Assembly (NCBI GenBank): GCA_013151255.1
Contig: JAADIQ010000071.1
Coordinates: 1-39,295 of the forward strand
Length of the DNA stretch: 39,295 bases
Direction: 5' to 3'
Origin: Alphaproteobacteria bacterium
GTDB lineage: Bacteria > Pseudomonadota > Alphaproteobacteria > Caulobacterales > Parvularculaceae
Numbering within the stretch: the stretch's first letter is position 1; every line of letters begins with the position of its first letter. Under the pieces are notes generated by a model, which saw only the letters and a program-made list of their open reading frames with translations, had not been told where the DNA came from and did not search any database. Of this stretch, positions 1-39,295 are shown piece by piece. The position numbers and the translations under genes were made by a program.

Positions 1-327
1 ATCTTGAAAGAGCTGCCGAAGCTGGAAAGCGGCTTGCCGCTGGTGAAAGTGCTGGCCGCGACTGCGCCGTTGCTGGGCCTTCTGGGTACGGTTATCGGCA
101 TGATCAACACCTTCCAGGCGATCACGTTGTTCGGCACCGGCGACCCGCAGATTATGGCGTCGGGTATTTCCGAAGCGCTGGTCACCACGGTGCTCGGTCT
201 GATCGCGGCGATCCCGCTGCTCTTGCTTCACTCGTTTGCGGCCGGCGCTTCCAAGCGCGTCAGCCAAATTCTGGAAGAGCAAGCCGCCGGCATTATCGCC
301 GAACATGCAGAAAGCGGCCGGGCCTAG
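1..327 (+). CDS. MotA/TolQ/ExbB proton channel protein, C-terminal part (TtpC-like), 5' truncated by window
   Basis: The open frame enters from the left edge and stops at the TAG at 325-327, so only about 108 C-terminal residues are visible. They contain the two last membrane helices of the ExbB/TolQ family, including the signature TAPLLGLLGTVIGM and a second helix around TTVLGLIAAIPLLLLH, followed by a helical tail. In this family the protein forms the inner-membrane proton channel that, with ExbD, energises TonB. A second complete exbB follows 25 bp downstream, then two exbD and a tonB. Such tandem arrangements usually have a long first gene (TtpC type, with a large periplasmic N-terminal domain), so this is probably that subunit. 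That part is inference because the N-terminus is outside the window. Confidence 0.88.
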   Translation: MLKELPKLESGLPLVKVLAATAPLLGLLGTVIGMINTFQAITLFGTGDPQIMASGISEALVTTVLGLIAAIPLLLLHSFAAGASKRVSQILEEQAAGIIAEHAESGRA

Positions 328-352
328 GCCCGGCGGAAAGGGACCTCGAGAC

Positions 353-886
353 ATGCTCGAGATATTGAACCCGGTGATAGCCTATGATGCGCTGATGGAT
401 TTTCTCGCCGCCGGCGGGATCGTCCTGAAGGTTATCATGGTCACCACATTCTTCATGTGGGCCCTGATCGTCGAACGGCTGATGTATTGGTCCGGCGCCC
501 ATTCCGGCGTCACCAAGCGCGCTGTGCGGGCATGGTCCGCGCGGAGCGATCACAAGTCCTGGTACGCACATGCGGTGCGTGACAAGCTGATCTCGGAGGC
601 CATGCAAGAAGCCTCGCGCTTCAACAGCGTCATTCGCGCGCTGGTCGCGGTGACGCCGCTGCTTGGCCTGCTCGGCACAGTGACCGGCATGGTTCAGGTG
701 TTTGATGTGATGGCGGTCACCGGTTCGTCGAATGCGCGGCTGATGGCGGCGGGGATTTCCAAGGCGACCATTCCGACCATGGCCGGCCTGGTGGCGTCGC
801 TGTCCGGGTTGATCTTCATCAACGCTTTTGACGGCAACGTTCAAAAAGCCTCCCACCGCATTTCTGACGATTTGTTGATCGAGTAG
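353..886 (+). CDS. exbB: ExbB/TolQ-type biopolymer transport protein
   Basis: A 177-residue membrane protein of the MotA/TolQ/ExbB family. One helix lies near residues 20-42, and the hallmark VTPLLGLLGTVTGMVQVF lies in the second half, followed by a third helix (AGLVASLSGLIFINAF). It should form, with ExbD, the proton-driven stator that powers TonB in the inner membrane. The open frame extends upstream to 236, but ATG 353 is chosen because it follows the stop of the preceding gene and has a purine-rich GGAAAGGGA upstream, and the protein then has normal family length. exbD starts 4 bp after the stop, so the genes are translationally coupled. Confidence 0.9.
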   Translation: MLEILNPVIAYDALMDFLAAGGIVLKVIMVTTFFMWALIVERLMYWSGAHSGVTKRAVRAWSARSDHKSWYAHAVRDKLISEAMQEASRFNSVIRALVAVTPLLGLLGTVTGMVQVFDVMAVTGSSNARLMAAGISKATIPTMAGLVASLSGLIFINAFDGNVQKASHRISDDLLIE

Positions 887-890
887 GGCG

Positions 891-1307
891 ATGAGAAAAA
901 AACCCAGCCATACAGCCGAAGAAGCAGATGTCGATATCACGCCGCTACTTGATATCGTCTTTATCCTGCTGATCTTCTTCATCGTCACCGCGACGTTCCT
1001 GCGCGAAAAAGGCATCGATGTCCGCACGCCGGAAGACACGCCGAAAGATGAGAAATCTATTCCGCCGCCGGCCTTGCTATTGGCGGTGCAGGAAGACGGG
1101 TTTGTGCGCGTTAATAATGTTCGCGTCATTGATCCGGCCTCGGTCAAGCCGGTGGTGCAGGAATTTGTAGCGCGTGAGCCGCAGGGCGTGGTTCTCGTTA
1201 GCGCCGCGCCAGATTCAGAATCCGGCGTTGCAGTTCGGGTGATGGACCAGGCGCAAGACGGCGGCGCGCGGGCGGTGTCGCTCGCGTTGCAGAAAGAACA
1301 AAAATAA
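891..1307 (+). CDS. exbD: ExbD/TolR biopolymer transport protein, first copy
   Basis: 138 residues with the typical ExbD plan: a short cytoplasmic N-terminus, one transmembrane helix with the conserved aspartate in ITPLLDIVFILLIFF, then a periplasmic domain. That membrane Asp is the expected proton-carrying residue of the ExbBD complex. It lies 4 bp after exbB and is followed by a second exbD. The two copies share the TPLLDIVF helix but differ in their periplasmic domains, consistent with a heterodimeric ExbD pair as in TtpC/ExbB2/ExbD2/TonB2-type systems (inference). Confidence 0.92.
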   Translation: MRKKPSHTAEEADVDITPLLDIVFILLIFFIVTATFLREKGIDVRTPEDTPKDEKSIPPPALLLAVQEDGFVRVNNVRVIDPASVKPVVQEFVAREPQGVVLVSAAPDSESGVAVRVMDQAQDGGARAVSLALQKEQK

Positions 1308-1365
1308 GCGGCGAGGCGCTTTGCCTCTCCGACGATAGCGTATTTAGTTTGCAAACGGATTAAAC

Positions 1366-1773
1366 ATGGCCAGACGCAGCACATTCCAGAGGGAAGAAAA
1401 CGACGAAGACGTTAACGTCACGCCGCTTTTGGATATCGTTTTCATTATGTTGATCTTCTTCATCGTCACCTCGACTTTCGTTAAAGAGCCCGGCATTGAT
1501 GTGTTGCGGCCCGAGGCCGTGTCGGCGACGGACCGAAAGGCCGCCTCAATCATCGTTGCGATCTCCGCTGACGATGAGATCTGGATCAACGGCGATCCGG
1601 TCGAGCTTGCCGAGGTCAAAACCATCGTTGCGCAATTGCGCGTGGAAAACCCCAAGGGGACGGCGGTAGTGCAGGCTGATGCAGCCTCTAAAACCCGCAT
1701 GCTCGTAGAGGTCGTCACCCAAATTCGCGCCACCGGCATCAGTGATGTCGCTGTCTCGACCGAAGACGTTTAG
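1366..1773 (+). CDS. exbD: ExbD/TolR biopolymer transport protein, second copy
   Basis: 135 residues, ExbD/TolR family. The N-terminal acidic stretch EENDEDVNVTPLLDIVFIM leads into the single membrane helix with the conserved Asp, followed by a periplasmic domain with the family-typical DEIWINGDPV and a helical end. It acts with ExbB as the stator for TonB. It is separated from the first exbD by 58 bp and followed after 12 bp by tonB, so it is part of the same operon. Confidence 0.92.
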   Translation: MARRSTFQREENDEDVNVTPLLDIVFIMLIFFIVTSTFVKEPGIDVLRPEAVSATDRKAASIIVAISADDEIWINGDPVELAEVKTIVAQLRVENPKGTAVVQADAASKTRMLVEVVTQIRATGISDVAVSTEDV

Positions 1774-1785
1774 AGGAGGGCCGGC

Positions 1786-2385
1786 ATGGGATCTTTCATT
1801 CGCTTAATAATGGGCGTGCCTGTGGCCTTCGTTGTCACGGGGCTATTGTTCCTGTTTATGGCGGCGATGATCAAAGGCCCGACGCGGCTCAATGAAGAAA
1901 AGGATTCCGTCAATATCAGCATTACCGCGAAGATTGACGATACCGATCTCAACAGCGCCAATAAAGATTTTAAACGGCCGACGCTCGATGCGCCGCCGCC
2001 GCCGCCGCCGGCGGTGAACGATCCGTCAAACCGTCCGGCGCTGGACGGCGTGCGCGCGGCCATTCCAACGATTGACGCCAATCTCAGCATTGGCTCCGGG
2101 TTCAACCCCGACCGTGACGCGCAGCCATTGGTGCGGATACCGCCGCAATTTCCGGACCGCTGTCAGGGCCGGGCCGGCGCTGAGGAAACGGTGTTGCTGC
2201 AATTTGATGTGACGCCGGAAGGCCAGACGACAAATATCAAGGTTATCGATTCTTCCAATACTTGCTTTAACCGGTCGGCGTCGCGATCTGTCGAACGCTG
2301 GAAATATCAACCGAAGATTGTCGATAATAATGCGGAATGGCGTCGCGGCGTTGTGACGCAAATTACCTTCCGGCTTGAGGACTGA
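1786..2385 (+). CDS. tonB: TonB family energy transducer
   Basis: 199 residues. An N-terminal membrane anchor (about residues 8-29, VAFVVTGLLFLFMAAMI) is followed by a short periplasmic linker with a polyproline run (PPPPPP near residue 68). The C-terminal domain is a TonB_C fold, in which LLQFDVTPEGQTTNIKV and the SVERWKYQP element are typical. It should span the periplasm and contact TonB-dependent outer membrane receptors. It lacks the long Pro-Lys/Pro-Glu spacer of enterobacterial TonB and is short, as in TonB2/TonB3-like proteins. An RBS GAGGAGGG lies just upstream of ATG 1786. Confidence 0.9.
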   Translation: MGSFIRLIMGVPVAFVVTGLLFLFMAAMIKGPTRLNEEKDSVNISITAKIDDTDLNSANKDFKRPTLDAPPPPPPAVNDPSNRPALDGVRAAIPTIDANLSIGSGFNPDRDAQPLVRIPPQFPDRCQGRAGAEETVLLQFDVTPEGQTTNIKVIDSSNTCFNRSASRSVERWKYQPKIVDNNAEWRRGVVTQITFRLED

Positions 2386-2476
2386 ACCGGATATTTTGAA
2401 GCGGCGCCGACTTTTTCAAGGCGGGCCGCGACAACGGGGCAGCCGCATAAAGGCGGAACAAATATAAGGCGACGGG

Positions 2477-4054
2477 ATGTTTGAGATGCGTTGGAAACTG
2501 GCTAAAGTCTTCATCACCGCCTCCGCGGTTGCGCTGGCCGTAGCGACGGCGAGCACGCCGGCGATGGCGCAGCAATGCGAAGCTGACGAGGGCGGGGCGT
2601 CCAAGACGCTCAACACCCGCGTCGCGCTGGCGCTGGGCAAGGTCTTTGAACAGATGCAGGCCGAGCAATATACCGAAGCGCTTGCCTCCCTGAACCAGTT
2701 GATTTCCCAGCGCGGCAGCGGCATGAAGGCTTTTGACAAAGCCACGACCTATGAATTGCGCGGGTCGGTTAAAGCCAGTCTCGAAGATTATCGCGGCGCC
2801 CAGCGCGACTTTCAGGTTGCTCTTGATACCAATGAACTGCCCGCCTCTCGTAATAATAATCTGCGCTATTTTATTGCTCAGTTAAACTTCCAGCTGGAGG
2901 ACTTCCAGGGCGCCATCCGCGGGCTTAATGCGTGGATCCGCGACGCTACGGCTTGCGGCGATAAGGTGGATTCAAATGCATACTATCTTCTGTCTGCTGC
3001 TTATGTGCAATTAACGCCGCCGAATTATCGCGCAGCCGTTCGGCCGTCGGAGCAGGCGGTGGCGGTGGCGACGGCGCCGAAGAAGAGCTATTACGACATC
3101 CTCAATCTGGTTTATTCGGAAACCGGCGAACGCGCCAAGCGGATGAAGATTCTGGAAGTCATGGTCAATAACTGGCCGGGCGAGAAAAGTTACTGGACAC
3201 AGCTCTCCGGCGCCTATTCCACGGCCGGTAAAGACCGTGATGCGTTTTCGGTTCTGGAAGTGGCTTATCGCGCCGGGCTGTTGTCGACGGAATCAGAGCT
3301 TAGAACGCTGGTTCAGTATTACTCATTTTTTGACAATCCCTATCGCGGCGCGAAAATGCTTGAGCGCGAAATGGCCGCCGGCAATATCAAGCGCACTAAA
3401 GACAATCTTGTTTTGCTGTCGCAGCTTTGGTCGCAGTCGCGCGAGCATAAAAAATCAATCCCGATCCTGCGCGAGGCCGCTCGCGGCGCGAAGAAGGGGG
3501 ACTTGTCCTACCGTTTGGGCCAGGTGCTGGTTGCGGACGAACAATATGCCCGCGCCGAGGCCGCTCTTGTGGGTGCGCTCAACAAGGGCGGCATGACCCG
3601 TAAGAATACCGGAGACGCCTGGTTGCTGCTTGGCACCGCGCGCTTCAGCCAGGCTGGCCCGGATAGTACTGATGCCTGGGCCAGTGCGCGCAAGGCCTTC
3701 GTTAACGCCCAGCGCTATGAGACCGCGCGCAAACGCGCCACCGACTGGATCGCCTATATTGACGCTGTCGTTGACACCTATGAGCGCGGAATTGCGCTGG
3801 CAGAGCGTCAGATACTTGAGCGTTGCGTGCTGGATCAAGGCCGCCTTGAGCGCGATCAGCGCATCCGCGATCTGCAAAACCGGCAGGAGACGGACGAAGA
3901 CCGGGCGTTTGAAGATGAATTCCTGGAGCGTTGCACGGGCCCGCTCAAGCTAGGCGCTGAAGCGGAGGGCGGCGGTGATGCTGCTGAGACCGGCGGTGGT
4001 GGCGGCGACGTTGAGATCGCGCCCGAAGAAGGCGAAAGTGACGGCGCGAATTAA
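2477..4054 (+). CDS. Periplasmic TPR protein of the TonB operon
   Basis: 525 residues (515+ if ATG 2486 is the true start, which better fits a signal peptide beginning MRWKLAK). The signal peptide ends around ATASTPAMAQ, followed by a largely helical protein with repeated 34-residue-like helical pairs. Examples are YTEALASLNQLI, YRGAQRDFQVAL and YARAEAALVGAL, which read as degenerate tetratricopeptide repeats. The C-terminus is acidic and Gly/Glu-rich. A TPR gene directly after ttpC-exbB-exbD-tonB is a known arrangement in TonB2-type clusters, where it assists receptor energisation. The exact role here is inference. A strong terminator follows the stop. Confidence 0.8.
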   Translation: MFEMRWKLAKVFITASAVALAVATASTPAMAQQCEADEGGASKTLNTRVALALGKVFEQMQAEQYTEALASLNQLISQRGSGMKAFDKATTYELRGSVKASLEDYRGAQRDFQVALDTNELPASRNNNLRYFIAQLNFQLEDFQGAIRGLNAWIRDATACGDKVDSNAYYLLSAAYVQLTPPNYRAAVRPSEQAVAVATAPKKSYYDILNLVYSETGERAKRMKILEVMVNNWPGEKSYWTQLSGAYSTAGKDRDAFSVLEVAYRAGLLSTESELRTLVQYYSFFDNPYRGAKMLEREMAAGNIKRTKDNLVLLSQLWSQSREHKKSIPILREAARGAKKGDLSYRLGQVLVADEQYARAEAALVGALNKGGMTRKNTGDAWLLLGTARFSQAGPDSTDAWASARKAFVNAQRYETARKRATDWIAYIDAVVDTYERGIALAERQILERCVLDQGRLERDQRIRDLQNRQETDEDRAFEDEFLERCTGPLKLGAEAEGGGDAAETGGGGGDVEIAPEEGESDGAN

Positions 4055-4073
4055 AAAACTCGCAATTCAAATT

Positions 4074-4104
4074 AAAAAGAGCGGCCCTGCGGGCCGCTCT
4101 TTTG
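4074..4104. terminator. Bidirectional rho-independent terminator
   Basis: A perfect stem of AAAAGAGCGGCCC paired with GGGCCGCTCTTTT around a TGC loop. It has an A-tract on one side and a T-tract on the other, so it can terminate the TonB operon on the plus strand and the small lipoprotein gene on the minus strand. Confidence 0.9.
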
Positions 4105-4126
4105 TTATTCACACCTTAACAGCCTC

Positions 4127-4423
4127 TTAATATTTGTTGCGCTCGCCGGAAACCCGTCCGCCATCAACCGCGTCCGGCGTGGGGTTGGCGCATTCCATAT
4201 AGCCCTGGCGCCAACCCGCCCGATAGGCCCGGTCATTGTCAAAGGCGTAGGCGTCGCGCTCGGTTTTGGTTGAAAAGCGCTTATCTTCCTCGTTGGAGGT
4301 GGTGCAGCCATCGCCATAACCGACGTGAAAGCTCGGTTGCTCGCGCAGCGCCAGTTCTTCCGGGGAGAGGGTGCAGCCGGCAAGGGCCGCGGCGAAGGCG
4401 ACCGGAACAATACGATACAACAA
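4127..4423 (-). CDS. Small outer-surface lipoprotein of unknown function
   Basis: 98 residues starting with a short charged region, a hydrophobic stretch and a lipobox (AALAGC, Cys at residue 16), so it should be lipidated. The rest is polar with two Tyr/Arg-rich patches (YAFDNDRAYRAGWRQGYMEC) and two cysteines in addition to the lipobox Cys. It converges on the TonB operon terminator. The reading frame on the other strand over this region is judged a shadow. No family was recognised. Confidence 0.7.
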   Translation of the reverse strand: MLYRIVPVAFAAALAGCTLSPEELALREQPSFHVGYGDGCTTSNEEDKRFSTKTERDAYAFDNDRAYRAGWRQGYMECANPTPDAVDGGRVSGERNKY

Positions 4424-4564
4424 GGCGCGGATCCTTTTTATCTACCCCCCTCCTATAGCAAAAGGCCGCCGCGGCGTCTTGGAAAACCCGTCCTAAAAGT
4501 GAAATCACCCGTTAACGGTGTTCCGGTTACAACGATTGGCAGGAAACACTGGAATTTGGCGGAA

Positions 4565-5796
4565 ATGGCCGATTTTGACATTGCGGGCAATGGCGCGCCC
4601 ACACCTGACGCGGAAACGCTGCTGACGCCGATCACCAAGATCGGCCCGACGCCGCGCGCGCTATTGGTGCGCAAACTCTCCGATATCGTGGTCTTGCCGA
4701 CGGGCCGGATCTCATCGAATGAACGCGCGCTGGTGGCCGATATTTTGCTCCAGGTCGTCGACAATGTTGAGGTCGCGCTGCGCATGGAAATTGCGGTGCG
4801 TGTCGCCAGAGTGGCCGAATGTCCGCCAGCGCTGATCAACGCCTTGCTGGTTGATGAGCCGGAGGTTGCAGAGAAAATCATCACTGGCGCCCAAACCATT
4901 CCTGAGGCTTTGTTGATTGAGGCCGCGCGCGAAGGCGGGCGGGCGCATCGGCTGATGATTGCAAAGCGCACCGACCTGACGACGGCGGTGGCCGATGCGC
5001 TGCTGCGCAAGGGCGAGCCGGATGTTTGCATTGCGATCTTAAAGCGCGATGGATGCCGGTTGTCGCCAAACGCCATCAACACGCTGGTCGCACTCAGCGC
5101 AACCCGCAAGGATTTGCAACCTTTGCTGTTGCGCCGCAGCGAGTTGGAGCCGGCGCATGGTTTTATGATGTTCTGGTGGGTGGGTGCGGAACACCGTCGG
5201 CGCATTCTTGCACGGTTTTCGCTTGACCGCCGGATCATCCAGGACGTACTGGCCGACCTTTATCCGAAAGTGTTTCGCACAAAGAACGAACCGGACCCGT
5301 TTGTGCGCGATATTTTAATCCTCGCTGAGCGGCGCCATCGTCCGCGCGGCATTGACGGCGAACGGGTGGACATGGCGATGGTTTTGCGCACCCTGGCGGC
5401 GGCGCAAAAATATCCGGCGCAGGAAATTATTGATGCGGTGGCGATGGTTGCGGGCATCTCGCGCGAATAGCCGCGCGCATCCTTCGCGACCAGGGCGGCG
5501 AGGCTTATGCGGTGATGTGCAAAAGCCTTGGCATCCCGCGTGATGATTTCTTCGCGCTGTTCGAGACCGAAGACGGGGAAGATGCGCAAGCCGCGGAGAA
5601 GGCTGAATATCTGCTGGCGATGTTTGATTCCATGGCGCGTGATTTCTCCCGCGCGGTCCTGCGCTATTGGGATTGGGATTCCAATCCGCGCATCGCTCTC
5701 ATCACCCGCCTGTTGGGCCTTGAGCAAGGGCTGGGTCTTGAGCAGGAGGCCGACCTGAAGAAAAAGCTCGGCCTTGCCGAGGAATTCGTCGATTAG
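4565..5796 (+). pseudogene. DUF2336 protein gene interrupted by a frameshift
   Basis: Two abutting open frames together make one DUF2336-type helical-repeat protein of about 410 residues. The first runs from ATG 4565 (MADFDIAGNG) to a TAG at 5468-5470. The second frame, offset by one base, continues AARILRDQGGEAYAVMCK through the typical DUF2336 C-terminus to 5796. A single missing base near 5462-5468 would join them. DUF2336 proteins are common in alphaproteobacteria; some have been linked to c-di-GMP signalling, but function is largely unknown. The start at 4565 is chosen because the frame further upstream runs into the divergent lipoprotein gene. A sequencing error is an alternative to a real mutation. 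Confidence 0.75.
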
Positions 5797-6024
5797 CGCA
5801 GCGGCTGTAAAATAGCGCCCGCAAAAAATCGCCATAGCAAAATGTAACAAACTTTTTTAGCGCAGCTTGCAAACCGCGCCGCCTTAAGTCTCGCTTAATC
5901 GGTGTGTGTCATAACAGGCTTGCGCTGGTCGCGGCCTTGCGTATCTAGGTTGCTTCCGGCGTTACTTTTTTCTTCTCCAAACAATTTGAATAAAATTATC
6001 ACTGTGCGTCGCGGTGTTAACGCG

Positions 6025-6059
6025 AATTGTGACACAATTGGCGGCGAACATTCTGTTCG
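6025..6059. promoter_or_regulatory. Two adjacent perfect palindromes upstream of the parA-like gene
   Basis: AATTGTG-A-CACAATT occupies 6025-6039 and CGAACA-TTC-TGTTCG occupies 6045-6059. Both are perfect and only 5 bp apart, ending 22 bp before the parA start codon. They look like operator or centromere-like binding sites, possibly for the ribbon-helix-helix partner encoded second in the operon (inference). Confidence 0.5.
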
Positions 6060-6081
6060 AAGATGAATTTCTGGAGGGCGC

Positions 6082-6792
6082 ATGTTTCCATCGATGCGTG
6101 TCATCGTCTTTGCGTCACAAAAGGGCGGGTCTGGCAAGACAACACTGTCTGGCCATATCGCTGTGGAGGCCGAACGCCAGGGCGCGGGACCGGTTGCGTT
6201 GATCGACACCGATCCGCAAGGCTCGCTGGCGAAATGGTGGAATGTCCGCAAAGACCCGGCGCCGGCGTTTATTCAGTCGGTGTTTTCAAACCTGTTTTAC
6301 GACCTCGACAGCGCCCGCGACGAAGGCTTCCGCATCGTCGTCATCGATACGCCGCCAGCGGTGACGCGGGCGATTTCGGAAGTGGTGAGCTTTGCTGATA
6401 TTGTCGTCGCGCCGACCCGGCCGAGCCCGCATGATTTGCGCGCGGTCGGGCCGACGGTCGATATCGCCGAGAGCCGCGGCAAACCGTTGATCTTTGTCGT
6501 CAATGGCGCAACCCCGCGCGCGCGCATCACCTCCGAGGCGGCAATTGCGCTGTCCCAGCACGGCACCGTCGCGCCGACCACCATCCACCATCGGGTCGAT
6601 TTCGCCGCCTCGATGATTGACGGGCGCACGGTGATGGAAATCGATCCGTTCTGCCAGTCGTCGCTGGAAATCAGCGCGCTGTGGAAATATTTATATGAGC
6701 GTCTGCAACGCGCCGACGGCGGCTATAGCACTCAGGATGACGCCGCCGCGGCCGCCAATCCGCAAAGCCGCGTCTTTGGGCGCCGTGCGTAA
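6082..6792 (+). CDS. ParA/MinD-family ATPase
   Basis: 236 residues. A deviant Walker A motif KGGSGKT sits at residues 14-20, DTDPQGSLAKWW at about 42-53 is the switch I/A' region, and VVIDTPP is the Walker B. These identify a ParA-type ATPase that dimerises on ATP and binds DNA non-specifically to position cargo. The start at 6082 has a GGAGGG six bases upstream; ATG 6094 is an internal alternative. The stop overlaps the next start by one base (TAATG). There is no parB-like gene beside it, so it is an orphan ParA; the cargo is unknown. Confidence 0.88.
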   Translation: MFPSMRVIVFASQKGGSGKTTLSGHIAVEAERQGAGPVALIDTDPQGSLAKWWNVRKDPAPAFIQSVFSNLFYDLDSARDEGFRIVVIDTPPAVTRAISEVVSFADIVVAPTRPSPHDLRAVGPTVDIAESRGKPLIFVVNGATPRARITSEAAIALSQHGTVAPTTIHHRVDFAASMIDGRTVMEIDPFCQSSLEISALWKYLYERLQRADGGYSTQDDAAAAANPQSRVFGRRA

Positions 6793-7364
6793 TGAGCCCC
6801 TATGCGCCGAACCCCACCCCGGGCGCTGAAGACGGCGCCGCATCGCTGACCGCGGGCCTGCTCGCGCGCAAGGGCGAGGCCGCGCCGGCGGTGGATGCGG
6901 AGGCGCATGCCGGCGTCGATATCGCCAAGCTGAATTTGAAGCCGGCGCGTGAGGCGCCGCGCGCGGTCAGCCAGAAAGCGATTGAGACGCTTTATCCGAT
7001 GAACGCCAATAGCGCCGCCGCCGCGGCCGCGCCAACGCCGTATCCACAAGACCGCGCCGATCAACCGCCCGCCAACTGGACGATCCCGCCAAGGGTGCGT
7101 TCGCGTCTGGTGCGCAGAAACCTGCGCCGCGAGACCGCCATTGAGGGCGACCGCAGGGCGACAGTGACGTTTCGGATGCCGGCGAAAGATTTTGTAAGGC
7201 TGCGCTTTGCCTCGCGCGACTTTGAAATGTCATGCCAGTCCATCATCCTCGATGCGCTGGGCGCCTATCTCGACGGCAACGACGTGGAGCCGGTCTCCGA
7301 AGATGTCTGCAAAACCGAAGTTGAAAAGCTGATCCAGTCGCTCGCCAAGGCGCGCGGGCGATAG
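6792..7364 (+). CDS. ParA-partner protein with ribbon-helix-helix-like C-terminus
   Basis: 190 residues, translationally coupled to the ParA gene. The first ~100 residues are Ala/Pro-rich and probably disordered. Around residues 118-160 there is a strand-helix-helix pattern (RATVTFRMPAKDFVRL then SCQSIILDALGAYL), which resembles ribbon-helix-helix DNA-binding domains. By analogy with small ParA partners it may bind the palindromes at 6025-6059 and stimulate the ATPase. The pairing is seen in the sequence; the role is inference. Confidence 0.65.
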   Translation: MSPYAPNPTPGAEDGAASLTAGLLARKGEAAPAVDAEAHAGVDIAKLNLKPAREAPRAVSQKAIETLYPMNANSAAAAAAPTPYPQDRADQPPANWTIPPRVRSRLVRRNLRRETAIEGDRRATVTFRMPAKDFVRLRFASRDFEMSCQSIILDALGAYLDGNDVEPVSEDVCKTEVEKLIQSLAKARGR

Positions 7365-7422
7365 GCCGGTAATTTCCGGAACATCCTCCGTACAGTCTGC
7401 GCCCGTTTACGGTATAGCCAGC

Positions 7423-7749
7423 CTACTTGCTCGCAAGTTTGCTTTTTTTCTTTGCACTGCGCTCGTGGTAGAGGGCCAGTTCCTGGTGGCCAGAAGCTGC
7501 AACCGCCTTAGCCAGAAGTTGCCTGCGGCACTGATATTCACCCTTCAATTCTCCCGTGTGAAGGATACGGCGCGATTTACACGCTTTGCGCGCTGTGCGT
7601 TTGAAATCGCTGTAAATTTCTTCAATAGAGTCGGACGGATCATAGGTGAAAGTGATTTCCAACCCTGCAGGTTTGGCCGAAACGCTGGTGGCTGTGATCG
7701 CAGCCGTCGTTACGGCAATGGCGGTAAGTATGTTTTGGCGTTGGTTCAT
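7423..7749 (-). CDS. UrcA family protein
   Basis: 108 residues with a signal peptide ending SVSA-K. The mature part begins ITFTYDPSDSIEEIYSDFKR and carries the family pattern of a beta strand, a helix with a conserved Cys (ARKACKSR) and a later Cys (YQCRRQLLAKAV). UrcA proteins are small exported proteins of alphaproteobacteria and relatives with unknown function, often paired by a disulfide. ATG 7749 is chosen over the longer frame because of the GAGGAGG RBS immediately upstream and the signal peptide. It is divergent from the CadC-like regulator. Confidence 0.8.
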   Translation of the reverse strand: MNQRQNILTAIAVTTAAITATSVSAKPAGLEITFTYDPSDSIEEIYSDFKRTARKACKSRRILHTGELKGEYQCRRQLLAKAVAASGHQELALYHERSAKKKSKLASK

Positions 7750-7933
7750 GTTGGCCTCCTCTCGATGAAGCAACCGGCTTGGCTGCAATCGAAGGATCCC
7801 TGGTTGGCGCATGAAAATCCCGTTGGAGAAATAATATCGCCCTGATGGATATGTGATGGAAGGCAAGGCATTGAAATAGCTACAATTTTTGTTTACTTCC
7901 TACATTCACAACGCCTCGGGCAGCATCTAAGCT

Positions 7934-9994
7934 ATGCCCCAACAAGCCTATGAGCAGCGGACGAATTGTAAATTGTCAAACCTCTCGTCGTCAGACCAAC
8001 GCATCGGGCTTTTGAAAATTGGCGACTTTTTGATCGACCCGGCCGCCACTTCTATATCAGGCCCGTCGGGCGTCGTTCATATCGAGCCGAAGATTATGGA
8101 GGTGTTGCTCACCCTATGTGAGAACGTCGGCGAGGTTGTGACGCGAGAAACCCTTATTGAGAAAATCTGGCGGGTTGAGTATGGCGGCGATGAAAGCCTG
8201 ACGCGGGCGATTTCTATTTTGCGTAAGGCATTTCATGATGATCGCGGCGCGCGGCGCCTGATTGAGACGATCCCGAAGCGAGGCTACAGATTGACGGTGC
8301 CGGTTGCGCCGGCGGACGGTGCGGATATGAAATCCGACGACCGCCAGGGCGAGGCTATCGGCGTGCGCAACATTGACACCGCATGGCGCTGGTTGTCGCA
8401 ATTAAACAGAACGTCCAAGCTAGCTGTATACGCATCGTTGATTGCCATTCTATTGATTTTCGGGTTCGTGTTGTTTTTCGGATGGTTCATGTCGGCGCCG
8501 CAAACTAAAAATTCCGTCGTCGTCTTGCCATTCGTTGCTCTTTCGTCTGGCGAAGATGACGGTTATTTCGCCGATGGGCTGACGGAAGAAGTATTAAATT
8601 CGCTGGCGGCATTGCCAGAACTAAACGTAACCGCGCGCATGTCGTCATTTTACTACAAGGGCAAAAAGGCGCCGCTAAACGAAATTGCCAAGGCGCTTGA
8701 TGTGGCCCACATAGTTGAAGGGTCTGTGCGCCGCACCAAAGACGATGTGCGCGTGACGGTGAAACTCATTCGCGCCGCTGACGGGTTCCAGTTATGGTCC
8801 AAGGCCTATGACCGGCCGCGCCAAAATGTTTTAGAAATTCAGTCGGACATTGCGGAGAAAATTGCACAGTCGCTTGATGTCGTCCTCGACAACAACAAAA
8901 GAATGGCGATGGAAAATGCAGGATTGCGGAACGTTGAAGCGTTTGTTGCGTATCAAAAAGCTGAAGTTTTGCATATCAAGGCGCATGGCGAGCTGCCTCA
9001 AATCCCGACGCTTATCGAAGCCAATAAACTGTATGATAGAGTAACAAATCAAGTTCCGACCTATTGGCCGGCGCACTTTGTGAAGACAGACCTTTACACG
9101 CACATATTGCTCAATGCGGCCTCGGGCGAAAGTCAGCCGGATGTTTCGTCCGCTTTGATTGAAGACGCAGGTAGCCGGTTGGCTAAGATTCTTGAAGTTT
9201 CTTATCAGAACGCGCGCGATGATGAAAAGCGCGCCTATGTCGGGATAGTGCAAACATTGTTCTCCGATGATTGGGCAGACGCAGGCGATTATTTAGACCG
9301 CGTCTTTAGGCTGACTGAATGCGGCAGGTATGAGCAGTGGCTTCAGGTGCTGGCGGTGCCGTTTGGCCGCGCCGAGCAAGCACATCAGTTTTATATGGAT
9401 ATCACCGAATGCGATCCGCATACGACACTTATGTGGATTAACGCCGCCATGGCGAGTTTGTTCGTTGATGAGGCGCAACAGGCGCTTGCAATTATCGAGA
9501 ATTCGAAAAAGAAAGTTGACTTCAGCCCCCTGCTGGAGCGGACCCGGTTTGAGGCGTTGCTGGCGGCCGGCCGGTTTGAGGAAGCTAATCAAACGCTCCA
9601 AAATCTTTCCGGACGAGTGCGTATAATCGAGCAAATCGGGTTGCATGCCGCGCTGGGCGAGGGCGCCGCCGCAAAGCAGCTAGCCGAGGCGCTTTATCAA
9701 CAAAGCAGTGAGATTTCATCGGCAGAGCTTGCCGCACCGCTTGGCAACCGTGCTGACGCCCTAATATTGTCCATTGCGCCGCTCCTTGGCGAGCGCGATG
9801 CGGCAAACGCGGCGGCGGCCAGGATTGACGCGCGGCCATTTGGGTCGGCGCGTCTGGCGCTTGCTGTTTATGAATGCTTGTGCGGCGCACCGTTTGACCT
9901 TGAGGCGACGCCGAATTTTGCAGCGAGGGTAGACGAGGCGGGGTTTGCATGGCCGCCGGTCTCGCCGATCAATTATCCTTTGAAAGATTGGTAA
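7934..9994 (+). CDS. CadC-like membrane-bound winged-helix regulator with TolB-like and TPR-like region
   Basis: 686 residues. Residues ~24-123 are an OmpR/PhoB-type winged helix (EPKIMEVLLTLCENVGEVVT, LTRAISILRKAF, TIPKRGYRL). A transmembrane helix lies at about 163-187. Residues ~193-320 form the FlgO/TolB-N-like domain that commonly follows this architecture (VVLPFVALSSGEDDGYFADG). The remainder is helical and repeat-like. Proteins of this design sense a periplasmic or metabolic signal and activate genes while anchored in the membrane. It is divergent from urcA, which is the obvious candidate target (inference). Start ATG 7934 has only a weak RBS. Confidence 0.82.
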   Translation: MPQQAYEQRTNCKLSNLSSSDQRIGLLKIGDFLIDPAATSISGPSGVVHIEPKIMEVLLTLCENVGEVVTRETLIEKIWRVEYGGDESLTRAISILRKAFHDDRGARRLIETIPKRGYRLTVPVAPADGADMKSDDRQGEAIGVRNIDTAWRWLSQLNRTSKLAVYASLIAILLIFGFVLFFGWFMSAPQTKNSVVVLPFVALSSGEDDGYFADGLTEEVLNSLAALPELNVTARMSSFYYKGKKAPLNEIAKALDVAHIVEGSVRRTKDDVRVTVKLIRAADGFQLWSKAYDRPRQNVLEIQSDIAEKIAQSLDVVLDNNKRMAMENAGLRNVEAFVAYQKAEVLHIKAHGELPQIPTLIEANKLYDRVTNQVPTYWPAHFVKTDLYTHILLNAASGESQPDVSSALIEDAGSRLAKILEVSYQNARDDEKRAYVGIVQTLFSDDWADAGDYLDRVFRLTECGRYEQWLQVLAVPFGRAEQAHQFYMDITECDPHTTLMWINAAMASLFVDEAQQALAIIENSKKKVDFSPLLERTRFEALLAAGRFEEANQTLQNLSGRVRIIEQIGLHAALGEGAAAKQLAEALYQQSSEISSAELAAPLGNRADALILSIAPLLGERDAANAAAARIDARPFGSARLALAVYECLCGAPFDLEATPNFAARVDEAGFAWPPVSPINYPLKDW

Positions 9995-10134
9995 GCCCCG
10001 CTTGCGGCGGCCATCGGCGACAACGCCATAGCTAAGGCCTTTGCTTATCCGCAAAGATTCTCGCCCAAGGGGAAATTAACCATACCGTTCGCCTAAAGAA
10101 TGTTTTTTACAGCGCCCTATTTTCGATCGGTTTG

Positions 10135-10154
10135 AACGCCCCATATGAGGCGTT
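10135..10154 (+). promoter_or_regulatory. Hairpin covering the RBS of the methyltransferase gene
   Basis: AACGCC at 10135-10140 pairs with GGCGTT at 10149-10154, directly abutting ATG 10155. The SD-like GAGG lies within the hairpin, so translation could be damped by RNA structure or by a bound protein. Confidence 0.4.
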
Positions 10155-10676
10155 ATGAAAAATTCAGTTTTATATAGCTCGCTGAGCGATCTCTGGGGCA
10201 CGCCGCCAGAGCTGTTTCGGCTGCTCGATGAAGTCTATGACTTTCAACTCGACGCGGCGTCAACAAAACAAAACCGGCTTTGCAAGAACCATTTCACCCG
10301 CGATGATGATGGCCTGGCGCAAGACTGGAGCGGGTATCGCCGCATCTGGCTGAACCCGCCTTATGGCCGCACCATCGGCGCATGGATGCAGAAAGCCTAT
10401 GAGGAAAGCCAAAAAGGATGCCTCGTTGTGTGTCTTGTGCCGGCCCGCGTCGACACCCGATGGTGGCATGACTGGGTGCAGAACAAGGCGCAGGTGACTT
10501 TCATAAAAGGACGGCTTAGATTCATCCGCTATAGCGATGGCAGCGACGCCCGCGGCGGCGGCGCGCCGTTCCCATCGGCGCTGGTGATTTATGAACCGAA
10601 CCTTTCTCGCCGCATTGATTATTCTTTCTTGCCTCTGGAGCGCAAACGCTACCGCCCAATCTTATCTTTCGGATAA
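10155..10676 (+). CDS. Phage-type DNA N6-adenine methyltransferase (Dam-like)
   Basis: 173 residues. The N-terminus LWGTPPELFRLLDEVYDF and DAAST are typical of phage-encoded DNA N6-adenine methyltransferases. NPPY at residues 67-70 is the catalytic motif of N6-adenine enzymes, and VPARVDTRWWHD and GGGAPFPSALVIY are further family blocks. It should transfer a methyl group from SAM to adenine in a short DNA site; GATC is plausible for the family but not shown. The last ~85 bp overlap the next gene in another frame. It stands alone outside a prophage, probably a captured phage gene. Confidence 0.85.
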   Translation: MKNSVLYSSLSDLWGTPPELFRLLDEVYDFQLDAASTKQNRLCKNHFTRDDDGLAQDWSGYRRIWLNPPYGRTIGAWMQKAYEESQKGCLVVCLVPARVDTRWWHDWVQNKAQVTFIKGRLRFIRYSDGSDARGGGAPFPSALVIYEPNLSRRIDYSFLPLERKRYRPILSFG

Positions 10677-11307
10677 GGCGCAAGTTTCCGCGCGCGAGGG
10701 TGTGCAGAGTATAATTCGATCGCCTTCGCGATCAGCGCGCGAGGGCGCGCAGAGTATAATTCGATCGCCTTCGCGATCCGCGCGCGAAGGCGCGCAAACA
10801 ATAATTCGATCGCCTTCGCGATCCGCGCGCGAAGGCGCGCAAACAATAATTCGATCGCCTTCGCGATCGGGGCGGAGGCTGGAGCAGGAAGTCGAAACGC
10901 GCCTGCGCCAGTTCGGTATTGAGATTATCGAGGCAAAAGACTGGGAGGAGGCGCGGCTCCATCGAGACCCGAACATGACGGCGGTTATCAAAAACGCGCC
11001 TTATGTGTCGATCTATGGCCATCGCGCGCGCATCGAGTTTTTGCTGTTGCATCAGGGCCGGCAAATCCTCATCGAAGTGAAACGCCAGCGCTCGCCCGGC
11101 TCTACCGATGAGAAGCTGCCTTATGTTTATGAAAATGCGTTAGCGAATTTGGCGCTGGGTCGAGAATTTGTGCTTATCGTGGAGGGCGAAGGCTGGAGGC
11201 CCGGCGCGATCACCTGGATCAAAACCAAGGCGGCGGAAACGAAGAATTTTACCGTTTTCCATCCCCCGCAATTTTACCAGTGGATAGATGCGCAGATCGC
11301 GCACTAG
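10591..11307 (+). CDS. Predicted PD-(D/E)XK nuclease-superfamily protein with 4 x 15-residue repeat
   Basis: 238 residues if started at ATG 10591. The first 23 residues resemble a signal peptide (hydrophobic stretch, then ANATAQ), although they overlap the methyltransferase in another frame. Residues ~33-93 are four copies of a 15-residue unit SAREGAQSIIRSPSR encoded by a 45-bp tandem repeat. From residue 95 a PD-(D/E)XK-like domain follows: ARIEF (E149), then a strand and EVKRQ (E162-x-K164), then STDEKLPYVYENALAN, which matches small phage nuclease-superfamily proteins. An exported nuclease would be odd, so the true start may lie after the repeats. Activity is inferred from the motif only. 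Confidence 0.7.
   Translation: MNRTFLAALIILSCLWSANATAQSYLSDKAQVSAREGVQSIIRSPSRSAREGAQSIIRSPSRSAREGAQTIIRSPSRSAREGAQTIIRSPSRSGRRLEQEVETRLRQFGIEIIEAKDWEEARLHRDPNMTAVIKNAPYVSIYGHRARIEFLLLHQGRQILIEVKRQRSPGSTDEKLPYVYENALANLALGREFVLIVEGEGWRPGAITWIKTKAAETKNFTVFHPPQFYQWIDAQIAH
10690..10869 (+). repeat. 45-bp tandem repeat x4, GATC-rich with two hairpins per unit
   Basis: Four head-to-tail copies with an exact 45-bp period; the element ATAATTCGATCG starts at 10711, 10756, 10801 and 10846. Each unit contains GATCGC-CTTC-GCGATC and a GC-only arm, GCGCGC-GAAG-GCGCGC in copies 3 and 4. It carries two GATC sites per unit, eight in 151 bp. The period is a multiple of three, so copy number can change without breaking the overlapping gene. 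Confidence 0.9.
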
Positions 11308-11344
11308 AGTAAATCCGAGTTACATTGAATCACGGATTTGCTCT
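11306..11344. terminator. Stem-loop after the nuclease gene
   Basis: AGAGTAAATCCG (11306-11317) pairs with CGGATTTGCTCT (11333-11344) with one mismatch. It overlaps the stop codon and could act as a terminator or be the first arm of the adjacent palindromic repeat. There is no clear T-tract. Confidence 0.45.
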
Positions 11345-11425
11345 AGATTCTTTGTTTGTCGCATTTCTATCGGAGTTGAAAGTGAATAGCTTTCAACGCG
11401 TCACACTTATCCGGAAATGCTCTAG
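11341..11425. repeat. Interspersed palindromic repeat (alphaproteobacterial CTCTAG-ended type)
   Basis: Bounded by CTCTAG on both sides. Inside are nested perfect arms: GCATTTC (11361-11367) with GAAATGC (11414-11420), and GTTGAAAG (11375-11382) with CTTTCAAC (11390-11397). The CTCTAGATTCTTTGTTTGTC edge resembles a palindromic intergenic element known from many alphaproteobacterial genomes, recalled from memory and not searched here. Confidence 0.65.
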
Positions 11426-11714
11426 CGATAGCCGATCGCCCCGATTTCGATTGCGGCGCTAGATTTCCCCAGGCCAAAACCGGCTGCGGCATCTTTTCAG
11501 TGCGGCAAGCCGTTGATTTTTGCGCGGAATCTGCGAAATTCACTGTCCTTCCGCGAGGCTTTCATTTCTTGCGTCATTGTCTCTTGCGTCATTCTCAAGC
11601 CGTCGGTTGTTATTGCGTAACGGGCCGACTCGTATTGCGGTGTCTTTACTAGATTTTTTGCCCGTTGGGGCGGGTGGCGCGAGGCTTTTCGGGGTCTCAA
11701 AAAAAGCAGGGTCG
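11426..11714 (+). other. Intergenic leader of the mrp operon
   Basis: No convincing gene is seen here; open frames on both strands are short and unconserved-looking. It must contain the mrp promoter. One noticeable item is a direct repeat TCTTGCGTCATT at 11568-11579 and 11582-11593, a 14-bp period that could be a half-site pair for a regulator. Confidence 0.4.
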
Positions 11715-12197
11715 ATGGGGCGATTTATCATTCTGGTTATAGCGCTTGCGGTGATTTGGCTTGCGCTGTCTGGCTATTTCGACAAACCGCTGCTGCTCGG
11801 TTTCGGCGCGGCCTCGGTGCTGTTCGCTGCTTTTCTGGCGCGCCGCGCCAAGGTTCTCGACGCCGAAGGCGTGCCGCTGAGCGTCTTTCCCGGCATTTTG
11901 GGCTATATGCTCTGGCTGACTTTCGAGATCGGCAAGGCCAATCTGATGGTTGCGCGCCAGGCGCTGGCGGTGGAGCCGAAGCTGTCGCCGCGGCTGTTTC
12001 TTGTCCCCAATCCGCCGCGCTCGACGCTCGGCAAGGTGATTTTCGCCAATTCGATTACGCTGACGCCCGGCACGGTGAGCATCGATTTGCGCGAGGATGA
12101 AATCCTGGTGCACGGGCTCACCGATGAATTATGCGACGAGGCCGGTATCAAGGCGATGGGCGAGCGGGTTGCAAAGCTTGAGCGGGGGCAGGCATGA
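11715..12197 (+). CDS. mrpE: Na+/H+ antiporter subunit E (MrpE/MnhE)
   Basis: 160 residues with two N-terminal membrane helices and a third around FPGILGYMLWLTFEIGKANL. A cytoplasmic C-terminal domain carries the family blocks ANSITLTPGTVSIDL and LVHGLTDE. MrpE is an accessory subunit of the multi-subunit monovalent cation/proton antiporter in the inner membrane. The open frame extends to 11520, but ATG 11715 gives the normal length and starts at the first helix. It opens the operon; its stop overlaps mrpF by 4 bp (ATGA). Confidence 0.93.
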   Translation: MGRFIILVIALAVIWLALSGYFDKPLLLGFGAASVLFAAFLARRAKVLDAEGVPLSVFPGILGYMLWLTFEIGKANLMVARQALAVEPKLSPRLFLVPNPPRSTLGKVIFANSITLTPGTVSIDLREDEILVHGLTDELCDEAGIKAMGERVAKLERGQA

Positions 12198-12511
12198 CGA
12201 TGTTCGCCGTTGCAACCACCGCGATTGTCATCGCCATGGTTCTGGCGCTTGTCCGCGCGATTGCCGGGCCGTCGCTCTATGACCGGGTGCTGGCGGGCAA
12301 TTCCTTCGGCACCAAGACGGTATTGCTGATCGGGCTGATGGGTTTTTTAACCGGCCGCCCGGATTTTCTCGATATTGCGTTGCTTTATGCGCTGATAAAC
12401 TTCACCGGAACGCTGGCGATTTTGCGGTTCTTCTCCTATCGCAAGCCGTCGCGCGCCTGCGCTGCGCCAACCCAAAAAGCCGCGCCGTCACAGAAAGAAG
12501 GCGCGCCATGA
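12194..12511 (+). CDS. mrpF: Antiporter subunit F (MrpF)
   Basis: 105 residues and three membrane helices. The family-typical AIAGPSLYDRVLAGNSFGTK lies after helix 1, and DIALLYALINFTGTLAILRFF after helix 2. It is a small integral subunit of the Mrp antiporter. The C-terminal ~20 residues are Ala/Pro/Lys-rich and extra. It overlaps both mrpE and mrpG by 4 bp, indicating translational coupling. Confidence 0.92.
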   Translation: MTMFAVATTAIVIAMVLALVRAIAGPSLYDRVLAGNSFGTKTVLLIGLMGFLTGRPDFLDIALLYALINFTGTLAILRFFSYRKPSRACAAPTQKAAPSQKEGAP

Positions 12512-12849
12512 TCGACTGGTTGTTGGTGCGCGATATTGCTTCCTGGGCGCTCATCCTGCTCGGCAGCGCCGCCGTTGTCACCGGCGCGCTCGGCCTGGTG
12601 CGGTTTCCTGATTTCTACACTAGGCTCCATGCCGCCGGCGTTACCGATACGGCCGGCGCGGAGCTGATTATCTTCGGCATGATGTTGCAGGCGCCGACAT
12701 GGATTGTCGTCGCCAAGCTCGGCTTCATCGCGGTGTTTTTAGGCCTCACCTCGCCGGTGGCGACCCATGCGATTGCCCATGCGGCGTGGATGGTTGGCTT
12801 CCGGCCGCTGGTCGGCGCGCGCTTGCGCTATGACGAGGACAGCGAATGA
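12508..12849 (+). CDS. mrpG: Antiporter subunit G (MrpG)
   Basis: 113 residues and three membrane helices. GLVRFPDFYTRLHAAGVTDT is the MrpG/MnhG signature, followed by GAELIIFGMML and the SPVATHAIAHAAW motif. It is a small membrane subunit of the Mrp complex. It overlaps the next gene by 4 bp. Confidence 0.93.
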   Translation: MIDWLLVRDIASWALILLGSAAVVTGALGLVRFPDFYTRLHAAGVTDTAGAELIIFGMMLQAPTWIVVAKLGFIAVFLGLTSPVATHAIAHAAWMVGFRPLVGARLRYDEDSE

Positions 12850-13496
12850 GTGATTTCACCGCCCATATCAGCCCGATTGTGCTGCTCGACGTGTCGCTGT
12901 TAACGATGCTGATTATCGTCGCCTTTGCAATGCTCCGTTCACGGCATTTATTCGCCGTGGTGATGCTGTCGGGGATTTTTTCGCTGCTCTCGGCGGCGTT
13001 CTTTGTCTCGCTGGATGCGGTCGATGTCGCTTTTACCGAGGCGGCGGTGGGCGCAGGCATTTCCACGGTGTTGATGCTGGGCGGCATGTTGCTGACGGCG
13101 CGGCGGGAAAAACCAGCCGCCAAAGGCCGCGCGCCGGTGGCGCTGGCGGTAGTGCTGGCGACCGGTGCGGCGCTGATTTACGCAACCACCGACATGCCGG
13201 CCTTTGGCGATCCGAATTCGCCGGCGAACTCCTATGTGGGCCAACTTTATGTGGAGAAAACGCCGAACGATATCGCGGTTCCGAACATCGTCACCGCGGT
13301 GCTGGCGAGCTATCGGGGGTTTGACACGCTGGGCGAGGTCATGGTGATTTTCACCGCCGGGATTGCGGTGATTTTGCTGCTCGGCGCGGGTTCGGGACGC
13401 GGCGGACGCAAGGTTGCTGATCGCGCAGTGTCCGGTCAAGAGGGGTCGGGTCACGACAGCTCTGACCATGAAACCTCCGACAAGGGAGGCAAATAA
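12846..13496 (+). CDS. MbhD/DUF4040-type antiporter subunit (equivalent of the MrpA C-terminal part)
   Basis: 216 residues with about six helices. The DUF4040 (MbhD) block is AVVMLSGIFSLLSAAFFVSL then DAVDVAFTEAAVGAGISTV. The second half contains PNIVTAVLASYRGFDTLGE, the region normally found at the MrpA C-terminus/MbhE. In seven-gene Mrp operons these segments belong to the large MrpA; here they form a separate protein, as in hydrogenase-related (Mbh) antiporter modules. The C-terminal ~30 residues are polar (Ser/Asp/Gly). It shares one base with the following mrpB. Confidence 0.88.
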   Translation: MSDFTAHISPIVLLDVSLLTMLIIVAFAMLRSRHLFAVVMLSGIFSLLSAAFFVSLDAVDVAFTEAAVGAGISTVLMLGGMLLTARREKPAAKGRAPVALAVVLATGAALIYATTDMPAFGDPNSPANSYVGQLYVEKTPNDIAVPNIVTAVLASYRGFDTLGEVMVIFTAGIAVILLLGAGSGRGGRKVADRAVSGQEGSGHDSSDHETSDKGGK

Positions 13497-13936
13497 TGGA
13501 GCACGCAATATTACGGGTGACGACCAAAATCTTCTTTGCACCAATTATTCTCTATGCGCTCTACGTGCAGTTTCACGGTGATTACGGTCCCGGCGGCGGC
13601 TTTCAGGCGGGAATTATTTTCGCGGTGGCGTTCATTCTTCACGCCTTTTGCTTCGGCCTGGAAGAAACCAAAAAAGCGCTGCCGCAACGCGCGCTGATTG
13701 TCGCGATGGTTGTGGGTCTGTTGTTTTACGCCGGCACCGGCGTTGCGACGATGCTGCTTGGCGGCAATCTGCTTGCCTATGACGTTATCGTTCCGGGCTC
13801 GGCCCATAATGCCGGCCAGCATTACGGCATCTTGCTGGTTGAGTGGGGCGTTGGCGTCACTGTCGCCTCGACTATGCTGACGATTTTCTACCATTTCACC
13901 GGCCGCGAGCCGGATATCGATCAAGAGGACTGGTAG
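13496..13936 (+). CDS. mrpB: Antiporter subunit B (MrpB/MnhB)
   Basis: 146 residues and four membrane helices. The pattern QFHGDYGPGGGFQAGIIFA is the MnhB signature (GHNaPGGGFxGG equivalent), and HYGILLVEWGVGVTVASTML corresponds to the last helices. It is an inner-membrane subunit of the antiporter. It starts in the stop codon of the preceding gene and is followed after 4 bp by mrpC. Confidence 0.92.
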   Translation: MEHAILRVTTKIFFAPIILYALYVQFHGDYGPGGGFQAGIIFAVAFILHAFCFGLEETKKALPQRALIVAMVVGLLFYAGTGVATMLLGGNLLAYDVIVPGSAHNAGQHYGILLVEWGVGVTVASTMLTIFYHFTGREPDIDQEDW

Positions 13937-13940
13937 GCCC

Positions 13941-14744
13941 ATGGACGGTTGGATCGATTTCGTGCTCGGGCGCTATAATTACTGGATCGCCATCGTCTTG
14001 ATGATGACCGGGCTCTATATCGTTTATGAGCGCGGCAATCTGGTGAAGAAAGTGGTCGGGCTCAACCTGTTCCAGACCAGCGTGTTCATCTTCTACATCA
14101 CCATCGGCAAAATCGCCGGCGGCACCGCGCCGATTTATATTGACGGCGAGCTGGAGCATGGTGGGAGCGAGGGCGAAGCTGCGGGCGAGGGCGCCTTGCA
14201 TGAAGCGCCCGCCGACAGCGCTAACACGCTTGGCGATGCGACGCCGCCGGATATCACCGACAAGATCGACAACGCTACGCAAAGTCTGCACGGGAAAATC
14301 ACTAATGACTTTCCCGCCAATGATTTAAAAGCCGGGCTGGAAAGCCTTAAATCCCCCGCTGACGCAAGCGCTGGCGCTTCGTTGCATACGCCGCCGGATG
14401 TGGATGCCGGCAAAATCGCCAATGACGCGCTGGCTGCGGTTGAAAAACCGCCGGCCCTGGCGCTTGATCTTACCGACACAAGCCTGCACGGCCCCGACGC
14501 CGCCGCTAACGCAATGGGCGAAGCGGCGCATCAGGTGAGCGAAGTGATTTACACCAATCCGTTGCCGCATGTTTTAATCCTGACGGCGATTGTGGTCGGC
14601 GTTGCAACCACGGCGGTGGGGCTTGCGCTGGCGGTGCGCATTCGCGAAGCCTATGGGACGATTGAAGAAGACGAGTTGGAGGCGCTTGACCATATCGCTG
14701 AGTTTGGCGAGGGCCCTGTTGCGGGCGCGGGGACCGCATCATGA
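13941..14744 (+). CDS. mrpC: Antiporter subunit C (MrpC/NuoK-like) with large internal insertion
   Basis: 267 residues, more than twice the usual ~110-125. Helices 1 and 2 (residues ~13-60, GLYIVYERGNLVKKVVGLNL then QTSVFIFYITIG) and helix 3 (~208-233, NPLPHVLILTAIVVGVA) are standard MrpC/NuoK. Between them, residues ~70-201 are a hydrophilic Ala/Asp/Pro/Gly-rich segment with no recognisable domain, predicted to lie in the loop between helices 2 and 3. It is in frame, so the gene is probably functional. It overlaps mrpD by 4 bp. Confidence 0.9.
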   Translation: MDGWIDFVLGRYNYWIAIVLMMTGLYIVYERGNLVKKVVGLNLFQTSVFIFYITIGKIAGGTAPIYIDGELEHGGSEGEAAGEGALHEAPADSANTLGDATPPDITDKIDNATQSLHGKITNDFPANDLKAGLESLKSPADASAGASLHTPPDVDAGKIANDALAAVEKPPALALDLTDTSLHGPDAAANAMGEAAHQVSEVIYTNPLPHVLILTAIVVGVATTAVGLALAVRIREAYGTIEEDELEALDHIAEFGEGPVAGAGTAS

Positions 14745-16243
14745 ACCTGGCTGAACAGCTTCCGGTCCTGCCGGTGATCATTCCGCTGGTCGCCGCGCCG
14801 ATCACGCTGCTCCTGCCACAGGGCCGTGCGCCGCATCTTTGGGCGACGTTGATCAGCTGGCTGACATTCGCCGTCAGCATCGCCCTGGTCGCTATGGTCA
14901 GCGACGCCGGCGTCATCTCCTACCATCTGGGTGACTGGGCCCCGCCGCTCGGCATTGAATACCGCATCGATATGGCTAATGCGCTGGTGCTGGCGCTGGT
15001 CTCGGGGATTGGCGCGGTGGTGTTTGCGTTTGCCTATCGCTCGGTTGAGCGTGAGGTTGACCCGCGCCAGTCGACATTTTTCTACTGCGCGATGCTGATC
15101 TGCCTCACTGGTCTGATGGGCGTGACGATCACCGGCGATGCGTTCAACATTTTCGTCTTCTTAGAGATTTCCTCGCTGTCGACCTATGCGCTGATCGCCA
15201 TGGGCGCCAAGAGCGATCGCCGCGCTTTAACGGCGGCGTTCAACTATCTGGTGATGGGCACGATTGGCGCGACGTTCTTCGTCATCGGCATCGGCCTTCT
15301 CTATCAGGCGACCGGCACGCTCAATCTGGCCGACTTGCATGACCGGCTCGCTGGCCAGTCAAACCGCATGGTCGAGGCGGGTTTTGCGTTTATCGTTGTC
15401 GGCATCGGCTTGAAGCTGGCGATGTTCCCGCTCCATCTATGGCTGCCCAACGCCTACACCTATGCGCCCTCGGCAGTGAGCGCGTTTATCGCTGCTACCG
15501 CGACAAAAGTTGCGGTCTATGTGCTGATCCGGTTTTTCTATTCTGTCTTCGGGTTTGATTTCGCTTTTGTCGGCCACGCTTTCACCTATGTGTTGCTGCC
15601 GCTGGGGCTTGCCGGCATGTTCATCGCTTCGCTGGTGGCGCTGTTCCAGGACGATGTGAAACGCATGCTCGCTTATTCGTCGGTGGCGCAAATCGGCTAT
15701 ATGTTGCTCGGGCTGTCCTTCGCCACGGTCGAAGGGCTGACGGCGTCGCTGGTGCATATTCTCAATCACGCGCTGATGAAGGGCGCCTTGTTTATGGCCG
15801 TCGCCTGCGTCGTCTTCCGCACCGGCAGTCATTCCATTCAGGCGTTTGCGGGGCTGGCCAAACGCATGCCGGTGACCACATGGGCGTTCATCCTTAGCGG
15901 TCTGTCGCTGATCGGCGTGCCGTTGACTGTCGGATTTATTTCCAAATGGTATTTGCTCACCGCAGCTTTTGCCGCGGGGCACGGCTATGCAGCGTTTCTG
16001 ATTGTTGCAAGCTCGCTCATCGCGATGGTCTATATCGGGCGGGTGGCGGAAATGATGTTATTGCGCGAGCCGCCAAGCGAGGGACCCTATGCGGCGGCAA
16101 AAGAGGCGCCGATGTCGATGTTAATCCCGATGTGGGTGCTGGTGGCGGCCAACATTTATTTCGGCGTCAGAACCGACTTAACCGGCGATCTCGCTGTGCG
16201 CGCCGCGGAAGCGCTAATGCTGGTTGCGGGAGGCGCGCCATGA
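14741..16243 (+). CDS. mrpD: Antiporter subunit D (MrpD, NuoN/M-like)
   Basis: 500 residues and about 14 helices of the proton-translocating oxidoreductase (NuoL/M/N) family. The conserved glutamate-bearing helix is FVFLEISSLSTYALIA. The broken-helix region with conserved Lys and His reads KLAMFPLHLWLPNAYTYAPS, followed by ATATKVAVYVLIRF. It should be a proton/cation channel subunit of the complex. It is the first of three homologous subunits in this operon. Confidence 0.93.
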   Translation: MNLAEQLPVLPVIIPLVAAPITLLLPQGRAPHLWATLISWLTFAVSIALVAMVSDAGVISYHLGDWAPPLGIEYRIDMANALVLALVSGIGAVVFAFAYRSVEREVDPRQSTFFYCAMLICLTGLMGVTITGDAFNIFVFLEISSLSTYALIAMGAKSDRRALTAAFNYLVMGTIGATFFVIGIGLLYQATGTLNLADLHDRLAGQSNRMVEAGFAFIVVGIGLKLAMFPLHLWLPNAYTYAPSAVSAFIAATATKVAVYVLIRFFYSVFGFDFAFVGHAFTYVLLPLGLAGMFIASLVALFQDDVKRMLAYSSVAQIGYMLLGLSFATVEGLTASLVHILNHALMKGALFMAVACVVFRTGSHSIQAFAGLAKRMPVTTWAFILSGLSLIGVPLTVGFISKWYLLTAAFAAGHGYAAFLIVASSLIAMVYIGRVAEMMLLREPPSEGPYAAAKEAPMSMLIPMWVLVAANIYFGVRTDLTGDLAVRAAEALMLVAGGAP

Positions 16244-16267
16244 ACATGTGCTCTCCTCCTATAACAA

Positions 16268-16382
16268 TGATGTCATTGCCGGGCTTGTCCCGGCAATCCA
16301 GAAGCGTCGTCGCTTCATGCAAACGGCAACGCAACAATTGGACATTCCTGGATGCCCGGAATAAATCCGGGCATGACAATGA
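16268..16382. repeat. Interspersed palindromic element between mrpD and the second D-like gene
   Basis: Two hairpins form the ends: ATTGCCGGG/CCCGGCAAT (16275-16297) and ATGCCCGGA/TCCGGGCAT (16352-16374). Outer TGTCAT (16271) and ATGACA (16373) make terminal inverted repeats. This has the look of a REP/MITE-like element frequent in alphaproteobacteria. It fills the 172-bp gap in an operon whose other genes mostly overlap. Confidence 0.7.
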
Positions 16383-16415
16383 GGGATTAAGTCATAAAGG
16401 CGGGAGAAGAATATC

Positions 16416-17924
16416 ATGATCTCCCCCGGTCTCGCCATTCCGCTGGCTTTGTGGGTTCCGTTGCTCGGCTGCCTGGCCATATGGCTGCTCGATAAATCAC
16501 CCAATCTGCGCGAGGCGGCGACGCTGATTACTGGCGCTATCCTCTTTGCACTGACGGTAACGATCTTTATCGCCGTCAGCACCGGCCAGCGCCCCGGCTT
16601 TCAGGCGCTCGAAGTGATTGACGGCCTGCCGATTGCATTCCAGGCCGAGCCTTTGGGCGCCTTGTTTGCGGTCATCGCCTCCGGCCTGTGGCTGGTGAAT
16701 TCAGTTTACTCCATTGGCTATATGCGCGCCGGTAATGAGAAGCACCAGACGCGGTTTTACATGTCGTTTGCGGTCGCAATCTCGGCGGCGATCGGCGTTG
16801 CGTATGCGGCCAATCTTTTCACCCTGTTTATCTTCTACGAAGTGTTGACGCTGTCGACGTTCCCGCTGGTCACCCATAAGGGCGATGAAAAAGCGCGCCG
16901 CGGCGGGCGGATTTATCTTGGCGTCTTGATGGCGACATCAATCGGTCTGTTCTTGCCGGCGATTGTCTGGACCTATGTTATCACCGGGAGCACTGATTTC
17001 GTGGAAGGCGGTCTTCTCGCCCAGCATGTTGAGGCGGCGGGCCCGATTGTCGGCATCTTGTTGGGGCTTTATGCTTTCGGCATCGGCAAGGCGGCGTTGA
17101 TGCCGGCCCATCCGTGGCTGCCCAATGCGATGGTGGCGCCAACGCCGGTCTCGGCCTTCCTGCATGCCGTGGCGGTGGTCAAGGCGGGGGTTTTCGCGAT
17201 CTTAAAAATCGTCGTCTATATTTTCGGGATTGATCTCCTCAAGGACACTGGCGCCTCGATCCCGTTCATGTGGATTGCGGCGGGCTCGATATTGCTCGCC
17301 TCGGCGATTGCCATGAACCAGGATAATCTCAAAGCTAGGCTTGCCTATTCCACGGTGTCGCAACTGTCCTACATCACGCTTGGCGCGATGCTCGCAACCT
17401 CCATGGGGGTGATGGGTGGGGCGATGCAAATTGCCGCCCATGCGCTCGGCAAGATGACGCTGTTCATGTGCGCCGGCGCGATTTATGTCGCCCATCACAA
17501 GACGCTGATTTCGGAAATGCGCGGCCTCGGCCGGGTGATGCCGTTCACTTTTGGCGCGTTCTTTTTGGGCGCGATGTCAATCGTCGGCCTGCCGCCTATG
17601 GCCGGCTCGTGGCCGAAGTTTTTCCTGATGCTCGGCGCCGCTGACGCAGGGCAACTGGCGATCATCGCGGTGCTCATCGTGTCGTCGATCGTTAATGTGG
17701 TTTACTTGCTGTCGATACCCGTACAGGCGTTCTACATGAACCCGGCGGAAGAGGGCGCCAAACCGCAAGGCGCCGGCGGCGCCTTCATCGACTGGGGCGC
17801 CCTAAAAGAAGCGCCAATCTTGTGCATCGCGCCGCCAATGTTCACAGCGGCCGGCGTCATCGCATTGTTCTTCTTCATAGACCCGCTCTATCGGTTCTTG
17901 TTGCCGCTGATTGGGGGTGGGTGA
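16416..17924 (+). CDS. Second MrpD/NuoM-like antiporter subunit
   Basis: 502 residues, NuoL/M/N family. Conserved elements are FIFYEVLTLSTFPLV (Glu helix) and GKAALMPAHPWLPNAMVAPT followed by AVAVVKAGVFAI (Lys helix). This family carries protons or sodium through the membrane. The gene is separated from mrpD by a palindromic element. In this Mrp subtype, two or three D-like proteins replace the large MrpA plus MrpD of seven-gene operons. It starts at ATG 16416 with GGGAGAAG upstream. Confidence 0.92.
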   Translation: MISPGLAIPLALWVPLLGCLAIWLLDKSPNLREAATLITGAILFALTVTIFIAVSTGQRPGFQALEVIDGLPIAFQAEPLGALFAVIASGLWLVNSVYSIGYMRAGNEKHQTRFYMSFAVAISAAIGVAYAANLFTLFIFYEVLTLSTFPLVTHKGDEKARRGGRIYLGVLMATSIGLFLPAIVWTYVITGSTDFVEGGLLAQHVEAAGPIVGILLGLYAFGIGKAALMPAHPWLPNAMVAPTPVSAFLHAVAVVKAGVFAILKIVVYIFGIDLLKDTGASIPFMWIAAGSILLASAIAMNQDNLKARLAYSTVSQLSYITLGAMLATSMGVMGGAMQIAAHALGKMTLFMCAGAIYVAHHKTLISEMRGLGRVMPFTFGAFFLGAMSIVGLPPMAGSWPKFFLMLGAADAGQLAIIAVLIVSSIVNVVYLLSIPVQAFYMNPAEEGAKPQGAGGAFIDWGALKEAPILCIAPPMFTAAGVIALFFFIDPLYRFLLPLIGGG

Positions 17925-17944
17925 TGGGTTGCTTCAAATATGTC

Positions 17945-18059
17945 CGTCATCCCGTGCGCAATGCAGCACGTCAGTGCTGCTTTGCAGACACGGGATCTGT
18001 CTCGGCAGATCCCGGACCCGCACAGCAACACTGCGTGTTGCGGTGCATCCGGGATGACG
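17945..18059. repeat. Second interspersed palindromic element in the mrp operon
   Basis: Terminal inverted repeats CGTCATCCCG (17945-17954) and CGGGATGACG (18050-18059). Internal perfect hairpins are GCAGCAC/GTGCTGC (17963-17980) and CGGGATCTG/CAGATCCCG (17991-18014). It is a different family from the element at 16268 but has the same architecture and the same position at a gene junction. Confidence 0.72.
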
Positions 18060-18075
18060 AAGAAATGGGGAAGTT

Positions 18076-18357
18076 ATGAGCGACAAAAACCACACCCCCG
18101 ACAAAAAACCCGGCTGGGCCGATAACCCGACCTTCATTCGCATCTTTATCGGCATACTGACCGTCTCGGCGATCGCCGCGGGGTTGGCCGGGTTCAACCC
18201 GGCCTGGAAAAACCCGCATCCGCATTTCGCGGTTGAGGGCGTGCCGGTGTTCTTTGCGATTTACGGGTTTGTCGCCTTCGCCTTCATCGTGCTCGCCGGC
18301 CAGCATTTGCGCAAGCTTGTTGGCCGCAAGGAGGAGTATTACGATGAGCGCGAGTAG
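18076..18357 (+). CDS. Small membrane protein of the antiporter operon
   Basis: 93 residues. A polar N-terminus is followed by two predicted helices (IFIGILTVSAIAAGLAG and FAIYGFVAFAFIVLAGQHL) and a charged tail ending KEEYYDERE. Its stop overlaps the following gene by 14 bp, so it is translated together with the third D-like subunit and may be an accessory subunit. I recognise it as a small protein of this operon type but not as a characterised family. Confidence 0.78.
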   Translation: MSDKNHTPDKKPGWADNPTFIRIFIGILTVSAIAAGLAGFNPAWKNPHPHFAVEGVPVFFAIYGFVAFAFIVLAGQHLRKLVGRKEEYYDERE

Positions 18358-20086
18358 CATCTTTGCTTTCTTTGCCGGCAACCCTGCGATCATCATGATG
18401 GTCGGCGCGCTCATGTGCATCGCCACGCCGCGCCATCTGGCGAGCCCGATTTTGTTGATCGCCACCGCGCTGTCGGCGATTAAGCTGTCGACGCTCGGGC
18501 TTGGCGAATATGGCGCGATCACGCTGTTTGGCGAGCAAATCGTTACGCTGCGGCTCGATCGGTTGTCGCGGCTGTTTGCCATCGCGTTCCATATCGCCGC
18601 CGCGCTCAACATTATTTACGCCTGGGGCCAAAAAGACCGGGCGCAGAATTTTGCAACGCTCGCCTATCCGGCAGCCGCGCTTGGCGGCGTGCTCGCCGGC
18701 GACATGATCACGCTGTTTGTGTGGTGGGAAATCGCCGCGATCACGTCCGTCTTTCTGGTCTGGGCGCCGGGCACCCGCGCGACTTATGTTTCCGGCATGC
18801 GTTACCTGGCGATCCAGGTGCTGTCCGGCGTCTTACTGCTCGCCGGGATTGTGCTCATCTATCGTGAGACCGGATCGCTGGCGTTTGACTTTGTCGGCCT
18901 GCGCGACGATGCGACGGGCGCCATAAAACTTTCCGCCCTCGTGATGTTCCTCGCCTTTGGCATTAAATGCGCGTTTCCGCTGCTCCACACCTGGGTGCAG
19001 GACGCCTATCCGAAATCGACCATCTCCGGCACCATCATCTTGTCAGTGTTCACCACCAAGCTTGCGGTCTACGCGCTGGCGCGGGCGTTCCCAGGCACCA
19101 GTGAGCTGATTTATATCGGCGCGGTGATGACCATCTTCCCAATTTTCTTTGCGCTGATTGAAAACGATTTGCGCAAGGTTTTGACTTATTCAATCAACAA
19201 CCAGGTTGGCTTTATGGTGGTCGGCATCGGCATCGGCACCGCCGGCGCGCTCAACGGCGCGGTTGGTTATGCGTTCAGCAACATCATCTTTGAGAGCTTG
19301 CTGTTCATGGCGGTGGGGGCTGCAATGTTCCGCACCGGCACGTCGAAGGCGACCGAGCTTGGCGGTCTTTACCGCACCATGCCGCTCACCATGACGTTCT
19401 GCATCATCGGCGCCTTGTCGATTTCGGCGTTTCCGTTCTTTGCCGGCTTTGTCACCAAGGGGCTGATTGTCGATGGCGCCGGCGGCGTCAATATCTGGGT
19501 GTGGCTGACATTGCTGTTCGCCTCCGCCGGGGTGCTTGAGCATGCGGGCATCAAAATCCCTTATTTCACATTCTTCGGCCATGACAGCGGCAAGCGCCCG
19601 AAAGAGGCGCCGATTGGCATGCTGGTGGCAATGTCGATTGCCGCGGTGCTCTCCATCGGCATCGGCGTCTTTCCCGAGCCGCTTTATGCGCTGTTGCCGA
19701 ACCAGGAACAGATCGCTGGCTATAACCCCTATACCGCCTATCACATCATCGAACAGTTGCAGCTGCTCCTATGGGCGGTGCTGGCATTCGCGGTATTGGT
19801 GTTGATCAAATGGTATCCGCCGGAGATCCCGTCGACCAATCTCGACGTTGACTGGTTATGGCGGGTGCCGGGACGGGCGCTGCTGTCTTGGGCAAGTGGT
19901 GCGTCGCGCGCAACATGGAACGCGCTATGGGGGATTTTCGCCGGCCGCATACACGCTCTAATGGCAAGAATTTACGCCATGCATGGCCCGGAAGGACAAA
20001 TGGCGCGGTCGTGGCCAGTAGGTTATATGGCGCTGTGGACAGCGGTTTTGCTTGGCTTCGTTTTGATCTTGTCTTTCCTCGGGTGA
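18344..20086 (+). CDS. Third NuoL/M/N-like antiporter subunit
   Basis: 580 residues, about 14-16 helices. The family elements are FVWWEIAAITSVFLVW (Glu helix) and KCAFPLLHTWVQDAYPKST then FTTKLAVYALARAF (Lys helix), with KVLTYSINNQVGFM in the loop. An extra C-terminal extension ends in a final helix near GYMALWTAVLLGFVLILSF. The open frame reaches upstream to 18233, but ATG 18344 has a perfect AAGGAGG and lies at the first helix. It is the last gene of the mrp operon. Confidence 0.92.
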   Translation: MSASSIFAFFAGNPAIIMMVGALMCIATPRHLASPILLIATALSAIKLSTLGLGEYGAITLFGEQIVTLRLDRLSRLFAIAFHIAAALNIIYAWGQKDRAQNFATLAYPAAALGGVLAGDMITLFVWWEIAAITSVFLVWAPGTRATYVSGMRYLAIQVLSGVLLLAGIVLIYRETGSLAFDFVGLRDDATGAIKLSALVMFLAFGIKCAFPLLHTWVQDAYPKSTISGTIILSVFTTKLAVYALARAFPGTSELIYIGAVMTIFPIFFALIENDLRKVLTYSINNQVGFMVVGIGIGTAGALNGAVGYAFSNIIFESLLFMAVGAAMFRTGTSKATELGGLYRTMPLTMTFCIIGALSISAFPFFAGFVTKGLIVDGAGGVNIWVWLTLLFASAGVLEHAGIKIPYFTFFGHDSGKRPKEAPIGMLVAMSIAAVLSIGIGVFPEPLYALLPNQEQIAGYNPYTAYHIIEQLQLLLWAVLAFAVLVLIKWYPPEIPSTNLDVDWLWRVPGRALLSWASGASRATWNALWGIFAGRIHALMARIYAMHGPEGQMARSWPVGYMALWTAVLLGFVLILSFLG

Positions 20087-20108
20087 CGCCGTTTCGCTCC
20101 CCGCTTAA

Positions 20109-20123
20109 GGTTAAGTTTTAACC
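20109..20123. promoter_or_regulatory. Palindrome between the mrp operon and hdaB
   Basis: GGTTAA-GTT-TTAACC is a perfect inverted repeat. It lies 23 bp after the mrp operon stop and about 105 bp before hdaB. It could be a weak terminator arm or an operator. Two DnaA-box-like words, TTATCCTCA (20147-20155) and TTATCCTTG (20171-20179), lie between it and the gene. Confidence 0.35.
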
Positions 20124-20228
20124 ACGCGTCAAACATGCTCGTAAACTTATCCTCAACTTAAACCCAAGTCTTATCCTTGTTCATGTGAGCGGTGCGTTTT
20201 GCCGCTTTAACATGAGCGGGAGACGTCA

Positions 20229-20627
20229 ATGGTAGAACAACAAAACGCCTTTTCGGAACATGCTTGCAGAGTGGTGGCGCGCATGGCCAGAGAGGTTGTT
20301 TGCGAGGCTTATGGCATACCGCATGCGGCGTTGCGGACGGAAAACCGCCTCGGCGAGTTGGCGCTCGCCCGCCAGACCGCAATGTATCTGGCGCATGTGG
20401 TCGGCCAGCTCACCCTTAACGAGGTCGCCGAAATATTCGAACGCGAGCGCTCAACGGTGAGCCATGCCTGCATCAACATTGAAGACCGCCGCGACGGTCC
20501 GGTTTTCGATTTACAATTGGAGTTTATGGAAAAACGCATGCGCACCCGATTGCGCGAATGGCGGTCCGGAAAGGCGGTAGCGAAAGAACCGGCGCCAAAG
20601 GGCAAATCTTTTTTGACCCGACGTTAA
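20229..20627 (+). CDS. hdaB: HdaB-like protein: stand-alone DnaA domain IV
   Basis: 132 residues. The central part (about residues 33-90) is the DNA-binding domain IV of DnaA without the AAA+ domain: [20 protein letters not shown], then [16 protein letters not shown], the DnaA-box recognition helix pattern. Alphaproteobacteria have a short DnaA-related protein, HdaB, reported in Caulobacter to counteract the RIDA regulator and promote replication initiation. Length and domain fit that protein. It overlaps the convergent sufE by 3 bp. Confidence 0.75.
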
Positions 20628-21037
20628 TCTTCACGCGCTTTTTCAGCGGCGATGGCGCGTATGCGGTTAACCATCGAATGCAGCCCGTTGGAGCGTTGCG
20701 GCGTCAGATGGTCTTTGAGGTCGAAGGGCGCCAATGCCGCCGCCGGATCAATGGCGAGAATATCGGCGGCGCTTTTGCCGGAATATAAAGTGATCAACAA
20801 GGCGACCAGGCCTTTGACGATATGCGCGTCCGAATCGCCCTTGAACGATAGCGTCGCGCCGTCGTCATTCACATAGAGCCACACCTGGCTGGCGCAACCG
20901 CGCACCTTGTGGCGGTCATTGCGATGGGTTTCGGGATAGGGCGCAAGATCGCGGCCGAGATCGATGAGATATTTATAGCGCTCATCCCACGCATCGAGGA
21001 ATTCAAAGTCGGCGCGAATATCATCGAAACTGGCCAT
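20624..21037 (-). CDS. sufE: SufE family Fe-S cluster assembly sulfur acceptor
   Basis: 137 residues. The active-site cysteine lies in [12 protein letters not shown] (Cys48), preceded by the typical [19 protein letters not shown] and followed by [19 protein letters not shown]. SufE accepts persulfide from the cysteine desulfurase SufS and passes it to the SufBCD scaffold. ATG 21037 is chosen because the family begins there; the frame upstream has no SufE-like sequence. No suf genes are beside it, as is common for separate sufE copies in alphaproteobacteria. Confidence 0.92.
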
Positions 21038-21103
21038 AGGCGGGAGATAATGCGCCGGCGGAGTAAAGGCAACAATGCGAGGCAAGCGCAAATAGCGCCC
21101 GCC

Positions 21104-21313
21104 TCACCCCTTCGCCTGGCGGCGATAGTCCTCCACCGGCAGGCCGCCGACGCCCCAATTTTCTAGCTCGACCTCGTCAATAACCACGAAAGTCGTCGCC
21201 GGCGACTTGTCGAGGACGCGCTGGAGGAGGTCCGTCGTCCCCTTGATAAGTTCGGCTTTTTGCGCTGGCGTCACCCCGCCTTCGCGGGTGATTTTTATGT
21301 TCACGTAAGGCAT
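21104..21313 (-). CDS. 4-oxalocrotonate tautomerase family protein
   Basis: 69 residues beginning MPYVNIKITREG, so after Met removal Pro1 would be the catalytic base of the tautomerase fold. TPAQKAELIKGTTDLLQ and VVIDEVELENWGVGGLP match the family of small hexameric tautomerases. The substrate is unknown. It lies 36 bp downstream of the GST gene on the same strand and is likely cotranscribed, suggesting a small detoxification operon. Confidence 0.9.
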   Translation of the reverse strand: MPYVNIKITREGGVTPAQKAELIKGTTDLLQRVLDKSPATTFVVIDEVELENWGVGGLPVEDYRRQAKG

Positions 21314-21349
21314 GGATTGTCTCCTATTGGATGGCGCCGGCTTGCGTTG

Positions 21350-21961
21350 TTACTGGAGCAGGCCTTCGGCCTTCATCGCCGCTTCAACCGTTGGCCGCGC
21401 GGCGACGCGTTTGGCGAAGCTGGCGACATTCGGCCATTGGCCCAAATCGATGTTAACAAAGTTTGTCCAGTTCGCGACCACGAACAGATAAGCGTCGGCG
21501 ATGGTGAACTGGTCGCCGGTGAGAAAGGCTCGCCCGTCGGCAAGCAGGTTTTCGATATAGCCCATGCGTTTGGCGACTTTGGCTTCAGCGTCGCTGCGCG
21601 CTTCGCCCTCAAGCGTGTCGGAGAAGAGCGGCGCAAAAGCTTTGTGCAGTTCTGAACCGATAAAGCTGAGATGTTGCACCACGCGGGCGCGCTCGCGGGT
21701 TCCAGGCGCCGGCAGAAGCTTTGCGTCGGGATATTGTTCGCCCAGGAATTGCAAAACCGCAACGCCCTCGTTCAGAATATCGCCATCGTCAAAGCGCAGC
21801 GACGGGACATAGCCGTTTGGATTGACCTTCGAGTAATCCTCTCCGCTTTCGGTTTTTTGTTCTTTGACATTGACTTTTTCAAGCGAAAAATCAGCGCCGA
21901 CTTCACGCAGTGTAATATGAGAGGCGAGAGAACAGGCGCCGGGCATATAATAGAGTTTCAT
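21350..21961 (-). CDS. Glutathione S-transferase, beta class
   Basis: 203 residues. The thioredoxin-like N-terminal domain begins MKLYYMPGACSLASHI, with Cys10 as the beta-class catalytic or glutathione-binding cysteine; NPNGYVPSLRFDDG carries the cis-Pro and precedes the glutathione-binding region. The helical C-terminal domain contains FTIADAYLFVV, the N-capping box. It conjugates or reduces electrophiles with glutathione in the cytoplasm. It is divergent from an HxlR regulator across 127 bp containing inverted repeats, so the regulator is likely its controller. Confidence 0.93.
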   Translation of the reverse strand: MKLYYMPGACSLASHITLREVGADFSLEKVNVKEQKTESGEDYSKVNPNGYVPSLRFDDGDILNEGVAVLQFLGEQYPDAKLLPAPGTRERARVVQHLSFIGSELHKAFAPLFSDTLEGEARSDAEAKVAKRMGYIENLLADGRAFLTGDQFTIADAYLFVVANWTNFVNIDLGQWPNVASFAKRVAARPTVEAAMKAEGLLQ

Positions 21962-22013
21962 GAAGGATAATCCTTGAGGTTTGCTTGCGGGTGAGGCGCT
22001 GATTTACGAACAC

Positions 22014-22077
22014 CAGTTACCTTTGTAAACTAGATTTTCTATGGAAACTGGATTATAGAGTTTCCAACCGGTAACTG
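22014..22077. promoter_or_regulatory. Inverted repeats in the GST/HxlR divergent promoter region
   Basis: CAGTTACC (22014-22021) and GGTAACTG (22070-22077) are perfect inverted repeats. Inside them are GGAAACT (22043-22049) and AGTTTCC (22059-22065), also perfect. Symmetric sites between divergent genes fit operators of the HxlR-type dimer encoded next door (inference). Confidence 0.55.
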
Positions 22078-22088
22078 ATGGACATCTC

Positions 22089-22463
22089 ATGGCCTTGAAA
22101 ATCCGCAAAAACAATAGCCCGCCCGTCCCCCATGATTGCCCGCTGTCGGAATGCATGTCGGTGATCGGCGGCGCCTGGGCGCCAAATATTTTGTGGAATC
22201 TCAGCGCCGGGCCGCGCCGGTTCAGCGAGTTGCGGGTCGATATTCCGCCGATCTCGGCGAAGGTTTTAACGGTGCGGTTGAGGCAGCTTGAGGAAAAAGG
22301 CATTGTCAGCCGCGCGGTCAAACCAACCTCGCCGCCCTCGGTCGAATATGCGTTGACGCGCGATGGCCGCGCCCTGCTGCCGGCGCTAGAGGCGATCGCC
22401 GAGGTTGGCCACAAGCTCAAACTGCGCGCCAAACGCAGGGCGCAACAAAAAGGCCGCTCATAA
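22089..22463 (+). CDS. HxlR family transcriptional regulator
   Basis: 124 residues. The family entry motif CPLSECMSVIGGAWAPNILW is present, with a conserved Cys that often senses aldehydes or quinones. The winged-helix blocks RRFSELRVDIPPISAKVLT and RLRQLEEKGIVSR follow, and the wing ends SVEYALTRDGRAL. It should be a dimeric DNA-binding regulator responding to electrophiles. Divergence from a GST plus tautomerase operon supports that. The coding end overlaps its terminator. Confidence 0.92.
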   Translation: MALKIRKNNSPPVPHDCPLSECMSVIGGAWAPNILWNLSAGPRRFSELRVDIPPISAKVLTVRLRQLEEKGIVSRAVKPTSPPSVEYALTRDGRALLPALEAIAEVGHKLKLRAKRRAQQKGRS

Positions 22464-22477
22464 CAAGCGGCCTTTTT
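22447..22477 (+). terminator. Rho-independent terminator of the HxlR gene
   Basis: AAAAAGGCCGCT pairs perfectly with AGCGGCCTTTTT around a 7-base loop. The left arm is within the end of the coding region. Confidence 0.88.
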
Positions 22478-22512
22478 ATTGTCGTGCAAGTTTTGGTTTT
22501 AAGACGCCAGCC

Positions 22513-23550
22513 TCAAGAAGATGGCGCGCCGACCCAGCCGACGCATGTGGCGATGTCGTTAAGGCCGTGCTCGCCGAGGCAGAACGCTTCTTCATAGGGC
22601 GTGCGCGTGGCCGCGATACATTGGTCGAGCGTCAGCTTGGCCATCGACAGGCAGCGGTCGGACTTGTTGTTCTTGGCGTAAGCGCTGACGACGGTTGCAT
22701 TCAGCGTTCCGGTGGAATAGCGCGCCGCCAAATTCAAAACCCGGTCCATAATCACTTGCGCGTTTTTCTCGCTCATGGCGCTGGCCGGCGCATCCTCGCC
22801 CCAGTTTGCGTCCCAATTTGCATTCGCGCTGGCGAGCGACGGGGCGATGACGCCGCCGTCGCTTGAATACGCCAGCGCCGGCGCGGTCGCGGCGCCGCGG
22901 TTGCGGCGATAGGCGGAGGCGTCCTTGATGCGTTCCTGACTGCCGGCAATGCGTTGCTTGCCCCATTTGGTTTTTTGCATCGCATAGGCCTGGGCCTTAA
23001 ACGCCTCGCCAAGCGCGGCGATGCGTGCGCCGTCATGCGCGGTCATGGCCAGAATGGCAGCGATGGCTTTTTTAGCGCCGGGGAGCTTGCGGGCGTAAGA
23101 CGGGTCCTGCGCCAGATGCGACAGCAGGCCCTTGGCGCCGCCAAGCTCGTTGCGGCGTTTCTTCTTTTTCATTTCTTTCTTCAGCGCGTCGGCAAATTCC
23201 GGCGTGTCGGCGGCGACCAGCGCTGCATAGGCGACCCAGCCAGCGGAGAGTTCGCCAGAATCATGGGCGGCCAGGCGGCGATGCGCCTCGCGCGTGACTT
23301 TGGCGTTGTCGAAAGTCATCGCCTCAATCGCTGAAACATCTTCACGAAAGCGGATATAGTTGGCGGCCGTGCGCTCCAGCGCTTCGTCTTTGGGTTGCGC
23401 CAGCGTGTCGGCGGAAACGCCGGTGACGGCGAAGCCGACAGCAAGGGCGGCGGCGATAACCAGATGTTTCGGGGCGGTTCGGCGGCGGGCCGTAAGCGGG
23501 GCAAAACGCGCAGCGGCGCTCGCCGGGTTTTGCAATCTGTTACGCGACAT
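22513..23550 (-). CDS. Exported protein of unknown function
   Basis: 345 residues from ATG 23550, which has GGGAGAAG upstream. After a long basic N-terminus there is one hydrophobic segment (HLVIAAALAVGFAVTGVSA) that acts as a signal peptide or anchor. The rest is Ala/Lys-rich and helical with a very basic stretch (KKEMKKKKRR). The C-terminus has four cysteines (RCLSMAKLTLDQC, EAFCLGEHG, IATCVGWV) that could form two disulfides in the periplasm. I do not recognise the family. It is divergent from the PAS-kinase gene. Confidence 0.72.
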   Translation of the reverse strand: MSRNRLQNPASAAARFAPLTARRRTAPKHLVIAAALAVGFAVTGVSADTLAQPKDEALERTAANYIRFREDVSAIEAMTFDNAKVTREAHRRLAAHDSGELSAGWVAYAALVAADTPEFADALKKEMKKKKRRNELGGAKGLLSHLAQDPSYARKLPGAKKAIAAILAMTAHDGARIAALGEAFKAQAYAMQKTKWGKQRIAGSQERIKDASAYRRNRGAATAPALAYSSDGGVIAPSLASANANWDANWGEDAPASAMSEKNAQVIMDRVLNLAARYSTGTLNATVVSAYAKNNKSDRCLSMAKLTLDQCIAATRTPYEEAFCLGEHGLNDIATCVGWVGAPSS

Positions 23551-23818
23551 AGATAACTTCTCCCAGAATGTGACAGTCCCATCGGGTGCGCAAAAGCCCC
23601 CCGACATGCCCGTCACATTACCGCCTCACCGATTAACACCGCGCTGACGATCCTAACTGAATTATCACCAAATTCGACCATTCGGGGACCGATATGCAAT
23701 TTTTATGGGGTTATTGCTCATTCAGTCTTTATTAACGACAATCGCTCCATGGTGAACCGGCGTTAACGAATCTGTCGAATTAGTTAAGAAGGCAGCGGCC
23801 TCAGACCTCTGATATCCC

Positions 23819-25120
23819 ATGGAATTTCGCCCTATTGCCCTATTTAGAAAGCTCGCTTCGGGTGCGCGCGGCGGTCCGGTCTGGCGCGGCGGAACCGGCG
23901 ATATGGTGGCCGCGCTCTATGATGACGGCATCTTTTTGGAAGTCTCGCCATCGGCGGCGGAGATGATTGGCGCGGCGGGCAATCTGGTTGGCCGCTCATT
24001 GTTTGATTTTGTCCGCCGGGAAGACCGTGCGGCGGTGCGCGCGGCGATGGTCGAGGCGGCGTCCAGCGCTTATGCGCCGGCGAGCCGGCTGCGGGCGAAT
24101 TTTCGGCTGTTGCGGGTGCGCCGGGCGGCGGCGCTGGCGGAAATCACCTTTACCCCGCTTGGCCGCGGCCGGTTAATGGCGCTTATCCGCGACCGCAGCG
24201 AGGAGCTGGCGCAACGCCGCGAGACCCGCATCGCCGAAGAGCGCGTCGCCCGCCAGGCAATGCCGCATTCGGTTGGCGTGCAATCCACGCCGCAAATATC
24301 GCCTGAAATAAATCCAACACCCGCATCACTGCCGCCAGAGCTGATGGCGAATTTAAGTCATGAGATGAAAACTCCGCTCAACGCGATTATGGGTTTTGCC
24401 GATGCGATGCGGACGGAGACTTATGGCCCGCTCGGGCATGAGAAATACGCCGAATATGTCGGCGATATCCATGCCGCCGGCGCGCATTTGCAAGAGCTGA
24501 TCGCATCGCTGTTTGACTTCGCCAAGGTTGAGACCGGGCAGTATGGTTTAAATCCGGTGCTGGCCGCGCCTGGACCGGCAGCGCGCGAATGCGCGGCGAT
24601 GATCCGCGGCGAGGCGGCGCGTGCGGGGCTTTCCTTGCGGGTGAATATTGCACCCGACCTGCCAGAGACCATGATCGATGCGCGCGTGGTCAAACAAATC
24701 CTGATCAATCTCCTCACCAATGCGGTGAAGTTCACCATGGAGGGCGAGATTGAATTATCGGTGGAAGAAAAATGCGGTGCGATTGACTTCACCGTGCGCG
24801 ACACCGGCATCGGCATGAGCGCAATGGTGCTGGCCAAACAGGGCGGGCGCTATTCCGACACCCATAAGGACGGCGTACGCGGAACAAAAGGCTCAGGCCT
24901 CGGCCTGTCGCTGGCGTTCTCGCTGGCCAAGTTGCATGGCGGCGCCTTGCGGCTGCAATCGGAACCCGGCAAAGGCACCACCGCGCGCCTGACCCTGCCG
25001 GTGCGGCGCGCGCTTACAGGGCAGACTAGCCCCGCCGTCAGCTCATCGGTCTGCGACATCCAAAGCCAGCTCGACCGCGTCAACGCCTATCGCCGTGACC
25101 GCGCTGCAAGAGCGGCTTAA
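23819..25120 (+). CDS. PAS-domain sensor histidine kinase
   Basis: 433 residues without membrane segments. A PAS-like domain lies at about 25-125 (SPSAAEMIGAAGNLVGRSLFD), then a coiled linker. The dimerisation/phosphoacceptor helix carries the H-box NLSHEMKTPLNAIMGFADAM (His181). The ATPase domain has the N-box INLLTNAVKF (Asn301), DTGIGM and GTKGSGLGLSLA. It is a cytoplasmic orthodox kinase with no response regulator adjacent. The 268-bp gap before it shares a promoter region with the divergent exported protein. It converges with xrtE with a 4-bp overlap. Confidence 0.9.
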   Translation: MEFRPIALFRKLASGARGGPVWRGGTGDMVAALYDDGIFLEVSPSAAEMIGAAGNLVGRSLFDFVRREDRAAVRAAMVEAASSAYAPASRLRANFRLLRVRRAAALAEITFTPLGRGRLMALIRDRSEELAQRRETRIAEERVARQAMPHSVGVQSTPQISPEINPTPASLPPELMANLSHEMKTPLNAIMGFADAMRTETYGPLGHEKYAEYVGDIHAAGAHLQELIASLFDFAKVETGQYGLNPVLAAPGPAARECAAMIRGEAARAGLSLRVNIAPDLPETMIDARVVKQILINLLTNAVKFTMEGEIELSVEEKCGAIDFTVRDTGIGMSAMVLAKQGGRYSDTHKDGVRGTKGSGLGLSLAFSLAKLHGGALRLQSEPGKGTTARLTLPVRRALTGQTSPAVSSSVCDIQSQLDRVNAYRRDRAARAA

Positions 25121-26775
25121 AGCAAACTCCACTGCCCGAAGGCAATCGCCCAGAAGGCGATAATCGCATTGGCCGACTTATGCGCGATGACGGCGCCGGT
25201 GACTTTGCCTGAGCGATACAGCGCGAGCGCGAAGGCGGCGCCAGCGAGGCCGCCGGCGAGCCAGCGGTCGTGCAGCGCCGCGAACAGAACCGACGAGATG
25301 ATGAACGCCTTCCAGGTGAAGGCGCCCTCTTTGACCGCTTCAAAGCGGTCGGCGATTAGCTTGCGATGAAGGTAGCCACGAAAGGCCAGCTCTTCGGCAA
25401 TCGGTACAAGGATGATTGTGCCGATCGTGCGCATAACAATCCAGAAAATCGCCGCCGTCGCCGGCACGCCCGCCAGCCATATGCCGAGATCGCTCGTCTC
25501 GCCGCGTCCGGGGTCGGTCGCAATCCACGCAACACCGACAATTGCGCCAATCAGCGCCGGCTCGGCGTAAGCGCGCAAGCTTTCCGGCAGGGCAAGGCCG
25601 CGATAAAATCGCCAACCGATAACAAGCGCGGCGCCAATCGCAATCACCCGCAAGCTGTAAAGCCAATAGCCGTCGGCGGTGAAAGCGGCGGCGATAATAC
25701 CCGCAGCCGTCATCGCCAGGAACGGCGCCAGTAAAAACATCGCCTCGCGAAAGGCCGGGGCGGGCACAGCGTCTGACACATGCGCGGTTTCGTTGCGGAA
25801 AAAACCAATGTGGTGGGTCGCCAGCATTATCCCGATGGTGACGATAAGGAACATCATCCACCCGGCCTGGGAGTGAAATCCGGCGCCGGCGATTTCCGGC
25901 GAGACATGGGCGCCGAGGCTGATAAGCGCCGCGATGCGCACGCTGTTTAATATCCAGATCGCGGCAATGCCGATCGGCAACACCAGATAGGCGTTTGGAA
26001 ATCGTAACGCTGCGCGGAATATCCACAGGTAAATCGATAAAAACGCGGTGACCAGCCCAATCCCCTCATAGCCGGAACAGGCAGCGGCAATATTGACGAC
26101 GTACCCGTCCGCGCCAAGCAGCCGGCGCGCCGGATCGACAAACACGTCTTTTTCATAGAGGCCAAGAATAAATGCGGAGACCTGGAACGTCGCTTCGGAC
26201 AGGAAAGTCCAGGATTTTTGCGACATTTCCGAAGCGATGGTGACAAATCCGGCAGCGCCCGCCGCAAGGAGGGCAAGCCATTTTTGACGCGTCATCATCT
26301 GTATAAGGAATTCAACTGGCGCCAACGCCATCGCCAGGAGATAATAAAGGCCGAATACGCCAGCGCTCCATAAGCCAAACAATATCCAGGGCGGTTCGGC
26401 AAGGTTTGCGCCATGGGCGTTGAACGCGAGGGTTGCGGCGGCAAGGATGATGAAGCCGGCAAGATTGGCGCCCATCCATGAGGTCCAGCCGCGCGCCTGC
26501 GCGACTATGCGCCAATCGGCAAACAATGTGCGCCGCTGCGGCGCCAGCAAAACCCCGAGCGCCGCGCCAAAAAATATCACCACCGGAACCAGTTCTCGCA
26601 GCCCTGCACGCACCGCCAACCATAAAGGATCGCTCGCATTGATAGTCAGCGGGTCGTAAAGGAATGCCAGCACCGGCAGCTCAATCAGCGCCAGCACAAA
26701 GACCAGCGCTCCGCGCAAAGCCAGAGACGGGCCTGCAGGCGCTGCGGCAACCGGATATGAAGATGTCTCAGCCAC
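25117..26775 (-). CDS. xrtE: Exosortase E fused to a CPBP-family protease (XrtE, VPEID-CTERM system)
   Basis: 552 residues, about 14 or more helices. The N-terminal two thirds are exosortase. The catalytic triad is visible: Cys233 in NIAAACSGYEGIGL, Arg280 in NSVRIAALI and His301 in FHSQAGWMMF. The C-terminal third is a CAAX/CPBP protease with EELAFR (Glu461, Glu462, Arg466), His502 in ALHDRW and His532 in AHKSANAI. This fusion defines exosortase E of the VPEID-CTERM system, which recognises a C-terminal VPEID-TM-basic signal. Three matching small substrates are immediately upstream on the same strand, separated by a terminator. Confidence 0.93.
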   Translation of the reverse strand: MAETSSYPVAAAPAGPSLALRGALVFVLALIELPVLAFLYDPLTINASDPLWLAVRAGLRELVPVVIFFGAALGVLLAPQRRTLFADWRIVAQARGWTSWMGANLAGFIILAAATLAFNAHGANLAEPPWILFGLWSAGVFGLYYLLAMALAPVEFLIQMMTRQKWLALLAAGAAGFVTIASEMSQKSWTFLSEATFQVSAFILGLYEKDVFVDPARRLLGADGYVVNIAAACSGYEGIGLVTAFLSIYLWIFRAALRFPNAYLVLPIGIAAIWILNSVRIAALISLGAHVSPEIAGAGFHSQAGWMMFLIVTIGIMLATHHIGFFRNETAHVSDAVPAPAFREAMFLLAPFLAMTAAGIIAAAFTADGYWLYSLRVIAIGAALVIGWRFYRGLALPESLRAYAEPALIGAIVGVAWIATDPGRGETSDLGIWLAGVPATAAIFWIVMRTIGTIILVPIAEELAFRGYLHRKLIADRFEAVKEGAFTWKAFIISSVLFAALHDRWLAGGLAGAAFALALYRSGKVTGAVIAHKSANAIIAFWAIAFGQWSLL

Positions 26776-26879
26776 GTCTATTTATACCCGCCCGCCAGTT
26801 GGGAAGCAAAAGATTATGATCTAAATCATGCGAGAACTGCGCCATTCCGCGGAGTATGCGTATATGAACGGCAGCTAAG

Positions 26880-26913
26880 AAAACGGCCCTCCACGAAGGT
26901 GAAGGGCCGTTTA
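26880..26913 (-). terminator. Rho-independent terminator after the CTERM genes
   Basis: AAACGGCCCT (26881-26890) pairs with AGGGCCGTTT (26903-26912). Read on the minus strand it follows the third CTERM gene and ends in T-rich sequence, separating the substrate genes from xrtE so that substrates can be made in excess. Confidence 0.85.
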
Positions 26914-26933
26914 TTGGTTAACGAAGTCAAAGT

Positions 26934-27104
26934 CTATTTACGTTTGGTCCGCTCACGAATAACCGCGGCAACGCCAATCAGCAATGCAATCGCTGCAACA
27001 CCAGCGCCCGCACTCATTTCCGGCACTATTATATCCGTAGGCTTGCCAGCAAGTGCTGCTGTTGACATCAAAGCAAAGGCTCCCGCCAAAATAAATTTCG
27101 TCAT
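26934..27104 (-). CDS. Minimal VPEID-CTERM-type protein 1
   Basis: 56 residues. Signal peptide 1-19 (MTKFILAGAFALMSTAALA), seven-residue spacer GKPTDII, then the sorting motif VPEM (27-30), a helix SAGAGVAAIALLIGVAAVI and the basic tail RERTKRK. It thus contains only export and sorting signals. Exosortase E (next gene) is expected to cut at VPE and join the remaining stub to an unknown partner. It is the last of three tandem copies in transcription order. ATG 27104 has AGGAGA upstream. Confidence 0.88.
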   Translation of the reverse strand: MTKFILAGAFALMSTAALAGKPTDIIVPEMSAGAGVAAIALLIGVAAVIRERTKRK

Positions 27105-27117
27105 CGATATATCTCCT

Positions 27118-27285
27118 CTATTTACGTTTGCTACGTTCGCGAATAATCGCGGCAACGCCGACCAACAAGGCAACCGCCGCAACACCAGCGCCAGCGCTCA
27201 TTTCCGGCACTTCAACCCATGGCTCGCCCGCCATAGCCGCCGTTGACATCAAAGCGAAGGCTCCGGCCAAGATAAATTTCGTCAT
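27118..27285 (-). CDS. Minimal VPEID-CTERM-type protein 2
   Basis: 55 residues: signal peptide MTKFILAGAFALMSTAAMA, five-to-six-residue spacer GEPWVE, VPEM at 26-29, then the same membrane helix and RERSKRK tail. ATG 27285 is preferred over ATG 27291 because the GGGGAG RBS lies 8 bases from the former and only 2 from the latter. It lies 13 bp from copy 1 and 13 bp from copy 3, so the three genes form a tight operon. Confidence 0.88.
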   Translation of the reverse strand: MTKFILAGAFALMSTAAMAGEPWVEVPEMSAGAGVAAVALLVGVAAIIRERSKRK

Positions 27286-27298
27286 CGTCATATCTCCC

Positions 27299-27469
27299 CT
27301 ATTTACGTTTGCTACGTTCACGAATAATCGCGGCAACGCCAACCAGCAACGCAACTGCGGCAACACCAGCACCAGCGCTCATTTCAGGCACGTCCGGAAT
27401 GAGTTTATCGCTCGCCATAGCCGCTGTTGACATCAAAGTCAGAGCGCCCGCTAAAATATATTTCGTCAT
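27299..27469 (-). CDS. Minimal VPEID-CTERM-type protein 3
   Basis: 56 residues and first in transcription order. Signal peptide MTKYILAGALTLMSTAAMA, spacer SDKLIPD, VPEM at 27-30, and a helix and RERSKRK tail identical to copy 2. ATG 27469 has AAGGAG 8 bases upstream. The spacer is the only part that differs strongly among the three paralogues. Confidence 0.88.
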   Translation of the reverse strand: MTKYILAGALTLMSTAAMASDKLIPDVPEMSAGAGVAAVALLVGVAAIIRERSKRK

Positions 27470-27825
27470 CGTCATTACTCCTTGATTTACGGGTTTCATT
27501 GTTCCGGCAATTGCGGCAGAGCCATAAAGCCGCGCAACGCCGGCGCAATCGTGAAATTTTTCACTCCCCCATTCCCACCTTCAGACCGCAAAACCTGCCG
27601 TCTCCCAAAATGATACAGTTCGGTAAGGTTGAATGCAACGCACCGCCCGCCATAGTTGTGAGTAACGCAGATCGCTCGCGCTAAGTCTTCGTGCTTGTGC
27701 GCCAAAACGGCGCAGTTGTAGCGTTTATTGCACGGCACAAAAATCAGACTAACGTGCAAGGGCAATAGAGTTTTGTGCTAATAAATTGAAAACCCACATG
27801 TCGACAGATCAGCAGGCCGAACAAT
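27470..27825. other. Intergenic region between CTERM operon and sterol-desaturase gene, with inverted repeats
   Basis: No gene is supported. It should hold the CTERM operon promoter (minus) and that of the desaturase gene (plus). It contains three inverted repeats: TGCGCC/GGCGCA (27698-27714), TTGCACG/CGTGCAA (27728-27759) and GCACAAAA/TTTTGTGC (27735-27778). The last two interleave, which would permit a pseudoknot-like RNA or two alternative hairpins. Confidence 0.45.
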
Positions 27826-28659
27826 ATGGATTTCTTCAGAGGCGTGACGGGACTTTATTTTGCTCTTGGGGTGCTGGCGTCGGCGCTGGTGCTGGAAGCG
27901 ATGATGCCGTGGCGGCGCGGCGTGAAAATCAGCCCGGCGCGCTGGGTGCGTAATGCATCGATGAGTTTTTATAGCTTTATCCTTCTCGGCTTGCTTCCGT
28001 TATTGTCGGCTTATGGCGCCGCGATGATCGCAGAAGCGCGCGGCCTGGGGGTGTTTAACCAGATGACGGCGCCGTTATGGGTAACGGCGCTGGCGGCGAT
28101 TATCGCCTTTGATCTGACCGCCTATGGCGTCCATCGCTCATTACACAAATGGTATTTTCTGTGGCGCACCCATCGCACCCATCATGGCGATGCGCATATT
28201 GATGCAACCACCTCGCTGCGGTTTCACCCGTTTGAGGCGCTGGTGCGCGCGATCATTGACCTGCCGGTGGTGTTCCTCCTCGGCCTGCCGGAGGAGGCGA
28301 TTGTAGTTAATTTTGTGGTGCTGACTGTGGTCAACACCTTCACCCATACCAACATTGCGCTGGCGCCATCTGTCGAACGCGTCCTCTCGCGCATCCTGGT
28401 GACGCCGCATATTCATCGCCTGCATCACTCAGCGGCGCCGGAACATCTCGACACCAATCTCGGTACGATATTTTCGCTGTGGGATCGGTTGTTCGCCACG
28501 TTTACGCCGTCGGACAGGCTGCGCGAGAATGAGGTATTCGGCATCGAAGGCCCTGAGGCGATCACGCCGGACAGTTTCGCCAATCTTGCGCTCGACCCGT
28601 TTCGCAAACCCGACCATGCAGCCATTCCCAAGCCAGAGCCGAGGGATGCGAGGCCATGA
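27826..28659 (+). CDS. Sterol desaturase / fatty acid hydroxylase superfamily protein
   Basis: 277 residues, a membrane-bound di-iron enzyme. The four histidine clusters are visible: HRSLH, HRTHH, HTNIA region and HIHRLHHS. The latter part NLGTIFSLWDRLFATFTPS is typical of the family. It uses oxygen to hydroxylate or desaturate a lipid; the substrate cannot be named. N-terminal helices start at about residues 9-27. It overlaps the DUF1491 gene by 4 bp. Confidence 0.9.
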   Translation: MDFFRGVTGLYFALGVLASALVLEAMMPWRRGVKISPARWVRNASMSFYSFILLGLLPLLSAYGAAMIAEARGLGVFNQMTAPLWVTALAAIIAFDLTAYGVHRSLHKWYFLWRTHRTHHGDAHIDATTSLRFHPFEALVRAIIDLPVVFLLGLPEEAIVVNFVVLTVVNTFTHTNIALAPSVERVLSRILVTPHIHRLHHSAAPEHLDTNLGTIFSLWDRLFATFTPSDRLRENEVFGIEGPEAITPDSFANLALDPFRKPDHAAIPKPEPRDARP

Positions 28660-28979
28660 CCGAGCCGCGCCTCAAAACCGAAATCCGCGTCACCGCGCAT
28701 ATGCGCCGGGCGCAAGGAGAGGGCGCGTTTGCGACGGTGGCGCGCAAGGGCGACCCTGATGCGGGCGCTGTTGCGGTCAAAATCTATCTTGGGCGCGGCG
28801 CGGCAAAGTTATTCGTCCAGAGCCGCGATCTAGACGGCAATCCTATCTGGCGCGAGCCGTTTGAAGATGATCTGAGCGAAGACAAGATCGACGCCTGGCT
28901 CAAAAAAGAGACCGCCATCGACCCGGATCTGTGGATTGTCGAAATCGAGGACCGTGCGGGACGGGCGTTTTTGGATTAG
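28656..28979 (+). CDS. DUF1491 family protein
   Basis: 107 residues. The family pattern is clear: ATVARKGDPDAGAVAVKIYL near residue 25, and the C-terminal DPDLWIVEIEDRAGRAFLD. DUF1491 proteins are small cytoplasmic proteins of alphaproteobacteria with no known role. It is translationally coupled to the desaturase gene (ATGA overlap). Confidence 0.88.
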   Translation: MTEPRLKTEIRVTAHMRRAQGEGAFATVARKGDPDAGAVAVKIYLGRGAAKLFVQSRDLDGNPIWREPFEDDLSEDKIDAWLKKETAIDPDLWIVEIEDRAGRAFLD

Positions 28980-29063
28980 CGTGTATCGCGCTGTCATCTA
29001 CGCCCTCCACAACCGGCCTTAAATGTGCAACTCTTGAGCATCATGTTTGAAAGGTTCCTGTCT

Positions 29064-29792
29064 ATGTTTTCGCCGCGCTCTTTTTCCCTCGCTTGCCTTG
29101 CCGCCCTCGTGCTTGGCGGCTGTTCCAGCCTGTCGTCGCTCGGCCTTACCGATGAAGCGGAGAATTTTGCCGCCGGCTCAGCCTTGTCGATGAAGCTTGC
29201 CTCTGGCGACCGTAAGGCGCTTGGCGGCGCTGTCATTGCGGCGGTGGAGAGCGGCCAGCCGCAACGCTGGCGCGGCGTGCGGGCGGCGGGCGTTGTCATG
29301 CCGGGCGGATATTCCATCGCCAACCTGCGGCCTGACCCGAATGCGCGCATCGCACTTGCGCGGGACGATATCGATGTCGGCTATGTGATGGAGACCGAGC
29401 TTGGACTTTATGTCCTCACGCGCAATTCCAACATCCGCATCGGGCCGGGCACGCAATATACGATTGCAGAAATGTTGCCGGCTGGCTCGGGCGTTGAAAT
29501 CGTTGGCAGGCTGACAAATGGTTTGTGGATGCTGGCGGCGGTCGATGGCAAGGTGCGCGGCTATATCCACAAAAGCCTGGCCGTCAAGGCGCCGGGAACG
29601 GAACTGCTGCTTGCCGGCGGGCCGCGCCGGCGCCCGGTAAAATGCCGTGAATTTACCCAGCGGATCAGTATTTTCAGCGAAAAAGACGAATGGGTGGATG
29701 CGGCGTGTCATGACGGCGTCGCCTGGCGCCGCGCCCGCCCGGCAGCGACGCCGCTTGCCGTTGCGGATGATGACGAACGGCTCGGGCTTTAA
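29064..29792 (+). CDS. Lipoprotein with SH3-like domain
   Basis: 242 residues from ATG 29064 (GAAAGG upstream; ATG 29043 is an alternative). A signal peptide with lipobox LGGC makes this a lipoprotein. Around residues 120-175 there is a bacterial SH3 (SH3b) pattern: LTRNSNIRIGPGTQYTIAEM, GSGVEIVGRLTNGLWMLAAV and GYIHKSL. Such domains bind cell-wall or protein ligands in the envelope. The C-terminal part carries two cysteines and a Trp-rich stretch of unknown role. Confidence 0.82.
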   Translation: MFSPRSFSLACLAALVLGGCSSLSSLGLTDEAENFAAGSALSMKLASGDRKALGGAVIAAVESGQPQRWRGVRAAGVVMPGGYSIANLRPDPNARIALARDDIDVGYVMETELGLYVLTRNSNIRIGPGTQYTIAEMLPAGSGVEIVGRLTNGLWMLAAVDGKVRGYIHKSLAVKAPGTELLLAGGPRRRPVKCREFTQRISIFSEKDEWVDAACHDGVAWRRARPAATPLAVADDDERLGL

Positions 29793-29810
29793 ACGAAACG
29801 GGAAGCGCCG

Positions 29811-30665
29811 ATGATGATAAAAATCATCAGATATCCGCTGACAAGGCTTATCCTCGGCATAGCGTTGTTGCTTGGCTTTGTGTTCGCAGCAGGAGGGGCT
29901 GGCGGGCTCGTAGCCGATAACCTCGCTATAGAAAATTCAACCGCCATAGCGGCGTTGGATGCGGGCTTTGCAATCTTTGCCGCGTGTTTATCTTACTGGG
30001 TATTGGTGCGGCTTATTGAAGGGCGCGCGGTGACGGAGCTTTCTGCTCGCTATGCGGTTCCGGAATTATTCATCGGTATGCTGATTGGTGCTAGCTTCAT
30101 CTCCTCGGTGATGGGGGTTTTATATTTAGCCGGGTTTTTTGAGATAAACGGCGTGCGCAGTGTTGATGTTCTTGTCGCGCCGTTGATTGCGGCGATCGCG
30201 ACCGGGTTCATTGAGGAGATTGCGCTGCGCGGCGTGATTTTCCGCATCATCGAGGAATGGCTCGGCACCTGGATTTCCCTGCTGTTCAGCGCGGCGTTGT
30301 TTGGCGCGCTGCATCTTGGCAATGACAATGCAACGCTCGTCGCCGCGCTCGCCATCGCGCTTGAGGCGGGCATATTGCTGGCGGCGGTCTATATGGTGAC
30401 GCGTCGGCTGTGGGTGGTTATAGGCCTGCATGCGGGCTGGAACTTCACCCTTGGCGGGGTTTATGGCGGCGCGGTTTCCGGCTTCGAGCAAGAGGGCTTG
30501 CTGGATGCGACCATCGCCGGCCCGGAGCTGATCACGGGCGGCGCCTTCGGGGTTGAAGCGTCGGTGGTGACGATTGTTATCGGGCTTGCTCTGGCGCTCT
30601 TTTTCCTGTTTCGCGCAGGCCAGAAAAATCGCTTCATCGCCGCGCCATGGCGACGCGCGAAGTAG
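29811..30665 (+). CDS. CPBP family intramembrane metalloprotease
   Basis: 284 residues and about 8 helices. The ABI/CAAX motifs are EEIALRGVIFR (Glu135, Glu136, Arg140), FGALHLGN (His168) and GLHAGWN (His207), the expected glutamate/histidine active site in the membrane. Such proteases cleave within the membrane in peptide maturation or immunity. It lies 18 bp after the SH3 lipoprotein. It is unrelated to the protease domain of XrtE except at the family level. Confidence 0.92.
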   Translation: MMIKIIRYPLTRLILGIALLLGFVFAAGGAGGLVADNLAIENSTAIAALDAGFAIFAACLSYWVLVRLIEGRAVTELSARYAVPELFIGMLIGASFISSVMGVLYLAGFFEINGVRSVDVLVAPLIAAIATGFIEEIALRGVIFRIIEEWLGTWISLLFSAALFGALHLGNDNATLVAALAIALEAGILLAAVYMVTRRLWVVIGLHAGWNFTLGGVYGGAVSGFEQEGLLDATIAGPELITGGAFGVEASVVTIVIGLALALFFLFRAGQKNRFIAAPWRRAK

Positions 30666-30675
30666 ATTGAAATTG

Positions 30676-30705
30676 AACCCGGCGGATTTCTCCGCCGGGC
30701 TTTAT
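30676..30705. terminator. Bidirectional terminator
   Basis: CCCGGCGGA (30678-30686) pairs with TCCGCCGGG (30691-30699) around TTTC, with a short T-rich stretch. It separates the CPBP gene from the convergent membrane protein gene. Confidence 0.8.
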
Positions 30706-30710
30706 TTCGG

Positions 30711-31400
30711 TTATGCGCGCCGCAATTTAATCAGCGCAATGATATGCAAGATAAAAAACGCCGGGACGATGAAAGCTGGAAACATGCTTAAGGGCGCAAC
30801 GCCAAGCAGGCTTGAAGCGACATGGCCGTCAAAATCGAGCGCGCCGCCTTGCCGCGACAGGATGCCGGTTACGAAGGCGACGATAAAATCGAAAATCCCG
30901 GCAGCGATCAGCCCATAGGCGCCGATGCGCCAGCCTTTGCTGCGGCGCTCTACGGCGAGCGCGACGACGGGCGCGGCCAGGCCGACGGCCATGTCGCCAA
31001 TACCGGCCGGCAAGGCGAACACAGCGGGCAACTCGTCAAGGCCCCAAACCGCCAGAAACGCGAAGCCTATAATGCGCCAGGCCTGCAGCGCGATGATTTC
31101 CGAAAGGTCGAGCCCATCGACCCAGCGCCGCAACGGCGCATAAATGCTGTATACAGATAGAAACAATAGCCCGGGGCCAAGCGCGGCGATGGCGACGGCG
31201 ATAGGCGGTGTTGCCGCCGTGCTTTGAAAGACGCCGTTCTGGCTCAGGGCGAAAGCAGCGTAGCCCCAGACGGCGAAAATTGCCCAGACATAAGGCGTCC
31301 GGGAGAGTTTGCGTTTGTTGTCTGGCGCGGGTTTGGCTGTGGTGAAGCCCTGGTCGCGCCTTGGATTGGCGTTCTCAGTGTCATAAGTTTGCGTGGTCAT
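30711..31400 (-). CDS. Multi-pass membrane protein of unknown function
   Basis: 229 residues. A polar N-terminal ~35 residues is followed by about six helices (VWAIFAVWGYAAFALS, AVAIAALGPGLLFLSVYSIY, IIGFAFLAVWGLDELPAVFA and others). I do not recognise a characterised family. The start codon 31400 has AAGGAA upstream. A GTGTA-N2-TACAC palindrome at 31419-31430 sits in its promoter and matches the one before the adjacent marR gene, so it is probably regulated by that repressor. Confidence 0.8.
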   Translation of the reverse strand: MTTQTYDTENANPRRDQGFTTAKPAPDNKRKLSRTPYVWAIFAVWGYAAFALSQNGVFQSTAATPPIAVAIAALGPGLLFLSVYSIYAPLRRWVDGLDLSEIIALQAWRIIGFAFLAVWGLDELPAVFALPAGIGDMAVGLAAPVVALAVERRSKGWRIGAYGLIAAGIFDFIVAFVTGILSRQGGALDFDGHVASSLLGVAPLSMFPAFIVPAFFILHIIALIKLRRA

Positions 31401-31418
31401 CAGTTTTTTCCTTTTTGA

Positions 31419-31430
31419 GTGTAACTACAC
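31419..31430. promoter_or_regulatory. Candidate MarR operator, membrane-protein promoter
   Basis: GTGTA-AC-TACAC, a perfect inverted repeat 19 bp upstream of the start codon of the membrane protein gene. The same half-sites and spacing occur at 31893-31904 upstream of marR. Confidence 0.65.
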
Positions 31431-31447
31431 ATACAATGATAAAATTT

Positions 31448-31867
31448 TTATTCTAAAGCCGCGACCACGCCTTGCGTGCGTTTCAGGACGCCCCTTGCAT
31501 TCGTCTCGCCAAGTTTTGCCGCCAGGGATTTTTGCGCCGCGCGCCATAATGGCGCCGCCGCCTCAAAGCGCTTGCGCCCGCGCGGCGTAATGTCGATTAG
31601 CCGGACACGTTTATCATCGCCGGCTTTGCGTTTGACGAGGCCTTGGCTTTCCATCAGCGCAAGATTGCGTGTCGATGTTGTGCGCTCGGTCTCCATCGCT
31701 TTAGAAAAGCTGCTGGTCGTCAACGGGCCGGCCTTGGCGAGAACCGCGAGCGCGGAAAACTGCGCCGATGTTAGCCTCGTCGGCGCCAACGCATCGTCAT
31801 AGGCGCGCGCGGCCAGTCGTGCGGCGCGCTGCAAATTAAAGCACAGGCAATTGCCGGGATCGCTCAT
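31448..31867 (-). CDS. MarR family transcriptional regulator
   Basis: 139 residues from ATG 31867 (MSDPGNCLCF, matching the usual Cys-rich N-terminus of this subgroup; ATG 31888 is possible). Winged-helix blocks: SAQFSALAVLAKAGPLTTSS, TTSTRNLALMESQGLVKRK and KRVRLIDITPRG for the wing. It should be a dimeric repressor released by a small ligand. Two copies of a matching operator flank its own and the adjacent gene's promoters. Confidence 0.9.
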   Translation of the reverse strand: MSDPGNCLCFNLQRAARLAARAYDDALAPTRLTSAQFSALAVLAKAGPLTTSSFSKAMETERTTSTRNLALMESQGLVKRKAGDDKRVRLIDITPRGRKRFEAAAPLWRAAQKSLAAKLGETNARGVLKRTQGVVAALE

Positions 31868-31890
31868 ATCAGGTCGGGTTCTGGTCATGG

Positions 31891-31906
31891 GCGTGTATCT
31901 ACACGC
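31891..31906. promoter_or_regulatory. Candidate MarR operator, autoregulatory
   Basis: GCGTGTA-TC-TACACGC, a perfect 7-bp inverted repeat with a 2-bp spacer, 24 bp upstream of the preferred start codon. Its core equals the 31419 site. Confidence 0.68.
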
Positions 31907-31936
31907 AAATATCGAAACGTCAAGGCGGCGAACCAA

Positions 31937-32171
31937 GCCATCCGGTCACAAAGCCGAGAGTATGGCGTGCGCCAATGGGCTCAAGTGGTATTGACGCCCT
32001 TAAGCGGTGTTGGCCGCGCCCGTTGCTTTCGGCGGATCGGATAGAGCGCATCTGCGCATCAGGCCTTTAGCCAGTATGTCTTGCATCCTACCCGCCCAAC
32101 TGCGCAAATCGATTGACGCATGGGCGTAATTTGCAAGACGCTCTTTACCCTAACACCGAGGAGGCGCGCTC
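31937..32171. other. Intergenic region before the sulfatase-like gene
   Basis: No gene is supported. It contains a widely spaced perfect inverted repeat GTCTTGCA (32078-32085) and TGCAAGAC (32132-32139), and the RBS GAGGAGG before ATG 32172. Confidence 0.35.
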
Positions 32172-33926
32172 ATGATAAATCGCAACGGACTTATAGTGCT
32201 CGCGATATTGGCGGCGGCGAGCTGCGGAAGGGGCGGCGAGGGGGAACGTGCTGCACCGGCCGCGCCGCCCTCATCAAGCGCTGCGGCCAAAGGGCTTGCG
32301 GATCATTCCAACGAGCTGCGCCGCGATGTTGTGGCGGTGACCGACAGCATCGCTGTCGCCATCGGTTTCGGGCTTGGCAACTCCATTTTAGTCAAGGGCG
32401 AGACGTGCGCGTTCATTATCGACACCACCGAGAGCCGCGAAATTGCGCAAGTGATCTCCGCGGAATTTAGTCAGCTCACAGATTTACCGATTGAAGCGAT
32501 AATTTATACCCACAACCATGCGGACCATGTGTTCGGCGCGGAGGTGTTTGCGCGTGGTCGCGATATCGATATTTACGCCCATGAGACAACTGCGGGCGAA
32601 GTTGACAAGGCGGTCAATATCATCCGTCCGATTCTGTCGCGGCGCTCGGCGCGGATGTTCGGCACTTATCTTGATGCGGGCGATAATGGCTTTATCAATG
32701 CCGGGCTCGGCCCGGGGCTGGGCGTTACCGGGCCGAATGGCGGTTCAATCGGTTATCTGCCGCCGACAATAACCTATAGTGATCGTCTGGAAACGGAGAT
32801 TTGCGGGCGCAAAGTCGTTTTACAGCACGCGCCGGGCGAGACCGACGATCATACTTATGTTTATCTGCCCGATGAAAACGTGCTGATGCCGGGCGATAAT
32901 ATCTACAAGGCCTTCCCCAATCTCTACACTATTCGCGGCACAAGCTATCGCGATGTGGTGAAATGGGCGCGGAGCCTTGATGCGATGCGGGCGCTTGGCG
33001 CCGAACATCTTGTGCCGAGCCATACCAGGCCGGTTTCCGGCCGCGAGACAATCAGCGATCTACTGACCGCCTATGCAGATGGCATTCGCTTCGTACACGA
33101 TCAAACCGTGCGCGGCATGAATATGGGGATGGACCCTGGCGCGCTGGTAGAGTTTGTCGAATTGCCGCCGCATTTAAAAAGTCATCCCTATCTACAGGAA
33201 TATTACGGCACGGTGCGCTGGTCGGTGCGGGCGATTTATGATGGCTATCTCGGCTGGTTCAATGGCGACGGCGCAGCGCTGAACCCGCCAACAAGGGCCG
33301 CGCGCGCGGGCGCGATGGCGAAGATGGCGCGCGATCAGACGACGCTGGCGGATGCGGCCGCCGAGGCGTTGGCCGCGGACAAGTTTGCGCTCGCCGCCGA
33401 GCTTGCCACCTTGGCGATCGATGCGGGCGAGGATGCGGATCGCGCCCGCGCCCTCAAGGCTGACGCGCTGGCGGCGATGGGTTATCAGAGCATCTCGCCC
33501 AATGGCCGCAACTATCTTCTCACCCAGGCCCATGAGCTGCGCGGAAACCTTACAATCAAAGAAATTCCCGATGAGCGTAGCATCGCGTTTACGCGCGCCG
33601 TGCCGGTTGGGAATTTTATGGCGTCGTTGCCGGTTAATCTGAATGCGGAAGATGCGCTGGAAGTGGAGCGCAAGGTTGAATTTCGCTTCACTGACACAAA
33701 CGAGGTGTTCACCGTCGAAATTCGCCGCGGCGTTGCAATCGTTACGCCGGCGCCGGCGGACAAACCTGACTTTGTGGTGGAGACGACGAGCCTTGTGTGG
33801 ATAGACCTTCTTCTCGGCCAGCGCCGCGCCGGCGTCGCCATTGCAACCGGCGCAATAAAATTTCCCGGCGGCATCGGAGACATCGCCGCCTTCGGCGATT
33901 TCATGAAACTGTTCCGGGCGGGCTGA
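32172..33926 (+). CDS. Alkylsulfatase-like metallo-beta-lactamase lipoprotein
   Basis: 584 residues. A signal peptide with a lipobox-like AASC (Cys18) precedes the fold. The metallo-beta-lactamase metal site is THNHADHV (His114, His116, Asp118, His119), with later ligands in VLQHAPGETDDHTYVYLPDE and LVPSHTRPVSG. Downstream, the helical dimerisation domain and a C-terminal SCP2-like domain of the SdsA/alkyl sulfatase family fit the length. These enzymes hydrolyse alkyl sulfates such as SDS. Substrate specificity is inferred. No regulator is obvious. Confidence 0.85.
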   Translation: MINRNGLIVLAILAAASCGRGGEGERAAPAAPPSSSAAAKGLADHSNELRRDVVAVTDSIAVAIGFGLGNSILVKGETCAFIIDTTESREIAQVISAEFSQLTDLPIEAIIYTHNHADHVFGAEVFARGRDIDIYAHETTAGEVDKAVNIIRPILSRRSARMFGTYLDAGDNGFINAGLGPGLGVTGPNGGSIGYLPPTITYSDRLETEICGRKVVLQHAPGETDDHTYVYLPDENVLMPGDNIYKAFPNLYTIRGTSYRDVVKWARSLDAMRALGAEHLVPSHTRPVSGRETISDLLTAYADGIRFVHDQTVRGMNMGMDPGALVEFVELPPHLKSHPYLQEYYGTVRWSVRAIYDGYLGWFNGDGAALNPPTRAARAGAMAKMARDQTTLADAAAEALAADKFALAAELATLAIDAGEDADRARALKADALAAMGYQSISPNGRNYLLTQAHELRGNLTIKEIPDERSIAFTRAVPVGNFMASLPVNLNAEDALEVERKVEFRFTDTNEVFTVEIRRGVAIVTPAPADKPDFVVETTSLVWIDLLLGQRRAGVAIATGAIKFPGGIGDIAAFGDFMKLFRAG

Positions 33927-33936
33927 CCCCAGCCTG

Positions 33937-34578
33937 TTAGCGATATCGCCCACGCAGCCACATCGCAATCCGGGCGCCGATAAACAATGCCGGAACCGCA
34001 AGGGCGAGCTGGAGCAACCGGAAAGACAGATCATAGTGATCGGCTGGCGCGATCATCGCAAAAAGCGTTGGAGAAAGGATAATCGCTCCCGCTGGGATGA
34101 GACGGCGAAACGTATTGCGGGCAAAGCTGTCCTGCTCGCGGAAGGTAAGCGCGGCAATAGCGCCGCCGGCGACGCTGACGCCGGTCATTTGCACGAGAAG
34201 ATAAACGCTGCGCGTCAGGAAAAAAGTTTGCGCGCCCGTTGCCACCGCAAATCCGCGCGCCGCGCCGCGCGCAATGAAGATGTCCCAGTAATGGATCAAT
34301 AAAAATGCGCCGAGCGTTGCGCCCAGGGCGACGCCGAGGCGGCGTGTTTGTTCCGACCGCAGACGTTTGAGCGCAAGATAGGGCGCCGATATCGCCGTTT
34401 GCCGCCAATACCAGGCGCGGGCGCGATGCGGCGAGCGTTGGCTCTGCTGGGCGAATTCTTCTTCCATATCGCCGATCAGCGCTGCGCGTTCAGGCGCGCT
34501 GGCCATGATGACGATTAGCGCACGCGCCAGCTGCGGCGGGGCTAACGCGCTGTGAGGCGGTTTAATGTCTCTAGCCAT
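33937..34578 (-). CDS. Membrane protein with 'permease prefix' N-terminus, PadR-linked
   Basis: 213 residues. The N-terminal ~65 residues (ERAALIGDMEEEFAQQ and RARAWYWRQ) match the prefix domain found before FtsX-like permeases encoded next to PadR genes. Here no FtsX domain follows; instead there are about four helices. It overlaps padR by 37 bp, an arrangement typical of such pairs. The stand-alone form may be an accessory or a reduced version of the permease (inference). Confidence 0.72.
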   Translation of the reverse strand: MARDIKPPHSALAPPQLARALIVIMASAPERAALIGDMEEEFAQQSQRSPHRARAWYWRQTAISAPYLALKRLRSEQTRRLGVALGATLGAFLLIHYWDIFIARGAARGFAVATGAQTFFLTRSVYLLVQMTGVSVAGGAIAALTFREQDSFARNTFRRLIPAGAIILSPTLFAMIAPADHYDLSFRLLQLALAVPALFIGARIAMWLRGRYR

Positions 34579-34904
34579 GGAGAAACCCCTTTCAACATGG
34601 CGCCCAAAGCTGTCACGGATCGTTGAAGTTGCGCTTGCCCCTCAGCCTTAATCTCATAATGGCGTTTTGCGCGGCCGCCGCGTTCGGCGGTGGCCTTGCC
34701 AATGCGTGAGCCGACATAGCCTTTTTCTTCAAGCCGGGAGAGCGTTGAATAGAGCGCGCCAACCGACACCGTGCGGTCAGTGCGCTGCTCTATCTCCCGG
34801 CGGATGGTAACGCCATAAGCATCCGTCCCCAGACGAACCAGAGCGGCGAGGACGAGAATTTCAAACTCGCCCAAATTTTTCGGCCCGCTTTTTGGCTTGC
34901 GCAT
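34542..34904 (-). CDS. PadR family transcriptional regulator
   Basis: 120 residues from ATG 34904, with GGAAG upstream. PadR winged helix: NLGEFEILVLAALVRLGTDA, then YGVTIRREIEQRT, VSVGALYSTLSRLEEKGYV and the wing KRHYEIKAEGQAQL. It should repress by binding a palindrome in its own promoter. The downstream overlapping gene encodes a 'permease prefix' membrane protein, and a YceI gene is divergent. Confidence 0.92.
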   Translation of the reverse strand: MRKPKSGPKNLGEFEILVLAALVRLGTDAYGVTIRREIEQRTDRTVSVGALYSTLSRLEEKGYVGSRIGKATAERGGRAKRHYEIKAEGQAQLQRSVTALGAMLKGVSPWLETLNRLTAR

Positions 34905-34924
34905 GATTGGCTTCCGATATATCA

Positions 34925-34937
34925 ACTACATTGTAGT
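34925..34937. promoter_or_regulatory. Candidate PadR operator
   Basis: ACTAC-ATT-GTAGT, a perfect inverted repeat between the divergent padR and yceI-like genes, 20 bp from each start codon. Confidence 0.6.
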
Positions 34938-34956
34938 ACAAATTGAGGAGACGTCA

Positions 34957-35565
34957 ATGCCGCCCCTGCCTAGAGCCAAAATTATAGCCATCTTTTCCGC
35001 CGTCGGCATCCTCGTCGCCGCCTGCTCAACGCCAAACACAGCGCTTGCCGCCGAGCGCTATGAAATCGACGCCAGCCACACCCATGTGCAGTTTTCGGTG
35101 CTGCGGTTCGGTTTCGCCGACACGATCGGAACCTTTACCGGCGTCAGCGGCGTCATCAGCCTCGACAGCCACGCGCCTGAAAACAGCAGCGTTGAGGTCG
35201 AAATCGACGTTACCAGCCTGATTAGCGGCGACGCCAGCCGCGATGAGGCGGTGCTCAGCAAATTCTGGTTCAACGCCGGGGAATTTGCGACCATGTCCTT
35301 CAAGTCGATATCGGTTGAACTGGATGGCGACAATCGCGCCCGCGTGACCGGCGATTTAACCCTGCTCGGTGTCTCCAAACCGGTTACGCTCGACGTGACG
35401 CTCAACAAAATCAGCATGGATCCGGCGACGAAAAGACAAGCGGCCGGTTTTTCCATCACCGGCACATTAAACCGCCTCGACTGGGGCATGGAAACCGCAG
35501 CCAACTTCGTCGGCAGGGATGTGACGATCAGAATTGAGGCTCTGGCGCATAAGATTGAGGAATAG
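34957..35565 (+). CDS. YceI family lipid-binding-like protein
   Basis: 202 residues with a signal peptide (AIFSAVGILVAAC, then cleavage near ALAA). The YceI beta-barrel pattern is clear: YEIDASHTHVQFSVLRFGF, TFTGVSGVISLDS, FWFNAGEFATMSFKS and VTGDLTLLGVSKPVTLDV. YceI proteins are periplasmic barrels that bind isoprenoid-like molecules. ATG 34957 has GAGGAG upstream. It may share the PadR operator. A GC-rich stem follows the stop. Confidence 0.9.
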   Translation: MPPLPRAKIIAIFSAVGILVAACSTPNTALAAERYEIDASHTHVQFSVLRFGFADTIGTFTGVSGVISLDSHAPENSSVEVEIDVTSLISGDASRDEAVLSKFWFNAGEFATMSFKSISVELDGDNRARVTGDLTLLGVSKPVTLDVTLNKISMDPATKRQAAGFSITGTLNRLDWGMETAANFVGRDVTIRIEALAHKIEE

Positions 35566-35572
35566 CCCTTGT

Positions 35573-35599
35573 GCGCGCCAGAATTAGGGACTGGCGCGC
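35573..35599. terminator. GC-rich stem-loop after the YceI gene
   Basis: GCGCGCCAG (35573-35581) pairs perfectly with CTGGCGCGC (35591-35599). There is no T-tract, so it may be a rho-assisted stop or an mRNA end stabiliser. Confidence 0.55.
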
Positions 35600-35687
35600 G
35601 GCTTGGCGCGGCGTGCTTTCAGAGCATCCGTAAACTGAAGTTGACGCGGATGTCTGGCTTTCACAGACCGAATTTGGCGTATTTTTA

Positions 35688-35706
35688 AACAATTTGCGCA
35701 ATTGTT
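35688..35706. promoter_or_regulatory. Palindrome upstream of the hybrid kinase gene
   Basis: AACAATT-TGCGC-AATTGTT, a perfect inverted repeat 43 bp before the start codon of the hybrid kinase. It could be an operator. Confidence 0.45.
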
Positions 35707-35748
35707 AACGCTAGAATACCTGAAATAGGTGAGCTGGAGGGGGCCGTC

Positions 35749-37529
35749 TTGTTGCGCGAAGCTTTTGTCGCATACGAAGCTTTTTTGAGGATTGATCCGC
35801 GCGGCAAGGCGGGCGATCAGGTGCGCGCGCGCGCGATGGTGTGGTTTGGCTGGAGCTTTGTGCTGATCCAGCTGTTTAATATGGTCGGCATGACGCTGAC
35901 TTATGGCCGCTGGACCGACGATCATACAGTTGCGGTACTGGTCATCATGCTGCTGTTGAGCGCTGTGCACGCCATTCGGTACTACAAAAACTACGCTGTA
36001 TACGGCCTGTTTGTGATGGTGTTGTCGGTGGTCGGGGTTTTAGCTTCCGCTCTACCGGGCCATACCGGGATTAATTCAGCATTGATCCCGATATTGATTA
36101 TGACGCCAATGCTACGCCAATGCTCAATGGCTTTATCAGCGGCCCGCGGGTGGCGTTGGCGACCGGCGTCGCCATGCTCGCAACGATTGGCGTGCTTTAT
36201 TATTGCTCTGCAGCGCATAGCGACCCGGGTGTGTTTGTCGATCCGACACGCGACCTTCAGCGCGCGTTACAGAGCGGGTATATCGTCATCATGGCGACGA
36301 TTATAGCGACCATCTTCAGCGCCAATATTTTCCGCGCCTTTGGCATGTTGGAAGCCAGCATTGGCCGTGCGCAGGAAGCGGAAGCGGCCAAAGCGCAATT
36401 CCTCGCCGCTATGAGCCATGAGCTGCGAACGCCGCTAAACGGCGTGCTTGGCCTGACGGAGGTGATGCAAAAGACTTCGCTCGATGATGAGCAGACGAAA
36501 TTAATGACCGATATTGAGGGCTCCGGGCGCTCGCTATTGAGTATTTTGAACGACATCATGGATATGCTCAACATTGATGCTGACAAGGTTGAGATTAAAT
36601 CAGAGACGTTTGCGCTGCATGGCCTGCTTAGCCATGTCGCCAGCGCCTGGCGGTTGCCGGCTGAAGAAAAGGGGCTGAAATTAAACTTCGCGGTTGACGA
36701 GGGCACGCCGCAAAACCTTATCGGCGATGAATTCCGTATACGTCAGATTGTCACCAAGATTGTCTCCAATGCGGTGAAATATACGAAAACCGGCGCGATT
36801 GCGATTTCTGCGAGTATCATCGTGAGCGACGATGACAACACGAAACTGCAAATCGCGGTCAAAGATACCGGCTCCGGCATACCGGACGGCGCCGCTGAGC
36901 GGATTTTCAATCCGTTTGAGCAGGCCGAACAGGGTTTCTCGCGCAGCCAGGACGGCGTTGGGCTGGGGCTGGCTCTGTGTCAAAGGCTGGCCGGGTTAAT
37001 GAACGGCGCGGTTCATTATGACAGCGAGTTGGGCAAGGGAACGACGTTCTATCTCACCTTGCCAATAGACGTCGCCGCGCCGGCGGCGGAATCGGCAGAA
37101 GCGGGCGATAAAACCACGACAGTGACGCTGGCCGGGCGACGCGTTCTTATTGTTGAAGACAATATCGTCAACCGTATGGTCGCCGAGAAGCTGTTATCGA
37201 GCTTGGGCGTGATAACCCAAAGCGCCGAACATGGCGGCGTATGTCTTGAAATCATCAAGCAGCAAACTTTCGATGCGATCTTGATGGACAAACACATGCC
37301 GGTGATGGACGGGGTTGAGGCGACGGCGAAAATCCGCGCCATGGCCGGTCCAGTCGGCGCGACGCCGATTGTCGCCTGCACGGCGGACGCCATGGGCGGC
37401 GAGCGCGAAGCGCTGTTGGGCGCCGGGTTTGATGAATTTATTCCCAAACCGATTTCGGCGGATAATTTGCGCGACGCCTTAGAGATCGTATTGCGCGGCA
37501 AGCCTTCTGAAAGCCAGGCCGCCGCTTAG
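35749..37529 (+). pseudogene. Hybrid histidine kinase gene split by an 11-bp tandem duplication
   Basis: The first frame starts at TTG 35749 (GGAGGGGG upstream) and encodes membrane helices to about residue 122. The copy ACGCCAATGCT at 36103-36113 is followed by a second perfect copy at 36114-36124. The extra 11 bp shift the frame so that the first frame ends at 36306, while the rest continues from ATG 36120. Removing one copy joins everything into a 589-residue protein: membrane sensor, H-box FLAAMSHELRTPLNGV, ATPase domain (DTGSGI, GVGLGLAL) and receiver domain with its phosphoacceptor Asp in AILMDKHMPVMDG. The second part alone has two possible helices and could still be translated from 36120. 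Confidence 0.85.
36103..36124 (+). repeat. Exact 11-bp tandem duplication
   Basis: ACGCCAATGCT at 36103-36113 is repeated at 36114-36124. The duplication is exact, and the reading frame of the hybrid kinase changes by 11 bases. Confidence 0.95.
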
Positions 37530-37534
37530 CGCCG

Positions 37535-37625
37535 CTACCGCCGGCGTCGCCTCGTGCGGCGCTCGTTGCCGTCGCGGCGGACGCGGGTGAAGCCGTCGGA
37601 AACATCCGTGTAGAAAGTAAGCAGC
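37535..37625. repeat. Left copy of a 91-bp direct repeat
   Basis: Identical base by base to 39205-39295. It begins CTACCGCCGGCG and ends AGAAAGTAAGCAGC. The bases before the two copies differ (G versus C), so the left boundary is exact. The right extent is unknown because the second copy reaches the window end. The repeat starts 5 bp after the kinase stop codon. Confidence 0.95.
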
Positions 37626-37707
37626 TTGGTTCGGCATCTTTGGCTTAGCTTATTTATATGTTCTCCGTGTAGTCAACGTGGCGTTTCGTGAAAAATACGT
37701 AATTTTC
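37626..37707. other. Start of the mini-island, no gene
   Basis: 82 bp between the left repeat and the first island gene. It is visibly richer in A/T than the flanking genes. Nothing coding was recognised. Confidence 0.3.
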
Positions 37708-38454
37708 TTAGCGCATAGCCACAGTGAGAATGACGCCGCCCTTCTCGTCTGAAATAAGAACAAAATTCTCGGCGAGCATAGAGTCGGCATTGTACCGATA
37801 GTTGCTTCCAGAATCTCTTTGGATTTGAGAGAGCGCCTCTATAACTACGCCTAAGCTGAGATGGTTAAGAGTATTTGCGGATTCAGCACTGATCAACCCG
37901 GGCAAGTTAGTTCCACATTGGCTGGTCTTCCACGAGATAAAAAGTCCAGGCGGCGATCCTGCTGGAAAGCCGCCTGGGTCATCGTCAAAACTATATGTGA
38001 TGTTCGAGAGCTCAATTATGTTTTCGGCTGAACGGCACCAAAAAACAACTTCAGCTAAACCGAGCTGCGTTACGATGTAAAAGTCCAGGCCAAATTGTGC
38101 ACACTCAATATGAAGGCGTTTGTGGATAAGGTCATTGAGTGGCTTTTCAGCAATCCGCAACAGACCCTCTAGTAAGCTCGCATGCATGTGAGGGGGGAGA
38201 TTGGCGTACTGATTATTTACCTTTTCGGTGACGGTGATTCGAACAGGGTCATGCTCAAGCAGCGCCGGCCTGACGCTAAATTGGTTATCATTAAATCTGC
38301 CGAAATCGTCAAAAGCCATCTGCGCCTCCCTGACCAGATTTGGGTAAACGAACCAGTGTTCTCCACTGCATATTGTGCAGGAAAAATTACCGCATGGCAA
38401 TACACTTGCCAGCAGCAATAAAAGGTGCAATATCCTCAATATTGCGTTTCGCAT
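37708..38454 (-). CDS. Exported protein of unknown function in mini-island
   Basis: 248 residues from ATG 38454 (MRNAILRILHLLLLL). The hydrophobic leader ends near PCGN, which could be a signal peptide. A TTG start at 38484 with GGAG upstream is an alternative. The mature part has several Cys and long hydrophilic stretches but no recognised family. Its base composition and codon use look more AT-rich than the neighbouring chromosome, which suggests transfer. It is divergent from an HTH protein, with overlapping 5' ends. Confidence 0.6.
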   Translation of the reverse strand: MRNAILRILHLLLLLASVLPCGNFSCTICSGEHWFVYPNLVREAQMAFDDFGRFNDNQFSVRPALLEHDPVRITVTEKVNNQYANLPPHMHASLLEGLLRIAEKPLNDLIHKRLHIECAQFGLDFYIVTQLGLAEVVFWCRSAENIIELSNITYSFDDDPGGFPAGSPPGLFISWKTSQCGTNLPGLISAESANTLNHLSLGVVIEALSQIQRDSGSNYRYNADSMLAENFVLISDEKGGVILTVAMR

Positions 38455-38466
38455 TTTTGCGGGCGA

Positions 38467-38901
38467 ATGCAACTCGGTTTCCAAAAGGGTCTCCGAGAAC
38501 TCTCTGCGTTTATAAATGGGGAATTGAAATTGTCCGAAGCGCGCGTAAATTCAACAGCTTACCCAATTCAAAGAAAAGAAGCGGCCAGCCCGCTTTTGCA
38601 CGAATCAATCAAGGACGAAATTAAGTGGCGCCGCCAGTTTCTGAGCGTGCTTGAGCTGCCGTCTATTATGGATGCCGTCGCTGATGAGCAGGCATTTTCC
38701 GATCTATTACACTATGCGATTGAAAACCGGCTGATCCGCCAGTCAGCATTGGCCGAGAAAATAAAATACGCAAATTCACAAATTGGACGTTGGGCGGCAG
38801 GCAAAGCCTCGCCGCCACTGGTTGTTCGGCGGGTTGTTATTGAGGAGATTAGGGGACTGCTGAGCGAGTCTTTGACGAAAAGGCAAAAACTGGTTTCGTA
38901 A
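38467..38901 (+). CDS. Helix-turn-helix protein in mini-island
   Basis: 144 residues from ATG 38467 (the frame opens at 38425, and internal TTG starts are possible). The C-terminal ~60 residues carry a Cro/C1-like HTH: LIRQSALAEKIKYANSQIGR, then WAAGKASPPLVVRRVVIEEI. The N-terminal half is helical and unrecognised. It may regulate the divergent exported protein or the following Gly-tract gene. An inverted repeat AAGCAA/TTGCTT at 38925-38941 lies just downstream. Confidence 0.55.
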   Translation: MQLGFQKGLRELSAFINGELKLSEARVNSTAYPIQRKEAASPLLHESIKDEIKWRRQFLSVLELPSIMDAVADEQAFSDLLHYAIENRLIRQSALAEKIKYANSQIGRWAAGKASPPLVVRRVVIEEIRGLLSESLTKRQKLVS

Positions 38902-38924
38902 AAACAAAGCAATTGTCTTGATAA

Positions 38925-38941
38925 AAGCAATTTAGTTGCTT
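38925..38941. promoter_or_regulatory. Inverted repeat in the promoter of the Gly-tract gene
   Basis: AAGCAA-TTTAG-TTGCTT, a perfect inverted repeat beside an A/T-rich promoter-like stretch, 32 bp before ATG 38974. An extra AAGCAA half-site lies at 38907. It could bind the HTH protein encoded upstream. Confidence 0.45.
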
Positions 38942-38973
38942 ATATGAGTGTGGTGACACAGTAGGAGGTCGCC

Positions 38974-39189
38974 ATGCAAGGGTTTGGAACCGAATTATTC
39001 AGTCAGCTGTTAGAGCTTTTTGATTTTGTTACGGACAATCCGGGACTAATCTTCTTAGTGCTCGGTCCGACAAGCCTGTTAACAATAAATCTACTTTCTG
39101 GCGGTGGCGGTGGCGGTGGCGGTGGCGGTGGCGGTCGGTGGGGCGGTCCTGGGAAATCAAATCGACCCGGAGGGCTGGACCTGCATTAG
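38974..39189 (+). CDS. Small membrane peptide with 12-Gly tract
   Basis: 71 residues. ATG 38974 has a perfect AGGAGG eight bases upstream. It contains an amphipathic or membrane segment (LIFLVLGPTSLLTINLLS) followed by 12 Gly encoded by six GGCGGT units, then a Trp/Gly/Arg tail. No family was recognised. It resembles neither a known toxin nor a CTERM protein. The strong RBS and clean start argue for a real gene. Confidence 0.6.
   Translation: MQGFGTELFSQLLELFDFVTDNPGLIFLVLGPTSLLTINLLSGGGGGGGGGGGGRWGGPGKSNRPGGLDLH
39100..39135 (+). repeat. GGCGGT hexanucleotide repeat x6
   Basis: Six perfect copies, 36 bp, encoding 12 glycines. Hexamer steps keep the reading frame, so length can vary without frameshift. 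Confidence 0.92.
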
Positions 39190-39204
39190 GCTAAGTTGGC
39201 TCTC

Positions 39205-39295
39205 CTACCGCCGGCGTCGCCTCGTGCGGCGCTCGTTGCCGTCGCGGCGGACGCGGGTGAAGCCGTCGGAAACATCCGTGTAGAAAGTAAGCAGC
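39205..39295 (-). CDS. 3' end of a minus-strand gene (right copy of the 91-bp repeat), truncated by window
   Basis: On the minus strand a TAG at 39205-39207 is preceded by an open frame that continues to the window end. It reads LLTFYTDVSDGFTRV, then RRDGNERRTRRRR, a basic tail that looks like a real protein C-terminus. The same 91 bp occur at 37535-37625, where the frame meets a TGA 17 codons further upstream. The simplest reading is that the gene lies to the right and its 3' end was copied when the island inserted. The product is not recognised. Confidence 0.45.
   Translation of the reverse strand, partial: LLTFYTDVSDGFTRVRRDGNERRTRRRRR

Follow-up and report, generated by a model that had tools for sequence, protein, structure and literature searches.

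The window analyzed here, a stretch of 39,295 nucleotides from an alphaproteobacterium of the Parvularculaceae, carries what is probably a dedicated exosortase E (XrtE) system that joins very short peptides to an acceptor in the cell envelope, perhaps a lipid; from the sequence comparisons below, we put the probability of this reading at roughly 0.6. To our knowledge, the attachment target of bacterial exosortase substrates is unsettled, and native substrates of about 55 residues, of which about 6 would be left after processing, offer a small target for an acceptor search by mass spectrometry. If the reading is true, a peptide-conjugating pathway would extend across several phyla, with substrate genes small enough to miss.

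Three tiny substrate genes lie in a row on the minus strand: gene 1 (27,299–27,469, 56 aa), gene 2 (27,118–27,285, 55 aa), and gene 3 (26,934–27,104, 56 aa). Each encodes a signal peptide, 6–7 residues after an AxA motif (SDKLIPD, GEPWVE, and GKPTDII, of 7, 6, and 7 residues, respectively), the VPEM motif, one helix, and a basic tail, and all three are preceded by a GGAG-type ribosome-binding site. With alternative starts in ATG-ACG-ATG, genes 1 and 2 could reach 58 and 57 aa. The first-pass annotation had described three genes of 55–56 residues, almost only targeting signal, beside XrtE, and the coordinates, layout, and ribosome-binding sites bear it out. The three tags retain VPE, the helix, and the basic tail, with Ile replaced by Met and Asp by Ser in all of them. 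Against the VPEID-CTERM model TIGR04161, the tiny proteins scored 16.3, 16.4, and 17.9 bits and did not reach the curated cut-off of 33.

The adjoining xrtE gene (25,117–26,775, minus strand, GTG start) encodes an exosortase E/CPBP intramembrane protease fusion of 552 aa. It passed the curated cut-off of TIGR04162 (261.1 bits against 150, with profile positions 35–515 of 516 aligned) and that of TIGR03008 (124.3 against 81.05), and Pfam assigned it both PF09721 and PF02517. Residues C233, R280, H301, E461, E462, R466, H502, and H532 did not vary among 48 aligned sequences, including that of the window; we take the Cys/Arg/His to be the exosortase residues and the Glu-Glu, Arg, and His to be those of the CPBP protease. 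The invariance of H301, E461, E462, and R466 is partly due to selection of the sequences, because these residues sit within the patterns used by the scan to find xrtE loci. The earlier description of a 552-residue fusion with intact active-site residues is thus upheld. The AlphaFold2 model of XrtE had a pLDDT of 90.5 and a pTM of 0.81. A profile search for related solved structures returned none, and Foldseek with the model, CPBP half included, returned nothing at E ≤ 0.001.

The pairing of the tags with xrtE was assessed in 24 Marinicaulis/Hyphococcus genomes, with E < 1e-14 as the threshold for a strong tag match. Nine genomes carried xrtE above the cut-off, and the same nine had strong tag matches; the other 15 had none. 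All 35 strong matches were near xrtE, in frames of 58–160 aa (stop to stop). For 34 of them a full xrtE was on the same contig, and the remaining one (C89) adjoins the start of an xrtE that runs off its contig. Because the tag profile was built from tags beside xrtE, matches there arise by construction, and the test is the absence of matches in the 15 genomes and elsewhere in the nine. Where no contig end interrupted the locus, there were 2–4 divergent copies of the tiny gene. Met at motif position 4, noticed before in the three window genes, was confirmed in them and occurred in all 27 profile-found tags of nine genus loci versus 0 of 77 elsewhere.

Of the 37 genus genes, 36 have an [AV]xA motif whose last residue is 18 or 19, compared with 5.9% of shuffles at the same place; by a laxer rule (residues 15–26), the values were 37 of 37 and 44%. 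The spacer between this site and the tag was 4–8 residues long in 32 of 37 genes, and 4 of 12 genus loci had a spacer of 25–27 residues with two Cys. With the signal-peptidase site in register, processing would be expected to leave a short peptide. The earlier proposal is therefore partly supported, as regards substrates dedicated to XrtE that would leave 6–7 residues, while attachment and final product belong to the mechanism proposed below.

The tag helix is under purifying selection, with pS of 0.60, pN of 0.13, and pN/pS of 0.21; pN/pS was 0.24 in the tail and 0.63 in the signal peptide. In the nearest pairs, the spacer was least constrained (pN/pS 0.61) and the tag had a value of 0.13, although a few pairs had an identical spacer. 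The GEPWVE spacer of gene 2 was identical in genome G020 (L010). The zero replacement rate within VPEM carries no weight, since the gene set was chosen by the VPEM pattern. Recent gene conversion as the source of tag similarity was ruled out by pS of approximately 0.6–0.7 along the whole tiny gene. The recurrence of the tiny genes beside every over-cut-off xrtE of the genus, together with helix pS far above pN, argues for more than chance.

An intrinsic terminator, consisting of a 13-pair hairpin and a T-rich tail, lies between the array and xrtE (26,873–26,911, minus strand), and a terminator was present at this place in all 10 genus loci. Its best hairpin was −23.3 kcal/mol, and a chance origin was rejected as none of 100 shuffles was equally low. 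A strict terminator pattern scan gave a single 5-pair site, no better than shuffles. A weak candidate for the array promoter, TTGCAT-17-TATCAT, lies in a conserved block (27,610–27,638, minus strand) and is retained in the five near loci aligned, window included; a consensus sigma-70 scan, which found 0 sites versus 1.0 in shuffles, did not recover it. Stray matches to a sigma-54-like motif occurred in 3 of 11 upstream regions.

Divergent from the array is a gene of the fatty acid hydroxylase family (PF04116, Pfam 98.3 bits; 27,826–28,659, plus strand), a concrete hint toward a lipid acceptor. At every genus locus seen, such a gene adjoined the xrtE module, and among the 72 other scanned loci, 5 had one nearby. 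It was not found in the other 67 non-genus loci, so it is not generally required. At E < 1e-85, homologues occurred only in the nine xrtE-positive genomes among the 24, and the xrtE-negative genome G017 has a short relative that falls within the linked clade. A tree of 18 of the 115 unlinked matches and 11 genus-linked rows neither established nor excluded, at that sampling, a single clade or origin for the linked hydroxylases, distant ones included. For a genus homologue other than the window copy (L036, 3,996–4,844), the sole NCBIfam match was NF052566 (OlsE) at 73.8 bits, far below the cut-off of 475, so by this test it is not OlsE. PF13444, the family that carries out the OlsB-like step in making ornithine lipid, turned up in 5 of 9 xrtE-positive and 4 of 15 xrtE-negative genomes but not in G013, which is rated 100% complete. 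This patchy pattern leaves ornithine lipid unsupported as a general acceptor. No paper combining an exosortase with a sterol desaturase was found in the literature searched.

A wider scan covered 80 xrtE loci from several phyla. A tagged frame was present in 64 loci and not found in 16, of which 7 had over 4.5 kb of sequence on each side. Outside the genus, 51 of 72 tagged frames were no longer than 125 aa, and near-empty substrates are common among XrtE loci. Long tagged substrates occurred in Methylococcaceae (L074, L085) and in one Rhodocyclaceae member (L060), so the enzyme does not always go with small substrates. Long homologues at xrtE loci, which the first-pass annotation had named as one half of the evidence that would count against it, thus exist at these three loci, whereas no long frame with a strong tag match was found across the 24 genus genomes.

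From these features, we infer the products and the acceptor of the XrtE system as follows. The array, transcribed and terminated separately, would yield pro-peptides, probably in greater amount than the enzyme. They would be exported by Sec and cleaved by signal peptidase I after AxA, and the peptide would stay in the inner membrane through its helix and basic tail. Next, the Cys/Arg/His exosortase half would cleave VPE-M and move a peptide of approximately 6–10 residues onto the envelope acceptor, and the CPBP half may work on that tag too, for instance through a second cut or clearance of the helix stump. A lipid seems the most likely acceptor, with exopolysaccharide second. More speculatively, the system might be a ribosomal lipopeptide route, in which XrtE would couple approximately 4–8 encoded residues to a lipid shaped by the hydroxylase-family enzyme, and relatives would load the two-Cys peptide of 25–27 residues. 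The array would then be a set of exchangeable pro-peptides, and the substrate would contain the peptide itself and no protein domain.

Capping or anchoring of a matrix polymer has been suggested for PEP-CTERM proteins. The same processing could accordingly end on an exopolysaccharide, with the peptides capping or anchoring the polymer, which we regard as possible though rather unlikely. Poly_export proteins flank 6 of the 80 loci (L047, L057, L061, L088, L089, and L103), a Wzc-type kinase is found at L112 with homologues at L089 and L103, and three of four annotated plasmid xrtE loci sit among polysaccharide genes. Exosortases are also tied to exopolysaccharide in PMC12188702. However, the 34 window frames scanned matched no polysaccharide family, and the gene that tracks xrtE in the genus belongs to a lipid-hydroxylase family.

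Release of the peptide as a free signal or toxin is improbable. The short, variable spacers would suit such a role, and the two-Cys paralogues of relatives would be its clearest case. But no receptor was seen: the adjacent kinase (23,819–25,120) has only PAS, HisKA, and HATPase domains by Pfam and no stretch resembling a membrane helix (best 19-residue hydropathy 1.07). The spacer is also the least constrained segment in the nearest pairs, despite a few exact matches, and plain release does not call for a sorting enzyme. Slightly less probable still is an active role for the CTERM helix after its release, for instance as a small regulator in the membrane that both proteases set loose. The tag is indeed the most conserved segment; however, the long substrates share its helix signature (L15 in 11 of 11 rows and G18 in 8 of 11), so recognition as a sorting signal could by itself explain this conservation. 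Strict pairing with xrtE and tiny size would also fit uncut hairpin subunits of XrtE rather than substrates, a very remote prospect given the in-register signal-peptidase site, the divergent copies per uncut locus, the separate termination of the array, and the long tagged proteins at some loci.

The closest known system is the exosortase E/VPEID-CTERM system (TIGR04162 and TIGR04161): the enzyme here scores above its cut-off, and the tag layout agrees in PE, a Gly at or near position 18, and the basic tail. The system described here differs in that the window and genus tags have Met for Ile at position 4 and fall below the TIGR04161 cut-off, that each locus holds several paralogous near-empty substrates, and that a terminator and a linked hydroxylase-family gene are present. 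Leaving aside the original description by Haft and others (2012), the literature searched contained no mention of VPEID or exosortase E. Exosortase A/PEP-CTERM shares the signal peptide, short motif, helix, basic tail, and enzyme family, and has links to exopolysaccharide in PMC12188702, whereas in XrtE a single polypeptide includes the CPBP protease, and the substrates are mostly tiny. In myxosortase MrtX/MYXO-CTERM and MrtJ/JDVT-CTERM, a CPBP protease cuts a C-terminal helix tag, and MrtJ with its single target forms a two-gene locus, according to PMC11980579. MYXO-CTERM tags have an invariant Cys, whereas the three window proteins contain no Cys, and here the CPBP protease is fused to the exosortase. 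For archaeosortase A, PMC7157517 describes lipid-anchored substrates, an artA gene beside the lipid-biosynthesis gene pssA in some genomes, and a test of the artA-pssA juxtaposition in which PssA and PssD were involved in ArtA-dependent maturation. The hydroxylase–xrtE linkage resembles that juxtaposition, but the linked gene here is of the hydroxylase family, and the likeness lies in gene linkage. The commonness of near-empty substrates, the terminator between the array and xrtE, and the linked hydroxylase-family gene are additions to the first-pass annotation.

Re-reading of the window sequence bore out the first-pass annotation, which had described three small genes beside an exosortase E/CPBP protease fusion. 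The fusion gene xrtE (25117-26775, minus strand) encodes a TIGR04162 member by the cut-off of that model, and the C-terminal half of XrtE also scores above the threshold of TIGR03008, a CAAX-protease-related family. Upstream of xrtE, on the same strand, lie the tiny genes (27299-27469, 27118-27285, and 26934-27104), each encoding a signal peptide, a short spacer, VPEM, one helix, and a basic tail; their products scored only 16-18 bits against TIGR04161. A TIGR04161 search of the window's own genome (E up to 10) returned seven hits, all scoring below the cut-off. Four were the window's three tiny genes and one gene of contig C89; the other three were weak and partial (E 0.04 to 2, frames of 76-142 aa). 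With a tag profile of the genus (E up to 0.1), only the three window genes and the C89 gene were recovered. C89 (locus L026) carries at 2-494 the start of a second xrtE, broken off by the contig end and adjoined by one VPEM tiny gene of 54 aa and by one fatty acid hydroxylase family gene; the contig may represent a second locus or may have strayed into the bin. Another exosortase of this genome, XrtD (TIGR04152, 502.3 bits vs a cut-off of 400; contig C119, locus L027, 2704-4236), belongs to a different system, and the VPEM genes thus have one evident partner.

The pairing was followed in 24 genomes, the window's own and 23 others of its genus. xrtE exceeded the cut-off in nine, and strong tag matches (35 in total, in stop-to-stop frames of 58 to 160 aa) occurred in exactly the same nine, the remaining 15 having neither. 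Considering that the profile was derived from tags adjoining xrtE, the informative part of this result is the absence of matches elsewhere. Five weak tag matches (E 0.01-0.1), spread over two xrtE-positive and two xrtE-negative genomes, lay in four frames of 202 to 664 aa and one of 86 aa, and were read as chance. Locus L036 of the genus bears the label Hyphococcus (Parvularculaceae).

By the VPEM pattern, 37 tiny genes were picked from 12 genus loci. An [AV]xA end fell at residue 18 or 19 in 36 of them and at residue 22 in the other; shuffled N-termini had [AV]xA at the same place in 5.9% of cases. Since a lax rule ([AV]xA anywhere at 15-26) was satisfied by 44% of shuffles, the evidence is the register of the site. 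The spacer after [AV]xA comprised 4-8 residues in 32 genes and 11 residues in one; in the four others it was 25-27 residues long. Each of the four longest spacers contains two cysteines in a similar pattern (L036:5553-5816, L037:5214-5474, L038:5466-5720, and L010:917-1177), a paralogue type absent among the window's tiny genes. Across the genus tiny genes, pS was high in both the tag (0.63) and the signal peptide (0.68); replacement differences were few in the tag (0.13) but frequent in the signal peptide (0.43), and pN/pS was 0.21 for the helix alone and 0.24 for the tail. In 11 reciprocal nearest pairs, several of which are not true orthologues and two of which were cut late by the cleavage rule, pN/pS fell from 0.61 in the spacer, the least constrained part, to 0.38 in the signal peptide and 0.13 in the tag.

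Between the last tiny gene and xrtE, a strong hairpin with a T-rich tail was present at all 10 genus loci tested (the window, C89, L036-L042, and L068). Only 0 to 2 of 100 dinucleotide shuffles were as low as the observed hairpin; a strict terminator scanner did not flag the site as unusual. Judging from sequence, the array and xrtE look like separate transcripts.

Beyond the genus, genome contigs were scanned using an XrtE alignment as query, taking the best 80 of at least 177 relatives, a selection that tilts the sample toward close relatives. The loci span Alpha-, Beta-, and Gammaproteobacteria, myxobacterial and other delta groups, Planctomycetes, and Acidobacteria. A tag profile made from those same 80 loci found a tagged frame at 64 (4 kb off at one, L102) and none at 16, seven of which had over 4.5 kb on each side; lineages differed in where the tag gene lies with respect to xrtE and in which direction it points. 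Outside the eight genus loci there were 72 tagged frames, measured stop to stop: 51 of at most 125 aa (including one false frame, L107:7135, 14 bits), nine of 126-199 aa, and 12 of at least 200 aa (L081 among them likely with a short start). A crude signal-peptide rule placed 56 of the 72, with a median length of 74 aa and a median spacer of 19 residues (at most 10 in 20 frames, over 100 in 10). Four Acidobacteria loci (L082, L093, L098, and L099) encode proteins of 50-54 aa in which this rule leaves 0-4 residues. Tagged frames of only 47 aa stop to stop, with no signal peptide by the crude rule, were also seen at L044:5483-5626 (Hyphomicrobiaceae) and L045:56-199 (a proteobacterium).

Long substrates were found in Methylococcaceae (L074 and L085, in each of which four tagged frames, 226-384 aa from stop to stop, surround a single xrtE) and in a Rhodocyclaceae member (L060), and two Gammaproteobacteria (L058 and L059) have tagged substrates of 167-171 aa. 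Among 11 long rows, tag position L15 was kept in 11 and G18 in eight; P-E is present in all tag rows by the search pattern. An XrtE locus can thus hold protein substrates, and near-empty ones, though common, are not obligatory. The first-pass annotation had expected only a short peptide to remain after processing and had named long-domain homologues, together with signs that the tiny copies are not expressed, as evidence against this; such homologues do occur outside the genus (L074, L085, and L060), and in the 24 genus genomes strong tags are confined to the 58-160-aa frames.

An AlphaFold2 model of XrtE (48 sequences) reached a pLDDT of 90.5 and a pTM of 0.81, and no solved structure was matched by profile search or by Foldseek at E ≤ 0.001. 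By analogy with exosortases and archaeosortases, the simplest reading is that the tiny protein would be exported by Sec and cut by signal peptidase, after which XrtE would cut at VPEM and transfer the short peptide. In Myxococcus, according to PMC11980579, a CPBP enzyme by itself is responsible for cleavage of a C-terminal tag, and the fused CPBP half of XrtE therefore plausibly acts on the same tag.

Among candidate acceptors, a lipid is favoured by the hydroxylase-family gene linked to the module in the genus. This gene (PF04116; 27826-28659, plus strand) is divergent to the array, and its counterpart is present at all eight genus loci of the scan as well as on C89. Outside the genus, it occurs at five of 72 scan loci (L055, L058, L081, L082, and L107) and at L031 from the class search, in each case adjoining xrtE or a tiny gene. 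Because each genome carries 2 to 10 genes of this family, adjacency in distant groups is taken as suggestive. Among the 24 genomes, homologues with E < 1e-85 were found only in the nine with xrtE; the next best, in xrtE-negative genomes, were those of G002 (2.6e-46) and G017 (9.2e-42). The G017 copy (locus L126) is short, was placed by the tree within the linked clade, and may be what remains of a lost locus. A precedent for such linkage is the artA-pssA juxtaposition of an archaeosortase system, which prompted tests of PssA and PssD, both found to be involved in ArtA-dependent maturation (PMC7157517).

A polysaccharide acceptor is favoured by gene context in other lineages. Sixteen plasmid records matched a relative's XrtE, with xrtE annotated in 12 of 15 among the matches listed. 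Four plasmid regions were read, and polysaccharide genes lay around three (L116, L118, and L119), not around L117; Poly_export proteins flank six of the 80 scan loci. A Pfam scan of 34 window frames gave no match to polysaccharide synthesis or export families.

Two further genes of the window were recorded. A separate CPBP (Rce1-like) protein is encoded near the module at 29811-30665, and its homologues flank three other genus loci. The gene at 10591-11307, adjoining a Dam-type methyltransferase frame at 10155-10676, encodes a signal-like N-terminus, near-perfect tandem 15-residue repeats of the SAREGAQ-IIRSPSR type, and then a PDDEXK nuclease domain (PF20472).
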